Of a stretch of 61,605 nucleotides of DNA, positions 1 through 61,605 are shown in pieces. The DNA comes from Pyramidobacter sp. C12-8 (GTDB taxonomy: Bacteria; Synergistota; Synergistia; Synergistales; Dethiosulfovibrionaceae). The translations under genes and the position numbers were made by a program. The first letter of the stretch is position 1. Each line of letters opens with the position of its first letter. The stretch covers positions 1 through 61,605 of the forward strand of contig NZ_MUHX01000014.1 in the NCBI RefSeq assembly GCF_002007215.1. Direction: 5' to 3'. Below the pieces are notes generated by a model. The model had not been told where the DNA came from. It ran no database searches and worked only from the letters and a program-made list of their open reading frames with translations.

Positions 1-2
1 AA

Positions 3-134
3 AAATTTAACGGAAAATCTCCTGCAGAGATCTTTATCAACCTGTATGGCGAGGATGTATTGCATTTACTCGGACTCGAACTTATTCCGCCACAGGATAT
101 CTGTTTAAAGCGGACTCTTCTCGCCGGTAAATAA
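3..134 (+). mobile_element. C-terminal fragment of an IS30-like transposase
   Basis: An open frame enters from the left edge and ends at a TAA at 132-134, giving the last 43 residues of a protein. It reads KFNGKSPAEIF, then a LYGEDVLHLLGLELI stretch, and ends RTLLAGK. The pattern 'K(F/L)N-x-K(S/T)P-x-E-(I/V)F' followed by an amphipathic helix is typical of the extreme C-terminus of IS30-family DDE transposases. The catalytic core lies outside the window. The inverted-repeat-rich stretch at 326-390 fits the right end of the same element. The family assignment rests on this short tail only. Confidence 0.6.
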
Positions 135-325
135 CGGCTCCTTTTTAATTTCTTGATTGCATTAACTCTGAACTGAAAATTTTGCTTTCAGTTGAGGATC
201 ACTTTTGTATGCACTTTTTTCGGACAATTTCCTCGTAACAGCTTTTCATCCCCTTGAATTTGTTCCGTTAGCGCAATCTTGATCGTTATTATGTGTTCGT
301 AATGACTGCTTGCTGCTTTTGTCCT

Positions 326-390
326 GTCAAAGTAAATGCAACCCCGTCGCATTTACTTTGACGAGGTTGCATTTACTCTGAAAATTTACC
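326..390. repeat. Right-end repeats of the IS30-like element
   Basis: A 14-bp inverted repeat (GTCAAAGTAAATGC at 326-339 and its complement at 349-362) is followed by a third, direct copy, GCATTTACTCTGA at 369-381, then AAAATTTAC. The motif GCATTTACT(T/C)TGA therefore occurs three times in 56 bp. This fits a transposon terminus, with the outermost copy as the terminal inverted repeat. The rest of the gap (135-325) is AT-rich, contains no ORF worth reporting and is probably the 3' non-coding part of the element. Confidence 0.55.
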
Positions 391-489
391 CCGGGATGAG
401 TTTTCCCGCTTGACGTGCAGCCCCCTTCATGTGATACATTGAAGTCGCGAGATCATATCACACGTCAGAATCGACATGGGGAGTTCGCT

Positions 490-1638
490 ATGGAATACAG
501 ACCTCTCGGGCACACCGGGCTTTCTGTCAGCGCGATCGCGTTGGGGTGCGAAGGCTTCACGGGCAAAACTCCGGAAGCCGTCAGGAAGGATTTCGACTGC
601 GCGCAGGATTTGGGGATCAACTTTTTCGACTGCTATTCTTCCGATCCGCAGCTCCGCTCCGCTTTTGGGGAGGCGCTGAGAGAACGGCGGGAGAGATTCA
701 TCGTTCAGGGGCACCTGTGTTCTGTCTGGGAAAACGGTCAGTACCTGCGCACGCGTGATCCCGTCAGGACGGAGAGGGCTTTCCGGGATTTGCTGGCGCG
801 CCTGGGGACGGATTACATCGACGTCGGCATGATCCATTACATCGACGCGGAAGAGGACTTTCGCGCGGTGTTCGACGGCGAGATCATTCAATACGCTCGG
901 CGATTGAAGGAGAGGGGGCAGATCCGCTTCCTCGGACTGAGCAGCCATAATCCGCACGTCGCGTCGCTGGCCGTTGAAACGGGGCTGATCGACGTGCTGC
1001 TGTTCGCCGTCAATCCCTGCTACGACATGCAGCCTGCCGGCGAAAACGTGGAGGATCTCTGGGCCGATGAAAGCTATATGAAAGATCTGCACAACATGGA
1101 TCCAGGACGTGAGAGTCTCTACGAACTGTGCGCGCGTCAAGGCGTGGGGATCGACGTCATGAAAACCTACGGCGGCGGCGACCTGCTCAGCGAGCGGAAT
1201 TCGCCTTTCGGGCGCGCCTTCACGCCGGTGCAGTGTATCGAATACGCTTTGACTCGTCCCGCCGTGGCCGCCGTCATGATCGGCTGCAGGACGCAGGCGG
1301 AGCTCCGCGCCGCCGTCGACTGGTGTACGGCGACGCCGCAGCAACGGGATTATGTGCCCGTCATGCAGGGGATGACGCGTTTTTCCTGGCAAGGGCACTG
1401 CATGTACTGCGGCCGTTGCGCCCCGTGCCCCAAAGGCATCAACGTCGCTTCCGTCAATAAATTCCTCAATCTTGCCAAAACCCAGGAGCAGATCCCGGAG
1501 ACGGCGCGCGAGCACTATGCACTGCTGCCTCACCACGCCTCCGAATGCATTGCCTGCGGCAGCTGCGAGAAGCGCTGTCCCTTCGGAGTTCCGATTATCG
1601 ACGCCATGAAAGAAGCTTCTTCGCTGTTCGGCTGCTAG
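490..1638 (+). CDS. Aldo/keto reductase with C-terminal 4Fe-4S domain
   Basis: Predicted NADPH-dependent oxidoreductase of the aldo/keto reductase superfamily with a ferredoxin-like tail (382 aa). The N-terminus MEYRPLGHTGLSVSAIALG is the classic AKR opening. The active-site tyrosine lies in FFDCYSSDP and the histidine in MIHYID. The position that is usually the lysine reads IVQGHL, so the catalytic tetrad is altered. The C-terminus carries two cysteine clusters, CMYCGRCAPCP (about residues 304-314) and CIACGSCEKRCP (about 353-364), giving ligands for two [4Fe-4S] clusters. The ATG at 490 is chosen because it starts the family N-terminus and has GGGGAG 6-11 bp upstream; an in-frame ATG at 415 adds 25 unrelated residues. 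The substrate cannot be deduced. The gene stands alone between the IS end and a shared terminator. Confidence 0.9.
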   Translation: MEYRPLGHTGLSVSAIALGCEGFTGKTPEAVRKDFDCAQDLGINFFDCYSSDPQLRSAFGEALRERRERFIVQGHLCSVWENGQYLRTRDPVRTERAFRDLLARLGTDYIDVGMIHYIDAEEDFRAVFDGEIIQYARRLKERGQIRFLGLSSHNPHVASLAVETGLIDVLLFAVNPCYDMQPAGENVEDLWADESYMKDLHNMDPGRESLYELCARQGVGIDVMKTYGGGDLLSERNSPFGRAFTPVQCIEYALTRPAVAAVMIGCRTQAELRAAVDWCTATPQQRDYVPVMQGMTRFSWQGHCMYCGRCAPCPKGINVASVNKFLNLAKTQEQIPETAREHYALLPHHASECIACGSCEKRCPFGVPIIDAMKEASSLFGC

Positions 1639-1678
1639 ACCGCGTGCGGCACGAGGTTCCCCGGCGTTCAAAGAGCGC

Positions 1679-1717
1679 AAAAAGCGGGCATCTGAGATAT
1701 TCAGATGCCCGCTTTTT
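1679..1717. terminator. Bidirectional intrinsic terminator
   Basis: A perfect 17-bp stem (AAAAAGCGGGCATCTGA and its complement) with a 5-nt loop. The A-run on one side and T-run on the other let it end both the reductase transcript (+) and the long ppsR-end transcript (-). Confidence 0.9.
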
Positions 1718-1718
1718 G

Positions 1719-2525
1719 CTACAGCATTTTCAAATCTTCGAGGATATTACGCGCCAGCTCTTCATAAGAATGGTCCGTGCTGTCGTAAACGCGGCACTGG
1801 AGCTTCTCCATCAAAGAACGGGCGTCGTCCAGTTCCGCCCTGATCTTGTCGATATCGGCATATGCCGCTCGCTGCGGGTCGAGCCCCATGGCGACGATCC
1901 GTTCGCAGCGGATCTCTCTTAAGCGCTCAGCCGAGATCAGGAGCCCGACTCTCTTTTCCACGCTCACATTCCAGATGCGGGGATCGGGAGCGACGCCGGG
2001 CAGCAAAGGAACGTTCGAGACGGCGTATCCTTTCAGGGCAAGCCAGATCGAGAGGGGCGTTTTTCCGGCCCGAGACACGCCGAACAAGACGATGTCAGCG
2101 GCGGTCATCAGCTCGGGGGATTGTCCATCGTCGCAGCGGAGCGTGAATTCGATGGCCTTGACGCGGCGCAGGTAATCGCCGTCAACGCGGCGGTTCACTC
2201 CCGGGCGCTGCATGGGCTGCCGTCCCGTGAGGCGGCAGATCTCTTCGACCAGGGGGCCCATCATGGACACATAGCCTAAGTTGTACTTTTTCGTGTCGGC
2301 AACCAACGCCGCCAACACGTCGGATTTGACCAGAGTGCTGACGATCAAATGCCCGCCGCGCTGATAAAAATCGCTGGCGATCCCGTGGACTTGAGCGACT
2401 TCGCGAACCGACCGATGGCGCTCGATCGTCACGTCGAGGCCGTCGAACTGGGCCAGCGCCGCGTGGAGCATGCTTTCGGCAGTCTCTCCTGTCGAATCGG
2501 AAACGATGGAAACACGTAATGTCAT
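1719..2525 (-). CDS. ppsR: PEP synthase / pyruvate phosphate dikinase regulatory protein
   Basis: Bifunctional ADP-dependent kinase and Pi-dependent pyrophosphorylase of the DUF299 family (268 aa, normal length). It reversibly phosphorylates a threonine of PEP synthase or pyruvate phosphate dikinase to switch the enzyme off and on. The start MTLRVSIVSDSTGETAE and the P-loop GVSRAGKT (about residues 150-157) are diagnostic. No target enzyme gene is present, so which dikinase it controls cannot be told; PPDK is common in fermentative anaerobes. It is the last gene of the minus-strand run, 15 bp after glyS. In many bacteria this family sits next to glyQS, so the position is conserved. Confidence 0.93.
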   Translation of the reverse strand: MTLRVSIVSDSTGETAESMLHAALAQFDGLDVTIERHRSVREVAQVHGIASDFYQRGGHLIVSTLVKSDVLAALVADTKKYNLGYVSMMGPLVEEICRLTGRQPMQRPGVNRRVDGDYLRRVKAIEFTLRCDDGQSPELMTAADIVLFGVSRAGKTPLSIWLALKGYAVSNVPLLPGVAPDPRIWNVSVEKRVGLLISAERLREIRCERIVAMGLDPQRAAYADIDKIRAELDDARSLMEKLQCRVYDSTDHSYEELARNILEDLKML

Positions 2526-2540
2526 AAAATGCCCTTCAGT

Positions 2541-4598
2541 CTATTTGACTTTGCTGAGATCTCCGACGCGCATAAAGAGATTCTGACAATGGGACAGCAG
2601 CGCGAGACGATTGGCGCGGACGGCCGCGTCCTCGTCCATGACCATCACGTCGTCGAAGAAGGCCGAAACGGCCGGGGAAAGCTGGGCCAGGACGTTCATC
2701 AGCCCGTTCCAGTCGTTTTTCTGCAGAGCGGCTTCCACGGGCTTCTCCGCCTCGTTCACGGCCGCATAAAGATCCTTTTCGGCAGCCTTGACGCAAAGCG
2801 AAGGATCCACGGAGCTCGAAACGTTCTCGGCCTTCGTCAGGATGTTCTTCACCCGCACCGCGGAATTGACCAGCTTCGTGAACCAGTCTTCCTGCTTCAC
2901 TTCCGCGAACGCGCCCAGCAGATAAAGCGTCTGCAGGGGACGGAATCCTGTCACGGAGAGCGCCAGTTCGATCAGTTCGTGGCCGTATTCTTTTTCCTTG
3001 AGCTGAATGAGCGTGCGCTGCCTTATGAACTCCAGCAGCGAGTTCAACGCTTCGCCGCCAACTTCGAGGTCCTGGGCGATGAAAGCGAGCAGCGCCTCCA
3101 GATCGAGGTCGAGGCGAAGTCCCCAGAGGATCTCGTTGATGCAGCGGATGGCGCGGCGGAGGCCGTAAGGATCCTGCGACCCTGTCGGCTGGAACCCCAG
3201 CTTGTAGGCCCCGACCATGTTGAAGGCCCGTTCGGCAATTCCCACGACGGCGCCGATCACGTCGGAAGGAAGTTCGTTTCCCGCCGCGGTCGGCATGTAC
3301 TGCTCGGCGATGGCCTTGGCGACCCGCGGATCCTCTCCGTTTTTCAGGGCGTATTCACGGCCCATGATCCCCTGGAGTTCGGAAAATTCGCCGACCATGC
3401 CGGTGACAAGATCCGCTTTCGAAAGGTAGGCCGCGCGTTCGACCAGCTTGACGTCGTCCTTGCTGCCGAGGAGGTCGCAAATCTTTCGGGAGATCTTGAC
3501 CATTTCCATGGTCTTGTCGTAGACGGAACCCAGCTTTTCCTGGTAGATGACGTTTTTCAGGTCCTCGACCCGCGCCGAGAGGGGACGTTTCAGATCTTCC
3601 TTCCAGAAGAAAACGGCGTCTTCCAGGCGGGCGCGCAGAACCCGTTCATTTCCTTCCCGAACCAGCTCCATATTGGGAACCAGATTGTTGCTGACGCCGA
3701 CAAAACAGGGCATCAATTTGCCGCTGTGGTCGTGAACGGCAAAATATTTCTGGTTGTCTTTCATCGAGGTCGTCAGGACTTCTTCGGGGATCTCCAGATA
3801 CTTGCGGTCAAACGAGCCGTAAAAGGGCACGGGATACTCGACAAGATAAAGATTCTCCTGAACCAGAGGGGGGGCAAGCTCGACGACGCCGTCAAGCTCT
3901 TTTTCGATGCCGGCAATGGCGGCGCGCATTTTCTCCTCGCGCTTCTTCTGATCGACAATGACCCAGTTGTCGTACATGACGGTCAGATAATCGTCGCTCG
4001 ACTCGATCTCCACGGAAGGAGCTCCCATGAAACGATGTCCGCAGGTGGTCCGGCCGCTTTTCATGCCGTTCAGCTCAAACTCGACGACTTTCGCTCCGAT
4101 CAGGCAGAGCAGCCAGCGGATCGGGCGGGCGAAGCGAACGCTGGGGTCGTACCAGTACATGTTTTTGGGAAAAACGATATGGGAGACGATGTGCTTCATC
4201 ATGTCCGGAAGCAAGGCGTCCGCGGCGCCGCCCTTGTGATTGATGACGGCGAACGCATAATCCACGCCGTTGACGTTGCGGCTTTCCAGCTGTTCGACGG
4301 CAATGCCTTTGCTTTTGGCAAAACCTTCTGCCGCACGAGTCGGCGTTCCCGTGCCGTCGAAAGCGGATTTCCACGCCGGCCCTTTGTGCTCTTCGGAGAG
4401 GTCCTCCTGACGTTCCGCAACGGAACGGACCAACAGCACGAGGCGGCGGGGAGTGCCCATCACCTCTATGCGCCCATGCCCGAGACGCTGCGCGGCAAAC
4501 TCTTCCTCGGCGTATTGGGCGATGTCACGCAAGGCGCTTGGCATAAAACGGGACGGTATCTCTTCCGTTCCAATCTCCAGAATCAGATCTCTTTCCAT
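2541..4598 (-). CDS. glyS: Glycyl-tRNA synthetase beta subunit
   Basis: Beta subunit of the bacterial alpha2-beta2 glycyl-tRNA synthetase, which recognises tRNA-Gly (685 aa, usual length). The N-terminus MERDLILEIGTEEIPSRF is the family signature, and an anticodon-binding all-alpha domain forms the C-terminus. The start at 4598 is preceded by AGGGGGA at good spacing; the frame is open a further 58 codons upstream into glyQ, but that extension matches nothing. It lies 14 bp after glyQ in the same operon. Confidence 0.96.
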   Translation of the reverse strand: MERDLILEIGTEEIPSRFMPSALRDIAQYAEEEFAAQRLGHGRIEVMGTPRRLVLLVRSVAERQEDLSEEHKGPAWKSAFDGTGTPTRAAEGFAKSKGIAVEQLESRNVNGVDYAFAVINHKGGAADALLPDMMKHIVSHIVFPKNMYWYDPSVRFARPIRWLLCLIGAKVVEFELNGMKSGRTTCGHRFMGAPSVEIESSDDYLTVMYDNWVIVDQKKREEKMRAAIAGIEKELDGVVELAPPLVQENLYLVEYPVPFYGSFDRKYLEIPEEVLTTSMKDNQKYFAVHDHSGKLMPCFVGVSNNLVPNMELVREGNERVLRARLEDAVFFWKEDLKRPLSARVEDLKNVIYQEKLGSVYDKTMEMVKISRKICDLLGSKDDVKLVERAAYLSKADLVTGMVGEFSELQGIMGREYALKNGEDPRVAKAIAEQYMPTAAGNELPSDVIGAVVGIAERAFNMVGAYKLGFQPTGSQDPYGLRRAIRCINEILWGLRLDLDLEALLAFIAQDLEVGGEALNSLLEFIRQRTLIQLKEKEYGHELIELALSVTGFRPLQTLYLLGAFAEVKQEDWFTKLVNSAVRVKNILTKAENVSSSVDPSLCVKAAEKDLYAAVNEAEKPVEAALQKNDWNGLMNVLAQLSPAVSAFFDDVMVMDEDAAVRANRLALLSHCQNLFMRVGDLSKVK

Positions 4599-4612
4599 CG
4601 GTCCGTCCCCCT

Positions 4613-5485
4613 TTAAAATTTTTTCATGAGCGGATAGCCCATATCTTTCCGCTGCTGTGCATAGGCTGAGCAGCACTTCGACGCAATCGCGCGGATGCGC
4701 GAAACATACCCCGTGCGCTGCGTGACGCTGATCGCGCCGCGGGCATCGAGAAGATTGAAAATCTGCGAGCACTTCAGCACGCAGTCCCAGGCGGGCAGAA
4801 CCAAAGCCTGATCGGCAAGACGCAAGCTTTCCTTCTCGTACAGGGAAAATATTTCCGCAAGCATGGCGACGTCGGCCACCTCGAAGTTATATATGGAGTT
4901 CTCGACTTCTCCCTGATGATGGACATCTCCATAGGTCACCTTGTCGTTCCACTTCAAATCGTAAACGTTGTCGGCTTTCTGAACGAACATGGCGATACGT
5001 TCAAGGCCGTACGTTATTTCTGCGGGCACCGCTTCCATATTGACGCCGCCGACCTGCTGGAAATAGGTGAACTGGGTCACTTCCATGCCGTCGAGCCAGA
5101 CTTCCCAGCCGAGCCCCCAGGCGCCGATCGCCGCAGACTCCCAATCGTCCTCGACGAAACGGATATCATGCTCGCGGGGATCGATCCCCAGCGCGGCAAG
5201 GCTGTTGATGTAAAGCGACTGGATGTTCTCCGGCGCCGGCTTCATGATCACCTGGAACTGGTAATAATGCTGCAGACGGTTGGGGTTGTCGCCGTAACGC
5301 CCATCCGCCGGACGGCGAGACGGCTGCACATAGGCAACGTTCCAGGGTTCGGGGCCGATGACCCGAAGCGACGTAGCCGGATGCATCGTGCCGGCCCCGA
5401 CCTCGATGTCGTAGGGCTGCTGTACGATGCATCCCTGATCCGCCCAATAGCGTTGCAATCTCAGCATGATATCCTGAAAGTTCAT
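4613..5485 (-). CDS. glyQ: Glycyl-tRNA synthetase alpha subunit
   Basis: Catalytic alpha subunit (class II aminoacyl-tRNA synthetase fold) of the heterotetrameric glycyl-tRNA synthetase (290 aa). Hallmarks are [19 protein letters not shown] at the start, the glycine-pocket stretch [13 protein letters not shown], and the ATP-site region [15 protein letters not shown]. The start at 5485 is chosen because GGAGG lies 11 bp upstream; the slightly longer ATG at 5503 overlaps that ribosome-binding site. There is no T-box leader: recO ends only 24 bp upstream, so the pair is transcribed as part of the era/recO operon. Confidence 0.96.
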
Positions 5486-5509
5486 TCCACACGCGACCTC
5501 CAATTCAAA

Positions 5510-6253
5510 CTATCGATTATCATCAAGGTTTCTCACAAAGAGTTGCCGGACATTTCGGGCCTGTTCCAACAATTTCGATGTGCCGTTCTCCGGTACAAAG
5601 CTTTTCGAAAGGGCGTAAGCCGCGAATTCATCGATGTCGACCGGGCTCTGCCCGCGAGCGCAGTTCGTACAGACAAAGGTCCCCTCCTGCCAGACGGCGC
5701 GTCCGCCCAAAGGCTTTCCACAGGCGCTGCAGGAGAGCAGATCAGGCGCGATCCCCCAGCTGAGGAGCCAGCGCCATAAAAAACGCGCATCGAGCAGTTC
5801 CGGCGCGGCGCCTTCGCTCAGCGCCTTCAACGCCCAATAGAAGAGAGCCAACAAATCGTCGTAGGGATAACCGGGAATCAAGTGCCGTTCAAACATCTTC
5901 GCCCAGCGAACGGCCTGGATCACGGCCCGCGGATAGCGTCGCAACGCCCAGAAGTCCTCGGTGACTTCGATTTCCTTCAGATACGTCTTTCTTTTTGACT
6001 GATAAAGCTGGTAATGTCCCCAGACGAAAGGCTCCAAGGCGCCGCCGAAACGCATCGACCCTTTCGAGGCTCCGGGGACGTACACCCAATTCGTGCCGGC
6101 GCTTTTTAAAAACAACAATGCGGCGATATCGCCTTCCATGTAGTTTCCGCGCCGCAGCACGACGCCCGTCCGCTTGATGAGACGCTGAGACGTCTCCTCC
6201 GGAAGGTCTATTCGTATCCCAGTCTTTTCAATTCCTTTTCCGAGTCTCTCCAT
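5510..6253 (-). CDS. recO: DNA repair protein RecO
   Basis: RecO mediates RecA loading at gaps in the RecF pathway. Visible features are the N-terminal OB-fold core (RTGVVLRRGNYMEGD), an all-helical middle, and a zinc-finger pair CSACGKPL ... CTNCA (about residues 175-197). The start is uncertain. The first canonical codon is ATG at 6253, which makes the gene overlap era by 46 bp and adds an unusual lead of about 28 residues. A strong GGAGGAG at 6194-6200 lies just before the conserved region, but no ATG, GTG or TTG follows it in frame. At 247 aa it is of normal length. Confidence 0.88.
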   Translation of the reverse strand: MERLGKGIEKTGIRIDLPEETSQRLIKRTGVVLRRGNYMEGDIAALLFLKSAGTNWVYVPGASKGSMRFGGALEPFVWGHYQLYQSKRKTYLKEIEVTEDFWALRRYPRAVIQAVRWAKMFERHLIPGYPYDDLLALFYWALKALSEGAAPELLDARFLWRWLLSWGIAPDLLSCSACGKPLGGRAVWQEGTFVCTNCARGQSPVDIDEFAAYALSKSFVPENGTSKLLEQARNVRQLFVRNLDDNR

Positions 6254-7119
6254 CCTTTGTTAACCTTAACCCAAAGTTCAAGATACGTTTTATGTCCCGT
6301 CATCTCTTCCAGCGCTTTCCGGGCGGCCGTGCCGATGGTCTTGATCTTTTCCCCTTTTCTGCCGAGAATGATGGCTCGTTGGCCTTCCCGCTCCACATAG
6401 ACCGTGGCGCGGACGAACAAGTCCCTGCGCTCCGGGTATTCGTCGGGCGACTTGAACTCTTCGATCTCCACGGCGACGCTGTGCGGCACTTCCTCGTCGG
6501 TGGACGCGATGATCTTTTCGCGAATCAGTTCCTGCGCGATGAAACGCTCCGTCCTGTCCGTGATCATATCGTCCGGATAGAGCGGCGCCGCGACAGGAAG
6601 CAAGCTCTCAAGGGTTCTGACGAGAACTTCGCCGTTGGTGCCGTCTTTTGCCGATACCGGAACGACGTCGCGCAGCTTGATTTTCTTCGTAAAACGGTCG
6701 ATGAGAGGCAGTATTTTGCTTCTGGAACCGGGAAGGTCCACCTTATTGACCGCCAACACGACAGGGATGCTGGGATAATCGCGAAGGACTTTCAGGATGC
6801 GGTCGTTTTCGCTCTGCTCGGGACGATCGTCGATCGTCACGACATAAAGGACGACATTGGCATCCTCAAGCCCCGAGACCGCGCGCTCGACCAGACGTTC
6901 GCCGAGCTTGTTCAAAGGAGCGTGAATGCCGGGCGTATCGACGAAAAGGATCTGACTCGCCGCTCCATTGTAAAGCCCCAGAATGTTGTCGCGGGTCGTC
7001 TGGGGTTTCGCAGAAACGATCGACAGCTTGTACTTGAGGATCCTATTGAGGAGCGACGATTTGCCCACATTGGGCCGGCCGATGACGGCGACGATTCCCG
7101 CACGAAAATCTGTCTGCAC
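6208..7119 (-). CDS. era: Ribosome-assembly GTPase Era
   Basis: Membrane-peripheral GTPase that binds the 3' end of 16S rRNA in 30S maturation (303 aa). G1 GRPNVGKSS, G3 DTPG and G4 NKVD are all intact, and the C-terminal KH domain has the loop ILGRKGEKIKTIG. The start codon is GTG with AGGAG upstream, 6 bp after the preceding corC-like gene. The order phoH-pgpH-ybeY-(corC)-era-recO is a widely conserved rRNA-maturation cluster. Confidence 0.97.
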   Translation of the reverse strand: MQTDFRAGIVAVIGRPNVGKSSLLNRILKYKLSIVSAKPQTTRDNILGLYNGAASQILFVDTPGIHAPLNKLGERLVERAVSGLEDANVVLYVVTIDDRPEQSENDRILKVLRDYPSIPVVLAVNKVDLPGSRSKILPLIDRFTKKIKLRDVVPVSAKDGTNGEVLVRTLESLLPVAAPLYPDDMITDRTERFIAQELIREKIIASTDEEVPHSVAVEIEEFKSPDEYPERRDLFVRATVYVEREGQRAIILGRKGEKIKTIGTAARKALEEMTGHKTYLELWVKVNKGWRDSEKELKRLGYE

Positions 7120-7125
7120 TTTGAT

Positions 7126-8391
7126 CTATTCTCCTGCCTCCGATGTGTCCCTGCGGATCACAACGTCATTAATCCGATGGCCATCCATGCTGACGATCTC
7201 GAAAAGCCAGCCGTCCAACGCGACGGTATCCCCTTCGCGGGGAAAATCGCCGAACTGATCCAGTAAAAACCCTCCCAACGTGTCGACGTCGTCGCAGACG
7301 AAATGACTGTTCAGAACGTCGTTGAGCTCTTCAAGGGAAATACTGGCTTTCGCTCTGTAAGAATCATCGGAGAGACGTGTCACCGTTTGTTCTTCTTTAT
7401 CGTATTCATCCTGGATTTCGCCGACGATCTCCTCCAGAAGATCCTCGAGAGTGATCAGTCCCGCCGTGCCGCCGTACTCGTCGACGACGACCGCCATGTG
7501 CATACGGACGTTTTGCATTATTCTGAAGAGCTTGGGCACGTACATCGTTTCGGGCACGAACAGCGGCGTCCTCATGAACTTGGTGACCGGCTCGTTTTTT
7601 TGCCCTTTCATCAAGGCCGCAAGCAGATCCTTGACGAGAACGATCCCGTCGATGTGATCCGGGGTGTCCGTAAAAACGGGAACCCGGGAATCCCCCATCT
7701 TTTCAATAAACTGAAGCGCGTCGTCCACCGTCCGCTCCGATTCGATCATGTGCATCTGAGTACGGGGGATCATGATCTCGGAGACGCGGATCTCGTCAAA
7801 GGAAATGACGCCGTCGATCATCTGGCGTTCGGATTCTTCGATTGCGCCGGAGGCTTCGCCGATCTTCACGACTTGCCCTATTTCCTCTTTGGTAACGAAA
7901 GAATCTTTCAGAGAAAGGTCCAAACCCGTGATGTAACTGGCTATTCTCGCAAACTGCTCCATCCCCCAGATCAACGGCGTCACGAGCCAGCTGAAAAAAC
8001 GCACGAGCGGGAGAGCCACGACAAGCAGGCGTTCGCCCTTCGCCATCGCCACGCACTTGGGAATCACTTCGCCGAAAATGATGATCAAAATGCTCATCAC
8101 GACGACGGCGGAAGCGACGCCGTGTTCGTCAATCAACGACGTCGCCAGCGCCGTGGCGGTAACGCTCGCCGCCACGTTGACAAGATTGTTGCCGACGAGA
8201 ATCGCCGAAATCGCCTGATACCGGTCCTCATTGACCCAATCTACGAAGCGTTCCAGAAAGGGATATTCCTCGGCCAGCAATTTCATTCTCGTGCTGCTGG
8301 CGGCCGTCAGCGCCATCTCGGACGCACTGAAAAAAGCCGAAAGGAACAACAGAATAACTATCGCCGTACATAATTGAGGCAAAGCGTCCAA
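7126..8391 (-). CDS. CorC/HlyC-type CNNM-CBS membrane protein (copy 1)
   Basis: Integral inner-membrane protein (421 aa) of the hemolysin-C/CorC family, linked to Mg2+/Co2+ transport or membrane integrity. An N-terminal DUF21 (CNNM) region with about four membrane helices (ILLFLSAFFSASEMALTA at the start) is followed by two CBS domains (VDEYGGTAGLITLEDLLEEIVGE in the second) and a C-terminal CorC/HlyC domain. The start codon is TTG: GGAGGAA sits inside the last codons of the upstream paralogue, 8 bp before it, which argues for translational coupling. It is a tandem paralogue of the next gene upstream. Confidence 0.92.
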   Translation of the reverse strand: MDALPQLCTAIVILLFLSAFFSASEMALTAASSTRMKLLAEEYPFLERFVDWVNEDRYQAISAILVGNNLVNVAASVTATALATSLIDEHGVASAVVVMSILIIIFGEVIPKCVAMAKGERLLVVALPLVRFFSWLVTPLIWGMEQFARIASYITGLDLSLKDSFVTKEEIGQVVKIGEASGAIEESERQMIDGVISFDEIRVSEIMIPRTQMHMIESERTVDDALQFIEKMGDSRVPVFTDTPDHIDGIVLVKDLLAALMKGQKNEPVTKFMRTPLFVPETMYVPKLFRIMQNVRMHMAVVVDEYGGTAGLITLEDLLEEIVGEIQDEYDKEEQTVTRLSDDSYRAKASISLEELNDVLNSHFVCDDVDTLGGFLLDQFGDFPREGDTVALDGWLFEIVSMDGHRINDVVIRRDTSEAGE

Positions 8392-8394
8392 AAA

Positions 8395-9687
8395 TCATTC
8401 CTCCTGCGCTTTGGTGTGACGTTCCTTCTGAACTTCATGCGCGGATCGCGTAAAGATGACTTCATTCACGCGATGTTCTCCTACGTCAGTGACCTTTATC
8501 GTCCAGTCATCATCGCGGTAAATATCGCCTTTCTCGGGAAACCCCATAAACTTGTCGAGAACATAGCCGCCGACGGAATCAACGTCATTGCAGTCAAAGT
8601 CGTATCCCACGACGGCTCCGAGATCCTCGAGCGACTCCGTGCATTTCACCCGGTACGAGTTCTCGTTCAACTGCACGATAGGGGCCGACTCCTCGTCGTA
8701 TTCGTCGCGTATATCACCGACAATCTCTTCAAGCAGGTCTTCAAGAGTGACGATTCCCGCCGTGCCGCCATATTCATCCACGACCACCGCAAAATGAACG
8801 TGTTTGCCGCGCATCATGCCGAACAGGTCATTGACTTTCATCGTTTCCGGGACGAAGAGCGCCCGCCGCATAAAAGCGCTGAGAGGGGTATCCATCTTGC
8901 CGGCCCGCAGATAGGGAATCATGTCTTTGAGGTAAACGACGCCGACGATGTCGTCCGGCGTTTCGCGAAAGACGGGAATCCTCGAATGTTCCCAATTTTG
9001 CATGAGAGAAACGACGTCGGCGATAGTCTCATTCACCTCCAGCGCGTCCATGGACACGCGAGGGACCATGATCTCCGACACTCTGGTCTCGTCGAAAGCG
9101 ATAACGCCGTCGATCATTCTGCGTTCCGAAGCTTCGATAGCCCCGGATTCTTCTCCGTGTTTTACAAGCTGTTCTATTTCATCCCGTGTGACGACCGCGC
9201 TTTCCAGCGTCATATCGACGTGAAACAAGCCGCTGAAAAAGGCCACGATCTTCTCCAAAATCCAAATAAGGGGGCTGAAGACGACGGAAACCGCGCGCAA
9301 GCCCGGCAGGATGACGTTGAAATTCCTTTCACCGAGGGCCATACCGATACATTTGGGCAGGAAGTCGGCAAAAAGGACCATGAGGATCGTCATGATGACC
9401 GTAGCCCAAAAAACGCCTTTTTCACCCCAGAAGTCCGTCGCCAAGACCGTCGCGAATGAACTGGCGGCGACGGAAAAGAGATTATGCGCCACCAAGATGG
9501 CAATAATCACTTTTTGTCTTTCAGCAAGTTCCCAATCAACCAGCGGAGCCAGTTTTGCGTTGTCTTCGCCGAATGCCTGGGCCTTGGCTGCGCTGACCGA
9601 AGAAATCGCCGCTTCGCCCACGCTCAGATAGCCGCTCAGCATCACGAGAAAGACGACGGTCAAAAGGAGGACGACAAAAGACGTCAT
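8395..9687 (-). CDS. CorC/HlyC-type CNNM-CBS membrane protein (copy 2)
   Basis: Same architecture as its neighbour (430 aa): DUF21 membrane domain, CBS pair, CorC/HlyC domain. Both copies keep motifs such as SGAIE(E/A)SER(Q/R)MIDGVI(S/A)FDE and VVVDEYGGTAG, but differ in loops and termini, so this is an old duplication with divergence rather than a recent copy. It overlaps ybeY by 4 bp (ATGA). The ion specificity of either copy cannot be read from sequence. Confidence 0.92.
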   Translation of the reverse strand: MTSFVVLLLTVVFLVMLSGYLSVGEAAISSVSAAKAQAFGEDNAKLAPLVDWELAERQKVIIAILVAHNLFSVAASSFATVLATDFWGEKGVFWATVIMTILMVLFADFLPKCIGMALGERNFNVILPGLRAVSVVFSPLIWILEKIVAFFSGLFHVDMTLESAVVTRDEIEQLVKHGEESGAIEASERRMIDGVIAFDETRVSEIMVPRVSMDALEVNETIADVVSLMQNWEHSRIPVFRETPDDIVGVVYLKDMIPYLRAGKMDTPLSAFMRRALFVPETMKVNDLFGMMRGKHVHFAVVVDEYGGTAGIVTLEDLLEEIVGDIRDEYDEESAPIVQLNENSYRVKCTESLEDLGAVVGYDFDCNDVDSVGGYVLDKFMGFPEKGDIYRDDDWTIKVTDVGEHRVNEVIFTRSAHEVQKERHTKAQEE

Positions 9688-10277
9688 TTTTTCTCGCGCC
9701 CCGCGTTACCGGCAGCCGGAGCGGACAGTCCCTTCAGAAAAAGATCTCTGAAATGTTCCTGCACGCTCCACATTCTCTCTTGTTTCTCCGGCGTGTCGTG
9801 ATCCCATGCCAGAAGGTGCAGCATGCCGTGAAAAACAACGAGCGCCAGTTCCGATTCTCCCGATACATGATGTTCCACGGCGTTCTTTCTAACGACCGCG
9901 GGACACACCACAATATCGCCGAGGAGAAGAGGCGGCAGCTGAGCGTCGGGGGCAAACCTGCCTTCTTTCTCAAAAAAAGGGAAGCTCAACACATCCGTTG
10001 GGGCGTGGACCTGACGGTATTCATCGTTCACTTCGGCCATCCGCGTCTCATCCAGGAACTGCAGAGAGATCTGCAGTCCCCCATGCGCGCGCCACGCTGG
10101 CCAATGTACGTCATATAAGTCCGCCGCCAGCCTTTCGAAAGTGGCGATATTCGTTTTTGCCAACGTCAGCAGGGGATCCTGATCGATGTCACTGGCGATG
10201 AGAATGCGGACTTCAGGATTCTTTCGCCGCCGCTGCTTTAGCTTGAACCGCGACAATGTTCGAGGAGCCATGCGCAT
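9684..10277 (-). CDS. ybeY: Endoribonuclease YbeY (16S rRNA maturation)
   Basis: Zinc-dependent single-strand endoribonuclease for 16S rRNA 3'-end processing and ribosome quality control (197 aa). The metal motif reads HGMLHLLAWDH, i.e. H-x3-H-x5-H, with tryptophan where Tyr is usual. The conserved TDVLSFPF precedes it. The ATG at 10277 has AAGGAAAGGAG at ideal spacing, so the gene probably overlaps pgpH by 65 bp. This gives an N-terminal basic extension of about 22 residues (MRMAPRTLSRFKLKQRRRK) that might contact RNA. Confidence 0.92.
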   Translation of the reverse strand: MRMAPRTLSRFKLKQRRRKNPEVRILIASDIDQDPLLTLAKTNIATFERLAADLYDVHWPAWRAHGGLQISLQFLDETRMAEVNDEYRQVHAPTDVLSFPFFEKEGRFAPDAQLPPLLLGDIVVCPAVVRKNAVEHHVSGESELALVVFHGMLHLLAWDHDTPEKQERMWSVQEHFRDLFLKGLSAPAAGNAGREKK

Positions 10278-12321
10278 CGTCAGTCTCCTTTCCTTGCTCT
10301 TCAGGCAACGATTTCAGCGGTTTGATGTCGCGCGTATGATACATCGAGCGCAACGTACTGACCAGCGCCGCTTTGATATCCGAGAGGTCTTTCAGGGTGA
10401 AGGGGACTTCGTCCAGCTGACCGGTGCTTATCTTGGACTGCACCACGTTGTCGGCAAGGCGAGTGAGATCGAGAATGCCCTTGATATTTGCGCTCTCCGC
10501 TCGGGCCGCGGCCTCCGTCGAATCGGCAATCATCAGGACGCCGGTTTCCTTGCTTTGCGGCCTCGGTCCGGGATAACAGAATTGACTCTCGTCCGCTTTC
10601 AACCCCGCCTGGAGCGCCTTTCGATAAAAATACGTCAGGCAGGTCGTGCCATGATGTTCCGCGATAAACGCTTTTATCTGCGACGGCAGACGATATTCGT
10701 CGGCAAGTTCCAGCCCGTCTTTCACATGCGACAGGATCACAAGCGCGGATAAAGCCGGCGACATCTCATCATGAGCGTTTATTCCCGAAATTTGGTTCTC
10801 GATAAACGATTGCGGCCGTTTCAGCTTTCCAATGTCATGAAAACAGGCTCCCGCCCGGAGCAACATCGGATTCAGACCGATCTTCTCGGCCGCCGCCTCG
10901 GCCAGATTCCCCACCATCTGGCTGTGATGATAAGTGCCGGGAGCCTCGACCTGCATCCTTTTCAGCAGCGGATGGGAAGGCTGCGTCAGCTCTACGAGCT
11001 GCAAAGGAGAAACGATATCGAAGAGTATCTCCAGCAGCGGCAGCAAGACGATAACCATAAAGCTCAACAGCAAGCACGCCGTAAACATAATAGCCGCCTG
11101 ACGAACGCTCATCAGATTGGTCAACCCCCATTGGAGCACCGAGGCGACCCCAAGCATCGCGATGCCGAGAACGAACACATGGATCCAGACGGCGGAGCGC
11201 GAATAATTCCTTTTGAAAAGGGAGATTCCCAAAATGGCTCCGGCGCACCCCGAAATTGCATTGATGGCAAACGCGGTGACATCGTATCCCGAGGTGATGA
11301 TCGACGCGCTCAACGTCACGGCGACAGCGCAATTCAACGCGCCGATGTCGGGAAGCGTGAGGTAGATCATCGCAATCACGGGAAAAACGCCGACGCCGTT
11401 GACGCCCCAATAAATCACGCCGATCTGAAAGAGCCAGCCCAACAACAAGAGAAAGAACGAATAAGTCCAGTCTCCATGATACGTCGTGCTTATAAAAACG
11501 TGGGTCATGGTCTTGCGGATCCAGAGGACGCTTATACAGGCCACGATGACGGCGAAGACAAGGGACGTCATCGGGAAACGCCCCTCGGGATACCCTTGGA
11601 GTTTCAAGATCCTCGCAAGCTGCGGCGTCACGATTTCCCCTTTGTTGACGATCCGGTCGCCGGCATAAAATATGTGTTTGGTCTGTTCGATATCGGAGGC
11701 CGCCAGCGATTTTATACGCTCCGTCAGATCGGGGTCGACCTTTTGATCGCCTTCGGACAGCCCGACGAGAATCTGATAAATGATGTTTGCGGAAGAAGGG
11801 TTCGTCTCTATCAGACCGATACGCTGCCATATGAACTCGTCCTTTTCGTCCGCAGACAAATTCACGTTGCGCTGAAGATCGTCATGGATCGAACGGACGG
11901 TAGCGACAATCTGCTCCCGTGTGTCCAGAGGCGCGGCATCCAAGAGCTCGCGGAGTTCCTTGGGCAAAATCCTGTCGTCGAGCGGCCGGTTCAAGAGGAT
12001 CTCGCATTCATCGTCAAAACCGACTTCGCTTTTCATATGTCCTTTGACGACGACCCCGATGATTCCGTCGGCAACTTCCTCGCGCAGCTTTTCCGTCGCT
12101 TCGTTGTCGTCGTAATTCATGTCGCGAACGGCGTAATACGCCCGTTGAGCGGTCGCGCCGGGAATGAAGTAAGAGTCGGAATCAACCGTGTACCATCGTA
12201 CCTGCACGACGACCATGGCCACAAAAGCGGCAATCGCATAAGGGAGGAATTTCACAACGTACTTGCAGGAACTCTGAAAAAGTTTCCTCCACTGAGTCCG
12301 ATCCAGTTGATCAATATTCAT
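10213..12321 (-). CDS. pgpH: 7TM-HD cyclic-di-AMP phosphodiesterase, PgpH-like
   Basis: Membrane HD-hydrolase (702 aa) with an extracytoplasmic 7TMR-HDED domain after a first membrane helix (about residues 25-45), seven further hydrophobic helices in the middle, and a cytoplasmic HD domain. HD-domain motifs HHSQMV, CFHDIGK and EHHGTT are present. PgpH-type enzymes degrade c-di-AMP; the assignment follows family architecture and the conserved place between phoH and ybeY. The C-terminus is a low-complexity Ala/Lys tail. Confidence 0.92.
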   Translation of the reverse strand: MNIDQLDRTQWRKLFQSSCKYVVKFLPYAIAAFVAMVVVQVRWYTVDSDSYFIPGATAQRAYYAVRDMNYDDNEATEKLREEVADGIIGVVVKGHMKSEVGFDDECEILLNRPLDDRILPKELRELLDAAPLDTREQIVATVRSIHDDLQRNVNLSADEKDEFIWQRIGLIETNPSSANIIYQILVGLSEGDQKVDPDLTERIKSLAASDIEQTKHIFYAGDRIVNKGEIVTPQLARILKLQGYPEGRFPMTSLVFAVIVACISVLWIRKTMTHVFISTTYHGDWTYSFFLLLLGWLFQIGVIYWGVNGVGVFPVIAMIYLTLPDIGALNCAVAVTLSASIITSGYDVTAFAINAISGCAGAILGISLFKRNYSRSAVWIHVFVLGIAMLGVASVLQWGLTNLMSVRQAAIMFTACLLLSFMVIVLLPLLEILFDIVSPLQLVELTQPSHPLLKRMQVEAPGTYHHSQMVGNLAEAAAEKIGLNPMLLRAGACFHDIGKLKRPQSFIENQISGINAHDEMSPALSALVILSHVKDGLELADEYRLPSQIKAFIAEHHGTTCLTYFYRKALQAGLKADESQFCYPGPRPQSKETGVLMIADSTEAAARAESANIKGILDLTRLADNVVQSKISTGQLDEVPFTLKDLSDIKAALVSTLRSMYHTRDIKPLKSLPEEQGKETDDAHGSSNIVAVQAKAAAAKES

Positions 12322-12338
12322 CGTCTGTTTCCTCGCAG

Positions 12339-13295
12339 TTATTTCTTCTGTGATGCCTCATATCGATCATAGGCAGCGACAATTTTTTGGACAATCTCGT
12401 GCCGCACCACGTCTTCATTTTGCAGGTGGATAAAAGAAATCCCTTCGATATCTTTGAGGATCCCCTGAACGAGTCTCAGTCCCGACTGCTTGCCGTTAGG
12501 CAGGTCAACCTGAGTGAGATCGCCGGTAATGACCGCCTTGGAACCAAAACCGATACGAGTCAGGAACATCTTCATTTGTTCGGGCGTTGTATTTTGAGCC
12601 TCGTCGAGGATGACAAAGCTGTCGTTGAGGGTCCGCCCCCGCATGTAAGCAAGAGGGGCGATTTCAATGATCCCTTTGTCAGCGTAACGGGCGAATTTTT
12701 CGGGGGAAAGAAGTTCAAAAAAAGCGTCGTATAACGGGCGGAGGTAAGGTTCCACCTTTTCACGAAGATCGCCGGGCAAAAAACCCAGACTTTCGCCCGC
12801 CTCGACTGCCGGGCGCACAAGGATGACGCGGCTCACGTTTCCGTTTTTAAGCTGATTCACGGCCTGACAGACCGCAAGATACGTTTTCCCCGTCCCTGCC
12901 GGTCCAATCCCGAAAATCACCGTGTTCTTCTCCATCGCCTTTACGTATTCAAGCTGCCGGGCGGTACGCGGCCTGACAGGCTTGCCCCGGTAAGTGATGC
13001 ACAGCAGTTCCGAATAGAGCGAAGCGATATCGACACGGCCGTTCTTGCGCAGAGTCTCAAGCATATAGCGAAAATCCTGCAGGCGAAACTGGTGGCCATC
13101 CTGCGCCGCATCGCGCACCTGCAACAAAAGGGCATGGGCCTGACGTACGTCTTTTTCTTCATCTCCGGCGACGGTGATCAGTTCTCCCCGCCTGAGAACG
13201 CGGACCTTTCGCTTTGACTCGAGAAATTCGAGGTTTTCGTCGTCCCGTCCGCAGATTCTCATCAACAGCGCGGGATCAGAACATTCCAACTGCAT
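12339..13295 (-). CDS. phoH: PhoH-like ATPase
   Basis: PhoH/YbeZ family P-loop ATPase (318 aa), thought to work with YbeY in rRNA handling. Walker A is GPAGTGKT, Walker B is VILDEAQN, and the family stretch ITGDLTQVDLP follows. A KH-like N-terminal segment precedes the ATPase. The start at 13295 has GGAG 8 bp upstream; an in-frame ATG at 13349 would add 18 residues and encloses a GGGGGAGG run that could itself serve a start. It is the first gene of the run ending at ppsR. Confidence 0.93.
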   Translation of the reverse strand: MQLECSDPALLMRICGRDDENLEFLESKRKVRVLRRGELITVAGDEEKDVRQAHALLLQVRDAAQDGHQFRLQDFRYMLETLRKNGRVDIASLYSELLCITYRGKPVRPRTARQLEYVKAMEKNTVIFGIGPAGTGKTYLAVCQAVNQLKNGNVSRVILVRPAVEAGESLGFLPGDLREKVEPYLRPLYDAFFELLSPEKFARYADKGIIEIAPLAYMRGRTLNDSFVILDEAQNTTPEQMKMFLTRIGFGSKAVITGDLTQVDLPNGKQSGLRLVQGILKDIEGISFIHLQNEDVVRHEIVQKIVAAYDRYEASQKK

Positions 13296-13365
13296 TGTAT
13301 AGACTCCGTCTATGGTAATACCTCCCCCACTTCCACACGAAAGTTTCATACAACAAACACAGTAT

Positions 13366-13396
13366 GGAGGGACGGAAAAGCCGCCCCTCCTTTTTT
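13366..13396 (+). terminator. Hairpin with T-tract between phoH and the carboxyltransferase
   Basis: GGAGGG-ACGG / CCGC-CCCTCC stem with one mismatch and an AAAAG loop, followed by TTTTTT on the plus strand. No plus-strand gene lies upstream. On the minus strand the hairpin lacks a T-run, so it may only partly separate the carboxyltransferase gene from the phoH operon. Confidence 0.5.
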
Positions 13397-13434
13397 ATAA
13401 AGTCCAAATACAAACGCCGCAAGCTCTCAGGCTC

Positions 13435-14946
13435 TTACACGGGATATGCTGAACCATCCACGAACTCGTTCAGGCCGATATCGGTCATCGTTTCGCGGGC
13501 GTACTTCTTCACCAGAAACTCCTTGGCGACCGCCGGGAAAAGCACATAGGTCAGCACGTCCTCGGGCTGGGTGATCCATGACGCCACTTCTTTTCGGGCC
13601 TTTTCCAGCTCCGGCTCGATAAGGTCGGCGGGACGGCAGGTGATCGGCTTATCCCCGCCAAGAACTTTTTTCTGGATTTCCGGGTCCATCGGCGCGGGCG
13701 TCTGGCCATACATTCCCTTGAAGATATTATACACTTCCTTGGGAATGATTTTCCACCGCTCTCCGGAAAGCACGTTAAGCGTGGCCTGCGTGCCGACAAT
13801 CTGGCTGCTTGGCGTCACCAGGGGCGGATACCCCATGGCCGCGCGGACATAAGGGACTTCCTCCAGGACTTGCGACAGCTTATCCTGCTGCCCGGCTTCT
13901 TTCAGCTGGTTCACGAGATTCGAATACATGCCGCCGGGAATCTGCGCGAGCAGAATATCCGTATTCGCGCCCTGGACCTTTACGAAGATCTTGTCGTATT
14001 TAGAGCGTATCTTCTTGAAATGATTGGAAATCGGCGTCAGCCGACGGATATCGAGCCCCGTGTCCCACTGACTGCCGGCAAGGGCGGCCACAAAGGTCTC
14101 GGTGCACGGCTGACTGGTCCCCATCGAGAAGGGAGACAAAGCACAGTCGATGACATCGGCGCCGGCTTCGATCGCGGCGTAATAAGCCAGTCCTGCGAGC
14201 CCGCACGTATAGTGCGAATGCACCTGGATCGGCAGCGCCGTCGCCTGTTTGATGCCATAGACCAGTTCCTTGGCAGCCGTCGGCGTCAACAACCCGGCCA
14301 TGTCCTTGATGCAAATCGAATCGGCGCCAAGGTCTTTCATCTGCGAAGCCAATTTCACAAAGGCCTCTACCGTATGCACCGGAGAAGTCGTATAGGCGAT
14401 GCAGAGCTGAAGGTGCGCTCCTTCCGCCTTTGTCTGGGCAGCCGTCACTTCGACGTTGCGAAGGTCGTTCAGAGCGTCGAAAATCCTGATGATGTCAATA
14501 CCGTTGCCAACGGCCCGCTTCACGAACTCTTTGGCGGTATCGTCGGCGTAATGACGGTATCCCACGAGATTCTGCCCTCTCAAAAGCATTTGCAGCTTGG
14601 TCTTCTTAAAATGTTTCTTCAGGGTGCGCAGTCTTTCCCAGGGATCTTCGTCGAGGAAACGCATGCAGGCGTCAAAGGTCGCTCCGCCCCAGACTTCCAA
14701 GGAATGGTAGCCGATCTCGTCCATCTGATCCAGTACCGGGAGCATGTCATCAAGGGACATGCGCGTAGCCATCAGCGACTGATGAGCGTCGCGGAGCACT
14801 GTTTCAGTGATCTCCACCCTGCGCGTTGCGGAAATTTCGCGGGCGCTCTCCTGTGCGGCAGGCTCTTCGGCCGGCGGCATTTTCTCTTGGACGTCCGCTT
14901 TTTCGTCCTCAACGGCGGCTGAAGAACGTGTTTTCTTTGAAACCAT
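13435..14946 (-). CDS. Carboxyltransferase subunit (oxaloacetate decarboxylase alpha / pyruvate carboxylase B type)
   Basis: TIM-barrel carboxyltransferase that moves CO2 between biotin and pyruvate/oxaloacetate (503 aa). Active-site landmarks are ETVLRDAHQS (metal Asp and substrate His), the lysine in SICIKDMAGL that is carbamylated in this family, and VHSHYTCG (two metal His). Unlike full OadA or PycB it stops after the PYC/OADA helical region and has no biotinyl (MKM) domain, so it must use a separate biotin carrier not encoded here. The first 40 residues form a charged, Glu/Ala-rich, probably disordered extension. A GGAGGG ribosome-binding site precedes the ATG. Which decarboxylase or carboxylase complex it serves is unknown. 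Confidence 0.88.
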   Translation of the reverse strand: MVSKKTRSSAAVEDEKADVQEKMPPAEEPAAQESAREISATRRVEITETVLRDAHQSLMATRMSLDDMLPVLDQMDEIGYHSLEVWGGATFDACMRFLDEDPWERLRTLKKHFKKTKLQMLLRGQNLVGYRHYADDTAKEFVKRAVGNGIDIIRIFDALNDLRNVEVTAAQTKAEGAHLQLCIAYTTSPVHTVEAFVKLASQMKDLGADSICIKDMAGLLTPTAAKELVYGIKQATALPIQVHSHYTCGLAGLAYYAAIEAGADVIDCALSPFSMGTSQPCTETFVAALAGSQWDTGLDIRRLTPISNHFKKIRSKYDKIFVKVQGANTDILLAQIPGGMYSNLVNQLKEAGQQDKLSQVLEEVPYVRAAMGYPPLVTPSSQIVGTQATLNVLSGERWKIIPKEVYNIFKGMYGQTPAPMDPEIQKKVLGGDKPITCRPADLIEPELEKARKEVASWITQPEDVLTYVLFPAVAKEFLVKKYARETMTDIGLNEFVDGSAYPV

Positions 14947-15020
14947 GTAAATTCCCTCCTACAAAGATATATTTCAATTTTTGTTTTCGTTCGAGAATAA
15001 TTGCCAATGCGATTACTATA

Positions 15021-15833
15021 TCACAAGGAAGCTTTCTTCGCTTGATTCCATAAATATATTAAATCGTTCAATGAAAGGTCATTCCATTTTTTGCCGTCCT
15101 GCTCAATCTGCGTTTCAATATAACGGAACCGACGTTCGAATTTCGCATTCGTCCTTGACAAAGCCAAGTCCGGGTCAATGCCGCAGCGCCGTGAAAGGTT
15201 CACGGTCGCAAACAGGAGATCGCCGATTTCCCCGGCGAGTTCCTGTTTTTTATCAGCGTCGAGGACTTCGCAGACTTCGGCGAGCTCTTCCCTGATCTTC
15301 TCCACGACCGGCGTCTGTTCTCCTTGAGGCCAATCGAATCCTACGCCGGCGGCTTTCTCTTGAATCCTGTAAGCCTTCGTCAAAGCGGGCAGACGGCGCG
15401 GCACTCCCGTCAAAACGGAAACGTCCCGTGTCTGTTCCGCCTGGCGTTCCTGGCGTTTTATTTCCTCCCAGCCGGCCGGAGCGCTCTCGTGCGCCTCGGC
15501 CGACGGCGTGCCAAAAATGTGGGGATGACGGCGGACGAGTTTCTCGGTTATGATCCTCGGAATGTCGTCGATTGAAAAATCGCCGTTTTCCTCTGCAATG
15601 GTGCCGATAAAAATCACCTGAAGCAGCAAATCCCCGCATTCTTCAAGAACGTGTTTCATGTTCCCGTCGGTCTCGCGGCGTTCAATGGCGTCTACCAACT
15701 CGTAGGCTTCTTCGATGATATGCGGACGGAGAGACTCGTAATCCTGCTTGCGGTCCCAGGGACAGCCGTCTGGAGAGCGCAGTTTTTTCATGGTCTCTAT
15801 GAGTTCGGAAAAACGACCGAGCTCCTTGTCCAT
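15021..15833 (-). CDS. mazG: Nucleoside triphosphate pyrophosphohydrolase MazG
   Basis: Two-domain all-alpha NTP pyrophosphatase that removes aberrant nucleotides and can lower ppGpp (270 aa). The N-terminal domain has SPDGCPWDRKQDYESL and the metal motif EEAYELVDAI ... EECGDLLLQV. The second MazG domain has EELAEVCEVL ... GEIGDLLFATVNL and the family end with YIETQIEQ and LYLWNQAK-like residues. It lies 26 bp after mfd on the same strand, so it is probably co-transcribed. Confidence 0.94.
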   Translation of the reverse strand: MDKELGRFSELIETMKKLRSPDGCPWDRKQDYESLRPHIIEEAYELVDAIERRETDGNMKHVLEECGDLLLQVIFIGTIAEENGDFSIDDIPRIITEKLVRRHPHIFGTPSAEAHESAPAGWEEIKRQERQAEQTRDVSVLTGVPRRLPALTKAYRIQEKAAGVGFDWPQGEQTPVVEKIREELAEVCEVLDADKKQELAGEIGDLLFATVNLSRRCGIDPDLALSRTNAKFERRFRYIETQIEQDGKKWNDLSLNDLIYLWNQAKKASL

Positions 15834-15859
15834 TCTTTTGCCTCCTCACATAGGAAATG

Positions 15860-18800
15860 TCACGGCCGGGAAACGAATTTTTTCATCAGTTCCCCGGCGG
15901 CGGCATGCAGTCCGTTGACGCCGCCGGGGCCGAGGCGCGCGCCGCTTTTCGCGATCCAGCGCGGAGGCAGGAAGAGGTCTTCCCGCAAAGGTCCCTCAAG
16001 AGCGACAAAAGCCTTCGAGACCCGGAGCTTCTCTATCCCGAGAGCCCCGCCTTCGCCGCGGACCAGAGCCGCGTCAAGCAGCCCTTGAACTTGCTCGGGC
16101 AAAGAGCCATACCGATCAAGGAGTTCCGCCTGCATTTCCTCGTATTCCCGAGCGCTCAAGGGGGACAATAAGCGTCTGTACAGCCCGATGCGCAGTTCCG
16201 CCTGCGGGACATAATCCACAGGGATCACCAGCGGCATGGCCAAATCGACCAGCGCGGGCTTTATTTCGATCCCTCGCAGCTGGTCGACGTACTCCTTCAA
16301 TTTTTTCAGATAAAGGGTGTAGCCAATGCGTTCCTTGAAGCCATGCTGTTCCGTTCCGAGGATCTCGCCCGCCCCGCGGATCTCGAGGTCGCGCTGCGCC
16401 AGCTGATAACCGCCATTCTGCGAGCCGACGGCGCCCAGGGCTTCGAGGCGTTCGCGGGTCTGCCCGCCGCTTTCTTCGGATTCATAAAAAAACAGGGCGT
16501 AAGCGTTCTCGCTGCGCCGCCCGATGCGGCCGCGTATCTGATGCATCTGTGCCAGGCCGAGACGCCTGACGTCGTCGACGATCAGCGTGTTGGCCCGCGG
16601 CACGTCGAGCCCGCTTTCGATGATCGTCGTACACACCAGGATTTCAATTCTGCCGTCATAGAACTCGTTCATCGTTTTCTCGAGCTCGCGCTCTCCCATT
16701 TGCCCGTGAGCGACGGCCGTGCGGTGTCCGGGAAAACGGTTGGCAAGACGCGCCGCGATCTGTTCTATGTCGTCGATGTGGTTATGCAGATAGTATACCT
16801 GCCCGCCTCGCATGAGCTCGCGGAGAATTGCGTCATGCGCCAGACCGGGATTCCAGCGGGAGGTCACGGTAAAGACCTCGCCGCGCCCCCGCGGCGAAGT
16901 GGCGATCACGGAAATGTCCCGGATGCCGCGCAGAGCCATGGAAAGGCTTCTGGGAATCGGCGTCGCCGAAAGAGAAAGCACGTCCAGCCCGGGGTGCGCC
17001 ACTTTCAGCCGCTCTTTATGTTTGACGCCAAAACGGTGTTCTTCGTCGATTATCAGCAGTCCCAAGTCTTTGAATCGAATGTCGTCCTGAAAAAGGCGAT
17101 GGGTGCCGATCAGGATATCGACACGGCCGTTTGCCGTTTCGTCGAGAATTTCCTTCTGCTTTTTCTTAGGGATCATCCGCGAAAGCAGCTCGACACGGAT
17201 CGGAAGTTCGCCGACTCTGGCGACGCAGGTGCGATAATGCTGGAGGGCCAAAACCGTTGTCGGCGCAATAATCGCCGCCTGCGCGCCATTTTCGACGGCC
17301 TTGATCGCCGCGCGCAGCACGACCTCGGTTTTGCCGTAACCGACGTCTCCGACAATGAGACGATCCATAGGCCAGCGGCGTTCCATGTCGTGCTTGACGT
17401 CGCGGATCGCCCGAAGCTGATCGACGGTTTCTTTGTAGGGGAAGCTCTCTTCAAAGCGTTTCAGCAGGTCGCCGTCGCGTCCAAAAGCCCGCCCGTCGGC
17501 CAGTTCGCGCTGGGCGTAGAGATTCAGGAGCCCCTGCGCTTCCGCTTCGATCTGCGCTTCCGCTTTTTTCCATGCCGAACGCCAGCGCTTCGACTTGAGG
17601 CTGTCGAGCTCGGGGACGCCGTTACCGTTCCACGGGGTGAGGCGAAAAAGCTCAGCGGTAGGGATAATCAGCCTTTCGTTGTCGGCGAACCGCAGAACGA
17701 TGGTTTCGTAATTCTGGCCGCCAAAATTCTCAACCGATGTTCCCACAAGCTGGCAGACGCCATATTTTTCATGAATGACCCATTGGTCCTTCTTCAAGCT
17801 CGCCTCAAGGTCCAAAGGCATGCCGTGATTGATCTCTTCTTCGGCAACTTCGTTGATGCCGAAAAGTTCCGCGTCGGAAATCCAGATCTCGTTCCGGTCC
17901 TTCACCACGACGCCGCCGCTTAAACTGCTGCCCCGATGGAAAAAGACCTGCTCAGGAAACGAATCCCCGGTCAAGTTGCGGCTGGCGATATGGATCTTGA
18001 ATCCCGCCTGCAGATGGCTGTCGACGTACGCGCGGGCCGCTCTCAGATCGCCCCGGAAATAAGGAACGACGCCGAAATCGAGGGTGTCCTGGTGAACTCC
18101 CTCCCCGGGAGGCGATACTCTCAACCGCGGCAAACGCCCCGTGTCCAGCAAAAACCTTTCGAACGCGTCGGGCGCAAGCCGTTGTTTTTCTTCGACAAGC
18201 GCGTTGTAGAGCTCGCAAAAAGCCGCAAAGCTGTCCTCGAGTCTGCGGGGTTGGACCAGCAGCGTTCCGTAACTGCCCCAGGCCCTTTCGCGCTCTTCGT
18301 CTTCGCTGCGATTGACGCTGCGCACAATGAAATGCGGCAGATTTTGAAAACTTCTCTGCGAGCGGGGCTGAAAAAAACGGATCGATTCCACGTCCTCGTC
18401 AAAAAATTCGACGCGCAGAGGCGCCTTTTCGGAGGGATCGAAAAAATCGACGATACCGCCGCGAACCGCAAACTCGCCGGGCTGCCACACCAACTCCGCC
18501 CGCCGATAGCCGTTTTCGGCAAGCCAGGACGCAAGCGCATCTCGTCCCAAGCGCGCGCCGGCCGCCAAAGTCAGTCCCGCTTTGCCGAAGCGAAACGGCG
18601 TGACCAACGCTCCCGGGGTGGTCACCAACATCCCGCTCTCTGCGTTGAGCCATCCCGAAAGCGTATGACCGCGCCGCAGAAACGAATCCCCGTTCCGCAG
18701 CTTCTCGCTGTCCAAGGGGGGCTCTTCGAGCAGACGGCTTTCTCCGACCTCCAGCACTTTCAAATCGGAATCCAGAGCCAGCGCCTCCTGGCGCGTCGGC

Positions 18801-18925
18801 ACAAGGACAAGAACCTTTTCACATCCGCGCAGGGAACACGCCAGCCCGGCGCCTTCCAGAGGAATGCCGACCGACGCGCCGCGCGCCCAAAGCCGAGAAT
18901 CGACGTCACTTAAGCGAGAAGTCAG
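15860..18925 (-). CDS. mfd: Transcription-repair coupling factor Mfd
   Basis: SF2 translocase that removes stalled RNA polymerase and recruits UvrA. Order seen: UvrB-like N-terminal modules, the RNAP-interacting (CarD-like) domain (WVIHEKYGVCQLVG), then translocase motifs GDVGYGKTE (about residue 527), DEEHRFG, SATPIPRS and IGRRSENAYA, and a C-terminal TRCF domain. The first in-frame GTG (18802) gives 980 aa but cuts off the conserved opening GASVGIPLEGAG ... KVLVLVPTRQEA. Extending upstream, the only codon with proper ribosome-binding spacing is CTG at 18925 (AGGTG, 7 nt), giving about 1021 aa; no ATG, GTG or TTG is in frame there. This is shorter than the usual 1100-1150 aa. Confidence 0.9.
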   Translation of the reverse strand: MTSRLSDVDSRLWARGASVGIPLEGAGLACSLRGCEKVLVLVPTRQEALALDSDLKVLEVGESRLLEEPPLDSEKLRNGDSFLRRGHTLSGWLNAESGMLVTTPGALVTPFRFGKAGLTLAAGARLGRDALASWLAENGYRRAELVWQPGEFAVRGGIVDFFDPSEKAPLRVEFFDEDVESIRFFQPRSQRSFQNLPHFIVRSVNRSEDEERERAWGSYGTLLVQPRRLEDSFAAFCELYNALVEEKQRLAPDAFERFLLDTGRLPRLRVSPPGEGVHQDTLDFGVVPYFRGDLRAARAYVDSHLQAGFKIHIASRNLTGDSFPEQVFFHRGSSLSGGVVVKDRNEIWISDAELFGINEVAEEEINHGMPLDLEASLKKDQWVIHEKYGVCQLVGTSVENFGGQNYETIVLRFADNERLIIPTAELFRLTPWNGNGVPELDSLKSKRWRSAWKKAEAQIEAEAQGLLNLYAQRELADGRAFGRDGDLLKRFEESFPYKETVDQLRAIRDVKHDMERRWPMDRLIVGDVGYGKTEVVLRAAIKAVENGAQAAIIAPTTVLALQHYRTCVARVGELPIRVELLSRMIPKKKQKEILDETANGRVDILIGTHRLFQDDIRFKDLGLLIIDEEHRFGVKHKERLKVAHPGLDVLSLSATPIPRSLSMALRGIRDISVIATSPRGRGEVFTVTSRWNPGLAHDAILRELMRGGQVYYLHNHIDDIEQIAARLANRFPGHRTAVAHGQMGERELEKTMNEFYDGRIEILVCTTIIESGLDVPRANTLIVDDVRRLGLAQMHQIRGRIGRRSENAYALFFYESEESGGQTRERLEALGAVGSQNGGYQLAQRDLEIRGAGEILGTEQHGFKERIGYTLYLKKLKEYVDQLRGIEIKPALVDLAMPLVIPVDYVPQAELRIGLYRRLLSPLSAREYEEMQAELLDRYGSLPEQVQGLLDAALVRGEGGALGIEKLRVSKAFVALEGPLREDLFLPPRWIAKSGARLGPGGVNGLHAAAGELMKKFVSRP

Positions 18926-18963
18926 AGTTCTTCACCTCTCTTTCGCTTATGGCGATCATAAAC

Positions 18964-18995
18964 AAAAAACGGCGAAAGCGTCATGCTTCGCCGTT
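18964..18995 (-). terminator. Terminator overlapping the 3' end of pth
   Basis: On the minus strand AACGGCGAA ... TTCGCCGTT is followed by a T-run (AAAAAA at 18964-18969 on plus). The left arm is the last coding part of pth and the stop codon lies in the loop. It should end most glmU-prs-rplY-pth transcripts just before mfd. Confidence 0.8.
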
Positions 18996-19574
18996 TACAG
19001 AACGTACATCACAACTGTTCACGCGGTTCATAAGTTTTTCTGCGCCAGACGAACACCACTCCAGACAAAAAGCTGAAGCTTTTTCAATTGACCTGTCAAT
19101 GATGCGGCGATCGTCAGCGGAAAAACGCCCCGTCACCCAAGCGGCCATATCGTAGCGCGACGGGCAGGGATCGACGCCGAGACGCAGACGCGGAAAATCC
19201 CCGCTGTTAAGATGAGCGATGACGGATTTCAACCCGTTATGCCCCCCGGCGGAGCCTTTCGAACGAATCCTCATACGCCCCAACGGCAGGTTGATATCGT
19301 CCACGACCACGAGGATATCCCTCGGCTCGATCTTGTAGAAACGGGCGACTTCCCCCACGGCTATGCCGCTGTTGTTCATGTACGTATAGGGTTTGAGAAA
19401 CACGACCCGTTCGTCGCCGACATTCAACGGCCCCCAACAGGCGCCGCCGAATTTTGTCGACGGCTCGCCGGCCTGCAGACGATCCACGACACAGTCGATC
19501 ACATCCCAGCCGACGTTATGCCGCGTTAAAGCGTAATCCGTGCCGGGATTGCCAAGCCCTGCAATGAGACGCAA
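18981..19574 (-). CDS. pth: Peptidyl-tRNA hydrolase
   Basis: Recycles peptidyl-tRNA dropped from ribosomes (197 aa). Diagnostic stretches: LIAGLGNPGTDYALTRHNVG with the catalytic His, KPYTYMNNSG with the conserved Asn, VVVDDINLPLG with the catalytic Asp, and GSAGGHNGLKS. The start codon is TTG, 4 bp after the rplY stop, with little Shine-Dalgarno sequence, so translation is probably coupled to rplY. The neighbour order glmU-prs-rplY-pth(-mfd-mazG) is a common bacterial cluster. Confidence 0.96.
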   Translation of the reverse strand: MRLIAGLGNPGTDYALTRHNVGWDVIDCVVDRLQAGEPSTKFGGACWGPLNVGDERVVFLKPYTYMNNSGIAVGEVARFYKIEPRDILVVVDDINLPLGRMRIRSKGSAGGHNGLKSVIAHLNSGDFPRLRLGVDPCPSRYDMAAWVTGRFSADDRRIIDRSIEKASAFCLEWCSSGAEKLMNRVNSCDVRSVNGEA

Positions 19575-19578
19575 GTGC

Positions 19579-19884
19579 TTATTCGTTCGCGCAGTAAAAG
19601 TCGATGTGCAGCAGCCGGTCCGTGGCGTAATTCTTCGTGGCGGACTTGATCACGCAGTTTTTCACTTCCCCGTTGGGAAGTTTCGCGGCAAAGACGGTCT
19701 TCTTCACATCGTCCGACATCAGGTAGGGCAGCATCGTTTTGGTCTCCACTTTAACGGAGTACGTCTGCTCGAGGGCCGGACCATAAACGACGGCGGGAAG
19801 AAAGCCTTCCTTGCGCAAACGGCCGCAATACGCCGACCCCGAACCCTCGCGATTCTCGAGAACAATCTGAACTGCTTCTGACAT
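19579..19884 (-). CDS. rplY: Ribosomal protein L25 (short form)
   Basis: 5S-rRNA-binding ribosomal protein L25/TL5 family, short form without the extra beta-domain of CTC proteins (101 aa). It begins MSEAVQIVLENREGSGSA and contains the typical RLRKEGFLPAVVYG turn. The start at 19884 follows GAGGAGG with an 11-nt spacer; an upstream in-frame start at 19941 would overlap prs and adds nothing conserved. Confidence 0.88.
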   Translation of the reverse strand: MSEAVQIVLENREGSGSAYCGRLRKEGFLPAVVYGPALEQTYSVKVETKTMLPYLMSDDVKKTVFAAKLPNGEVKNCVIKSATKNYATDRLLHIDFYCANE

Positions 19885-19933
19885 AATACAAAGAGCCTCC
19901 TCAAAAAAATTATTTACAATGGCGGGTCCGAAA

Positions 19934-20905
19934 TCACTCAAAAAGATCGCTCACGGAACCGTCAGTGTGAATCCTTCGAATAGCCTCGGCGAAAACCGGG
20001 GCCATGGACACTTGCACTATTTTATCCAATTTCCTTTCCGCTGGCAATGGGATCGTGTCGGTCACAACGACTTTTGTGACGGCATCGTCGCTAAGACGAT
20101 CGATGGCGGGGCCGGAGAGCAGGCCATGGGTCGCCGAACAGTAGACTTCCTTGGCGCCCAAGCTTTCCAACGCTTTGGCCGCGTTGACGATCGTGCCGGC
20201 CGTATCGATCATATCGTCGATGATGATGCACGTTTTATCGGCCACGTCGGTGCCGATGATTTCCATGACCTCGCAAATATTGGCCATGTCGTGACGGCGG
20301 CGTTTATCGACGATGGAAATCTCCGCTCTGAGGAGGGTCGCAAGTTTCCGGGCGCGGACGACCCCGCCGGCGTCGGGCGATACGACGACGAATTGACTGG
20401 TGTCCTGGTCGCCGATAAGATGCTCTTTGAACCAGCCGGCCAAAAGCGGCACTCCCAAGAGGTGATCCACGGGAATGTCAAAAAAACCCTGGATCTGCCG
20501 CGCGTGCAGGTCTGCCGTAACGACGCGGTCGGTGCCGGCGTGCTCGATCATATTCGCGACCAGTTTTGCAGAGATCGGCTCCCGCCCCTTGGCCTGGCGA
20601 TCCTGACGGGCATAACCGAAATAGGGCATGACAAGGTTGATCCTTCCCGCGGAGGCTCTCTTCAGCGCGTCGACCATGATCAGCAGTTCCATCAGGTTGT
20701 CGTTGACGGGCTTGCACGTCGGCTGGATCACATACACGTCTGCGCCGCGGACGCTCTCTTCGATGCGGAAGCCCACCTCTCCGTCGGCGAAGTTGTAATG
20801 GGTAACGTTTGCCAGCCTGATCCCCAGTTCCTGGCTCACTTTCTCCGCGAACTCGGGATGAGCGGTACCGGAAATAACCATGATCTGCCTCTCGCTCGAC
20901 ATCAT
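19934..20905 (-). CDS. prs: Ribose-phosphate pyrophosphokinase
   Basis: Makes PRPP from ribose-5-phosphate and ATP for nucleotide, histidine and NAD synthesis (323 aa). Family stretches: NFADGEVGFRIEESVRG, YFGYARQDRQ with the flexible-loop Arg, TADLHARQIQGFF, and the PRPP-binding CIIIDDMIDTAGTI. GGAGG inside the end of glmU precedes the ATG by 8 nt. The product would also feed the nicotinate phosphoribosyltransferase encoded at 53613-54650. Confidence 0.97.
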   Translation of the reverse strand: MMSSERQIMVISGTAHPEFAEKVSQELGIRLANVTHYNFADGEVGFRIEESVRGADVYVIQPTCKPVNDNLMELLIMVDALKRASAGRINLVMPYFGYARQDRQAKGREPISAKLVANMIEHAGTDRVVTADLHARQIQGFFDIPVDHLLGVPLLAGWFKEHLIGDQDTSQFVVVSPDAGGVVRARKLATLLRAEISIVDKRRRHDMANICEVMEIIGTDVADKTCIIIDDMIDTAGTIVNAAKALESLGAKEVYCSATHGLLSGPAIDRLSDDAVTKVVVTDTIPLPAERKLDKIVQVSMAPVFAEAIRRIHTDGSVSDLFE

Positions 20906-20908
20906 CTT

Positions 20909-22303
20909 TCAAGCCTCCATATTTTTTTCGTGCTCAGCCTTTTTTCTTTGTGTCCATCCCTCGCGCACGACCTGACGATTTCTCGCCACGGCGAGCGCTC
21001 CCGCGGGGACGTCCCGAGTGATGACCGACCCTGCGCCGACCACGGCGCCGTCGCCGATGTTCACTGGGGCGACGAACATCGTGTCGCTGCCGATGAAACA
21101 GCGGGCCCCGATCCGCGTTTTGTTTTTATTGACGCCGTCGTAGTTGCATGTGACGGATGCCGCGCCGATATTGGTTTCCGCGCCGATCACGGCGTCCCCC
21201 ATATAGCTCAGATGAGGAACTTTCGTCCCTTCGCCGATCTCGCTGTTTTTGATCTCGACGAATTTTCCGGCAAAAGAATCCCTCAGAAGATGCGTGCCAT
21301 CCCGCAAGAAACAGAAAGGCCCCATCTTCACGTTTTCTTCCGCGACGATATCCTCGGCGACCACATAGCCGAGACACTGCACGTTGTCTTTCAATATGCA
21401 GCGGCGGAGGATCGTTCCCGAGCCGAGGCGGCAGCCCGCGCCGATCTCGCTGCATCCCCAGATCTGGACGTTCGGGGAAAGGAACGCTTCGCCGTGAAAC
21501 ACGACCCGCGGCGAGACCCACGCCGTGCTCGGGTCAACGCATTTTACCCCTTTGAGCATCCACTTCGCGAGGAGGCGGTCCCGCATTTTCAGCGAAAGCG
21601 CGGCAAGCTCGAGAGGATTGTTCACGCCGGCGAGATTCTCGGCGCCAAGCTTCACCGGAACGACGTTCAGGCCGCGACGGCAGGCCCAGGAAACGAGATC
21701 GACAATGTAATATTCCCGTTGACTGTTGTTCTGAGTCAAGCCGGAAAGGCCCTCAAGAAGCATGGGGGCAGCGAACACGTAGACGCCGGCGTTTATTTCA
21801 GATATGCGCAGCTGCTCAGGCGACGCGTCCTTTGCCTCCACGATACGGACGCCGCCCCCGCTCCTGACGACGCGCCCGTAGGAAGCCGGCTCGTCCAGAT
21901 CGCAGGTCATGAACGCCGCGTCCGCCGCGTCCGCCTGGTCAAGAAAGGCGCCGATCTCTTGCTCGGTGATCATCGGCATGTCGCCGTTCACGACCAAAAT
22001 GCGCTCCCGCTCTCTGATCCAATCGGCAGCGGTCATGACCGCATGTCCGGTGCCAAGCTGCTCTTTTTGCCAGATCACTTTGGCGTCGGGGGCATTCTGC
22101 GCGAGCCATGCCTCGACGTGTTGCCCTCCGTGTCCGACCACAACGGCGATGTCGTCGATGCCGGCGGCTCGCAGCGCTCGTAAAACATAGTAAAGCATCG
22201 GCTCTTCGAGGAGAGGCTGCATCACCTTGGGGACCGCGCTCTGCATTCTCGTTCCCTTGCCGGCAGCCAATATCAACGCGCTGCATTTCTCCGGCCGCGT
22301 CAT
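20909..22303 (-). CDS. glmU: Bifunctional GlmU: UDP-GlcNAc pyrophosphorylase and GlcN-1-P acetyltransferase
   Basis: Makes UDP-N-acetylglucosamine for peptidoglycan and lipid A (464 aa). The N-terminal nucleotidyltransferase has ALILAAGKGTRM; the C-terminal half is a left-handed beta-helix with hexapeptide repeats (IGDGAVVGAGSVITRDVPAGALAVARN). The start at 22303 has AAAGGATG upstream and begins MTRPEKCSALILAAG; the frame is open 19 codons further but without homology. It is the first gene of its operon, with a promoter at 22403-22430. Confidence 0.96.
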   Translation of the reverse strand: MTRPEKCSALILAAGKGTRMQSAVPKVMQPLLEEPMLYYVLRALRAAGIDDIAVVVGHGGQHVEAWLAQNAPDAKVIWQKEQLGTGHAVMTAADWIRERERILVVNGDMPMITEQEIGAFLDQADAADAAFMTCDLDEPASYGRVVRSGGGVRIVEAKDASPEQLRISEINAGVYVFAAPMLLEGLSGLTQNNSQREYYIVDLVSWACRRGLNVVPVKLGAENLAGVNNPLELAALSLKMRDRLLAKWMLKGVKCVDPSTAWVSPRVVFHGEAFLSPNVQIWGCSEIGAGCRLGSGTILRRCILKDNVQCLGYVVAEDIVAEENVKMGPFCFLRDGTHLLRDSFAGKFVEIKNSEIGEGTKVPHLSYMGDAVIGAETNIGAASVTCNYDGVNKNKTRIGARCFIGSDTMFVAPVNIGDGAVVGAGSVITRDVPAGALAVARNRQVVREGWTQRKKAEHEKNMEA

Positions 22304-22402
22304 TTTATCATCCTTTCGGAAAGTCGCCGGACGGCGAGTCCGATAACTTCCTCGTTTCATATTTTCATGGTAAGATTTGGAAAAGCGTAAAAGAACGAGT
22401 CT

Positions 22403-22430
22403 ATACTATCATGGTCTCGAAGCCTGTCAA
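22403..22430 (-). promoter_or_regulatory. Probable sigma-70 promoter of glmU
   Basis: On the minus strand TTGACA (22425-22430) is followed after 16 bp by TAGTAT (22403-22408). This would start RNA near 22396, about 90 nt before glmU. It diverges from the small membrane-protein gene. Confidence 0.6.
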
Positions 22431-22466
22431 GGCAAAGAATGTAGAAAATCCCGGAGGCATCTGCTC

Positions 22467-22733
22467 ATGAATATTTCAGCGGCCAAATCATATGCAATGA
22501 TCGTTCTCTTCGTCATGCTGATCGTTTTTTCGATTCTCGGCTTCATGGCCATGAAACCGCAAAGTACGCAGAAGAATATCGATGCGTTCTGGATTTCAGT
22601 GATTGCGTTTCTGTTTTTGCTTGCCGCCTACATTTTCTTTTTTGTCTCTCCGCTGCTTTCGATCGCGCCTCTTTTCCCGGTTTGTATCTTCATAAAGCTG
22701 TTTCTGGCGACACGAAAGCCCTCCAAGAAATGA
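22467..22733 (+). CDS. Small two-helix membrane protein, unknown function
   Basis: 88-aa protein starting at an ATG with GGAGG 9 bp upstream. It has one hydrophobic helix at about residues 11-29 (MIVLFVMLIVFSILGFMAM) and a second, longer hydrophobic stretch at about 42-75 with IAFLFLLAAYIFFFV, ending in a basic tail (ATRKPSKK). No family is recognised. An independent terminator follows, so it is probably transcribed alone. The strong ribosome-binding site and regular membrane topology support it as real, but no function can be assigned. Confidence 0.65.
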   Translation: MNISAAKSYAMIVLFVMLIVFSILGFMAMKPQSTQKNIDAFWISVIAFLFLLAAYIFFFVSPLLSIAPLFPVCIFIKLFLATRKPSKK

Positions 22734-22734
22734 C

Positions 22735-22780
22735 GATTCTCCCGTTTCGCATGACACGCGCGAAACGGGAGAATCGTTTT
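22735..22780 (+). terminator. Intrinsic terminator of the small membrane-protein gene
   Basis: A perfect 16-bp stem (GATTCTCCCGTTTCGC and complement), 9-nt loop, then GTTTT. Confidence 0.85.
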
Positions 22781-22781
22781 A

Positions 22782-22932
22782 ATGCTGATTCTTGATAGAA
22801 AACGACAAATGAGTCTTCGAGGGACTCCGCCGCTCAGGAGTATCTCAACCGCTGCGCGGTCTGCGCAGATCACTTTGTGAATCTGCCGCGAGGCGCTCCT
22901 GCTATTCAGCGTTTCAATCAAGAAATAATAGT
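22782..22932. repeat. Palindromic intergenic repeat, copy C
   Basis: About 150 bp lying between two convergent genes. The left end, GATTCTTGATAGAAAACG, and the right end, complement of CACTATTATTTCTTGATTGA, form imperfect terminal inverted repeats. The inner part matches the reverse complement of the copy at 51859-52018 over about 50 bp, including an exact 21-bp block at 22848-22868 (= 51921-51941) and CTTTGTGAATCT. It has no coding capacity. Confidence 0.75.
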
Positions 22933-22997
22933 GAGAACGGGGAAAATTTTCCCCGCGTTTTCAGTGAAATGGTCGGCTGCGAGCGATCCGACGCGTC

Positions 22998-24944
22998 CTA
23001 TTTTTTCAGGAAGCGGTCCATCCAGCCGGTGATCTCGCGCAGACGGGCCAGACGGCTGCGAGGCTTGCCCGAGCGGCTCAGCTCGTGATTCTCGCCGAGG
23101 AAATAGCACAGCCGCGTCTCCACGCCGAGGACCTGCAAGGCCGTGTAGAACTGGAACACCTGCTCGTCCGGGCAGCGGCGGTCCTCTTCGGAATGGATGA
23201 ACAGCGTCGGCGTCTTCACGTTCCCTACGTACTTGAGCGGCGAGGCGTTCCACGCGCCCTCCGGATCGGTCAGCGGACCGCTGCCGCCCTGCTGGTCTGT
23301 GCCGAAATACCAGCCGATGTCGCTGACGCCGTCGAAGGAGATCCAGTTGCAGATGCCGCGCTGCGAGGCCGCGCACTTGAAGCGGTCGCTGTGCGAGATC
23401 ATCCAGTTGGTCATGTAGCCGCCGTACGATCCGCCGGTCACGCCCAGGCGCTCCGCGTCGATAAAGTCAAGATGCGCGACCGCCCAGTCGAGCATGGCGT
23501 TGAAGTCCTGATAGTCCTTGACGCCGTAGAAGCCGCGGATGTCCGCGAACTCGTTGCCGCGCCCGTCGCCGCCGCGCGGATTGCAGAAGATCACCGCGTA
23601 GCCGAGCGCCGCCCAGCACTGGGCCTCGTGGAAATACAGCGCGCCGTACGTCGCCTTGGGGCCGCCGTGGATGTCGAAGATCGTCGGATACTTTTTGCCC
23701 GGCTCCGCGCCCACCGGTTTCATATACCAGCAGTCGATCATCAGCCCCTCGCCGTTGTCCACCGTATAGTGTTCGGGCTGAGAAAGCTGGAACTGCGCCA
23801 TGAAAGAGTCGTTGTGATGCGTCAGCTGCGTCTCGCCGTCGTTTCCGACAGCGTACAGTTCCTGCAGCTGCAGACCTCGGAAGCCCACGGCGAGCACGCG
23901 CCCGCCGCGCACGTCGAAGCAGTCGGCCGAAAGCAGACCGGGCGTCAGGTTGCGGTCGTGCCCGTTCAGGTCGTTGAAGTGGATCTGACTGCTCGTCCCC
24001 TGCGTGGAAATGTAATACAGACCGTCGCCGTCGATCAGGCCGTACTGCGTTTCCACGCCGTAACGGCAGTCGCCGACCATGCTGTTGTGGAAGCTGGTGT
24101 CGAGATCCGGCGTCAGGCAGGTCAGCTTTTTGTCCTTCAGCTCGAAGACCAGGGCGTTCTCGTTCATGCCGTAACGCTTCATGTCGCTGGCGAGGACGAT
24201 GACGCGCCCGCCGCTCCAGCCGGCCGTCTTGAAGCTGTACTCAAGCCCCTCGCTGAGGCGCTCCATCGCGCCGCTTTTGAGATCGAGGCGCCAGACGTGA
24301 TTGCACAGCGGCTTGACTTTTTCGTACTCTTCGGCCACCAGCAGCGCCGCACCGCCGCAGGGCGACAGCGTGCAGTCGAGCGCGTCCATGCGGTCGGGCG
24401 TGAGGCGCCTGAGCTCGCCGGAACGGGGATCCCACAGCGCCAGGGCGCTGCGGCGCTGGCCGGTAAAGTTCTTGCCGTTCTGCCAGAACGGGATCTGCGT
24501 GTAAACTTTATACTGCGCGTTCTCGGGGTTGGGTTCTTCCGGCGTATACACGGCATTGAGCAGGATCCTGCCGTCCGGCAGCGGCCACAGATCGTTCACG
24601 GGCAGCGGTACGACGCCCAGCCGGCGGGCTTCACCGCCGTCAAGTTCCAGCCGGTAGAGCGCCGTAACATCCTTCTCCAGCGAGGCGTCGCGCTTCGACG
24701 CGAAGATCAGCGCTTTGCCGTCCGGCGTCCAGCGCGCGGTCTTGTCCGCGTTGGAAAAGGTGATCTGGCGAGAGACGCCCGCGCCGCAGTCGTACAACCA
24801 CAGGTTGGTGTTGTAGCCGTCCTTTTCGAGGTCGGCTTGGGCGACCTGATAGACCGCCAGCGCGCCGTCCGGCGAAAGCCGCGGGCACGAAAGGAACTTG
24901 AAATGAAGCAGATCGTCGAACTGTACCGTTTTCTTTTCCGTCAT
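22998..24944 (-). CDS. S9 family serine peptidase (acylaminoacyl-peptidase type)
   Basis: Prolyl-oligopeptidase-family peptidase (648 aa) with an N-terminal beta-propeller and a C-terminal alpha/beta hydrolase domain. The catalytic serine is in VTGGSYGGYMT, the Asp in FIHSEEDRRCP and the His in GENHELSRSGKP. The oxyanion region is FDIHGGPKATYG. There is no signal peptide, so it is probably a cytoplasmic enzyme finishing oligopeptide breakdown, fitting an amino-acid-fermenting life. The start at 24944 is set by GGAGG 8 nt upstream; the longer reading from 24983 lacks a ribosome-binding site. It is isolated between two terminators. Confidence 0.93.
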   Translation of the reverse strand: MTEKKTVQFDDLLHFKFLSCPRLSPDGALAVYQVAQADLEKDGYNTNLWLYDCGAGVSRQITFSNADKTARWTPDGKALIFASKRDASLEKDVTALYRLELDGGEARRLGVVPLPVNDLWPLPDGRILLNAVYTPEEPNPENAQYKVYTQIPFWQNGKNFTGQRRSALALWDPRSGELRRLTPDRMDALDCTLSPCGGAALLVAEEYEKVKPLCNHVWRLDLKSGAMERLSEGLEYSFKTAGWSGGRVIVLASDMKRYGMNENALVFELKDKKLTCLTPDLDTSFHNSMVGDCRYGVETQYGLIDGDGLYYISTQGTSSQIHFNDLNGHDRNLTPGLLSADCFDVRGGRVLAVGFRGLQLQELYAVGNDGETQLTHHNDSFMAQFQLSQPEHYTVDNGEGLMIDCWYMKPVGAEPGKKYPTIFDIHGGPKATYGALYFHEAQCWAALGYAVIFCNPRGGDGRGNEFADIRGFYGVKDYQDFNAMLDWAVAHLDFIDAERLGVTGGSYGGYMTNWMISHSDRFKCAASQRGICNWISFDGVSDIGWYFGTDQQGGSGPLTDPEGAWNASPLKYVGNVKTPTLFIHSEEDRRCPDEQVFQFYTALQVLGVETRLCYFLGENHELSRSGKPRSRLARLREITGWMDRFLKK

Positions 24945-24975
24945 CGAATGGCCTCCAGTCAAAAAACTTGTTCCC

Positions 24976-25022
24976 AAAAACAAAGCGCCGCCGAGCCTCT
25001 TTCGAGCCTTCGGCGGCGCTTT
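24976..25022 (-). terminator. Terminator after nrdJ
   Basis: A 13-bp stem (AAAGCGCCGCCGA and complement; 24982-24994 with 25010-25022), followed on the minus strand by GTTTTTG. It lies 80 bp past the nrdJ stop and just upstream of the peptidase gene. Confidence 0.8.
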
Positions 25023-25105
25023 TCAAAGACGGAACTCAAAAGAGTTTTTCCATCGAATCATAGCACAGTTTTACAGATTCGACAGGAAAAGCTCATTGTG
25101 TTCTT

Positions 25106-27790
25106 TTATTTGCAGGGCGAATAGCCACAGCTGAAACAATACGCGCAGCCGGCCACCATTTCCATCGGCGCGCCGCATTCGGGGCAGATCAGTTCGCTGC
25201 GCGGCTCGCCCGCGCTCCTCGCCGCCGCGCCGCTCCGCTGTTCGATCAGTTTCTGCAGCAGCAGCGCCACGGCGTCGGGGATCGAGCGCACCATTTCGTC
25301 GTCGTCGCAGTCGAACATCCAGTATTCCTTGCCGGAAATGCCGCGCAGCGTGCCGATGAAATCCTCCAGATGACAGCCCGAACGCAGGCCGATGGAGATC
25401 ACGCGCGAGATCGCTTCGGTCATGGCTTTCAGCTCCGAGCCGCTCTTGCCCAGCGAGGCGAACACTTCGAACGGCTCGTTGCCGTCGTAGTTCAGCGTCA
25501 CCCACAGACTGCCCCAGGGCGTGCGGTCCTTGATCGTCTTGCCGAAGACGATCGGCGTGGAACGCTGCTTCACCTTGCTGCTGTAAGGAACGTGTTCGTG
25601 CTCCTCGGCGGCGCGTTCCAGCCCCGCCGGCTGAGACGCTTCCTCGGCGCTCGGTTTTTCCTCCGCTTCGGCCCGCGTCACCGTGGCCGGCGCTTCGCTC
25701 TTAGATTCGCTTTCCTTCTTCGTCTCGATGGGCTGGTTGTCGCGCGAGCCGTCGCGGTAGATCGTGATGCCCTTGCAGCCCATGTCGTAACAGGTCTCGT
25801 ACACCTTGCGCACGTCGTCCACGGTGGCCGACGAAGGCAGGTTGACGGTCTTGCTGATGCCGCTGTCCACGTAGCGCGCGAAGATGCCCGTGACGTCCAC
25901 GTGCTGCTCCGGTGAAATGTCGTAAGCCGTCACGTAGCGCGGATCGGAAATGACGCCCGAACCGCGCAGTTCCTCCGCTTCCTTCTGCGTGATCAGCGGG
26001 TGGAAATATTCGCGCACTTCCCAGCCGTCGCCGTCGGACTTCATCACCTTGCGGCTCCAGCGCCAGGCGAAGTTCGGCTCGATGCCTGCCGAGCTGTCGA
26101 AGATCATCGAGATCGAACCGGTCGGCGCGATGGAAAGGCGGCGGCTGTTGCGCAGCTTCCCTTCCAGCAGCGCCGTCATCAGCCGTTTCAGCTCGGGCAG
26201 CGCGTCGGCGCCGAGCACCTCCGGCAGGACTTCCAGTGTGTTCAGCAGCGTGTAGGGAACTTGGCCGTGCGACCGCATCTGGGCGACGAACTCGCGGTAG
26301 GAGTCGCGGTCCATCTCCTCGATCCACTGGCGCGCGAAGAGCTCGCCGCCGTGGGCGCGATGCTCTCCCTCGAACAGCTTCGCCACGGCGAAACTCTCGG
26401 AAAAAGGCTCTTTGCCCATGTGCGCGACCGCATCGACCGTCGCCATCAGCGCCGCGCCGGACATATGGGCGCCCAGAGAATCGCAGAAACTTTTGAACGA
26501 GTCGGAGCCGTAGACGTCGCCGCTCAAAATCGCCGCGTCGGCCAGCCCCATCAGCCCCAGCCCCACGGGGCGGATGCGCTTGGTGCGCTCGCCGATGCGC
26601 GGCAGCGGGTAGCTGGTGGCGTCGATGACGAGATCGAGGTAGTAGATGGACCGGTACACCTGGTCCATGAAACCTTCCATATCGAAGCTTCGGCGGCCCG
26701 TCTCGTCGGGGCGGACGAATTTGACCAAATTGACGGAGCCGAGGTTACAGCTCGTGTACGTCGGCAACGGCTGCTCGCCGCAGGGGTTGGTGGACTCGAT
26801 GTCGAAGTCCCCCGAGAGCTTGAGCAGATTGTCGGCGTTGGCGCGATCGATGAAGAACACGCCGGGATCGCCGCGGCGCCAGGCGTTCTGGCACAGTTTG
26901 TTCCACAGCTCGTCGCCCTGTACCGTACGCGCCGCCTTGCCGTTGGCGCGGGAGCGGAGCGCGAAAGGGCGTTTCTCGCGCGCGGCGCTGACCAGCTCGT
27001 CGGAGACGCAGACGGAGATGTTGAAATACGACAGCTTGCCCTCTTCCGTCTTGGCGTCCATAAACTGCTCGATGTCGGGATGGTCGTCGGGCAGCATGCC
27101 CATCAGCGCCGCGCGGCGGCGGCCGCCCTGCACCACGACGCAGCCCATGGTGTTCCACGTCTCCATGAACGAGACGGGCCCCGACGCCTTGCCGCCGGTG
27201 CCGCCCTTGATGTCGGCGCCGCGCTCGCGCAGATGGCCGAAGTTGCCGCCCACGCCGCCGCCGTACTTGCTGATGATGGCGGCGTCGCGCACCGAGTCGA
27301 AGATGCCCTCGATGCTGTCGGGGATGTCGATCACAAAGCAGGCGAAGAGCTGCTGATTGTCCGTCTTGTTGTCGTACAGGCGCCGGTAGTCCGCCAGATC
27401 CATCTCGTCAGGCGAGCGGTAGATCAGCTCCGCCAGCTCCGGCACTCGGGTCATGCCCGCGCCGGAAGCGAAAAGGCACGGTGAGTTGAAAATAAAGCGT
27501 CCCTCCACGAGATCGGCGAAAAGATTTTTTTCCAGCCGGCGGAGCCATTCGATGTCGTCGGCCTTGCGGTACAGACTCTCGGCCGTGCAGACGATGCGCG
27601 AGACGCGGCGCGCGAATTCCTCGAAACTGCGCTCCTTGCGCAGCCCGCCCGTCTCCGGGTCGTAGCGGTCGGCATAATAGCGCTGCTCCAAAAGCCAGCG
27701 CGCGTTCTCCGACTGGCGCGGCACCAGAGGGTTTTCAAGCAGCCCCATATCCAGCGAATCCCGAAAGCGCTCTTTCATCGATTTATACAT
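25106..27790 (-). CDS. nrdJ: Class II (B12-dependent) ribonucleoside reductase
   Basis: Adenosylcobalamin-dependent ribonucleotide reductase making dNTPs with or without oxygen (894 aa). Present: FIFNSPCLFASGAG with a core Cys, the finger-loop NPCGEQPLP and CNLGSVNL, an extended C-terminal region with conserved DR-TPWGSL stretch, and a terminal zinc-ribbon/redox tail CPECGAP ... CYCFSCGYSPCK-like. The ATG at 27790 has GGGAG 9 nt upstream. Between the barrel and C-terminal domain lies a Glu/Ala/Lys-rich linker (about residues 690-740). No class I or III enzyme is seen nearby; the upstream 400 bp shows no recognisable cobalamin riboswitch. Confidence 0.96.
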   Translation of the reverse strand: MYKSMKERFRDSLDMGLLENPLVPRQSENARWLLEQRYYADRYDPETGGLRKERSFEEFARRVSRIVCTAESLYRKADDIEWLRRLEKNLFADLVEGRFIFNSPCLFASGAGMTRVPELAELIYRSPDEMDLADYRRLYDNKTDNQQLFACFVIDIPDSIEGIFDSVRDAAIISKYGGGVGGNFGHLRERGADIKGGTGGKASGPVSFMETWNTMGCVVVQGGRRRAALMGMLPDDHPDIEQFMDAKTEEGKLSYFNISVCVSDELVSAAREKRPFALRSRANGKAARTVQGDELWNKLCQNAWRRGDPGVFFIDRANADNLLKLSGDFDIESTNPCGEQPLPTYTSCNLGSVNLVKFVRPDETGRRSFDMEGFMDQVYRSIYYLDLVIDATSYPLPRIGERTKRIRPVGLGLMGLADAAILSGDVYGSDSFKSFCDSLGAHMSGAALMATVDAVAHMGKEPFSESFAVAKLFEGEHRAHGGELFARQWIEEMDRDSYREFVAQMRSHGQVPYTLLNTLEVLPEVLGADALPELKRLMTALLEGKLRNSRRLSIAPTGSISMIFDSSAGIEPNFAWRWSRKVMKSDGDGWEVREYFHPLITQKEAEELRGSGVISDPRYVTAYDISPEQHVDVTGIFARYVDSGISKTVNLPSSATVDDVRKVYETCYDMGCKGITIYRDGSRDNQPIETKKESESKSEAPATVTRAEAEEKPSAEEASQPAGLERAAEEHEHVPYSSKVKQRSTPIVFGKTIKDRTPWGSLWVTLNYDGNEPFEVFASLGKSGSELKAMTEAISRVISIGLRSGCHLEDFIGTLRGISGKEYWMFDCDDDEMVRSIPDAVALLLQKLIEQRSGAAARSAGEPRSELICPECGAPMEMVAGCAYCFSCGYSPCK

Positions 27791-28198
27791 GGACAGGTCT
27801 CCCGTTCTGTGGAATTTTTAAAAGTGAATCCTCTGTGCGGATCTTTTACGAAACGGCAAAATCATTCTACCTCGTCCCGGTAAAAAATGCCACTAGAAAT
27901 AGTATTGACTTAAACCCAAAGAACACTAAATACACAAAAAACGAAAGAATCCCGGTCCCTGTCCGAAAGAGACGGGAACCGGGAACTTCTCCATTTTCAT
28001 TTGCGCACAGAACGTGCCTTTTCTGTTTTTATCATCCGGCGCATGGAGGAGCAACGCTGAGTATTCTACCACGGAAAAGATTTTTGCGCTTCCGCCGGCG
28101 GGCAGAAATGTTCGGCATGTCCCCAAGGAGGCGTGCCGGGGAAATTACGCGAACGCCGTTTCGGCGCCATTTCTGAAGTGCCCTTCGCTGCGAGGCGT
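27791..28198. other. 408-bp intergenic region with one terminator
   Basis: Holds a minus-strand intrinsic terminator (stem 27951-27963 with 27971-27983, CCCGGT-CCCTGTC and complement with a one-base bulge, then T-rich sequence from 27941 down) that should end transcripts from the DUF255 gene. The rest is AT-richer upstream sequence of nrdJ. Short ORFs here (for example 27926-28126 minus) have no ribosome-binding site or homology and are not called. No confident nrdJ promoter or riboswitch is seen. Confidence 0.6.
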
Positions 28199-30004
28199 TC
28201 ACACAACAGGACTCTTATGAGCCGCTTTCCTCCGAAACAGCTCCTTTAGCCTCAAAGCTCCCAGCGTGAGCGAGGCGCACGCCGCCGGATATTCGTTGAG
28301 CGCTCCGCCAAAAGCATCGACAATACTCCGCGCGCGCGTCAGCCATCGTTCGTCTGCGGTGACGCGATAAAGTTCGAGCAGATTATTCACCATCATGCCG
28401 TTTCCTGAAGGCAAAAAATCGTCGCCGGCATCCCACGCCGGCAGGATCTCGAGAGTCCCCTCCCGGACAAGGCGCATTGCCCCGCGAGCCCCAAAAAGTT
28501 CATCGGCCCGCGCGCTCCACTTTTCGGCGGCCTCAAGCCATGACGCGGAGCCCAACGCACGATACACCTTCAGGCTCGCCCATATAAACGACGCATAATC
28601 TTCCAGCCCGCCTTCGCCGTCGCGAAGGCCGTCGTAAAGCGTATGGCACAGGTCGTTCCGTGAAACCGCCACGGTCGACAGGCTCTTCATGATCTCCTCG
28701 GCCTGCGCCTGATACTCTTTCCGTCCCAAGACGTCGGAAGCCTGCGCAAGCACGGCCGCAAAACAGGCGTTGGCCCTCACCGAAATGCGCGCTTCCTTTT
28801 CCGGGCTCTTACGGCGCGAACGGCATTCCCTCAGGATCCTCCGCGCGCTCTCGGTCTTTTCCCAAAGCTCGAGAGCCCGTTCATCGCTTTCAGGCATGGC
28901 AGAGAGACGCAAAACATTTCCGCCGGTCTTTTTCTGCGTCAGCGGATCGCTGTAATTCCCTTCGGGAGTGACCCCATAGACGCGGCAGAAGGCGTCCGAG
29001 CCTTCGTGAAGAAGCCCGTCGATTTCATCTTTGCTCCACAAATAGTAGCGGTCGACGGCCCCCATATCGCGGACGTCGTCCCCGGAACACAGCAGCCCGT
29101 TTTCTTCGCTCAAGGTGCGCCTCAGCAGAGCGACGCTGTCCTCGACGACTCTGCGGTAGCTGGGACTGGGAGCTTCCCTCAGGGCCTCGATAAACACTTC
29201 CAGGACGGCCGCGTTCTGGGCAAGATGCTTGCCCAGATAAGGGATCTGCCATTCCCGATCGCAACAGTAGTCGTGAAATCCGGCATCAAGATGATCGTAC
29301 AGGCCTTCCCTGAACAGCGCCGCCAGGGAGCGGTCAAAATGGACGCGGAGCTTTTCGCTTTTCCGCCCGAGATAGGAACACAAAAGCAGTTTCGGGGCCT
29401 GGGGAAATTTCGGGGCCGTCCCCCAGCCGCCGTTTTGGAGGTCCATTTCCGCGAGCAGTTGCCCGGCGGCCCGCGCCTCAAGCCCCTCTTCGAGCGGCGC
29501 CGTATACGGCGAAAGCGCTTCTTCGAGCTGAGCCCCGTAACTGGCGGACGCTTCGTCGATCTGCGGCCGCTTCATCAGCCACAGCCACTTGATGCGCCGC
29601 AGGACCTCGAGCAATCCGGGACTTTCGGGGATCTCGCTTTGCTTGGGCAGGTACGAGCAGGCGAAGATCGGTTTTTTCTCCGGCGTCATGAAGATGAACA
29701 GCGGCCAGCCGGCGTGGCCAAGCATGATCTGCGCCATGGCGCGGGCGGCCAGCGCGAGATGAGGCACGTCGTCGCTGTCGGCCAGCACGGGAATGAAGTC
29801 GTTGTTGAGCATTCCGATGATCTCTGGTTCCTCGAAATTGGCCTTCATCATGTGGCTCCAGCGGCTGCCGTTGTTGATCACACACAGGCAGAGCGGACGG
29901 TCAAGAGACGCGGCGCGCCGAAGAGTTTCCGCGTTCCACTGCCGCCAGCCGACGGAGCCTTCTCCCATTCGTCTTGCAAAAGGATTGACGCTTCTCCGAT
30001 TCAT
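28199..30004 (-). CDS. DUF255/YyaL-like thioredoxin-domain protein without its cysteine pair
   Basis: Member of the YyaL / spermatogenesis-associated-protein-20 group (601 aa): N-terminal thioredoxin-like domain followed by a six-hairpin (alpha/alpha toroid) domain, with GGWGTAPKFPQAPKLL and DHLDAGFHDYCCD in the usual places. In normal members the active site is CHWCHVM; here it reads SRWSHMM (residues 47-53), so both redox cysteines are serine, and the following D-R-E-E-R-P-D motif is also lost. A redox role is therefore unlikely; the toroid domain may be the working part. The start at 30004 follows GGGAGG and overlaps the HAD gene by 4 bp (ATGA). Confidence 0.85.
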   Translation of the reverse strand: MNRRSVNPFARRMGEGSVGWRQWNAETLRRAASLDRPLCLCVINNGSRWSHMMKANFEEPEIIGMLNNDFIPVLADSDDVPHLALAARAMAQIMLGHAGWPLFIFMTPEKKPIFACSYLPKQSEIPESPGLLEVLRRIKWLWLMKRPQIDEASASYGAQLEEALSPYTAPLEEGLEARAAGQLLAEMDLQNGGWGTAPKFPQAPKLLLCSYLGRKSEKLRVHFDRSLAALFREGLYDHLDAGFHDYCCDREWQIPYLGKHLAQNAAVLEVFIEALREAPSPSYRRVVEDSVALLRRTLSEENGLLCSGDDVRDMGAVDRYYLWSKDEIDGLLHEGSDAFCRVYGVTPEGNYSDPLTQKKTGGNVLRLSAMPESDERALELWEKTESARRILRECRSRRKSPEKEARISVRANACFAAVLAQASDVLGRKEYQAQAEEIMKSLSTVAVSRNDLCHTLYDGLRDGEGGLEDYASFIWASLKVYRALGSASWLEAAEKWSARADELFGARGAMRLVREGTLEILPAWDAGDDFLPSGNGMMVNNLLELYRVTADERWLTRARSIVDAFGGALNEYPAACASLTLGALRLKELFRRKAAHKSPVV

Positions 30005-30639
30005 TTTATTTCCTCCCACAGCTCCGGCAATTCGCTGAGATTCTCGATGACATGCGAAGCGCCGCTTTCCTTCAGCGCCGTCGCATCATGATTGCCGGTC
30101 GTCACGCCGACGCCGGCGACTCCGGCGTTGACCGCCGTTTTCATGTCGATATCCGTATCGCCGACGTAAACGCCTTCGTCGGCTTTCAGCCCCATTTGCC
30201 GCAGCGCCTCCAGAACGATCGCCGGATCCGGTTTGGGACTGAATCCATCGATCCCGACGATGATCGGACAGAGCGTATCCAGCCCCGCCGCCCGCACGAT
30301 TCCCAGCGGGGTGAGACGGTTTGTGGCGATCCCCAGCCGCGCTCCGCGCAAGCGCAATTTCCTGAGAGCCGGCACGGTTTCCGGAAAAGGCACGACGCCG
30401 GCATAATTCCGTTCCTCAAAAAACGAACGGTAGCGCGGCAGCCATTCCTCTTCTATGGGGCCGTCTCCCCAGAAAGACCGCATCGCGTCGGCCAGCGCCC
30501 AGCCGATCGTCCGGCGCACTTCGGCAAGCTGCAGGCGCCGCAGTTTTTTCTCTGCGGCCAGAGCGTTTAAGTTTGCGCAGATTCCCCCGGCGCTGTCGAC
30601 CAGCGTCAGATCGAAATCAAATACGATGCCTCGCCGCAA
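30001..30639 (-). CDS. HAD hydrolase, phosphoglycolate-phosphatase type
   Basis: 212-aa HAD superfamily phosphatase. Motif I is VFDFDLTLVDS (nucleophile and acid/base Asp), motif II is in LGIATNRLT, motif III KPDP and motif IV GDTDIDMKTA. The size, alpha-helical cap and GDTDID order match Gph/PgmB-like subfamily IA enzymes. Substrate unknown; clearing 2-phosphoglycolate or a sugar phosphate are the common roles. It is the first gene of a two-gene unit with the DUF255 protein, linked by an ATGA overlap. Confidence 0.87.
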   Translation of the reverse strand: MRRGIVFDFDLTLVDSAGGICANLNALAAEKKLRRLQLAEVRRTIGWALADAMRSFWGDGPIEEEWLPRYRSFFEERNYAGVVPFPETVPALRKLRLRGARLGIATNRLTPLGIVRAAGLDTLCPIIVGIDGFSPKPDPAIVLEALRQMGLKADEGVYVGDTDIDMKTAVNAGVAGVGVTTGNHDATALKESGASHVIENLSELPELWEEIK

Positions 30640-30816
30640 AGGGACTCGCCTCTCTTTCTCGTAAGCGTTAGAACGCTGGATTCATGCCGTCGTTTCGAAT
30701 ATCCCTCATTGTACCATCTGCGGAGTTTTTTCGCTTGCCGGGATAATTGCCGCCCTTTGGCTTCCAGTGAAAGACGGCGAGCGAAAAACAAAAAATACAT
30801 ATTGAAAAGTTGCTTC

Positions 30817-30846
30817 TTGACACAAATCCCAGAGCGCTAGTATACT
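30817..30846 (+). promoter_or_regulatory. Strong sigma-70 promoter of the TAXI transporter operon
   Basis: TTGACA (30817-30822), 18-bp spacer, TATACT (30841-30846). A start near 30853 leaves a 5' leader of about 113 nt before the binding-protein gene. The rest of the 326-bp gap (30640-30965) holds no gene; a second TATAAT-like box near 30917 has no matching -35 element. Confidence 0.75.
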
Positions 30847-30965
30847 TTGGAAAGTACGGAGGTCCGGGCATTGCGCACGAGGGGACGTTCGCGGATCCAT
30901 CGCTTTCCACGCTTAATTATAATAAGATCCCGTATGAATAAAATACAATGAGGAGGTCTGTGTGA

Positions 30966-31964
30966 ATGAAGAAAATATTGGCGTTGTGTGTCGTTCTTTC
31001 CGCACTTTGGGGGAGCGCTGCCGGGGCTGACACGCCGGCGCAGCTCAAATTTATGGCGGGACCTCCGGGCGGCAACTGGTTCGCTCTGGGAGGAGAGCTG
31101 GCCGATCTCTGGAGCAAGGAAGTCATGCCCACCACCAGCGTCACGGGCGGCGCGGTCGCCAACATCATCAACGCACACATGAGAAAGGGCGATCTCGGCT
31201 TCTCCAACACTTCCATGATTGCCGTGGCTCAGAAGGGCACCGACCTCGGCACGTTCAAAACGAAAAGCGACAACGCCAAGCTCCTTGCCAACCTGTACAC
31301 TCAATACACCTACTTCATCGCCCGCAAGGACTTTACCGAGAAGAACGGCATCAAGACCGTCGACGATCTGGTCAACAAGAAGCTCGCCTTCCGTTTTGCC
31401 ACGCTGAAGACGGGCACGGGATCCGAATTCGTCGTCAAGAACGTTTTCGAGTCCGGATTCGGCATCGACTACCGCAAAGCGTTCAAAGAATGGGGCGGCA
31501 CGGTCGAGTACGCCTCCTATTCGGGCGGCGCGGATCTGATCGCGGACAATCACCTTGACGTGTTCGCCTTCTCCGTCGGCAAAGTCGCCGCGATCGTCAT
31601 GCAGATCGAAAGCACCACCGACGTCGTCCTGCTCGGTATGAGCCAGGAAGCGCTGGACAAAGTGGGTGAAGCGATCGGCACCGTCACCTTCCTGATCGAC
31701 CCCGGCATTTACAAGTCCGTTCCCGCCAGCGCCGAGCCCGTCAAAGTCGTCGGCGACTACACAAGTATCGTGGTGCGCGGCGATCTCGACGATCAGGTCG
31801 TTTACGATCTCTGCAAATCCATGTACAACAACGTGGAAATGCTGGCCAAGGGCGTGAAGGATATCGCCGAGCTCGATCCCAAGACGGCCGTTCCCGCCAA
31901 GGGGCTCGAGTCTCATCCCGGCGCCGTGAAGTTCTGGAACGAGGCCAGCGGCAAAATCCAATAA
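30966..31964 (+). CDS. TAXI-type TRAP transporter substrate-binding protein
   Basis: Periplasmic solute-binding subunit (332 aa) of a tripartite ATP-independent transporter of the TAXI class. The signal peptide MKKILALCVVLSALWGSAAG has a likely cleavage site after AGA. The mature start QLKFMAGPPGGNWFALGG matches the TAXI opening, and SGGADLIADNHLDVF fits the second lobe. Substrates of characterised TAXI proteins include dicarboxylates and amino acids; this one cannot be assigned. AGGAGG lies 9 bp before the ATG. It is followed by an internal hairpin and then by its permease. Confidence 0.93.
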   Translation: MKKILALCVVLSALWGSAAGADTPAQLKFMAGPPGGNWFALGGELADLWSKEVMPTTSVTGGAVANIINAHMRKGDLGFSNTSMIAVAQKGTDLGTFKTKSDNAKLLANLYTQYTYFIARKDFTEKNGIKTVDDLVNKKLAFRFATLKTGTGSEFVVKNVFESGFGIDYRKAFKEWGGTVEYASYSGGADLIADNHLDVFAFSVGKVAAIVMQIESTTDVVLLGMSQEALDKVGEAIGTVTFLIDPGIYKSVPASAEPVKVVGDYTSIVVRGDLDDQVVYDLCKSMYNNVEMLAKGVKDIAELDPKTAVPAKGLESHPGAVKFWNEASGKIQ

Positions 31965-32040
31965 GGATACGTGGCTCCGCTTGGGCGCGCGCCGCAAATC
32001 GTCTCAAAAAAAATATCGAAGCGCGAACGGGGAAATCCCC

Positions 32041-32073
32041 AAGAAGGCAGGCTCCAGGCCTGCCTTCTTCTGT
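32041..32073 (+). terminator. Intra-operon hairpin between binding protein and permease
   Basis: A perfect 12-bp stem (AAGAAGGCAGGC / GCCTGCCTTCTT) with a 5-nt loop, 76 nt after the binding-protein stop. The tract after it (CTGTACTTCC) is only partly T-rich, so it should act as a leaky terminator or 3' stabiliser, giving more binding protein than permease. Confidence 0.65.
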
Positions 32074-32139
32074 ACTTCCTGAGATTCCTTGCTCGTAGCA
32101 TGACGAGATCGCGCAGCTGACAAAAAAGGATGATGGTCG

Positions 32140-34074
32140 ATGACAAAAAGGAAACTCGATGGAATCGTTGCGAAAGGTCTGTGGCTTTACGTACTGACCA
32201 TGGGGATCTTTCACCTTTATACCGCGGTTTTCGGAGCCTTCGAAGCGTACCTTCAAAGAGCGATTCACCTCACATGGGTCCTGCCGATGGTCTTCGTCGT
32301 CTATCCCATGTTCGAAAACAAAAAATCGGCGCAGCCCCAGACGGCCGTGCCGTGGTACGACTGGTGTTTCGCTGTTGTTTCCGCTGTGCCCGGCATCTAT
32401 ATCATGCTCAACTACAACATGATCGTCGAGCGCATGATCGGCGTCGACGAGATTACGGCAATCCAGCTGATTCTCGGCACGATCGTCGTCCTCGCTTTGA
32501 TTGAGGCGACTCGCCGCGCCGTGGGGCTTCCCATCATTCTCGTCTCGCTCGCTTTTATGGGCTACTGCATGTATTACATGATGACCGACATCGCCACGCA
32601 GAGCGGGACGCTGGGCAACTTCTCTCTCGCCAATTTCTGCGACTGGTTCTCGGGCGCTTTCAAACTTTTGATCGAGGAAATGTACCTGACCGACGAGGGC
32701 ATTTACTCGTCTTCGCTGGGCGTTTCGGCGACGCTGGTCATGATCTTCCTGATCTTCGGCGGCTTTCTCGAGAACAGCGGCGTCGGCGAGTATTTCATGG
32801 AATTCGCTCAGGCCTTCACGGGAACTCAGGCCGGCGGTCCCGCCAAAATCGCGGTCGTCAGTTCCTGTCTTTTCGGCTCGATTTCCGGTTCCGCCGTCGC
32901 CAATGTGTACGGCACGGGAACGTTCACGATTCCCCTCATGAAGCGCATCGGCTACAAGCCCTATTTTGCGGGCGCGGTCGAAGCCGTGGCAAGTTCCGGC
33001 GGTCAGATCATGCCGCCGGTTATGGGAGCCGGAGCTTTCGTGATGGCTTCGTTCCTCAACGTTCCCTTCAGCCGGATCGTCGTCGCCGCGATTCTTCCGG
33101 CGCTGCTCTACTACGCCGCCGTCCTCGTCATGGTCCACTTGACCGCCAAGCGCGACGGGCTCAGGGGGCTGCCGCCCGAAGAGCTGCCCGAGAAAAAGAG
33201 CGTGCTGAAACGCGCCTACATGATGTCGCCCATAATTCTTCTCGTCTATCTGCTCCTCGACGGCTACACGCCCATGTATGCCGCCATCGCCGGCATCGTC
33301 TTGGCCTGGGGCGTTTCGCTGCCCAATCCCAAGCGCCGCATGGGGCCAAAGGGCATCCTGCGCGCCATTCACGACGGCGCCAAAGGAATCCCCGTGGTCT
33401 GCACCGCCTGCGCTTCGGCCGGCTTCGTTCTCGGAGCCATAGCTCTTTCCGGCATCGGCCCGAAAATCGTCAGTGCGGTCCTTTCGGTGTCCCACGGCAT
33501 TCCCGTGCTCACGCTGCTGCTGATCGCCGTGGTCTGTCTGATCCTCGGCATGGGGCTGCCGACGACGAGCGCCTACATTCTCGCGGCGTCATTGAGCGTT
33601 CCGGCGCTCGGTCAGCTTCACTTCAACAGCATCGCCGCCCACATGTTCGTGTTCTATTATGCGATCATCTCCAACATCACGCCTCCCGTCGCCCTTGCCG
33701 CGTACGCCGCGGCGTCCATCGCCGAGGATTCGCCCAACAAGACGGGATGGGCCGCCTGCCGGCTGGGATTTTTGGCCTTCGTCATTCCCTTTGCGTTCTG
33801 TTACGACGGCGGTCTGCTGCTCCAACTCGACTGGACGCACAACGTCATTTCCATCATCAGCGGCGTGACGTTGGTGTTCGGCATCGGCTTCAGTTTCACC
33901 GGCTACTGCGGCGGCAAGATTCCGATGTGGAGCCGCGTTCTTTTTGCCGCCTTCGGGATCGCTTCCATGTGGAAGAGTTCCGCGATCTCTCTGGGCGGGA
34001 CGGCGGCGATCATCGCGCTTTATATTTTCTGCCGGAAGATTCTCAACGCCAAAAACGCATCCGTCTCGATGTAA
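32140..34074 (+). CDS. TRAP transporter fused permease (DctQ-DctM type)
   Basis: Polytopic membrane protein (644 aa) that joins the small (4-helix) and large (12-helix) TRAP permease subunits, as usual for TAXI systems. Large-subunit signatures include SSCLFGSISGSAVANVYGTG, ASSGGQIMPPVMGAGAF and ILGMGLPTTSAYILAA. It uses a Na+ or H+ gradient to import the ligand carried by the upstream binding protein. AAAGGATG precedes the ATG. A terminator follows at 34090. Confidence 0.94.
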   Translation: MTKRKLDGIVAKGLWLYVLTMGIFHLYTAVFGAFEAYLQRAIHLTWVLPMVFVVYPMFENKKSAQPQTAVPWYDWCFAVVSAVPGIYIMLNYNMIVERMIGVDEITAIQLILGTIVVLALIEATRRAVGLPIILVSLAFMGYCMYYMMTDIATQSGTLGNFSLANFCDWFSGAFKLLIEEMYLTDEGIYSSSLGVSATLVMIFLIFGGFLENSGVGEYFMEFAQAFTGTQAGGPAKIAVVSSCLFGSISGSAVANVYGTGTFTIPLMKRIGYKPYFAGAVEAVASSGGQIMPPVMGAGAFVMASFLNVPFSRIVVAAILPALLYYAAVLVMVHLTAKRDGLRGLPPEELPEKKSVLKRAYMMSPIILLVYLLLDGYTPMYAAIAGIVLAWGVSLPNPKRRMGPKGILRAIHDGAKGIPVVCTACASAGFVLGAIALSGIGPKIVSAVLSVSHGIPVLTLLLIAVVCLILGMGLPTTSAYILAASLSVPALGQLHFNSIAAHMFVFYYAIISNITPPVALAAYAAASIAEDSPNKTGWAACRLGFLAFVIPFAFCYDGGLLLQLDWTHNVISIISGVTLVFGIGFSFTGYCGGKIPMWSRVLFAAFGIASMWKSSAISLGGTAAIIALYIFCRKILNAKNASVSM

Positions 34075-34089
34075 CAAAGTGTCGGTTGC

Positions 34090-34118
34090 AAGCCCCGTTT
34101 TATGCGGGGCTTATTTTT
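34090..34118 (+). terminator. Terminator of the TAXI transporter operon
   Basis: AAGCCCCG, 7-nt loop, CGGGGCTT, then ATTTTT. Confidence 0.88.
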
Positions 34119-34212
34119 CGTTCTCGGGGCATGGACATTGAAGCCGGCTTTAGGTAAGATATGCGGGAGTCTCGGCAGTCTTGCACAGCACATTGAAAGG
34201 AGTTCTCCATTT

Positions 34213-36372
34213 ATGGCCGATTATACAGGGCGTATCGCCCAGGAATTGAAACTTCCCGTCGGCGGCGTCTGCGCCGTCGCCGAACTTCTTGCGGAAGGAT
34301 GCACAGTCCCTTTCATCGCCCGCTATCGCAAAGAAAAAACCGGTTCCCTCGATGAAGTCGCGATCACCGCGATCCGCGACGGGCTGGCCCGAATCGAAGA
34401 ACTCGAAAAGCGGCGCGAGGCGATTCTGGGATCGCTGAGCGAGCGCGGCATCCTTACGGAAGAGCTGAAAAAGACGATCGACGCCGCTGCGACGATGACC
34501 GCTCTGGAAGACGCCTATCTCCCCTTCCGTCCCAAGCGCCGGACGCGCGCCCTGATCGCCCGTGAAGCGGGACTCCAGCCGCTGGCTGACGCCCTGCTGG
34601 AACAAAAGGGGCGCGCCCCGCAGGAACTGGCCGCAGACTATGTGAACGAGGAAAAAGGCGTCGCCGACGCCGAAGCCGCGCTGGCCGGCGCGCGCGACAT
34701 CATCGCCGAGAACGTCAGCGAAAATCCGGCAGTCCGCCAGGACATGCGCGTGATTTTTGTCCGCTTCGGCGTCTGCGTTTCCTCGGTCGTCGAAAAAAAG
34801 AAAGAGGAACCGGAAGCGGCGACGTACGCCGATTATTTCGACTGGAAAGAGCCGCTCCTGCGCGTCCCTTCCCATCGTCTGCTGGCGGTGATGCGCGGGG
34901 AAAAGGAGGGCTATCTCTCCTTCTCGGTCCGCCCCGAAGAAAAACTGGCGCTGGAAAAGCTTTACGCGCGTTACGTCACGGGAAGCGGCGAAGATTCCAA
35001 GCAAGTCGAAGCGGCCGTCACCGACGGCTATCGCCGCCTGCTGGCGCCTTCCATGGAAACGGAAGCCCGCAGCACTCTGAAAAAGCGCGCCGACGCCGAC
35101 GCCATCGCCATTTTCGCCCGCAATCTCCGCGAGTTGCTGATGGCTTCGCCTTTCGGCGCCCGCCCCATCATGGCCATCGATCCGGGGATCAGGACCGGGT
35201 GCAAAGTCGTCTGCCTCGATTCGAAAGGCGATCTGCTGCACCACACGGTCATTTTCATCCAGCGCTCCGACGCCCAGTACGCCCAGGCCGGCGAAACCAT
35301 CCGCGCGCTGGCCGCGCACTTCAAGCCCGATGCGGTCGCCGTCGGCAACGGCACGGCCAGCCGGGAAACGGAAGAGTTCCTGCGCGGCCTTGATCTGGAC
35401 ATCCCCATTATCGTCGTCAGCGAAAGCGGCGCTTCCGTCTATTCGGCTTCGGAACTGGCCCGCAAGGAATTCCCCGATCAGGACGTGACGGTCCGCGGCG
35501 CCGTTTCGATCGGGCGGCGTCTCATGGACCCGCTGGCGGAGCTCGTGAAGATCGATCCCAAGTCGATCGGCGTCGGGCAGTATCAACACGACGTCGATCA
35601 AAAGCAACTCAAAAACGCCCTGGACGACACCGTCGTCTCGTGCGTCAACGCCGTCGGCGTCGATCTGAACACCGCCAGCGCCAAACTGCTGTCCTACGTT
35701 TCCGGCCTGACGCCGTTGCTGGCAGAGAACGTCGTGAAATTCCGCGAAAACGAGGGAGCTTTCAAGCGGCGTCAGGACGTGCTGAAAGTTCCCCGTCTGG
35801 GCCCCAAAGCCTACCAGCAGGCCGCCGGCTTTTTGCGCATCCGCGACGCCGAGAATCCACTCGACGCCAGCGCCGTCCATCCCGAGAATTACGGCATCGT
35901 CGACGCCATCGCCGCGGATCAGAACTGCTCCGTCGCCGAGCTGATCGCCGCCAAAGACCTGCGCGGCAAGATCGACTTGAATCGCTACGTCACCGACGAG
36001 GTCGGCCTGCCGACGCTCGAGGACATTCTCTCCGAACTGGAAAAGCCCGGGCGCGACCCCCGCAGCGCGTTGGAAATCTTTTCCTTCGACCCCAACGTGC
36101 GCGAACTGACTGACCTCGAACCGGGCATGAAACTGCCGGGCATCGTCTCCAACGTCACGGCTTTCGGCGCGTTCGTCAACATCGGCGTGCATCAGGACGG
36201 GCTCGTCCACGTCAGCCAGATGGGGCGCTACGTGAAGGACATTTCCACCGTGCTTCATCCCGGCATGGCGGTGGAGGTCTACGTCATCGACGTGAACGTC
36301 AAGCGGCGCAGGATTTCCCTGCGCATGGAACTCGGCAAAAGAGCCGCCCGCGAAAAGAGCGCGGTCAAATAA
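34213..36372 (+). CDS. tex: Tex-family RNA-binding transcription accessory protein
   Basis: Nucleic-acid-binding protein (719 aa) of the Tex/Spt6-like family. Order: N-terminal helical region, YqgF RNase-H-like domain (MAIDPGIRTGCKVVCLD), helix-hairpin-helix region (SYVSGLTPLLAENVVKFRENEG), and a C-terminal S1 domain (GIVSNVTAFGAFVNIGVHQDGLVHVSQM). The ATG at 34213 follows AAAGGAG and begins MADYTGRIAQELKLP; an upstream open stretch from 34102 runs through the terminator and is not used. The gene is alone, with its own terminator. Confidence 0.96.
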   Translation: MADYTGRIAQELKLPVGGVCAVAELLAEGCTVPFIARYRKEKTGSLDEVAITAIRDGLARIEELEKRREAILGSLSERGILTEELKKTIDAAATMTALEDAYLPFRPKRRTRALIAREAGLQPLADALLEQKGRAPQELAADYVNEEKGVADAEAALAGARDIIAENVSENPAVRQDMRVIFVRFGVCVSSVVEKKKEEPEAATYADYFDWKEPLLRVPSHRLLAVMRGEKEGYLSFSVRPEEKLALEKLYARYVTGSGEDSKQVEAAVTDGYRRLLAPSMETEARSTLKKRADADAIAIFARNLRELLMASPFGARPIMAIDPGIRTGCKVVCLDSKGDLLHHTVIFIQRSDAQYAQAGETIRALAAHFKPDAVAVGNGTASRETEEFLRGLDLDIPIIVVSESGASVYSASELARKEFPDQDVTVRGAVSIGRRLMDPLAELVKIDPKSIGVGQYQHDVDQKQLKNALDDTVVSCVNAVGVDLNTASAKLLSYVSGLTPLLAENVVKFRENEGAFKRRQDVLKVPRLGPKAYQQAAGFLRIRDAENPLDASAVHPENYGIVDAIAADQNCSVAELIAAKDLRGKIDLNRYVTDEVGLPTLEDILSELEKPGRDPRSALEIFSFDPNVRELTDLEPGMKLPGIVSNVTAFGAFVNIGVHQDGLVHVSQMGRYVKDISTVLHPGMAVEVYVIDVNVKRRRISLRMELGKRAAREKSAVK

Positions 36373-36381
36373 ATCCAACGA

Positions 36382-36422
36382 CACAGAGGCCGTCTCCCCG
36401 AACTGGCGAGACGGCCTCTGTG
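36382..36422. terminator. Bidirectional hairpin between convergent tex and YbjQ-like gene
   Basis: A perfect 15-bp stem (CACAGAGGCCGTCTC and complement) with an 11-nt loop, 10 bp from both stop codons. The T-run is weak, but position and stability suggest a shared terminator. Confidence 0.7.
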
Positions 36423-36432
36423 CTATGTGCTG

Positions 36433-36765
36433 CTATGTGTCGTTGAATTTATAAGCTGTGCCGACCGCAACGACTTCGGCGGCGCCGCCGGCGACCTGCG
36501 GCGCCATGAACTGGATCGCGTAGACCCCGTCGGCCCCCTTCTCGCAAGCTTTTTCGCCGAGCCGCTCGATGGCTTTTTCGGTACTCATCCGCAGCAGCTC
36601 GGTGTATTGTTTCAGCTCGCCGCCCACCGACATGTTCCTGAGAGTAGCCAACGCGTCGCCCAGGATCGAGGTGCTGATCACGCAGCTGCCGGTCACAAGC
36701 CCGAGTTCTGCGATGCGCGCCGGCGGGACAGTCCCTGTGGAAAGGGCGATCTCTTTTTTATCCAT
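36433..36765 (-). CDS. YbjQ/UPF0145 family protein
   Basis: 110-aa protein of the YbjQ (DUF74) family, sometimes called heavy-metal-binding; the molecular function is not established. Family features: the start of the core GLVTGSCVISTSILGD, the helix YTELLRMSTEKAIERLGEKA, and the final strand GADGVYAIQF ... AAEVVAVGTAYKF. The core normally forms pentamers. A GGGGAG box lies upstream of the ATG. It lies downstream of the unknown membrane protein and may be co-transcribed with it. Confidence 0.8.
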   Translation of the reverse strand: MDKKEIALSTGTVPPARIAELGLVTGSCVISTSILGDALATLRNMSVGGELKQYTELLRMSTEKAIERLGEKACEKGADGVYAIQFMAPQVAGGAAEVVAVGTAYKFNDT

Positions 36766-36800
36766 CGTCCGTCATCTCTCCCCCATAAACTGCCGCGGCA

Positions 36801-38375
36801 TCAGCACAGATATTTTCGGCAGAGCCGGACAACGACCAGCAGCGCCAGAGCGATCCCCGCGGAGAGCGCGTAGTTTCCCGCCCTGTGAAACAGATAGGCC
36901 CAGCCGCTCTGCCATGGAATGCGCGCCGCCTTGGGCAGAGATTTCATTCGCTCGATCTCCCGGCCGATCTCGTCGGGCGTCTTACCGTCCGCGAAAAAGC
37001 GCTCCGCCTGCGCTTGCGGCGCTTCGTTCATGACCCACTGCACGCTGTCGGCGGGAAGCTGCGCCGCAACTTCCCGCACCGCTCTTGGACGAAGCGCGAG
37101 CCATCTGAGCGTTTGCAGTGAAGCCGCATTGGGGAGGTATTTGTCCCAGACGAGCCGGGGCAGGTTTCGGAAAAGAGAAAAATATTCCCTTCCCGCGACG
37201 CCGAACCACTGACGGGCCAGCAGCGGGTCACCCTGCGCCAAAATCTCCCTGAAAGCGGCGATGTCCTCCGCTTCGCTCTCGACGAGAATTCGGCCGAAAT
37301 TCTCCACGATCGAACTGTAACTCAGGGAATCGTCAAGCGGCCTGACGCTGATCAGGCGGTCGATAAAATTCTTCTGCTCGACTTCGGACATGCGCTCGGT
37401 CATGCGGCGGAACGTCGCGGAAGCAAGAATGGCCTTCGTGTCTTCGTCGCGGCGGGCCATGCGTCTCTGGATCTCGTCGAGCTCGGAGCGGACTCCCTTT
37501 CTCAGCGTCTGCCAGTAAATTTGCGGAGCTTCCATCCGATAATAATCGTCGTAGCGAACGAGCAGAGCCTCGCGGAGTTGTGCCGGCGATCCCCAGACTT
37601 CCACGGAAAAGGAACCGATGTCATAAAGAGCCCAGCCCAACGTGACCAGCGCGCCGACCCCGGCGGCGGCCATGAGAACTTTTCTGCCCAGCCCCTTGCC
37701 GAAAACGGACAGAGCTTTTCTCCCCAGCGTGCGGCGCAAGAGCTTGCGCCCCAGCATCAGGCCCAGAAAAGCGGTGGAACCGGCCAAAGAGAGTTCGGGG
37801 CGCCCCCGGATCTCCTTCGTCAGAGACTCGCCGAGGACGGCGCTGCCCTGGGCGGCGGCGTGGCGCACCTGCGCCTCGAAAAAGATCCGCACCGACGGGG
37901 CGTTGACGAGAGCCCCCACCCGCGAGGCCAGCAGCGCCCGGTCGTACGCCGAAAGGCGGTCCAGATATGCATCGGTGAAAGAGTCCTCCATGATCGCAAG
38001 GAAACGGTCGTAATCGCCGCGGAACGCCTCGGGGATTTTGTCCTGGATCCGCTGGACAACGCCGTCCAGATCCATGGCGACCCGAAGGGCCCCCGTCAGC
38101 CGGCCGCCCGACAAGTTGTCAGCAAATACCCGGTCCGCCGCCGCCGTCAGCTTGGCGCTCATCCCCTCGCGCTGCCAGAGCGCGTCGTAATCTTTAAGAA
38201 ACGACGATTCGATTTCATCGAGGAAGCGCCGGCGAGTTTCGGCGTCCCGAAAGAGCACCGTTTCGTCGTATGCGATCGCATCTTTTTCGTATTTCTGAAC
38301 GGCCGCCGGAAGCCGCTCGCGCATGCCCAAAAAAACGGCGGCCGACACCGCGAGAGCGAGAAGTTTTTTGAACAT
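36801..38375 (-). CDS. Unrecognised membrane-anchored protein, 524 aa
   Basis: No family recognised. The chosen ATG (38375) has GAGGAAG at good spacing and begins MFKKLLALAVSAAVFLGM, a signal peptide or N-terminal anchor. Then comes a long helical, Arg/Glu/Asp/Leu-rich region, a central hydrophobic pair around residues 200-265 (STAFLGLMLGRKLL and KVLMAAAGVGALVTLGWALYDIG), a second helical region, and a C-terminal membrane helix (YALSAGIALALLVVVRLC) with a short basic tail. Pattern and charge suggest two large extracytoplasmic or cytoplasmic helical domains joined by membrane hairpins. It sits between nicotinamidase (37 bp upstream) and the YbjQ-like gene, on the same strand. Confidence 0.8.
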   Translation of the reverse strand: MFKKLLALAVSAAVFLGMRERLPAAVQKYEKDAIAYDETVLFRDAETRRRFLDEIESSFLKDYDALWQREGMSAKLTAAADRVFADNLSGGRLTGALRVAMDLDGVVQRIQDKIPEAFRGDYDRFLAIMEDSFTDAYLDRLSAYDRALLASRVGALVNAPSVRIFFEAQVRHAAAQGSAVLGESLTKEIRGRPELSLAGSTAFLGLMLGRKLLRRTLGRKALSVFGKGLGRKVLMAAAGVGALVTLGWALYDIGSFSVEVWGSPAQLREALLVRYDDYYRMEAPQIYWQTLRKGVRSELDEIQRRMARRDEDTKAILASATFRRMTERMSEVEQKNFIDRLISVRPLDDSLSYSSIVENFGRILVESEAEDIAAFREILAQGDPLLARQWFGVAGREYFSLFRNLPRLVWDKYLPNAASLQTLRWLALRPRAVREVAAQLPADSVQWVMNEAPQAQAERFFADGKTPDEIGREIERMKSLPKAARIPWQSGWAYLFHRAGNYALSAGIALALLVVVRLCRKYLC

Positions 38376-38412
38376 TTCACACTTCCTCAGGCGCTTGCTC
38401 ACCCCGGGAACA

Positions 38413-38982
38413 TCAGAATTCGACCTTGGCAAGAGGCAGGACCGCCGCTCCGGCGGCTTCCATCTCGGCGAAAGCCTTTTCGCCGTCGTCCGGATTCACG
38501 TTGACGGCGCGGCAGCCGTCGCTGACCACCAGCACGTCGAACCCCGCCTGCAGCGCGTCGAGGACGCTGGCCTTGACACAATAATCCGTCGCCAGCCCGC
38601 AGATGATCAGACGCTCGATGCCCGCGTCATGGAGCACGCCGGCGGCCTGCGTGCCGTCGAACGCCGAATAGGCTTCGGCGTTCGCGTCCGTTCCCTTGTT
38701 GAATACCATCACGTCCACCGGCAGCTGCAGATCGGGATGGAACTCCGCCCCGTCCTGCCCGGCCACGCAGTGCATCGGCCAGGAACCGCCGCAGTCCTTG
38801 AAGCTGCAATGATTGGCAGGATGCCAGTCGCGGCTGGCCAACACCGGGCAGCCGCGTTCGGCGGCCATCTGGATCAGCCGGTTGCACACCGGGACGACCG
38901 CGTTGCCGTCCGGGACCGCCAAAGCGCCGTTTTCACAGAAGTCATTCTGAACGTCGATAATAAAAAGCGCCGTTTTTTTCAT
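38413..38982 (-). CDS. pncA: Nicotinamidase / cysteine hydrolase
   Basis: Isochorismatase-superfamily amidase (189 aa) that turns nicotinamide into nicotinate for NAD salvage. Catalytic triad: Asp in FIIDVQNDF (residue 10), Lys in VFNKG (about 96) and Cys in LATDYCVKAS (about 135). Metal-site residues are in SRDWHPANHCSF. These positions match PncA more closely than other cysteine hydrolases. The start at 38982 follows GGAGG; an earlier in-frame ATG (39006) lacks one. The product is the substrate of the phosphoribosyltransferase at 53613-54650. Confidence 0.9.
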   Translation of the reverse strand: MKKTALFIIDVQNDFCENGALAVPDGNAVVPVCNRLIQMAAERGCPVLASRDWHPANHCSFKDCGGSWPMHCVAGQDGAEFHPDLQLPVDVMVFNKGTDANAEAYSAFDGTQAAGVLHDAGIERLIICGLATDYCVKASVLDALQAGFDVLVVSDGCRAVNVNPDDGEKAFAEMEAAGAAVLPLAKVEF

Positions 38983-39062
38983 GCAGAGCACCTCCATAAA
39001 ATGCATCCCGAAAAGTCTTCGTTCGAAAAAACAGCTTCGCAGAAAGAGATCGAAACGTTCAT

Positions 39063-39071
39063 ATTATAACA
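39063..39071 (-). promoter_or_regulatory. Possible extended -10 promoter of pncA
   Basis: On the minus strand TGTTATAAT (TG-n-TATAAT) lies about 80 bp before pncA, without a clear -35 box. Confidence 0.4.
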
Positions 39072-39147
39072 TCACACAAAAAAGGGTTGTCGTGATAGTA
39101 TTAAAACATTCATGCGTCTGGCGTAAAAAGCCGAAGGAGATTTGCTG

Positions 39148-41532
39148 ATGAGCACATTTGACGTTGTCGTTGTCGGCGGCGGTCCGGCCGGGATGATGGC
39201 GGCGGCCCGCGCCGCACAATACGGCGCCCGCACGGTTCTGCTCGAAAAGAACCGCGAGCTGGGGCGCAAATTGATGATCACCGGCCGGGGACGCTGCAAC
39301 TTTGCCCACGATCAGGAGGATCCGGAACTTTTATCGAAAGATTATCGCCGCGGCGGGAAATTTTTGCTGCCGGCGCTTCGCACGTTCGGCGCCAAGGAAA
39401 CCGCCGCGTTTTTTCTGCGCCGCGGCGTAGTGTCGACGCACGAACGCGGGCATCGCCTCTATCCCCGCGAGGGGCAGGACGCTTCGTCGGTCGTCAACGC
39501 GCTGTGGACCGCTCTGAAGGACGGCGGCGTCCAGGTGCTGCGCGGGATAGAAGTTCGCTCTCTCGACATTCTCGGCGGCACAGTCCGCCGCGTCACCACG
39601 GGACGCGAGGAAATCGAAGGGCGCGCCTTCATCCTCGCGACGGGGGGGCTATCTTTCCCCCACACGGGTTCCACCGGCGACGGCTACCGCTGGGCCCGCA
39701 AGGCCGGCCACGAGATCGTCGAGACGACGCCGGCGCTGTGCCCGATCAAGGTCGTGGAACGCTTCGACGATCGGCTGTCCGGTCTGAAGCTCAAAAACGT
39801 GCGCGTCACGGTCCGCCACAACGGCGAAACCGTGGACGAACGCTTCGGAGAGATGGATTTCACGCCGTTCGGCATTTCCGGCGCCATCGTCATGGACCTG
39901 GCCGCCGGCGTGGGGAACTGCCTGCGCCAGACGGGCCGCACGACCGTCCATATCGACCTCAAACCGGCGCTCGAGCCGGAACGTCTCGACGCGCGCATCG
40001 AACGCGATTTCCGGGAATTCGGCGGCGACGCGCTGCGCTTTGCGCTGAGAAAAATGCTGCCCGCGCAGATCATCCCCGAAGTGCTCAAAATGGCCAGGCT
40101 CGACATGGGGAAGCCCTGCGGCGAGACCACGGCCGACGAGCGGCTCGCGCTCAGGAACACGATCAAGGATTTCGTCGTCACGCCCACGGAACTTCTTGGG
40201 TTCAGGCACGCCATCGTCACCAGCGGCGGCGTGAGCACCGACGAGATCGAGCCGGAGACCATGGCCTCGAAGCTCGTCCCCAACCTCTACTTCGCCGGCG
40301 AGATGATCGACGTCGACGGGCCGACCGGCGGCTACAACCTTCAGGAATGCTGGAGCACCGGCTTCACCGCCGGGAGCGCGGCCGCCGAAGCGCTGGGGTT
40401 CAAAAAGCCCACCGACGAGGACATCGTCAGACAGATGGAAGCGGCGCGCAGCCACAGGTATGAAATCTCCAAAGCGGAGCGGCAGAAATTCAAGGAGGAG
40501 AAAACCGAAGACATGACGATCAAAACCGGCCCCACCGACGACAAAGAGTTTTGCGGCTGGAGAGACCCCCGCAGGCGGCAAACGTCCGAACAGACAAAGG
40601 GGGACGCCGGCGGCGGCGAATTCAGTTCCGGGAAGGACCGCCGGCCTTCTTTTGAGCGGCCTTCTTCCGAAGACCGTCACCGCGAGAGGCGTCCTTTCCG
40701 GCCTGCCGACCGTCCGGACCGTCCCCAAAAGACGTACCGGGAGGACAGAGATTTCGGGGAGCGCCGGGATTTCGCCGAACGCCCGCGTTTTTCGGAAGAG
40801 CGCCGCTCCTTCCGTCGGGACGAAGACCGCCCGTTCGAAAGAGAGCGGCGGCCGTTCGAAAACGATCGCGGCGAGCCGCGCTCGTTCCGACGCGCCGAGG
40901 GGCCGCACCGGGAATACCGCCACCAGCCCTACGACAGCTACGATAGGGGCAGCCGCGAGGGGTTTTCGGAATCGCGCCGCTTTCACGAAGCGGCGTCCGA
41001 AGAAAGATCCCGACGCCCGGAACGACGTCCCTTCGACCGCCCCGATTTCGGAGAGCGCGACGAACGCCGCGCCTTCGAACGGCCGAGCGGTCCGCGTCCG
41101 TTCCGAGAAAATTTCCGCGACAAAGAGCCCGAATATCAGAGACGTTCCGATTCGCCTTCGCAGAATCGGCGTCCGTACGATCAGGAGCGGCGTCCCCGTT
41201 TCTCCGACGCGCCCAGACGTCCCTATGCGCCTGACGACAGGGAACGCCGCGGATTCTACGAGCGCGGCTTCGGCAACGAACGAGTTTCGTACGCCGGTCG
41301 TTCGGAGCGTCCTTACGACAATCGCCGGAGCCATACCGACCGCGACTTTCATGCCGGACGCAATCCTCAGGAGCGCCCCTTTCGCGGCGCACGGCCGTTC
41401 GACGAAGACCGGATCCGGGAAAGGGATCTCCATCATGAAAGCAGACCGCCCCGCAACGAGCAGGGCGTTTCCAAACCGCGTCCGCGAAAATTCGCCAGTT
41501 TCTCCTGTTTCAGGAAAGACCGCGAACGATAA
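39148..41532 (+). CDS. BaiN/HI0933-type flavoprotein with long disordered Arg-rich tail
   Basis: 794-aa protein. Residues 1 to about 430 are a complete NAD(P)/FAD-dependent oxidoreductase of the HI0933/BaiN/YhiN family: FAD Rossmann motif VVVVGGGPAGMMAA, then GRKLMITGRGRCNF, ILATGGLSFPHTGSTGDGY, and the closing GEMIDVDGPTGGYNLQECWSTG. From about residue 450 to the end (40498-41532) the chain is an Arg/Asp/Glu/Pro/Phe-rich, hydrophobic-poor region in which RPF occurs about seven times and RPY about three (ERRPFEN, RRPYDQ, ERPYDN). Normal family members end near residue 400-420. The tail stays open with no frameshift and ends in its own stop. The ATG at 39148 has AAGGAG 8 bp upstream. It heads a plus-strand operon. 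Confidence 0.88.
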   Translation: MSTFDVVVVGGGPAGMMAAARAAQYGARTVLLEKNRELGRKLMITGRGRCNFAHDQEDPELLSKDYRRGGKFLLPALRTFGAKETAAFFLRRGVVSTHERGHRLYPREGQDASSVVNALWTALKDGGVQVLRGIEVRSLDILGGTVRRVTTGREEIEGRAFILATGGLSFPHTGSTGDGYRWARKAGHEIVETTPALCPIKVVERFDDRLSGLKLKNVRVTVRHNGETVDERFGEMDFTPFGISGAIVMDLAAGVGNCLRQTGRTTVHIDLKPALEPERLDARIERDFREFGGDALRFALRKMLPAQIIPEVLKMARLDMGKPCGETTADERLALRNTIKDFVVTPTELLGFRHAIVTSGGVSTDEIEPETMASKLVPNLYFAGEMIDVDGPTGGYNLQECWSTGFTAGSAAAEALGFKKPTDEDIVRQMEAARSHRYEISKAERQKFKEEKTEDMTIKTGPTDDKEFCGWRDPRRRQTSEQTKGDAGGGEFSSGKDRRPSFERPSSEDRHRERRPFRPADRPDRPQKTYREDRDFGERRDFAERPRFSEERRSFRRDEDRPFERERRPFENDRGEPRSFRRAEGPHREYRHQPYDSYDRGSREGFSESRRFHEAASEERSRRPERRPFDRPDFGERDERRAFERPSGPRPFRENFRDKEPEYQRRSDSPSQNRRPYDQERRPRFSDAPRRPYAPDDRERRGFYERGFGNERVSYAGRSERPYDNRRSHTDRDFHAGRNPQERPFRGARPFDEDRIRERDLHHESRPPRNEQGVSKPRPRKFASFSCFRKDRER

Positions 41533-41579
41533 AGCGAAAAACGCAATACCATCCATCTCTCAACAGGAAGGCCAGCCGT

Positions 41580-42575
41580 ATGCAGGAACAAATTGACACA
41601 AGCGCCGTCGATCCCATCCCTGACGAAGAAGCGTTCCGCCGGGCTCTCGCGCAGATCGAAACGTTCGGCAAGCAGATATTTCGAACCGCCGAACGCCAGA
41701 AAGACCTTCTGCTCAACGAAAAAGAGCAGAACGCCCGCGAAACGATTGTGCTCCGCAAGCGGCTCGACGAAAGGGAGAACGAACTGGAAACGCTCCGAAA
41801 AAATCTTATGGACGCTCAGATGGAGCTTTCCGAAGCGCGCCGCAGCGAAGCCTCGCTGAAGCTCGAAATAAAGCAGCTCAAGGAGCAGGTTTCCATTTAC
41901 CGCGTCGACGCCCGCCGCATCGAAGAAGCCGAAAGCCAGCTGCGGACCGCGAAAGAAGAAGCCGCTCACCTTCGCGCTCGCATCGAAGAGCTGAATACCG
42001 AAGCGGTCAGAGCCGTCCGCAAACACAAAACGGAAGTCGACGCGCTGACTCTGAAGTACGAGCAGGAGAAAGTGGCTCTGCACGAAAGCGTTCAGATCGC
42101 GGAAGACCGCGCCCGCAGCGCCGCCGAAACCGTCGCCAGGACCCAGTCCCTGGGCAGCATCGCCGAGCACGAAAAAAATGCGGCGCTGGAGGAACTGGCG
42201 CGCAGCAAACGCGAACAGAAACAGCAGCTGGAAAAGCTGCAGAACGATCTGGCCCGTCGCGAAGCGGCCGCTTCCGAACTGGAGCGCCGCTTTGCCGACC
42301 AGCAGCGCGAGTACGAGCGCAAGCTGTCGCTGATCCAGCTGCAAACGGGACAGCAGTATCAGTCGCAGATGGAAGCCCTGAAAAACGTTCTCGAAGACAA
42401 AGCGCACGAACTCAACCGCGCCCACTATCAGATCGAACAGCTCAACGACGATCACCGGCGCGCGCTCGAGGCCCTGAAACAGGATATGGAAAAGCAGCTT
42501 GAACTCCGCGCCGATGAAATCCGCCGCCGGCTCATCCTGAAATCCACGGGAAAAGACGGGCGTCCGTCGCCATGA
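41580..42575 (+). CDS. Coiled-coil protein of unknown function
   Basis: 331-aa, highly charged protein that is one almost continuous predicted coiled coil from about residue 15 to 310 (heptads such as LRKRLDERENELETLRKNL and RARIEELNTEAVRAVR). No signal peptide, membrane helix or enzymatic motif is seen. It starts 47 bp after the flavoprotein and its stop overlaps the start of the ABC-F gene by 4 bp (ATGA), so translation of the two is coupled and they probably act together. It resembles SMC-like or tropomyosin-like proteins only in composition; no family is claimed. Confidence 0.82.
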   Translation: MQEQIDTSAVDPIPDEEAFRRALAQIETFGKQIFRTAERQKDLLLNEKEQNARETIVLRKRLDERENELETLRKNLMDAQMELSEARRSEASLKLEIKQLKEQVSIYRVDARRIEEAESQLRTAKEEAAHLRARIEELNTEAVRAVRKHKTEVDALTLKYEQEKVALHESVQIAEDRARSAAETVARTQSLGSIAEHEKNAALEELARSKREQKQQLEKLQNDLARREAAASELERRFADQQREYERKLSLIQLQTGQQYQSQMEALKNVLEDKAHELNRAHYQIEQLNDDHRRALEALKQDMEKQLELRADEIRRRLILKSTGKDGRPSP

Positions 42576-44509
42576 TACAGATCAGAGACCTCAATCTGAC
42601 CTTTGCCGGAGGCCGGAAAATTTTCGATGGCCTGAACTGGCAGATCGACACCGGAAGCCGGACGGGACTCGTCGGCCCCAACGGCGTCGGCAAAACCACG
42701 CTGCTGCGCGCCATGGTCGGGCAAGTGACCGCCGACAGCGGCGGCATCGCCGTCTCCCCTCTTTCCGCAACAGTCGGTTACCTGCCCCAGGATCTGGCGG
42801 AGCTTCCCGACGTCACGCTGATGCAGTACCTCAAAGACCGTACCGGCATTACGGCGGCGGAGAAACGGCTCAAACGATGTTCCGAAGAGCTCGCCGCCGC
42901 GCCTGAAAGCGAACATGTCCGTCTGATGAAGCTCCACGATGAAGCGGCCGCCGCCTATGAAAACCTCGGCGGCTATTCTTTTGAAGCGCTGTCGCGCAAG
43001 GCGCTGCACGGGCTGGGGTTTCATGATGGCGACGACGCCAGGCCCTGCGGCGAGTTCTCAGGCGGCTGGAAGATGCGCGTCACGCTGGCCGGGCTGCTGT
43101 TGTCGCGCCCCGACATCCTGCTCCTCGACGAACCGACCAACCACCTCGACACGGAAAGCATGGAATGGCTGGAAAACTGGCTTTCCAACTATCGCGGCAC
43201 GCTCGTGGCCATTTCCCATGACCGCGTCTTTATGGACAAGGTCATGAAAAGCATCGCCGAGCTCCATTCCGGCAGGATCCGCGTTTACAAGGGCAACTTC
43301 TCCGATTATCTGCGCGCCTCGGAAGAGCGGAAAGCCCAGCTCGAGCAGGCCGCCGCCCGCCAAAAAGAGGAGATCGCCAGAACGAAAGAATTCATCGAAC
43401 GCTTCCGCTACAAAGCCACAAAGGCCGCGCAGGTGCAAAGCCGCGTCAAGACGCTTGAAAAGATCCAGATCATCCGGACGGAGACGGCGGCCCGTCGCGT
43501 GACGCTGAAATTTCCGCCCTGCCCGCCCAGCGGGCATATCGTCCTGACGCTGACCGATCTCGGCATGGCCTACGGAACGCGCCGCGTCTTTGAGCGCCTC
43601 AACGCGACCGTCGAACGAGGGCAGAAAATCGCCCTCGTCGGCGCGAACGGCGCCGGCAAATCCACGCTTTCGCGCCTCATTTCAGGCAAAGAGCGCCCCA
43701 CTTCCGGAAGCTGCGAAACCGGCTACCACGTGCTGCCCGCGTTTTTCTCGCAGGAGAGCGCCGAAAATCTGAACTACGACCGCACCGTCTGGCAGGAAAT
43801 TTATCCGCTCAACATGGATATGTCCGAGGCGGAAAAACGCGCTCTGCTCGGCTCGTTCCTGTTCAGCGGCGACGACATTCACAAGCCCGTCAACGTGCTT
43901 TCCGGCGGCGAGAAGTCGCGCCTTTCCCTCGTCAAGATCCTCATGAACCCGTCGAACTTCCTGATCCTCGACGAACCGACCAACCACCTCGACATGATCA
44001 CGCGGGAGCTTTTTCAGCAGGCTCTGCTCGCCTACGACGGCACGCTGCTGATCGTCTCGCACGACCGCTATTTCCTGAACCAGCTCGCGCAGCGCGTTTG
44101 GGAACTGCGCGACGGAGCCCTGTACGACTACGCCGGCAACTACAGCCGTTTCATCGAGCAGCGCCAGGCGTCGCTCGCGCAAGATGCTCCTCACGCCGGC
44201 CCCGATGTGAAACGCCGCGGCGGCGAACGCGACCAAAAGCGCGAAGAAGCGCAGCGGCGCAACGAAATCTACCGCCGTAAAAAAGTTTACGCGGACGAAC
44301 TCGCCGCGCTGGAAGAGCGCATCGACGGCCTGGAAAAGCGCAAAAAGGAGGACGAACGAGAGCTCTGCCGGCCGGAAGTGCTGTTGGATTCCGTCAGAGT
44401 CCAGGCCCTCATGAAAGACCTTGCGGACGCCGGCGCGGAACTCGAGGCCGCGACGAGCCGCTGGGAAGAACTGATGGAAATCATCGAAAAAATAGAAAAG
44501 GGAGAATGA
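42572..44509 (+). CDS. ABC-F family ATPase (Uup/YdiF-like)
   Basis: Soluble twin-ATPase (645 aa) of the ABC-F class, which binds ribosomes at the E-site. First cassette: GPNGVGKTT, FSGGWKMRV, ILLLDEPTNHLD. Second cassette: GANGAGKST, LSGGEKSRL, LILDEPTNHLD. The linker between them (about residues 245-310, ARQKEEIARTKEFIERFRYKATKAAQVQSR) is the P-site tRNA-interaction motif region. A C-terminal coiled coil (about 560-640) is like that of Uup or YdiF. No membrane partner. Whether it is a translation factor or an antibiotic-protection protein cannot be told, but the housekeeping neighbours favour the former. Confidence 0.93.
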   Translation: MIQIRDLNLTFAGGRKIFDGLNWQIDTGSRTGLVGPNGVGKTTLLRAMVGQVTADSGGIAVSPLSATVGYLPQDLAELPDVTLMQYLKDRTGITAAEKRLKRCSEELAAAPESEHVRLMKLHDEAAAAYENLGGYSFEALSRKALHGLGFHDGDDARPCGEFSGGWKMRVTLAGLLLSRPDILLLDEPTNHLDTESMEWLENWLSNYRGTLVAISHDRVFMDKVMKSIAELHSGRIRVYKGNFSDYLRASEERKAQLEQAAARQKEEIARTKEFIERFRYKATKAAQVQSRVKTLEKIQIIRTETAARRVTLKFPPCPPSGHIVLTLTDLGMAYGTRRVFERLNATVERGQKIALVGANGAGKSTLSRLISGKERPTSGSCETGYHVLPAFFSQESAENLNYDRTVWQEIYPLNMDMSEAEKRALLGSFLFSGDDIHKPVNVLSGGEKSRLSLVKILMNPSNFLILDEPTNHLDMITRELFQQALLAYDGTLLIVSHDRYFLNQLAQRVWELRDGALYDYAGNYSRFIEQRQASLAQDAPHAGPDVKRRGGERDQKREEAQRRNEIYRRKKVYADELAALEERIDGLEKRKKEDERELCRPEVLLDSVRVQALMKDLADAGAELEAATSRWEELMEIIEKIEKGE

Positions 44510-44512
44510 GTC

Positions 44513-44938
44513 ATGTCTCAGACCGTAAGAAAAGGCGACAAGATCCGCGTGCACTACACAGGAACGTTGAACGACGGTTCCGTTTTCGATTCTTCCGTGC
44601 TCAATAAGCGTCCGCCGCTGGAGTTCACCGTCGGCGCCGGCCAGATGATCGCCGGCTTCGACAAGGGCGTCGAGGGCATGGCCGTCGGCGAAACGAAAAA
44701 CCTCAAGCTCGCCCCCGAAGAAGCGTACGGCCGGCGCCGCGACGACATGCTCGTCACCGTCGAAGCGAACCGCATGCCCAAAGGCTACACGCCGCACGTC
44801 GGCGATCAGCTTCAGATGGGACGCTGCCCTGTCACCGTCGCCGCGGTCAAAGACGACGGTTCCGTCACGCTCGACGCCAACCATTCCCTGGCCGGCAAGG
44901 AACTGAACTTCGAGGTCACCGTCGTGGAGATTCTCTGA
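44513..44938 (+). CDS. FKBP-type peptidyl-prolyl isomerase (SlyD-like)
   Basis: 141-aa cis-trans prolyl isomerase with an inserted IF chaperone domain. FKBP core: KGDKIRVHYTGTLNDGSVFDSS, PLEFTVGAGQMIAGFDKGVEGM, and the final DANHSLAGKELNFEV. The residues about 65-115 form the insert-in-flap region. Unlike E. coli SlyD it lacks the His/Cys-rich nickel tail. It starts 3 bp after the ABC-F stop, so it closes the operon. It likely assists folding of nascent chains. Confidence 0.94.
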   Translation: MSQTVRKGDKIRVHYTGTLNDGSVFDSSVLNKRPPLEFTVGAGQMIAGFDKGVEGMAVGETKNLKLAPEEAYGRRRDDMLVTVEANRMPKGYTPHVGDQLQMGRCPVTVAAVKDDGSVTLDANHSLAGKELNFEVTVVEIL

Positions 44939-45007
44939 TACCGGTTTTCACCGAAAAGACGTCATCGAAAATCAGGATGAAATGAAAAATCCAGCATGAA
45001 CGCAGAT

Positions 45008-45051
45008 AAAAAATGACCTCCGCCGTCGCTTCGGCGCAGGTCATTTTTTTT
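45008..45051 (+). terminator. Terminator of the flavoprotein-ABC-F-FKBP operon
   Basis: AAAATGACCT and AGGTCATTTT arms around a GC-rich inner hairpin, ending in eight T residues. Confidence 0.88.
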
Positions 45052-45063
45052 CGTACACGACTC

Positions 45064-45180
45064 ATACTCTTTCTTGATAAAACGCATTATCATAATTTAC
45101 TGGGCGCGGCGAGGGAGTTCCGAGCGACTGAACTCCCTCGCCGCGCCCTTACGTCCGGCCTTTTGATTGAGAAATAGTAT
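45064..45180. repeat. Palindromic intergenic repeat, copy B (short form)
   Basis: 117 bp with terminal inverted repeats (ATACTCTTTCTTGATAAAA at the left; complement of ATACTATTTCTCAATCAAAA at the right). The centre is a perfect 19-bp stem (45101-45119 with 45129-45147) with a 9-nt loop CGAGCGACT. It shares GAGCGACTGAACTCC with the copy at 51859-52018 but lacks that copy's 21-bp core block. It sits between the convergent FKBP operon and the AbrB-like gene, and its last base is the first base of the latter's stop codon (minus strand). Confidence 0.75.
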
Positions 45181-46241
45181 CAGGCAAAGAGCCGCGCGAT
45201 CAGAGGCACGCAGACGACGATGGAGATCATGCGCACGGCGTGGAAGACGCCGACGATCAACGGGTCGGCGCGCAGATCCTCCGCAAAGAACACCACTTGG
45301 CTGAGGCCGCCGGGACAGGTGGCAAGCACGGAGGTCATCGCGTCCCAGCGGGTGAGGCGGTGCATGATCCAGGCGAGCAGGAAGGAAAGGGCCTGAATCA
45401 GCGCCACGGAAAACGCCAGCGGGAAGAAGAGTTCCCTCGCCAGGTGAATCGTGCTCGGCGACAGGCCCACGCTGATGGTCATGCTCAGACAGATCTGAGC
45501 GGCACTGCGCAGCCACGGCGGGAGGGTCATCACCTTCCCCGAGCGAAGATTCATGGCGCCGGCTCCGCACATAGCCCCGATCATGTACGCCGACGGAAAA
45601 TGCGCCGCCTCGAAAAGCAGCGCCAGCGCGCCAGTGACGGCCGCGAAGCGGGCAATCTCGCCGGGCGAAAAGGAGGCTCTCGTTGCCGCGCCCGCCGCCG
45701 GCGCTTTCGGCAGGACGGCGCCGGACGCGCGGCGCGCCAGCCAGGCCGTGGAAAACGGCAGCGTCACGTAAAGCACGATGATTCGCACGGACTGAAAGAA
45801 AGCCACGATGCCCACGTCGGCGCCGGCGGACATGGCGAAGATCGACATTTCCGCGATGCCGCCGGCCGCCGAGGAAGCCAGACAGGTCATCAGCGAAAGT
45901 CTGCCGCCGGCGAAGGCGAACAGCAGCACGCCGGTCGCAACGGAAGCCATGACCATCCAACACGACGCCAGCGAGACGGGAAAAAGCATCTTCCCGACCG
46001 CGTTCGCCATATGGCGGTCGATCCGCTGTCCGAGGATGACGCCGCTCAAGACCTTGGAAACGAAGGACACCGGCGCCTGATAAAAGGGCAGCCGGAGCCC
46101 CGACAGGTTGAGAAGCCCCAGCAGGAACAGCGAACCGAGCATGGCCGCGGCAGGCCAGCCCATCTTTTTTGCGCCGCGGGCCCCCGCGCAGCCGACGGCG
46201 AAAAGCGCGGCGGTCCCTGCCGAGCGAGCGAGAATTTCCAT
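45180..46241 (-). CDS. AbrB-type integral membrane protein
   Basis: 353-aa protein with about nine hydrophobic helices, matching the AbrB duplication family (PF05145), often annotated as ammonia monooxygenase-like or regulator; it is a membrane protein, not the B. subtilis DNA-binding AbrB. The internal duplication is visible: GVILGQRIDRHM ... TCLASSAAGGIAEMSIFA in the first half and ISVGLSPSTIHLAREL ... SVLATCPGGLSQVVFFAED in the second. A role in transport is likely, substrate unknown. GGAGG lies upstream of two adjacent ATGs (46244 and 46241); the second has the better spacing. Confidence 0.85.
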   Translation of the reverse strand: MEILARSAGTAALFAVGCAGARGAKKMGWPAAAMLGSLFLLGLLNLSGLRLPFYQAPVSFVSKVLSGVILGQRIDRHMANAVGKMLFPVSLASCWMVMASVATGVLLFAFAGGRLSLMTCLASSAAGGIAEMSIFAMSAGADVGIVAFFQSVRIIVLYVTLPFSTAWLARRASGAVLPKAPAAGAATRASFSPGEIARFAAVTGALALLFEAAHFPSAYMIGAMCGAGAMNLRSGKVMTLPPWLRSAAQICLSMTISVGLSPSTIHLARELFFPLAFSVALIQALSFLLAWIMHRLTRWDAMTSVLATCPGGLSQVVFFAEDLRADPLIVGVFHAVRMISIVVCVPLIARLFA

Positions 46242-46280
46242 CATCAGCCTCCGATCCTTCCGCAGCACGCCGCCTTGCGT

Positions 46281-46916
46281 CTAGCCCAGGATCAGACGCA
46301 GCCCCCAGCGGACGGCCGGGGACATAAGGCGCCCGACGACGCCGAGGTAGATCAGGGCCAGCAGCACCGGCAGGCTGTAACGATCGAGCCACTCGAACGC
46401 GGGACGGGCCGTCCGCGGCAGGACGAGGGCCAGCAGTTTGGAACCGTCGAGCGGCGGCACCGGGATCAGATTGAACACGGCGAAGTTCAGGTTGATCGTC
46501 ACGAAAGCGATCAGCACCTGCTGCAGGCCGTAATTGCCGAAAAGCGCCGCGGGGGAAAAACGGATCAGCCCGCGGATCGCCAGTCCGGCGGCGACGGCGG
46601 TGAGGATGTTGCCCGCGACTCCCGCGACGGAGACGAGGAACAGGTCGCGGCGCGGGCGTCTGAAATTGTAGGGGTCGATCGGCACGGGACGCGCCCAGCC
46701 AAAGTGGAACAGAAACATGCACAGAGCTCCCCACAGGTCGAAATGCGCCATGGGGTTCAGGGTCAAGCGCCCGGCGTCTTTCGCCGTAGGATCGCCGCAG
46801 CGCAGCGCGACCCAGCCATGGCAAAACTCGTGGAACGAAATGGCCCACAGGATCGCGGGCACGGCCGGCAGCAGGGAAATAAATTCCCGTCCGGCTTCGG
46901 CAAAGAATCGATTCAT
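46281..46916 (-). CDS. Site-2-protease-like membrane zinc metallopeptidase (M50)
   Basis: 211-aa membrane protease of the M50B group (YwhC-like). The zinc motif reads FHEFCHGW (HExxH), the third ligand is in NLIPVPPLDGSK, and five or so hydrophobic helices surround them. No PDZ domain, so it is not RseP. The substrate is unknown. It lies 40 bp after the start of the AbrB-like gene and 17 bp from coaE, all minus. Confidence 0.9.
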   Translation of the reverse strand: MNRFFAEAGREFISLLPAVPAILWAISFHEFCHGWVALRCGDPTAKDAGRLTLNPMAHFDLWGALCMFLFHFGWARPVPIDPYNFRRPRRDLFLVSVAGVAGNILTAVAAGLAIRGLIRFSPAALFGNYGLQQVLIAFVTINLNFAVFNLIPVPPLDGSKLLALVLPRTARPAFEWLDRYSLPVLLALIYLGVVGRLMSPAVRWGLRLILG

Positions 46917-46933
46917 GATGCGGATTCACCTTT

Positions 46934-47545
46934 TCAACAGTCAGTTTGCGCTTCGCGGCGGGATCGCAGAGCTTGGATTTCCCGCCAGATTTTTTCCAAT
47001 TGCGCCTCCAGATTCTCCACGGAACCGTCGTTGCAGAGCACCCAGTCGGACAGCGCCATGCGCCGCTCGCGGTCCATAAAGAACCGTTCCCGCCGCGCCA
47101 GTTCGGTCTCGTCGAGCCCGCGGGAGCGGTTGCGCTCCGCGCGGAGCCGCGGGGCGGCGGCCATGAACAGCACTTTGTCCACCCAGTCGGGACGTCCCGC
47201 CTCGAACAGCATGGGGATCTCGGCCACGACGACGCCTTCTTCCGGCAGAGCCGCCTCCATCCTGGACAAAACGACGGGGTGGGTGGCGCGGCAGAGCCAG
47301 CGGTATTCCTCCTCGTCGGCAAAGACCCGCGCCGAGACCGCTTTTCTGTCGATCTTCCCGTCGGCGCCGAACACCGATCCTCCCCAGCGGGCGCGCGCCT
47401 TTTGGGGCAGTTCGCCGCCGTCCCAGAGCCCGCGGACGATCCCGTCGGCGTCCAGCAGCGCGGCGCCGCGGGCGCGGAACCACTGCGCCGCCGTGGACTT
47501 ACCAGCGCCCGGCTCGCCGGTAAGGGCGATAACGACCGTAGCCAT
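46934..47545 (-). CDS. coaE: Dephospho-CoA kinase
   Basis: Final step of coenzyme A synthesis: phosphorylates the 3'-OH of dephospho-CoA (203 aa). The P-loop is ALTGEPGAGKST, followed by LLDADGIVR (substrate Asp) and the lid region with ERNRSRGL. GGAGG is 12 nt upstream. It overlaps pcrA by 47 bp, an unusually long overlap, so expression of the two is probably coupled. Confidence 0.94.
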   Translation of the reverse strand: MATVVIALTGEPGAGKSTAAQWFRARGAALLDADGIVRGLWDGGELPQKARARWGGSVFGADGKIDRKAVSARVFADEEEYRWLCRATHPVVLSRMEAALPEEGVVVAEIPMLFEAGRPDWVDKVLFMAAAPRLRAERNRSRGLDETELARRERFFMDRERRMALSDWVLCNDGSVENLEAQLEKIWREIQALRSRREAQTDC

Positions 47546-49475
47546 AACGTTCGGGTTCCTCCTTCTGCTCGAAGACTTCCGTACACTCGTCGGGCAGTTC
47601 CGCCAGGAAGCGCGAGAAGCCCTCCCGCAGCACGGCCCCGAACAGACGGCGCTGACGCGCGCCGCTCATGTAGAGCCTTTCCTCGGCGCGCGTCATGCCG
47701 ACGTAGCAGAGACGGCGTTCCTCTTCCAGTTCTTCCTGGCTGTCGGAACTGCGGCTGTGGGGAAAGATCCCCTCCTCCATGCCGGTCATGAAGACGACGG
47801 GGAATTCGAGCCCCTTGGCGGCGTGAAGCGACGACAGGTTGACGGCGTCGCGCGCTTCGTTCTGCGTGTCCATGTCGGTGTAGAGCGAGACCTGGTCCAG
47901 CACCTCGGCGAGATTTTCTCCTTCCGGCGCGATGGAGAGCAGTTCGCGCACGTTTTCCACGCGCTCTTCCCAATCGGCGGGCTCGGCTTTCATCAGCAGA
48001 TTCTCGTAACCAACGCCGTTCAGGATCCAATCGAGCGCCAGCGGCAGGCTGTGCTGGCGCTCCAGCAGCGTCAGCATGTGGCCGGCCAGCTGCGCGACGC
48101 CCTCGGCGGCCTTGCCGGTCAGGCCACCTTTTTTCACTTTCACGGTCCCCCACACGTCTTCCGCCGCGCCTTTGGCGTTTTCCCGCATCCAGGCGCTCAG
48201 CTTCTCGAGGCTCTTCGGCCCGAGGGCGCGGGCCGGCAGGTTGCCGACGCGGTTCAGGGCCACGAGATCCCACGGGTTGACGGCCAGGCGCATGAACGCG
48301 ACGACGTCGCGGACTTCCTTGCGGTCGTAGAAGCTGGTGCCGCGCACGATGCGGTACGGAATGCCGGCTTCAATCAGCGCCTGTTCGAGCACGCGGCTGA
48401 GGGCGTTCATGCGGTAGAGGACGGCGATGTCGCCGTAATGATACGCCGCGGTGAGGCCGACGATCTCGCGCGCCAGCGCTTCGGCCTCCGCCTTTTCGTC
48501 GCGCAGATACCAGACGCTGACTTTCTGGCCTTCTTCCCGGTCCGTGCGCAGGTTTTTCTCGCGGCGGTTTTTGTTGTGCCGGATCAGACGGTTCGAGGCG
48601 TCGAGGATCATGGCGGTGGAACGGTAGTTCTGCTCCAGCAGCGTCACCTTGGCGTTGGGGAAATCGCGCTCGAAGTTCATGATCGTGGCGTAATTCGCGC
48701 CGCGCCAGCCGTAGATGGACTGGTCGGGGTCGCCCACGACCATCAGGTTGTTCGAACCGCCGACGAGCAGCCTCATCATCTGATACTGCGAGCCGTTGAC
48801 GTCCTGATATTCGTCGACGAGCACCCACTGCAGGCGCTCCCGCTCGCGCTCGAGCAGTTCGGGATCGCTTTTCAGCAGGGCCAGAGGCACCGCGATCAGG
48901 TCGTCGAAATCGAACGCGCCCTGCTCCCTGAGCGCCTGCGAGTATTTTTCGTACACGTCGCCCATGAAGTTGTCGTAGGCGGAAAACTGCACCGAAGCGG
49001 GGTCGGCGGAAGATTTGATTTCCGAGATCCTGTTCAGCGCCCACGAGGGCGCGAATTTCTCGGTGTCGATGTTCAGTTCCTGCATGACGTGTTTGACGGC
49101 CGTCAGGGAATCGGAACGGTCGTAGATCACGAAGCTGGGGTTGTAGCCCCGGTCGCGCAGCAGTTCGCGGTTGCGGAAAAGCAGGTTCAGCCCATACGAG
49201 TGAAACGTGCAGATCTGCGCGCCGCCCAGCGAACCGCCCAGCAGTTTCTCGACGCGTTCGCTCATTTCCCGCGCCGCCTTGTTGGTAAAGGTCACCGCCA
49301 GCACGCGCCACGGTTTGACGTCCTGCGCGGCGATCAGCCAGGCGATCTTGCTCGTCAGCACGCGCGTCTTGCCGCTTCCCGCCCCGGCCAGCACGAGCTG
49401 CGGCGCCCCCGTGAAGGTCACGGCTTCGCGCTGAGCCTCGTTCAGCCCCTTCAGCAGTTTTTCGGGATCAGTCAT
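47499..49475 (-). CDS. pcrA: UvrD/PcrA/Rep-type DNA helicase
   Basis: SF1A 3'-5' DNA helicase (658 aa) for repair and removal of protein blocks. Q motif/start LNEAQREAVTF, Walker A AGAGSGKT, FTNKAAREM (Ia), DEYQDVN (II), VVGDPDQSIYGWRGAN (III), LEQNYRS (IV), and SSLHAAKGLEFPVVF (V), CYVGMTRAEERL (VI). The C-terminus is shorter than in PcrA or UvrD and lacks the long Tudor-like tail, so Rep-like naming is also possible. The ATG at 49475 has GAGGAAG upstream. Confidence 0.93.
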   Translation of the reverse strand: MTDPEKLLKGLNEAQREAVTFTGAPQLVLAGAGSGKTRVLTSKIAWLIAAQDVKPWRVLAVTFTNKAAREMSERVEKLLGGSLGGAQICTFHSYGLNLLFRNRELLRDRGYNPSFVIYDRSDSLTAVKHVMQELNIDTEKFAPSWALNRISEIKSSADPASVQFSAYDNFMGDVYEKYSQALREQGAFDFDDLIAVPLALLKSDPELLERERERLQWVLVDEYQDVNGSQYQMMRLLVGGSNNLMVVGDPDQSIYGWRGANYATIMNFERDFPNAKVTLLEQNYRSTAMILDASNRLIRHNKNRREKNLRTDREEGQKVSVWYLRDEKAEAEALAREIVGLTAAYHYGDIAVLYRMNALSRVLEQALIEAGIPYRIVRGTSFYDRKEVRDVVAFMRLAVNPWDLVALNRVGNLPARALGPKSLEKLSAWMRENAKGAAEDVWGTVKVKKGGLTGKAAEGVAQLAGHMLTLLERQHSLPLALDWILNGVGYENLLMKAEPADWEERVENVRELLSIAPEGENLAEVLDQVSLYTDMDTQNEARDAVNLSSLHAAKGLEFPVVFMTGMEEGIFPHSRSSDSQEELEEERRLCYVGMTRAEERLYMSGARQRRLFGAVLREGFSRFLAELPDECTEVFEQKEEPERYGYGRYRPYRRAGRW

Positions 49476-49506
49476 CTGTCTTCCTCATGCGCTCTCCGCC
49501 GTCCGA

Positions 49507-50178
49507 TCACGGCCTTCGGCAAGCCTTCTTCGCCTCGCGCCAGTCGTACAGCATCTTGATCCAGAACTCCAAACCTTCGCCGCTGAGGCTGGACAGGCGC
49601 AGGCGGCGCGCCTTGGGGTTGAGCCGCGTGACGTCGTCCCAGTAAAGCGTTTCGTCGAAATCGACGTACGGTTTCAGATCGATTTTCGTCAGCACCACGG
49701 CGGCCGCTTCGGAGAAAAGCAGCGGGTACTTGAGCGGCTTGTCGGAACCCTCGGGCAGGCTGGAGACGGCCACCTTGCAGTCTTCGCCGATATCGAACTC
49801 GGCGGGGCAGACCAGGTTGCCCACGTTCTCCACGAAGATCAGGTCGAGTTCGTCGAGCGGCAGCTGTTCCAGCGTGCCGGCCACCCAGTTCGCTTCCAGA
49901 TGGCAGCCGCCGTTCGTGTTGATCTGCACGCTGGGCGTGCCGGTCGCCCTGATCCGCTGCGCGTCGCGGTCGGTGGCCACGTCGCCTTCGATCACCGCGC
50001 ACTTCAGATCGAGACCGGTCAGGGTCCGCTCCAGCAGCATCGTTTTGCCGGAGCCGGGCGAACCGATCAGATTGACCATCAGGATCCCCTTTTCCGCGAG
50101 AAGGTCCCTGATTTTCTGCGCATAGCCAAGATCCGCCGCCATGACGGCCTGCTGTACGTCAATTTTTTTTCGCGTCAT
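49507..50178 (-). CDS. hypB: Hydrogenase/urease nickel incorporation GTPase HypB
   Basis: G3E-family GTPase (223 aa) that delivers nickel to the large subunit of [NiFe]-hydrogenase. P-loop GSPGSGKT, EGDVATDRDAQR (switch I), NTNGGCHLEA with the conserved metal Cys-His, FVENVGNLVCPAEFD, and VLTKIDLKPY. No N-terminal histidine-rich nickel-storage stretch is present. The start at 50178 has GAGGTGGAAG upstream and lies inside the last codons of hypA (20-bp overlap). No hydrogenase genes are in the window. Confidence 0.94.
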   Translation of the reverse strand: MTRKKIDVQQAVMAADLGYAQKIRDLLAEKGILMVNLIGSPGSGKTMLLERTLTGLDLKCAVIEGDVATDRDAQRIRATGTPSVQINTNGGCHLEANWVAGTLEQLPLDELDLIFVENVGNLVCPAEFDIGEDCKVAVSSLPEGSDKPLKYPLLFSEAAAVVLTKIDLKPYVDFDETLYWDDVTRLNPKARRLRLSSLSGEGLEFWIKMLYDWREAKKACRRP

Positions 50179-50521
50179 CGTCTTCCACCTCGATCGAATC
50201 AATGTTCAGTTCCATGCCCTGCTCCATCTGCGCGTCGGGCGAACCGCAGAAAGGACACAGCACGCTCATGCGCTCCTCGCCCCACGTGCGGCCGCAGCGC
50301 GGACAGCTGACGAGGATCGGAACCGGCTCGATGTCCAATTCCGCGCCCTGCAACCGCGAATCCCGGGACGCCGCCGCAAAGGCGAATTTCATGACTTCCG
50401 GCACGACCTGACGCATGGCGCCGATGCGCAGCGTCACTTTTTCTATCCTCTTCCAGCCGTTCTCCTCCGCCAGAGACTCGACGGAATCGATGACCGCCTT
50501 CACCAGCGAGAACTCATGCAT
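50159..50521 (-). CDS. hypA: Nickel chaperone HypA
   Basis: 120-aa nickel/zinc protein acting with HypB. The start MHEFSLVKAVIDSV has the required His2 nickel ligand, and the zinc site is CPRCGRTW ... LCPFCGSPD (two CxxC pairs). The ATG at 50521 follows GGGAGG; an earlier ATG is not conserved. The C-terminal part is rich in Asp/Glu/Lys. It is first of the hypA-hypB pair. Confidence 0.94.
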   Translation of the reverse strand: MHEFSLVKAVIDSVESLAEENGWKRIEKVTLRIGAMRQVVPEVMKFAFAAASRDSRLQGAELDIEPVPILVSCPRCGRTWGEERMSVLCPFCGSPDAQMEQGMELNIDSIEVEDDDAKKN

Positions 50522-50621
50522 CAGTCCACCTCCCAACTCGTCTATTCTACTACACGGCGGCAAAAAAATGGCGGCGTCGGCGCGTTTTGTCGCAAATCAT
50601 CGTTCTCCGAAACGCGGAGGC

Positions 50622-50630
50622 TGGTATAAT
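50622..50630 (+). promoter_or_regulatory. Extended -10 promoter of the leader ORF-mutY unit
   Basis: TGGTATAAT, an extended -10 (TG-n-TATAAT), with no clear -35. RNA would start near 50636, about 40 nt before the short leader ORF. Confidence 0.6.
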
Positions 50631-50675
50631 AGCGGTACTTCGCTTTCATTCCGGAACTATTCAGAGGTCATTCAC

Positions 50676-50762
50676 GTGCTCAAACGCCATTTCACCGCCC
50701 GCCAACTTTTTTCTTCGCAGGACGACGCCGCGGGCGCCCTGCGGAATGCGCCCCGCCGATGA
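50676..50762 (+). CDS. 28-codon leader ORF upstream of mutY
   Basis: GTG start with AGAGG 8 nt upstream and an extended -10 promoter just before. It encodes a basic 28-residue peptide (start VLKRHFTARQLFSS) and stops at TGA, whose first two bases overlap the ATG of mutY (ATGA). mutY has no recognisable ribosome-binding site of its own, so translation of this ORF probably delivers ribosomes to mutY. The peptide matches nothing known. Confidence 0.5.
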   Translation: MLKRHFTARQLFSSQDDAAGALRNAPRR

Positions 50763-51856
50763 ACGCCGAAAAGTTTCACCTCGAAGCCGCCGAAGCGCTG
50801 ACCGCATGGTATAATTCCCACAAGCGCGACCTGCCCTGGCGCCTCGACCGCGATCCCTACCGCATCCTCGTCTCCGAAGCCATGCTCCAGCAGACTCAGG
50901 TGGAACGGGTGAAAAGCTTTTACGCGCGCTGGATGGAGCGCTTCCCCACGCTGACGTCGCTCGCTTCGGCAAGCGAAGACGACGTCCTGGCCTGTTGGCA
51001 GGGACTCGGCTATTACAGCCGCGCCCGCAGCCTCCGCAAAACCGCGCAGCTCGTCCGCGACGCCGGCCTGACGACGCTGCCCGCCGAACGGGAATTCCTG
51101 CGCTCGCTCCCCGGTCTGGGACCGTACACCGTCGGCGCCGTCTGCTCCATCGCCTTCGACTTGCCGGTCCCGGCCGTCGACGGCAACGTCAGGCGCGTTT
51201 TTTCGAGACTGCTGGATCTGAGCGAAGACCCCGCCAAGGCCAAGGGGACGGCGCTGATCGCCGCCCACGCCGCGGCCATTCTCAAACTCGGTTCGCCGCA
51301 TATTCTGACTCAAGCGTTCATGGAACTGGGCGCGACCGTCTGCACGCCCGGGGCGACTTGCAAATGCGCGCAGTGCCCCGTCGGACGGCTGTGCGCCGCC
51401 AAGGCGGCCGGCACGCAGGCGCAGCGCCCCGTCGGCACGCGCCGGAACGTTGTCGAGCGGCGCCGCGGCGCGGCGCTGCTGATCCTCGTCCCCCATGGCT
51501 GCGCCGTGCGCCGCCGCCCCGCCGGCGGTTTGTGGTCCGGATTTTACGAGATCCCATGGCTCCGCGGCGAGGCGGACGAAAGCGCCGAAAGCTGCCTTTC
51601 CCGGCTGACCGCCGAGCTGCGGCTTACCGCCCCATGTCTCGACCTTGAGCTGGAAGAGACTTTGAAGTTCACGCGCTGGCAGGTGCGCCTTCATCTGTGG
51701 AGCTGCCGCATGCCGCAGCCGCCGGCCGGGTGCGATGCCGTTTCCGCGGACAAACTGACCGGCTTGCCCATGCCGGCCGGGTTGAAGCGCCTTGTTCAGA
51801 AAGCGCTCGGGCAATCCGCCCGGAAGCAGCTCGAACTCTTCCCGCCAGTCCGGTAA
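50759..51856 (+). CDS. mutY: A/G-specific adenine DNA glycosylase MutY
   Basis: Removes adenine mispaired with 8-oxoguanine (365 aa). Active-site Glu in SEAMLQQTQVERV, helix-hairpin-helix LPGLGPYTVGAV, catalytic Asp in VPAVDGNVRRV. The [4Fe-4S] motif is CTPGATCKCAQCPVGRLC (about residues 198-215): spacing from the first Cys to the next canonical one is one residue longer than the usual C-x6-C, or an extra Cys is used. A NUDIX-like 8-oxoG recognition domain forms the C-terminus. It stands alone on the plus strand and a repeat element begins 3 bp after its stop. Confidence 0.94.
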   Translation: MNAEKFHLEAAEALTAWYNSHKRDLPWRLDRDPYRILVSEAMLQQTQVERVKSFYARWMERFPTLTSLASASEDDVLACWQGLGYYSRARSLRKTAQLVRDAGLTTLPAEREFLRSLPGLGPYTVGAVCSIAFDLPVPAVDGNVRRVFSRLLDLSEDPAKAKGTALIAAHAAAILKLGSPHILTQAFMELGATVCTPGATCKCAQCPVGRLCAAKAAGTQAQRPVGTRRNVVERRRGAALLILVPHGCAVRRRPAGGLWSGFYEIPWLRGEADESAESCLSRLTAELRLTAPCLDLELEETLKFTRWQVRLHLWSCRMPQPPAGCDAVSADKLTGLPMPAGLKRLVQKALGQSARKQLELFPPVR

Positions 51857-51858
51857 TA

Positions 51859-52018
51859 ATACTATTTCTCAATTAAAATGCCGAATACAGAGGCGCTGCG
51901 GAGGAGATTCACAAAGCGAGCTGCGCAGACCGCGCAGCGGTCGAAATAGTCCTGAGCGACTGAACTCCTCCGCAGCACCCTGAAAACTATGTTAATACTT
52001 TCTATCAAGAATTAGTAT
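51859..52018. repeat. Palindromic intergenic repeat, copy A (long form)
   Basis: 160 bp bounded by imperfect inverted repeats, ATACTATTTCTCAATTAAAA at the left and the complement of ATACTAATTCTTGATAGAAA at the right. Inside, a GCTGCGGAGGAG / CTCCTCCGCAGC outer stem encloses a 21-bp block (51921-51941) shared exactly, in reverse, with copy C and the stretch GAGCGACTGAACTCC shared with copy B. It starts 3 bp after the mutY stop. No ORF. Confidence 0.8.
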
Positions 52019-52073
52019 AAGATCGACGTTCTGTGTTCAAGCGCATCCATTTCATTCCAAGGAGGAAATTTCC

Positions 52074-52322
52074 ATGAAAGTCACCGTCTATGGCACCATG
52101 AACTGTCCCGACACCGTCGACGCGCTGCGCGAGTACGAAGCGCGCGGCATCGGCGTCGATTTCCGCGACATCGACGCCGACATCAAAACGCTGAAAGAGT
52201 TTCTCAAACTGCGCGACACGGAAGAAGTCTTCGCCGACGCGCGCCAAGAACACTTCGTCGGCGTTCCCTGCGTGATCAGGGAAGACGGCTCGCTCACCCT
52301 CGACTGGGAATCGCTACTGTAA
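52074..52322 (+). CDS. Small glutaredoxin-like protein
   Basis: 82-aa thioredoxin-fold protein. The start MKVTVYGTMNCPDTVDALRE has a single active-site cysteine (CPDT), so it would be monothiol, and the second half VGVPCVIREDGSLTLDW has the cis-Pro loop region with another Cys. This pattern is seen in glutaredoxin-related small proteins of anaerobes. AAGGAGG precedes the ATG. The partner and role are unknown. Confidence 0.8.
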   Translation: MKVTVYGTMNCPDTVDALREYEARGIGVDFRDIDADIKTLKEFLKLRDTEEVFADARQEHFVGVPCVIREDGSLTLDWESLL

Positions 52323-52356
52323 AAATTTCCGCACGCCGAAAGGTCCGCATACGAAA

Positions 52357-52393
52357 AGGCCCTGACGTTTTTTTGCGTCAGGGCCTTCGTTTT
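52357..52393. terminator. Terminator between glutaredoxin-like gene and tRNA-Asn
   Basis: A 12-bp stem (AAGGCCCTGACG and complement) with an 8-nt T-rich loop, then CGTTTTT. It can also serve the tRNA on the other strand, where TTTTCG follows. Confidence 0.88.
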
Positions 52394-52395
52394 TC

Positions 52396-52471
52396 TGGCT
52401 CCTCGAGCAGGACTTGAACCTGCGACCTAGTGATTAACAGTCACCCGCTCTGCCGACTGAGCTATCGAGGA
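52396..52471 (-). tRNA. tRNA-Asn (GTT)
   Basis: 76 nt on the minus strand: acceptor TCCTCGA pairs with TCGAGGA, the discriminator is G and CCA is encoded. D-arm AGCTCAGTCGGCAGAGC, anticodon loop with GTT, and T-arm GGTTCAAGTC fold normally. Confidence 0.97.
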
Positions 52472-52491
52472 ATTTATCAAGAATGGGGAAA

Positions 52492-52519
52492 ATTATACTC
52501 TTCACGCGCTCCGTGTCAA
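52492..52519 (-). promoter_or_regulatory. Promoter of tRNA-Asn
   Basis: On the minus strand TTGACA (52514-52519), 16-bp spacer, TATAAT (52492-52497), a consensus sigma-70 promoter about 20 bp before the tRNA. Confidence 0.85.
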
Positions 52520-52527
52520 GAGGCAAA

Positions 52528-52566
52528 TAAAAAAAGCAGCCCGGCGCGAACGTGCCGAACTGCCTT
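52528..52566 (-). terminator. Terminator of rplM-rpsI
   Basis: Minus-strand hairpin built from GGCAG and CGGC arms around a CGTTCGCG centre, followed by CTGCTTTTTTTATT. Confidence 0.78.
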
Positions 52567-52581
52567 TCCGTCGAAAAAGGA

Positions 52582-52974
52582 TTAACGCTTGCTGAACTGG
52601 AACTTCGCGCGGGCGCCCTTCTGACCGAACTTTTTGCGTTCGACCATGCGCGGGTCGCGGGTCAGAAGTCCCGCCTTCTTCAGCACGGGACGAAGATCGG
52701 GATTCATCTTCAGAAGCGCGCGGGCCAGGCCGAGGCTGATCGCGCCGGACTGGCCGGTGAGGCCGCCGCCCTGGGCGTTGACGAACACGTCGACCTTGCC
52801 CTCGAGCCCCGTCACGACCAGAGGAGACAGTGCCCCGCTCAGCCAGTTGTGGCGGGGGAAGTACTCAGCGGTCTCGCGGCCGTTGACCAGGAACTTGCCT
52901 TCGCCGGCGGCGATATGGACGCGGGCGATCGCGTTCTTGCGACGACCCGTACCCCAGTAATAAGAAGTAGCCAT
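52582..52974 (-). CDS. rpsI: 30S ribosomal protein S9
   Basis: Ribosomal protein S9 (130 aa), whose basic C-terminal tail reaches the P-site tRNA. Start YYWGTGRRKNAIARVHI, middle VNAQGGGLTGQSGAISLGLARALL, and end MVERKKFGQKGARAKFQFSKR are canonical. It lies 16 bp after rplM as in most bacteria. Confidence 0.98.
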   Translation of the reverse strand: MATSYYWGTGRRKNAIARVHIAAGEGKFLVNGRETAEYFPRHNWLSGALSPLVVTGLEGKVDVFVNAQGGGLTGQSGAISLGLARALLKMNPDLRPVLKKAGLLTRDPRMVERKKFGQKGARAKFQFSKR

Positions 52975-52990
52975 CGAATCTCCTCCTTCT

Positions 52991-53425
52991 TTACAGAGTG
53001 ATCGTCACGGGCTTCTGAGCCGCGTGAGGATGATTGGCGCCGGCGTAGACTTTCAGCTTGCGCCCGAAGTTCAGATGATTGTGTTTGGGAAGCATTCCCT
53101 TGATGATACGCTCAAGCAGGCGCACGGAGCTGCGCTTCATCGCCTCGCCGTAGGTCATTTCCTTGAATCCGCCGGGAAAGCCGCTGTAGGAATGGACCTT
53201 GGAAGTCTCCAGTTTGTTGCCGGTCAGGCCGACCTTGTCGGCGTTGATGATGACGACGAAGTCGCCCGTGTCGACGTGAGGCGTATAGATGGGCTTGTTC
53301 TTGCCCGTGAGGATCAGAGCGACGCGCGAAGCCAGACGTCCCGCGGGGACGTCGGTGGCGTCGATCAGGAACCAGTTCCGCTGAACGGTCTCTTTGCGAG
53401 CCATGAATGTCCGGTTGCCGGTCAT
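52991..53425 (-). CDS. rplM: 50S ribosomal protein L13
   Basis: Early-assembly ribosomal protein (144 aa). Conserved regions: NWFLIDATDVPAGRLAS, YTPHVDTGDFVVIINADKV, and GMLPKHNHLNFGRKLKVYAG. The ATG at 53425 (MTGNRTFMARKE) is chosen because AAAGGAG lies 9 nt upstream; the frame is open 50 codons further through the leader, without homology. Confidence 0.97.
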   Translation of the reverse strand: MTGNRTFMARKETVQRNWFLIDATDVPAGRLASRVALILTGKNKPIYTPHVDTGDFVVIINADKVGLTGNKLETSKVHSYSGFPGGFKEMTYGEAMKRSSVRLLERIIKGMLPKHNHLNFGRKLKVYAGANHPHAAQKPVTITL

Positions 53426-53611
53426 TCGAAACACTCTCCTTTTACGTTCTTGTTTTGAAATACTGCATGAGATCGGACCGCCGGGCTCTGGGGAACCCAA
53501 GGGATCCAGTGTTTGGAGCGCAACCGTCACTTCATCGATCAGAGGCCGTAGGGAAGTGTGTGACAACTCTACCAAAGCTCGAACGAGGAGGCGCGTTTCT
53601 CACAATTGGAT

Positions 53612-53641
53612 ATTATACTCTCACCAGCAGCGGATTGTCCA
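53612..53641 (-). promoter_or_regulatory. Promoter of rplM-rpsI with a long leader
   Basis: On the minus strand TGGACA (53636-53641), 18-bp spacer, TATAAT (53612-53617). It overlaps the end of the phosphoribosyltransferase gene. RNA starting near 53606 has an untranslated leader of about 180 nt before rplM. Confidence 0.7.
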
Positions 53642-54650
53642 GTGGTCCGGGCAATCTGCCGCGTTTCGCCACCGGTTTTCCGTCAACTTCCTTGAGATCC
53701 AGCGTCATGTCGATCTGCGCGCCGTGGCAGATGTAGCTGCCCACGCCGAAGGTGTCGGCTCCGGCCTCGGAAAGGACGCGGATCCGCTCGGGCGTCAGGC
53801 CGCCGGTCGCGACGATCTTGACGTGTTTAAACCCGGCCATGTCGAGGCGGTAACGGACTTCGCGGATCAATTCGGGGCCGACGCCGCCGCGCTCGCTGGG
53901 CGTGTCGAGGCGGATGGCGCCCAGATGCGGCCCGAGCGCCTGGGCGACGCGGAGCGCTTCTTCGCTCTCGTCCTTGAACGTATCGACGAGCACGACGCGC
54001 GTTTCGCCGGCCGGCGTGATCTCGTCGTACACTTTGGCCAGCTTGAGTGTGTCGCCGGCCATCAGGATCGCGGCATGGGGGATAGTGCCGGAGGGGTTCT
54101 GCCCCAGCAGTTTGGCACCGAGGATGCAGCTCGCCCCGGCGCAGCCGCCGACTTTCACGGCGATACGCTCCATCACGGGCGCGACGGCGGGATGGACATG
54201 CCGCGCGCCGAAGCAGAGCACGGGTTTGCCGGCCGCGGCGTCGACGCATTCGCGGGCCGCCGTCGCCCAGCCGGTCGAAGACGCCAACATGCCCAGCAGC
54301 GTGGTCTCGTACATGCCAAAGGCGCCGTACGGCCCGGTCAGGCGCATCAGCGTATCTTTCGGCTTGAAGGGCGTGCCCTCGGGAACGGCGTCGATGCGGA
54401 CGTTTTTCCCGCGAAGAAGGCGGGCCGTCTCCTCCACGCCGGCGAAAATGCCGCTGCGGCGGGCGAAGACCTCCGCCACGACGGGAGTGTTCAGAAGGCC
54501 CATATGGTCAAGCAGATCGCGGGTCCTGATGAAATAGATGTCCGTGGTCAGACCGTTGAGGATTTCCTCGTGCGTCGCGCTGGGCAGACGGTCAGGGGAA
54601 ACTTCTACCGACGCAACGTCTTTCAGAGTTTCGATGCTTGCAGTTGACAT
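53613..54650 (-). CDS. Nicotinate phosphoribosyltransferase
   Basis: Type II PRTase (345 aa) that joins nicotinate and PRPP to nicotinate mononucleotide in NAD salvage. Family features: start region NGLTTDIYFIRTRDLLDHM, the stretch VDTFKDE, RLDTPSERGG and GFKHVKIVATGGLTPERI with a phosphate-binding loop near GADTFGVGSYI. The short form without a C-terminal extension is common in archaea and anaerobes. An AAAGAGG box precedes the ATG. It works with the nicotinamidase and prs gene products elsewhere in this window. Confidence 0.9.
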   Translation of the reverse strand: MSTASIETLKDVASVEVSPDRLPSATHEEILNGLTTDIYFIRTRDLLDHMGLLNTPVVAEVFARRSGIFAGVEETARLLRGKNVRIDAVPEGTPFKPKDTLMRLTGPYGAFGMYETTLLGMLASSTGWATAARECVDAAAGKPVLCFGARHVHPAVAPVMERIAVKVGGCAGASCILGAKLLGQNPSGTIPHAAILMAGDTLKLAKVYDEITPAGETRVVLVDTFKDESEEALRVAQALGPHLGAIRLDTPSERGGVGPELIREVRYRLDMAGFKHVKIVATGGLTPERIRVLSEAGADTFGVGSYICHGAQIDMTLDLKEVDGKPVAKRGRLPGPLDNPLLVRV

Positions 54651-54671
54651 TGATCGCGGGCCTCTTTCGTA

Positions 54672-54893
54672 TCAGAGAATGATCAAAGCAAGCGAGTTGA
54701 GCATGAACAGGGCGCAGACAATCACGGTGATCTTGGACAGGCCGGAGAAACGCGCCCACTGATTGGCCGTCGGATCGGCCAGCGTGGCGCCGCCGAAGAT
54801 ACCGCCGCGGCCTTGTTTGCGCGGCTGAAGCAAAACCACGGCCATCAGCACCACGCAAAGAAGAATCTGGACAATGGAAAGAAAAGTTTTCAC
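54672..54893 (-). CDS. secG: Protein-export membrane protein SecG
   Basis: 73-aa component of SecYEG with two membrane helices (TFLSIVQILLCVVLMAVVLLQ and ITVIVCALFMLNSLALIIL) around the conserved QGRGGIFGG loop. The start codon is GTG with GGAGG upstream. A possible extended -10 (TGGTACAAT, 54960-54968 on plus) lies about 70 bp before it. Confidence 0.94.
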   Translation of the reverse strand: MKTFLSIVQILLCVVLMAVVLLQPRKQGRGGIFGGATLADPTANQWARFSGLSKITVIVCALFMLNSLALIIL

Positions 54894-55035
54894 TGGAGCG
54901 CACCTCCGAAAATTTTTGCTGAATCGTTCGTATCCATCTTACCCGATGAATTCCGAATGATTGTACCACAAAGTCCCGCCGGAGGGAAATCGGCCAACGG
55001 GGCGACCTCAAGAGGAATGTCTGCGCGCCTGATTT

Positions 55036-55647
55036 TCAACTTTTCAGGCGGTGCAGCATCTCGATAAAAGCCTGCGACGCCTTGGCCCGGTGCGATAATT
55101 TCGCTTTCGTCTCCGCCGGCAGCTCGCCGAACGTCAGGTCATATCCTTCGGGAATGAAAAGCGGGTCGTAACCGAAGCCGTTCCCGCCGCGCTTCTCCTG
55201 AATCACACGGCCGTTGCAGTAGGCCAACGTCTGCCAATGAACGCTTCCGTCGGGAAAAGCCAGCACGAGCGCCGCGGCGTAACGCGCGAAACGGTCCGAC
55301 TCGCCGGCCATGTTGGCGATCAGCCACTGGCGGCAGGCTTCGTCGTCTTCGCCGCCGACGCGCGAAGAATAAATGCCCGGCTGCCAGTTCAGCGCGCGCA
55401 CCTCGATGCCACTGTCGTCGCTGATGGCGGGCAGCCCCGTATGCTTTGCCCAAGCGCAGGCTTTCAGCGCCGCGTTTTCCAGAAAAGTGGCGCCGGTCTC
55501 CTCCACGCTCAACGGGCGTTCGCAATCGCCGCCGAAGATCAGTTCGATCCCGAGCGGCGCCAGAAGAGCGCGAAACTCTTCGTACTTGTGCCGGTTGCCG
55601 CTGGCGATCACCAGCTTTTGAAGCGAAACCCCGTCCATCACGATCAT
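55036..55647 (-). CDS. rdgB: XTP/dITP pyrophosphatase (RdgB/HAM1)
   Basis: Removes non-canonical purine nucleotides (203 aa). Motifs VIASGNRHKYEEF, VEETGATFLENAALKA, ISDDSGIEVRAL, and GNGFGYDPLFIPEG are typical. The ATG lies directly after the rph stop (TAG-ATG) and GGAGG is 8 nt upstream inside rph, so the two are coupled. The rph-rdgB order is conserved in many bacteria. Confidence 0.96.
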   Translation of the reverse strand: MIVMDGVSLQKLVIASGNRHKYEEFRALLAPLGIELIFGGDCERPLSVEETGATFLENAALKACAWAKHTGLPAISDDSGIEVRALNWQPGIYSSRVGGEDDEACRQWLIANMAGESDRFARYAAALVLAFPDGSVHWQTLAYCNGRVIQEKRGGNGFGYDPLFIPEGYDLTFGELPAETKAKLSHRAKASQAFIEMLHRLKS

Positions 55648-56376
55648 CTAACGGACCTCCGCGTCGTCCCATTGCAGCGTGCGGCGCTGCAACGCCGTCA
55701 GTTCGTGGATTCCCGCCGACGCCAGATCAAGCATCCCCGCCATCTCCTCGCGGGAAAACACGCCGCCTTCGCCCGTTCCCTGCACTTCGATAAAATCGCC
55801 CTGTCCGTTCTTGACGACGTTGAAATCGACCTCGGCGGTGCTGTCTTCCTCGTAACACAGATCCAGCAGCAGCCGTCCCCGCACCTTTCCGACGCTGACG
55901 GCCGCCACCGACGACTTGAGCGGCAGTTTCTCGAAAGCCCCCTGCCCGCGCAGCCAGCGCAGCGCGTCGACCAGCGCCACATAGGCGCCGGTGATCGAAG
56001 CGGTACGCGTGCCGCCGTCCGCCTGGATCACGTCGCAGTCGAGCGTGATGCAGCGCTCGCCCAGCGCGTCGAGATCCACGGCGGCGCGCAGCGAACGGCC
56101 GATGAGGCGCTGGATCTCCTGGCTGCGTCCGTTGACTCGCCCTTTTGCGGCATCCCGCGGCACGCGCACCGCCGTCGAACGCGGCAGCAGCGAATATTCG
56201 GCCGTCACCCAGCCTTTGCCCTGTCCGCGTAAAAAGGGCGGCACTTTGTCCTCCACCGTGGCCGTGCAGAGCACTCTGGTGCGCCCGCAGGAAATCACGC
56301 AGGACCCTTCGGAGTAAATGTTCCAGTTCCGTTCCATGGTCACGGGGCGAAGTGCGTCGGCCCGTTCTCTCGTCAA
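55648..56376 (-). CDS. rph: Ribonuclease PH
   Basis: Phosphorolytic 3'-5' exoribonuclease trimming tRNA 3' ends (242 aa from the chosen start). Core: [63 protein letters not shown]. The start is unusual: no ATG, GTG or good ribosome-binding site fits the family N-terminus. TTG at 56376 (AGAGA upstream) or ATT at 56385 (GGAGG 9 nt upstream) would begin the protein near LRPV as expected; an upstream in-frame codon at 56454 would add a non-conserved hydrophobic lead. Confidence 0.92.
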
Positions 56377-56440
56377 AGTATGAATCTCTTTTCGCCTCCA
56401 TAAATAAAACGATAAGCAGTTTTTTCTGCCCGCGAGAATT

Positions 56441-56490
56441 TTGAAAAAATACAAGATCAGCGCGCACGAGCGTTTCCCGCGCGCTGATCT
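56441..56490 (-). terminator. Terminator of the GerMN gene
   Basis: Minus-strand AGATCAGCGCGC / GCGCGCTGATCT stem, 13-nt loop, then TGTATTTTTTC. Confidence 0.85.
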
Positions 56491-56495
56491 CTCAC

Positions 56496-57155
56496 TCAGC
56501 CGTTCGCGTTTTCCAATCCCCAGGGGTCGGAAAGGCGAATCGAGCCGACGTTCTGCACCCAGCGGCCTTCCTGAAGGAAATAGACCTGTTTGACCGGCAG
56601 GAAATTCTCCACGACTGTGCGCACGATCCCCGTCAGCATCAGCAAAGCGCGCTCTTCCGACATCTTTCCCAGGCCGGCGGCGAACCCCTGCGGCAGATCG
56701 AGATAAACGGCGATGCCGTCGCGATAGACATGCTTTGCCTCCATGACGTTGGCCCAGCTTTCCGAAGATTCCCGGAAGATCGCGTTCACGGCTTGGATGA
56801 TCTCGTCTTCCTGCACCTCGGACAGGACTTTCAAGCTGGCTTTCACCATGCCGTCGCGTCCAAGCGGGTAGACCGCAAGCTCTTTGCGCGGCCCCACGAC
56901 GCTGTCGTTCGAATCCTCGGCCGCCAGGAGACGCTGCAGATCCTCCGTGTTGGAGACGACATTTTCCTGCTTGAGCACGTTCTTGCGATCAAGCATCTTC
57001 AAAAACAGATCGGCCCCGTAATAACCTGCCGCCAGAAAGATCACCATCACGCTCAGCTGCGCCAGCACGCGCAGGAAAAGCGGCGCGCGCCGCCGCGGCT
57101 GATAATATTCCTCACGGTCGGGCGTTCGCGGCCGGCGCGAGATCTCATCGTTCAC
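56496..57155 (-). CDS. GerMN-domain membrane-anchored protein
   Basis: 219-aa protein with a short cytoplasmic basic N-terminus ([19 protein letters not shown]), one membrane helix (about residues 28-50), and an external GerMN domain ([22 protein letters not shown] ... [10 protein letters not shown] ... [18 protein letters not shown]). GerMN was named from spore germination proteins but occurs widely in envelope-associated proteins of non-spore-formers. The start is GTG. It sits 48 bp downstream of the amidase gene, so a joint role in cell-wall remodelling is plausible. Confidence 0.85.
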
Positions 57156-57203
57156 TGTCGATCACTCCTCAAATAGGATCTCTTTCCCAAGGACTCTCGG
57201 GAA

Positions 57204-58847
57204 TTAACGGTTGATGAAGTTTATTATACCTGATGCGATCGATTCCGCCATCCGCTGCTGATACGCCGGCTGCGCCAAACGCTTCGCTTCCGACAGCTCG
57301 GTGATGAACCCCGTCTCGATCAGCACCGACGGCATGACCGCGCCGCGCAGCACCCAGAAAGGCGCCTGAGCGACTCGCTTCATGTCCAGCCGGCTCTCCT
57401 GCCCCGCTTTGAACAGCTCCTCGGCCAGATCGGTGCTTTCGTCGATCTTGGCATTCTGCTGCATGTTGCCCAAGATCGACAGCAGCATCTCAGTTCTCTT
57501 GTCCGACGATCCCTTCTTGCCGGAACTGTCCTCGGCTATCTCGGCGTTTTCGATTCTCGCCAGCGTCATGGCGTCTTTGTCGGTCGGCAGGGCCATGATA
57601 TAGATTTCCACGCCTTTGGAATGGCGCCCTTTGGGCAGGGCGTTGAGATGGATGCTGATAAACACGTCCGCCTTCCAGTCGTTCGCCATTTGCGTGCGTT
57701 CCCGCAGCGTGGGATACGTATCCCCTTCCCGGGTCATGCGCACGGTCACCGCTCGCGAACGCAGCTCTTTCGCCACCCGCTTGGCAATCTGCAAGGCGAG
57801 ATCCTTCTCCCGATACCCGTGCGCCATGGCGCCGGGATCCTTGCCGCCGTGCCCCGCGTCGATGACGACGAGTTTCTTGCCCTTGCGGGAACGCGGCGCC
57901 GGAGAAGGCGGCTTTTTTTCACGAGATTTGTCCTCTCCGCCTTTCGCGCCCAGCTTCTTATCATCCTTCTGGCTTCCGTCCCTCGCGGAAAACTCCCCGC
58001 TTTCGTTTCGACGCGAGGTTGTGTCGTCCAGCTTGAAATCCATGACAAGGCGATAAGGATCGCTCAACGTGAAGACTTTGACCGTTCTGCCGGGAAAAGA
58101 AAAATCCAGCCGCGCCGTGGAATCGTTCTTAACCGACAGGGCGATGTCGGAACGCGCGGATTTGAGGCCGCGCCTTTGCGAGGCCTTCATCGGCGCAAGC
58201 ACCACGGTCAGCGTTTCATCCCGAACGGTATATGAAGGTTCGGCAGAGCCCTCGAGATCGATAACAGCCCGCACGTCGGCATGATCGCCGCCCCACCTCA
58301 GCGCTTTCAGCCGGGGAAGATCCTGCGCCTTTTGCTGTTCCCGCCGGAGCGGTCCCCGCTGTGGCGCGTCGTTGGCGGGCGTTTTCTTCCGATCGCCCGA
58401 TCCCCGCTCCACCGGAGGCGTTTGCCGCTTTCCCGCCCCTGACCATTGCAAGGCCACGTTCCGCCCGTTTCTCTTCAGAAATTGCGAGAACACGCTCAGC
58501 ACCGTGTCAGTGTCAACCCACCAGTGCCCATCTTCCATACGCGCCCGTGCCGGCAGAGCGACGACGCTGTACCCGATCCACACGACCGCCGCGCCGCGCA
58601 CGAAGCGCAGCCCGACGGGAGCCTGCACGACCAGTTCCTCTTTTTCCCGCCGGGTCTGGTATCCAAGCCCCGCCGCTATCTGGTCCGCCGCAGCCATGCG
58701 GAGCGAATGAAACTCCTTCACCTCGACGCTTCCGGAAACTCCGGCACCGCTCCACTGCCACGTGCTTGCGCCGGCGCTCGAAACGACCCAAAGGCAAAGG
58801 AAAATGACAAGCGCAACGTTCAAACATTTATTTTCCAGCCACCGCAA
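57204..58847 (-). CDS. N-acetylmuramoyl-L-alanine amidase with AMIN domain
   Basis: Secreted peptidoglycan amidase (about 548 aa). A signal peptide (NVALVIFLCLWVVSSAGAS) is followed by a copper-amine-oxidase-type stalk domain, a Ser/Lys/Pro-rich linker, an AMIN localisation domain (VRAVIDLEGSAEPSYTV ... YRLVMDFKLD), another linker, and the Amidase_3 catalytic domain. Zinc/catalytic residues appear in IDAGHGGKDPGA (His), YREKDLA (Glu), FISIHLNA (His) and VLIETGFITE (Glu). The start is uncertain: TTG at 58847 (GGTGG upstream) is chosen, with TTG 58823 and ATG 58886 as alternatives; it overlaps pmbA by 20 bp. Confidence 0.9.
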   Translation of the reverse strand: MRWLENKCLNVALVIFLCLWVVSSAGASTWQWSGAGVSGSVEVKEFHSLRMAAADQIAAGLGYQTRREKEELVVQAPVGLRFVRGAAVVWIGYSVVALPARARMEDGHWWVDTDTVLSVFSQFLKRNGRNVALQWSGAGKRQTPPVERGSGDRKKTPANDAPQRGPLRREQQKAQDLPRLKALRWGGDHADVRAVIDLEGSAEPSYTVRDETLTVVLAPMKASQRRGLKSARSDIALSVKNDSTARLDFSFPGRTVKVFTLSDPYRLVMDFKLDDTTSRRNESGEFSARDGSQKDDKKLGAKGGEDKSREKKPPSPAPRSRKGKKLVVIDAGHGGKDPGAMAHGYREKDLALQIAKRVAKELRSRAVTVRMTREGDTYPTLRERTQMANDWKADVFISIHLNALPKGRHSKGVEIYIMALPTDKDAMTLARIENAEIAEDSSGKKGSSDKRTEMLLSILGNMQQNAKIDESTDLAEELFKAGQESRLDMKRVAQAPFWVLRGAVMPSVLIETGFITELSEAKRLAQPAYQQRMAESIASGIINFINR

Positions 58848-60177
58848 TATCGTCCACCACCATTGTGCAGCCGCCGAAACGGTCATAGAACCGTAAATCG
58901 CCGCCGACTTCAATAATTTTATTCAGGAATTCGCACAGATTCCCGGCGATCGTCACCGCGGAGACGGGGCGGGAAACGCCGTTCTTATGATACAGCCCGC
59001 GCGCCGCCAGCGAAAAATCTCCGCTGACCGAGTCAACCGTATGCAGCCCCATCAACTCAGTGACACGGAAGCAGCCGTCGTAAGCCGCCGCAAGCTCCTC
59101 CGCCGAACGCTTCCCGGGCACGACGAACAGGTTGTTCACGTCGACGTCGGGCACGGAGGAGAGCCCGCGGCTGCCGTTCCCCGTCGAAATCGTTCCCAGA
59201 CGTTTTCCGTATTGCAAATTGCTCAGCCAGGAAACAAGACGGCCGTGGTCAAGCAAAACCGTCCGCTGCGTGGCAACGCACTCGGCGTCGCAGGCGGCCG
59301 TTCCCATGCCGCCATACAGCCGTCCGTCGTCCACAAGCGTCACGACGGGCGAAGCCACCTGTTCCCCCATTTTGTCAGCCAGAAGCGTCAGCCCTTTGCA
59401 GACATTCGAGGCGAAAAACAGCACTGCCAGTCCCTCGAGAAAGGAAGCGACAACCTCCGGCTCGAGGATGAGCGTATAGCGCCCCGTCGGCAAAGGCTCA
59501 CCGTGCAGCAGGCGTACCGTGCGCGCGACAGCCTCGTCGACCGGCAGCCGGGAAGAGAGCGCCGCCCGAGAACGTCCGTCCAGACTCGCTCCGCCAATCT
59601 CGACGGCCTCGCCGTCCTCCGCCATTACTGTGACGCCGATCCCGCCGGCGGTGGAACGACTTTGACAGGAAACGCCATAACTGTTGATCGTCAACGATTC
59701 TTCCCAGCCGATAAAAACACTGGCATCGCGCACCGTGCGCACACGTCGGTCGAGAGCTCGGGCCTGACGACTCATTTGCAGACAGAGCTCGATCTGTTCC
59801 CGAGGATCCCACGCGACCAACCCAGGATCGTCAATGCCCAGATCGACCGCCGGAACTGCCGGCTGTGTCCTCGCAAAGACGACGTCGTCCTCCGCGGCGC
59901 CATGCCGCGCATTGCGAAAAGCGTTTTCGCACAGCACGGCGACGGCGCGGTCGTCGATATCATAAAGGCTCGCTACGCCCTGGCGATGCTCCCGGTCCAG
60001 AATGCGCAGCCCAAGACACTCGGAAATCGAAGAATGACTTTTTTCCAGCGCCTCATCGCAGACCGAAAACGAACGACTGCCATAACCGCACCAGACACAT
60101 TCCGCCGCCAATGCTCCGCCGGCTTTGGCACTAGAAAGCATGCGCTCGAGCAAACGCCGCGCCGTGTCGATATTCAT
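58828..60177 (-). CDS. pmbA: TldD/PmbA-family protein (PmbA side)
   Basis: 449-aa member of the TldD/PmbA metalloprotease family. PmbA-like because the HExxxH zinc motif of TldD is absent; conserved GNLCEFLNKI and DVDVNNLFVVPG-type strands are present, and a GMGTAACDAE stretch fits the core. PmbA usually needs a TldD partner to mature microcins or regulate a toxin; no TldD gene is here. The start at 60177 follows GAGG; it is 11 bp after the PHP gene, and its stop overlaps the amidase. Confidence 0.87.
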   Translation of the reverse strand: MNIDTARRLLERMLSSAKAGGALAAECVWCGYGSRSFSVCDEALEKSHSSISECLGLRILDREHRQGVASLYDIDDRAVAVLCENAFRNARHGAAEDDVVFARTQPAVPAVDLGIDDPGLVAWDPREQIELCLQMSRQARALDRRVRTVRDASVFIGWEESLTINSYGVSCQSRSTAGGIGVTVMAEDGEAVEIGGASLDGRSRAALSSRLPVDEAVARTVRLLHGEPLPTGRYTLILEPEVVASFLEGLAVLFFASNVCKGLTLLADKMGEQVASPVVTLVDDGRLYGGMGTAACDAECVATQRTVLLDHGRLVSWLSNLQYGKRLGTISTGNGSRGLSSVPDVDVNNLFVVPGKRSAEELAAAYDGCFRVTELMGLHTVDSVSGDFSLAARGLYHKNGVSRPVSAVTIAGNLCEFLNKIIEVGGDLRFYDRFGGCTMVVDDIAVAGK

Positions 60178-60188
60178 CCAGGCGCCCT

Positions 60189-61016
60189 CTACATCCTCAA
60201 CCCCAATCGAGCCCACGGCAAAAGATTTTCAGGAACCGACACGCCGAAATGGTATCCCGGGCGCCCTCTGCCATGATAATCGGACCCCGCCGTGACCTCG
60301 AGGCCGTTCGCCGCCGCCAGCGCTTTGTAGGCCTCGCTCTGCTCCCTGCTGTGGTGCCCCGAGTAACATTCAAGCCCCCATAGCCCAAGCGATTTCAGCC
60401 AGCGCAGAATGTCCGGCAGTTCCTTGATATCCGGGCACGTCTGCACCGGATGCGCCAGCACGGAAAGGCCGCCCGCACGATGGATCGCGCGGATCGTTTC
60501 TTCAGGCGACAAACTGACCTTGTGAACGTACGCCTTCCCTTCCCGTCCCAAATACTCCGAGAAGGCCGTCGGCACGTCGCGGACGATCCCCCTGCGGATC
60601 AGCGCATAGGCAAAATGCGGACGGCCGACAACGCCCTTCCCCGCTTCATCCTGAACGTCCTTCAGCGTTATGGGGATCCCCAGTTCGTTCAACTTGGCAA
60701 GAACCCGACGGTTGCGCTCCTCACGATAATACTGGATCTTTGCCAGCGCCGCACGAAACTCTTCGTCCTGAGGATCATAATTATAGCCCAAGATATGCAG
60801 TGTCCGCGGATATTCCGCGGAGATCTCCACTCCCGAAACAGCTCTGATGCCCAATTTGCGGCACATCGACATGAAGGCGGGAACGCCCTTCATCGTATCG
60901 TGATCGGTCAGGGACATCACCGCCAGCCCGCGTTTTTTGCCAAGGCGCGCCAGCGCTTCGGGAGAATCGCTCCCATCAGAACAGAGACTGTGAAAATGCA
61001 TATCGACGCGCATCAT
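60189..61016 (-). CDS. PHP-domain phosphoesterase
   Basis: 275-aa metal-dependent phosphoesterase (PHP family, TrpH / RNase AM-like). Metal ligands are in VDMHFHSLCSDGS, SLTDHDTMKG, GVEISAEY, GRPHFA, LAHPVQT and GSDYHGRG. Homologues act on nucleoside 3',5'-bisphosphates or as 5'-3' exoribonucleases, so an RNA-turnover role is reasonable. It has two adjacent ATGs and only a weak AAAGG box of its own, being preceded directly by a short ORF with a strong one. Confidence 0.92.
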   Translation of the reverse strand: MMRVDMHFHSLCSDGSDSPEALARLGKKRGLAVMSLTDHDTMKGVPAFMSMCRKLGIRAVSGVEISAEYPRTLHILGYNYDPQDEEFRAALAKIQYYREERNRRVLAKLNELGIPITLKDVQDEAGKGVVGRPHFAYALIRRGIVRDVPTAFSEYLGREGKAYVHKVSLSPEETIRAIHRAGGLSVLAHPVQTCPDIKELPDILRWLKSLGLWGLECYSGHHSREQSEAYKALAAANGLEVTAGSDYHGRGRPGYHFGVSVPENLLPWARLGLRM

Positions 61017-61094
61017 TTACGTTCGTCCGCCTTTCGCGAACAAACTCCCCATTTCAAGATGCCCATGAGCAACGGCAAACGCGCCGCAAAACAT
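61017..61094 (-). CDS. 25-codon leader ORF upstream of the PHP gene
   Basis: ATG at 61094 with AAAGGAG 8 nt upstream, encoding a 25-residue peptide (start MFCGAFAVAHGHLE) that ends at a TAA directly followed by the ATG of the PHP gene. The layout implies translational coupling. The peptide has no known relatives. The remaining gap up to the terminator at 61312 shows a possible -10 (TGTTATAGT near 61150) but no other gene. Confidence 0.5.
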   Translation of the reverse strand: MFCGAFAVAHGHLEMGSLFAKGGRT

Positions 61095-61311
61095 GGTATC
61101 AACTCCTTTCGCCGTCCCGCCGAAAAAACGACAGAACGACCCACTGCGTTAACTATAACAGAATTTAAGCCATTTTGCGAAAAGAAACCGGGCGCTCCGC
61201 CACAAATTGGTATTTTCTCCTATTTTTAAATTCAGCGTGAAGATCCCCCTGCGGATTTCGCCGACGCCGCCCATACGGCCGTAACAGATCCTGCTTCAGC
61301 CGAAAAAAAGC

Positions 61312-61339
61312 AAAAAAAAACCACGACTTTCGTCGTGGT
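61312..61339 (-). terminator. Terminator of tRNA-Ile
   Basis: Minus-strand ACCACGAC-GAAA-GTCGTGGT followed by a run of eight or more T. Confidence 0.93.
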
Positions 61340-61349
61340 GAACCGACCA

Positions 61350-61426
61350 TGGTGGGCCGCAGAAGATTTGAACTTCTGACCTCTCGGTTATCAGCCGAGT
61401 GCTCTGACCAACTGAGCTAGCGGCCC
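61350..61426 (-). tRNA. tRNA-Ile (GAT)
   Basis: 77 nt on the minus strand. Acceptor GGGCCGC pairs with GCGGCCC, the discriminator is A and CCA is encoded. D-arm AGCTCAGTTGGTCAGAGC, anticodon stem-loop CTCGGCTGATAACCGAG with GAT, T-arm CAGAAGTTCAAATCTTCTG. It is not next to rRNA genes here. Confidence 0.97.
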
Positions 61427-61447
61427 TCTTTCGTGAGTACACGAGGA

Positions 61448-61475
61448 ATTGTACCACAAAATTCTCATTTGTGAA
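61448..61475 (-). promoter_or_regulatory. Promoter of tRNA-Ile
   Basis: Minus-strand TTCACA (61470-61475), 16-bp spacer, TACAAT (61448-61453) preceded by TGG (extended -10). Confidence 0.75.
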
Positions 61476-61550
61476 GCCCTGAAATTTATTTTCCTCCCCA
61501 ATCGGCGGTTGAAAGAGAAACACCACAAGGCCGAAGCGAGCAGAGTTTAT

Positions 61551-61604
61551 AAAAAAGGCCGGCCCGCGGCGGGAAGGATTTTCCGCAGCGGGCCGGCGAT
61601 TTTT
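61551..61604. terminator. Strong hairpin at the right window edge
   Basis: GCCGGCCCGC (61558-61567) pairs with GCGGGCCGGC (61588-61597), flanked by AAAAAA and GATTTTT, so it can terminate in both directions; the gene it serves lies outside the window. Confidence 0.8.
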
Positions 61605-61605
61605 G

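Follow-up and report, generated by a model that had tools for sequence, protein, structure and literature searches.

The flavoprotein gene in the window (the whole 61,605 nt stretch of Pyramidobacter DNA that was analysed) encodes a complete HI0933/TIGR00275 flavoprotein, an FAD-dependent reductase, which runs on, in the same frame, into a long arginine-rich tail, and this tail is kept by purifying selection in this frame, with Arg, Phe and charge held while the spacer residues drift. Judged from the sequences compared, the tail is stable and was acquired by the flavoenzyme in the genus Pyramidobacter. This suggests that the tail may keep the flavoenzyme attached to RNA or inside a droplet rich in RNA. 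The gene occupies positions 39148-41532 of the forward strand as one uninterrupted frame of 794 residues, starting with an ATG at 39148, which is preceded at a distance of 8 nt by an AAGGAG-type ribosome site, and ending with the stop codon at 41530-41532 (Table 1).

Table 1 Segments of the flavoprotein gene and its neighbours, with positions in the window.
Feature	Residues	Position	Strand	Basis or context
Tex-type S1-domain RNA-binding protein		34102..36372	+	upstream of flavoprotein
Complete HI0933/TIGR00275 FAD flavoprotein (Rossmann + barrel/H2TH insert)	1-414	39148..40389	+	profile matches
Charged helical linker prolonging the last helix	415-453	40390..40506	+	genus conservation; AlphaFold helix
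Conserved short motif EDMTI[KQ]TGPTDD[KR]EFCGWRDPR	454-475	40507..40572	+	near-invariance across Pyramidobacter
Arginine-enriched mixed-charge tail, predicted to be disordered, containing RPF/RPY/RDF motifs	476-794	40573..41529	+	composition, conservation, charge mixing
Coiled-coil protein	 	41580..42575	+	downstream of flavoprotein, probably same operon (47 bp gap)
ABC-F ATPase, ribosome-acting type		42572..44509	+	NF000355, 430.7 bits (cut-off 380)

In the NCBIfam profile search, TIGR00275 matched residues 6-409 with 395.9 bits, well above the curated cut-off of 183.8 for full-length members, and the Pfam HI0933 domains span residues 5-410 (PF03486, 266 bits; PF22780, 97.9 bits). Since the full TIGR00275 profile and both Pfam domains are present, the flavoprotein body is complete and the last 380 residues are an extension, just as an earlier sequence-only reading had described it, i.e., as a complete flavoprotein domain fused in one frame to a long tail. 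The features for FAD binding are in place, with an N-terminal GGGPAG Rossmann motif and with GRGRCN and GEMIDVDGPTGGYN blocks that align with relatives and PDB chains. The nearest solved structure to the body is 2i0z, by sequence as well as by fold. Residues 1-478 were modelled with AlphaFold (mean pLDDT 67.6, based on a shallow alignment of five sequences); the model gave its best fold matches with 2i0z, 4cnj, 3v76 and 2gqf and predicted, with moderate confidence, a helix at residues 423-452 of the linker, which is longer in two of the congeners (G002 and G004). For residues 476-794, neither Pfam nor NCBIfam returned a match. A 635-residue open frame on the opposite strand (39649-41556, −) overlaps the flavoprotein gene and probably exists only as a consequence of its GC-rich codons.

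The tail consists of 25.7% Arg, 2.2% Lys, 21.6% Asp+Glu, 10.3% Pro, 8.2% Phe and 3.1% Tyr. The statement that it is made almost purely of Arg, Asp, Glu, Pro, Phe and Tyr was right about their dominance (69% together) but overstated, with Ser at 8.5% and Gly at 6%; the very few aliphatic residues, in turn, were seen correctly (Ile, Leu, Val and Met amount to 1.3%), and so was the roughly tenfold repetition of RPF/RPY, for RP[FY] occurs 10 times against a mean of 0.96 in shuffled tails, a number reached in 0 of 2000 shuffles. The interval proposed for the tail, 40498-41532, does contain the long Arg/aromatic stretch, but it begins at residue 451, within the linker, and the compositional tail proper comprises residues 476-794. 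The aromatic residues are spaced more evenly than in shuffles (P 0.003), which, together with the retention of Arg and Phe described below, upholds the sticker pattern of regularly spaced Arg and aromatic residues. Charge segregation was below that of all 1000 shuffles, meaning that the charges are far better mixed than by chance, and the net charge is +0.06 per residue; with its charges nearly balanced, the tail is therefore not a simple cationic RNA-binding tail. RGG is absent from it, which sets it apart from RGG-type RNA-binding domains, and it has the hallmarks of an arginine-enriched mixed-charge domain, namely, high Arg, Arg far in excess of Lys, acidic balance and good mixing. By the charge-hydropathy rule, residues 476-794 are predicted to be disordered. 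Taken together, the near-neutral mixture of Arg and acidic residues and the regular Phe/Tyr are closer to what a mixed-charge sticker domain would show than to a purely cationic tail for RNA binding, as far as can be judged from the pattern; being nearly neutral, free of RGG and without a family match, the tail does not allow RNA binding to be read from its sequence. In a six-frame scan of the window, this type of composition was found here only, a search with the tail in its own genome had the tail itself as sole match, and a DNA pattern search for similar tails in the genome, an insensitive method, gave no excess over the control. The codon usage of the tail (40573-41529) is unlike that of the body (GC3 of 0.67 vs. 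0.83), with many more CGT, CGA, CGG, AGA and AGG codons for Arg, and looks as if repeats had diversified at the DNA level; no recent tandem array was found in the window's own tail.

The same intact frame is present in G140, which is near-complete and belongs to the same species (contig of 2.78 Mb), and in congeners, which ruled out an assembly error or a hidden stop. The sequence-only reading had named a stop or frameshift behind the flavoprotein domain and the lack of tails in all close relatives as what would refute it, and both checks came out in its favour: no interruption was found, and the long tail is present in 6/6 Pyramidobacter genomes, G140 included (in two of them it is cut by contig ends). 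A shorter, basic tail of ~112 residues exists in a member of the sister genus (G006). The TIGR00275 family was detected in 91 of 188 Synergistota genomes, nearly always as a single copy, and the tail is absent from the family members in these 91 genomes outside Pyramidobacter and G006; the long frames noticed in six Synergistota genomes (G075, G076, G081, G120, G123 and G126) were upstream frame extensions lacking a tail. Of 299 Bacillota genomes surveyed, 217 possess the family, and no tail-length frame was evident among the ~150 matches listed, whose frames have 405-498 residues apart from a single one of 565. The absence of the tail outside the genus marks it as a lineage-specific addition, and, because most family members are tail-less, the core reaction must be able to proceed without it.

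The reading that we tentatively favour, at somewhat less than even confidence, is that of an RNA-acting flavoreductase whose genus-specific tail serves as an RNA sticker module raising the enzyme level on rRNA, possibly in a condensate. The FAD-dependent HI0933/TIGR00275 reductase would most likely reduce uridine in RNA, by analogy with RdsA acting at position 2449 of the 23S rRNA (see below), and the Pyramidobacter enzyme has gained a C-terminal module composed of a helical linker, a 22-residue motif and a 320-residue tail. Through Arg-aromatic and Arg-acidic contacts, the tail could function as a multivalent sticker of low specificity for RNA and for other tails; these stickers may concentrate the enzyme locally on rRNA that is being made or assembled, perhaps within a condensate, with the fixed motif docking on the catalytic domain or on a partner. 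If the tail binds RNA, it would represent a natural addition of a putatively disordered mixed-charge module to a bacterial RNA-modifying redox enzyme, and the tail-less sister proteins provide built-in controls. Eukaryotic nuclear-speckle proteins contain arginine-enriched mixed-charge domains in which Arg is preferred to Lys and alternates with Asp/Glu. The tail shares with these domains the high Arg over Lys, the alternation of Arg and acidic residues, the near-neutrality and the good mixing of charges; it differs in its bacterial origin, in its abundance of Pro and Phe and in being joined to a redox enzyme. We consider it doubtful that the tail is a bacterial counterpart of the arginine-rich speckle domain, attached to an RNA-reducing flavoenzyme, with uridine reduction taking place inside a tail-built, RNA-rich condensate tuned by EDMTIxTGPTDDxEFCGWRDPR. 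Among bacteria, Bacteroides Rho condenses in an RNA-dependent manner through a disordered region that contains short, conserved, charged motifs (PMC13269538). The tail, which is predicted to be disordered and belongs to a probably RNA-acting bacterial protein with a short conserved motif, resembles this region, whereas the Rho region is rich in Lys/Glu and unrelated in sequence, and condensation is experimental there, while we infer it for the Pyramidobacter tail.

The motif preceding the tail (EDMTIKTGPTDDKEFCGWRDPR at residues 454-475 of the protein studied here) is nearly invariant in all Pyramidobacter while the flanks on both sides diverge, and no convincing match to it was found elsewhere in 21 related genomes. 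This motif is the most constrained part of the extension, and its shortness and its Trp and Cys residues, as often seen in docking peptides, favour another explanation, in which the tail is a protein-protein scaffold: the motif and the mixed-charge stretch would recruit the enzyme to itself or to a partner such as the coiled-coil or the ABC-F protein, and RNA would not be the main ligand. The near-neutral net charge and the alternation of Arg with Asp/Glu are in line with such a scaffold, as is the coiled-coil gene, which is kept beside the flavoprotein gene in Pyramidobacter and G006. However, the strong preference for Arg over Lys, in dense combination with Phe, is a pattern best known from RNA-rich assemblies, and the enzyme family contains an rRNA modifier; we regard a scaffold in which RNA plays a minor part as rather unlikely. 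The ABC-F gene overlaps the coiled-coil gene by 4 bp and stays near the flavoprotein gene across the family. On the other side, the Tex-type S1 gene is located just upstream of the flavoprotein gene in most of the Synergistota loci examined (the window, L062, L064, L067-L069, L071 and L076) and is directly adjacent to it in some families. The links of the Tex-type and ABC-F genes to RNA and the ribosome agree with an RNA substrate, though as circumstantial evidence only.

We further compared dN/dS and identity among four Pyramidobacter genomes. The dN/dS ratio was about 0.1 for the body, 0.01-0.23 for residues 415-475 and 0.30-0.47 for the tail, and all indels were multiples of three, which together ruled out a spurious readthrough into non-coding DNA. 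Within the tail, 80% of the Arg and 71% of the Phe positions were identical in all four genomes, compared with 32% for Ser, 26% for Gly and 27% for Ala (Fisher P of 1.5e-8 for Arg and 0.001 for Phe). Arg was thus retained far better than Gly and Ala, even though most Arg codons have the same degeneracy as the codons of these two residues. A neutral simulation with the observed substitutions led to an expectation of 15-18 residues that are aliphatic or Cys, whereas the aligned tail has 3-6 of them, and it also predicted fewer tail Arg than observed. Charge mixing exceeded that of shuffles in every Pyramidobacter tail (P of 0.005 or less), and the last 19 residues of the tail are conserved. In two other Pyramidobacter MAGs, the tail is a tandem array, of 69-bp units in one (L039 3019-3330) and of 48-bp units in the other (L040 4395-4663), so that tails alike in composition are built from unlike units. 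These arrays also speak for a rival reading, a repeat-expansion tail of low consequence, in which duplication of a short Arg/Asp/Phe unit lengthened the C terminus and selection acted only for solubility and disorder, and the dN/dS of the tail, which exceeds that of the body three- to fourfold, its variable length and its absence outside the genus agree with this scenario. What makes it unlikely in our view is the specific retention of Arg and Phe and the exclusion of aliphatic residues relative to the neutral simulation, as well as the occurrence of the tail in all members and the conservation of both the motif and the last 19 residues.

Regarding the flavoenzyme itself, analogy at the level of the family makes RNA the more likely substrate. 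We take RdsA to be the product of yhiN, an identification that reportedly goes back to Toubdji 2024. In E. coli, RdsA is the dihydrouridine synthase for D2449 of the 23S rRNA (PMC12501074). E. coli YhiN itself exceeds the TIGR00275 cut-off and is 29% identical to the Pyramidobacter protein over its full length. With YhiN/RdsA in the same fold family, RNA is a plausible substrate and not an odd tether, and the sequence-only reading, which had called a redox enzyme tethered to RNA a new kind of bacterial protein, overlooked this relative. The two proteins share the TIGR00275 family, the fold and the use of FAD, and the U2449 context GGATAACAGGCTGAT, which is near universal and hence weak evidence, is present in the 23S rRNA of G140 (4 copies), G001, G003 and G006; a search of the draft assembly to which the window belongs did not find it, and that part of the 23S rRNA may be missing there. 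They differ in that YhiN (400 aa) is tail-less, is of low identity and is separated by a deep split: in our tree, which is small and has a chosen root, YhiN, HI0933 and 9x7q are parted with 100/100 support from the clade in which the Pyramidobacter protein groups with 2i0z (B. cereus) and 4cnj, and the tree thus does not make it an ortholog of YhiN. The structures 2i0z and 4cnj, the closest ones and on the same side of the tree, stop at the catalytic domain and are without linker, motif and tail.

The 23S rRNA of B. subtilis carries DHU2478 at the position that corresponds to 2449 of E. coli (PMC11317155), and a TIGR00275 member is encoded by B. subtilis, which served as a control in our genome survey. 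In S. aureus, too, D occurs at the position equivalent to 2449, and its enzyme is listed as unknown (PMC11190147). By analogy, the half of the family to which the Pyramidobacter protein belongs may therefore well catalyse this reaction. The 2i0z/YtfP-like half of TIGR00275 may thus be considered a candidate D2449 synthase in Gram-positive and other bacteria. We find it quite improbable that the protein is instead a small-molecule oxidase resembling aminoacetone oxidase, as which the Streptococcus protein 4cnj is described, with the tail localising a metabolic reaction. Its closest solved relatives are indeed 2i0z and 4cnj, and the NCBIfam model TIGR00275 bears the name aminoacetone oxidase, but the same model covers YhiN, a ribosomal dihydrouridine synthase, and B. 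subtilis combines a member with D at the 2449 equivalent; the Arg/Phe tail and the RNA-linked neighbour genes likewise argue against such an activity.

An in-frame ATG at position 40513 (codon 456) follows AAGGAGGAG and a 12-nt spacer and is kept in all Pyramidobacter. That it is an internal start yielding a second product, a free tail protein of 339 residues with the N terminus MTIKTGPTDD, is very improbable, for although the ATG is kept after a GGAG-type sequence even where the encoded residues differ, Glu-rich coding often gives GAGGAG by chance, efficient initiation usually needs a spacer shorter than 12 nt, and synonymous sites in the region of residues 415-475 show no slowing (dS up to 0.56). 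Elsewhere in the same genome, a DbpA-type DEAD-box helicase (L043 292-2253, −) has a short Arg/aromatic-rich C-terminal tail, GGPRRERRFDRSGERLGKRNFERASERRPRYGRDA.

Follow-up and report, generated by a model that had tools for sequence, protein, structure and literature searches.

A palindromic MITE family of the genus Pyramidobacter, its likely IS630-family partner and their TNA target duplications

Palindromic repeats in the window and across the genus

The window analysed here, a stretch of 61,605 nucleotides from the draft genome of Pyramidobacter sp. C12-8, carries three palindromic intergenic stretches that a first-pass annotation took for a "MITE or REP-type" family, which some transposase in the genome could move. 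What these repeats are, and what moves them, is the question raised by this locus. All three were found where they had been placed, and they are joined by inverted matches of 83 nt (80%) and 48 nt (77%), the two longest inverted pairs within the window. The best preserved one, copy C (51860–52017, + strand), was read from its sequence and the family alignment as a full-length MITE of 158 bp consisting of a left arm (TACTATTTCTCAATTAAAATGCCGAA), an inner stem with an interior block and a right arm ending in AAGAATTAGTA. The terminal inverted repeats described earlier were thus present, with the true ends lying one base further in than the original borders. Copy C is flanked by TAA on both sides (scored as TAA/TAA), at 51857–51859, directly 3′ of the stop codon of the ORF at 50759–51856, and at 52018–52020. 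Copy B (45065–45179, − strand) is a 115-bp short form with two arms around one near-perfect hairpin, and it lies between two copies of TCA (TGA on the other strand) at 45062–45064 and 45180–45182. Copy A (22783–22930, − strand) is a degenerate 148-bp copy with one decayed end, and its flanks, TAA and GTG, are now unmatched.

An exact 21-bp block was recovered in reverse orientation in copies A and C (22848–22868 on the + strand and 51921–51941 on the − strand), as originally noted. The block GAGCGACTGAACTCC, which had been assigned to copies A and B, in fact links copies B and C (45122–45136 and 51954–51968). The strong self-pairing was also borne out, with every copy folding better than all 200 of its 200 shuffles (z = −5.2, −7.0 and −3.6). 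At 27892–27908, a single end (TAGAAATAGTATTGA) stands alone, its partner missing from the vicinity, and may be a decayed copy.

A search with the 160-bp copy gave at least 42 matches at E ≤ 0.001 in its own 2.67-Mb draft genome (G000), at least 42 in a genome of the same species (G011), and at least 46 and 45 in two congeners (G009 and G010, respectively); these copy counts are lower bounds. Among the matches listed, none fell in two other congeners (82% and 83% complete) or in eight genomes of two sister genera. Within the phylum, 4 of 185 genomes carried matches, all belonging to one genus. No copy was found in phage and plasmid records, and no exact 25-base internal match was found in viral contigs. 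From the G000 loci, 54 distinct copies of approximately 95–160 bp were gathered. All 49 copies with two called neighbouring genes were intergenic (23 between convergent, 20 between tandem and 6 between divergent genes), as determined with gene calls from a home-made codon score and with five of the 54 copies left out at locus edges. The prediction of many intergenic copies across the genome therefore held, and at least 42 repeats are explained that annotation might otherwise take for regulatory palindromes.

The intergenic setting of all 49 scorable copies, 23 of them between convergent genes, could also suggest a structured element that is useful to the host (a terminator, an mRNA stabiliser or an sRNA) and under selection, with mobility being incidental. 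Of the 40 pairs predicted for the inner stem, 8 are maintained through compensatory changes, with six sequences each at two of those. As expected, such changes fit either a palindromic MITE or a selected RNA, and the pairing can be explained by MITE palindromes. The convergent share is only a small excess over the window's own gaps, of which 6 of 17 are convergent. Furthermore, Rfam gave no family at gathering score and one chance-level match below it, many copies are decayed, and three are recent polymorphic insertions. A selected host function is accordingly very unlikely, and the palindromes are better read as parts of a MITE.

The interiors of several copies have been rearranged. L069 and L075 have an interior that runs opposite to the arms, four short copies (copy B at 45065–45179, L033, L076 and L078) carry their loop block in inverted orientation, and L070 has its arms swapped. 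As a guess, these rearrangements might have arisen from recombination or from template switching inside the palindrome.

Element ends, target duplications and recent movement

Both ends could be placed in 48 of the 54 copies, and end scoring left out the six without both. On alignment, the ends of these 48 copies coincided, so that the element can be written as TACTATTTCT...AGAA(A/T)TAGTA, with TNA at each border. The middle base of this TNA was the same on the two sides in 33 of the 48 copies, compared with approximately 13 expected, and none of 100,000 permutations gave a value as high. Other pairs of flank positions were tested and none had a comparable excess; the outer TNA positions are near-fixed and hence uninformative by themselves. 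The middle base was mismatched in the remaining 15 copies, and the whole 3-bp flank was identical in 24 of the 48 (a count from the listing). The unmatched flanks read as decay. The target-site duplications that had been proposed for checking are thus present as TNA, both in these 33 copies and at three empty sites.

These properties separate the two classes that the first-pass annotation left side by side. The elements are short (approximately 95–160 bp, below the coding length of a transposase), have coinciding terminal inverted repeats and a target-site duplication, and share their ends with autonomous insertion sequences (IS) of G011, G009 and G010, all of which are features of MITEs. REP/RAYT-type sequences, spread by a tyrosine transposase, resemble them in being intergenic, palindromic and numerous. 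REPs are solo palindromes, in which inverted ends with a direct duplication of 3 bp and empty sites would be unexpected, and all of these were found here. A REP/BIME reading was dropped on account of these terminal inverted repeats and duplications, and an origin of this kind is extremely improbable. The MITE half of the original designation stands, with a DDE-transposase IS as partner, and the REP half does not.

Mobility, which had been proposed from the repeats alone, was corroborated by three pairs of filled and empty sites between the two genomes of the same species, with one TCA gained in each case. At G011 position 1440741, an extra 148-bp element and a TCA are present where G000 (L004) has TATC-TCA followed by an older copy. 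At position 2614491, TCA copies in G011 enclose a MITE as well as an IS, where G000 (L156) reads GTGTT-TCA-GCACG. At position 1452340, TC-TCA-GAAG in G000 (L246–L251) corresponds to TC-TCA-element-TCA-GAAG in G011. The three new copies share one sequence, which between the ends is also that of the G000 copy L014; therefore, they moved recently. As judged from these genome comparisons, the repeats are a family that appears to be still mobile in one genus.

New elements were also found at the ends of old ones. A MITE had landed next to another MITE at 1440741, and an IS next to a MITE at 2614491; in L164 an IS entered a TCATACTAA site, and in L019 an arm received a MITE. The evidence for a tendency to land at existing element ends is anecdotal.

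Two further repeats were observed. One recent G011 MITE copy lies inside a repeat of approximately 370 bp that adjoins a tRNA and recurs close to contig ends of G000 in at least 14 places (L123, 630–842 and 991–1149; the Rfam match is to the tRNA only). This repeat probably broke the draft assembly at those contig ends. In G009 (contig C87; L162, 1387–1646), a stretch of approximately 254 bp with ends TACTGGTTTTCGATTGAAA and TAATTGAAAACAGTA has TTA on both sides and may represent another MITE family of this type.

An IS630-family element as the likely partner

A terminal-pattern search of G011 gave a repeated variant end, through which a full-length IS with the same ends as the repeats was found. 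G011 contains nine near-identical copies of this IS, which is approximately 1.1 kb long and has the ends TACTATTTCATTATAG and TACTATTTCTCATTTAAA. The same TNA was present on both sides in seven G011 copies, as well as in L164 and L165. Two empty target sites of the IS lie in the window itself. One is a TCA at 52516–52518, where the homologous G011 locus (L114) has the IS between two TCA copies; the other is a TGA at 169–171, in a repeat at the window's left end, which is filled in the homologous G011 copy L116 (TGA/TGA). Positions 1–390 of the window belong to this repeat, which is approximately 2 kb long and occupies two places in G011 (L116 and L117), with the IS inserted at differing points.

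ORF A of the IS carries HTH_33 and ORF B carries DDE_3. The NCBIfam IS630 model NF033545 matched ORF B with 132.5 bits (E = 2.1 × 10^−38; cut-off 100), and ORF A alone scored 56.7 bits, below the cut-off. The DDE transposase is thus that of the IS630 family, and the target duplication is a 3-bp TNA, not TA; the IS is filed under IS630 by its transposase only, as a TNA variant. Copies and fragments of the IS in G009 and G010 have 67%–95% identity to that of G011, and the G010 relative has a 19-base end (TACTATTTCTTAATTAAAA) that recurs in several MITE left arms (e.g., that of L019). Beyond the 9–19 terminal bases, no shared sequence was found between the MITE and the IS; therefore, the MITE is no simple deletion derivative of this IS. 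The G011 copies (L114–L120) show single-base differences in homopolymer runs and most read as frame-broken, which could reflect either genuine decay or errors of long-read sequencing.

The suggestion that some transposase could move the repeats is supported by this IS. In the window's own assembly, no IS copy was found, only a 27-bp match to an IS end, and there was no IS630 profile match. The partner is either missing from the G000 strain or lost in the draft assembly.

TNA duplications are also made by the IS1031 group of the IS5 family, and an IS5/IS1031 origin was the first idea that the TNA target suggested. An IS5-family IS (DUF4096 and DDE_Tnp_1) does occur in the genus, inside one G011 MITE copy (L121, 1303–2348) that is intact in G000 (L013). 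This IS differs in its ends (GGGCTTGTTTAAA...), and TA rather than TNA was duplicated where it entered the MITE. Among the IS found, which are part of those in the genus, only the IS630-family element has TACTATTTC ends. The IS5/IS1031 idea was therefore dropped, and mobilisation of the MITEs by some other transposase, for example of the IS5 family, seems very improbable.

The MITE and the IS have in common their ends, their target, its duplication and recent movement in one genome, and trans-mobilisation is therefore the simplest reading. We consider it highly probable, on the sequence evidence, that the repeats are non-autonomous MITEs (approximately 95–160 bp, with TACTATTTCT terminal inverted repeats and a palindromic interior) most likely moved in trans by the DDE transposase of the 1.1-kb IS630-family element. 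In the mechanism that we infer, this transposase would bind the TACTATTTCT ends of the MITE and cut the MITE out, or copy it. The MITE would then be joined to a TNA site cut with a stagger of three bases, leaving the TNA duplicated; transposition by cut-and-paste is presumed. What were three unexplained palindromes can now be seen as part of a MITE/IS pair that is still mobile and has clean empty sites, in which trans-mobilisation is directly testable.

A TNA-duplicating group and comparison with known systems

The textbook target duplication of IS630 elements is TA. Eighty relatives of the transposase (64%–77% identity) were retrieved from genome contigs, nearly all from Clostridia MAGs and none from the window's own relatives. 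Enough flanking sequence was available for 53 of them, and 35 with TACT-type ends were kept; these ends were sought by a TACT/AGTA pattern, so that only bases outside the pattern count as evidence. TNA stood on the left in all 35 and on the right in 34, the middle base matched in 28 of 35, and the 3-bp flanks were identical in 27 of 35 (0 of 100,000 permutations). As a control, a blind inverted-end search of other IS630-family loci of the phylum was made. The clearest five elements (L257, L268/L276, L271, L278 and L281) were bordered by TA; this is a reading and not a count, and many loci gave chance pairs only.

The transposase is split into two ORFs (L114, 1533–2100; L166–L245). In the junction comparison, which covered 71 of the 80 relatives, the second ORF lay in the −1 frame in 65, with an A run, usually A7 (CCTC-A7-TTAA), at the junction. 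Directly upstream is a 6-bp inverted repeat that was fully paired in 31 of the 71. Position 5 of this repeat showed co-varying pairs (T-A in 18 and C-G in 36 of 71). The junction resembles a slippage or frameshift site stimulated by a hairpin. An IS630-family IS of Roseiflexus is described as using transcriptional slippage stimulated by a stem-loop at a slippery T5C5 (PMC5009743). The arrangement here is similar in having a hairpin directly 5′ of a slippery run in the transposase gene, and differs in its A7 run and −1 frame change.

On balance, these observations favour a widespread IS630-family clade, present in this genus and many gut Clostridia, in which the 2-base TA stagger has changed to a 3-base TNA stagger while the IS630 transposase, TACTA ends and a conserved hairpin-plus-A7 slippage site are kept, and which may drive the still-jumping MITE family in one genus. 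A bacterial IS630 group that duplicates TNA was not found in those parts of the literature outside subscription journals and ISfinder that were consulted (including PMC10969869, PMC8533490 and PMC10214660). If the TNA duplication is biochemically true, TA and TNA elements would form a natural pair with which to ask how the stagger is determined within the IS630-Tc1-mariner group. In the accounts consulted, Fot elements of the pogo superfamily, which are eukaryotic members of the ITm group, duplicate a 3-bp TAA instead of TA (PMC7386202). The present elements are alike in replacing TA with a 3-bp duplication, and unlike Fot they are bacterial and duplicate TNA.

Among bacterial MITEs, the Correia/NEMIS elements of Neisseria are described with short (ca. 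107 bp) and long (ca. 155 bp) forms and terminal inverted repeats of 24 bp (PMC2229807). The family described here shares the short and long forms and the MITE anatomy, as judged from the descriptions, and differs in the length of its terminal repeats. The closest known system is RUP of Streptococcus pneumoniae, described as a palindromic MITE of approximately 100 bp with approximately 110 copies, whose ends resemble those of the resident IS630-Spn1; trans-mobilisation by IS630-Spn1 has been proposed, with insertion at TA and near IS (PMC3049150; PMC2229807). Both systems combine a short palindromic MITE, IS630-family-like ends, inferred trans-mobilisation and insertion near mobile elements. 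On the features compared, they are set apart by target, TA in RUP and TNA here; in addition, empty sites are available in the present system for the MITE as well as for its likely IS partner. Our results thus describe a new MITE family with a likely IS partner, for which the 3-base rather than 2-base duplication is the one real departure from the RUP/IS630-Spn1 kind.
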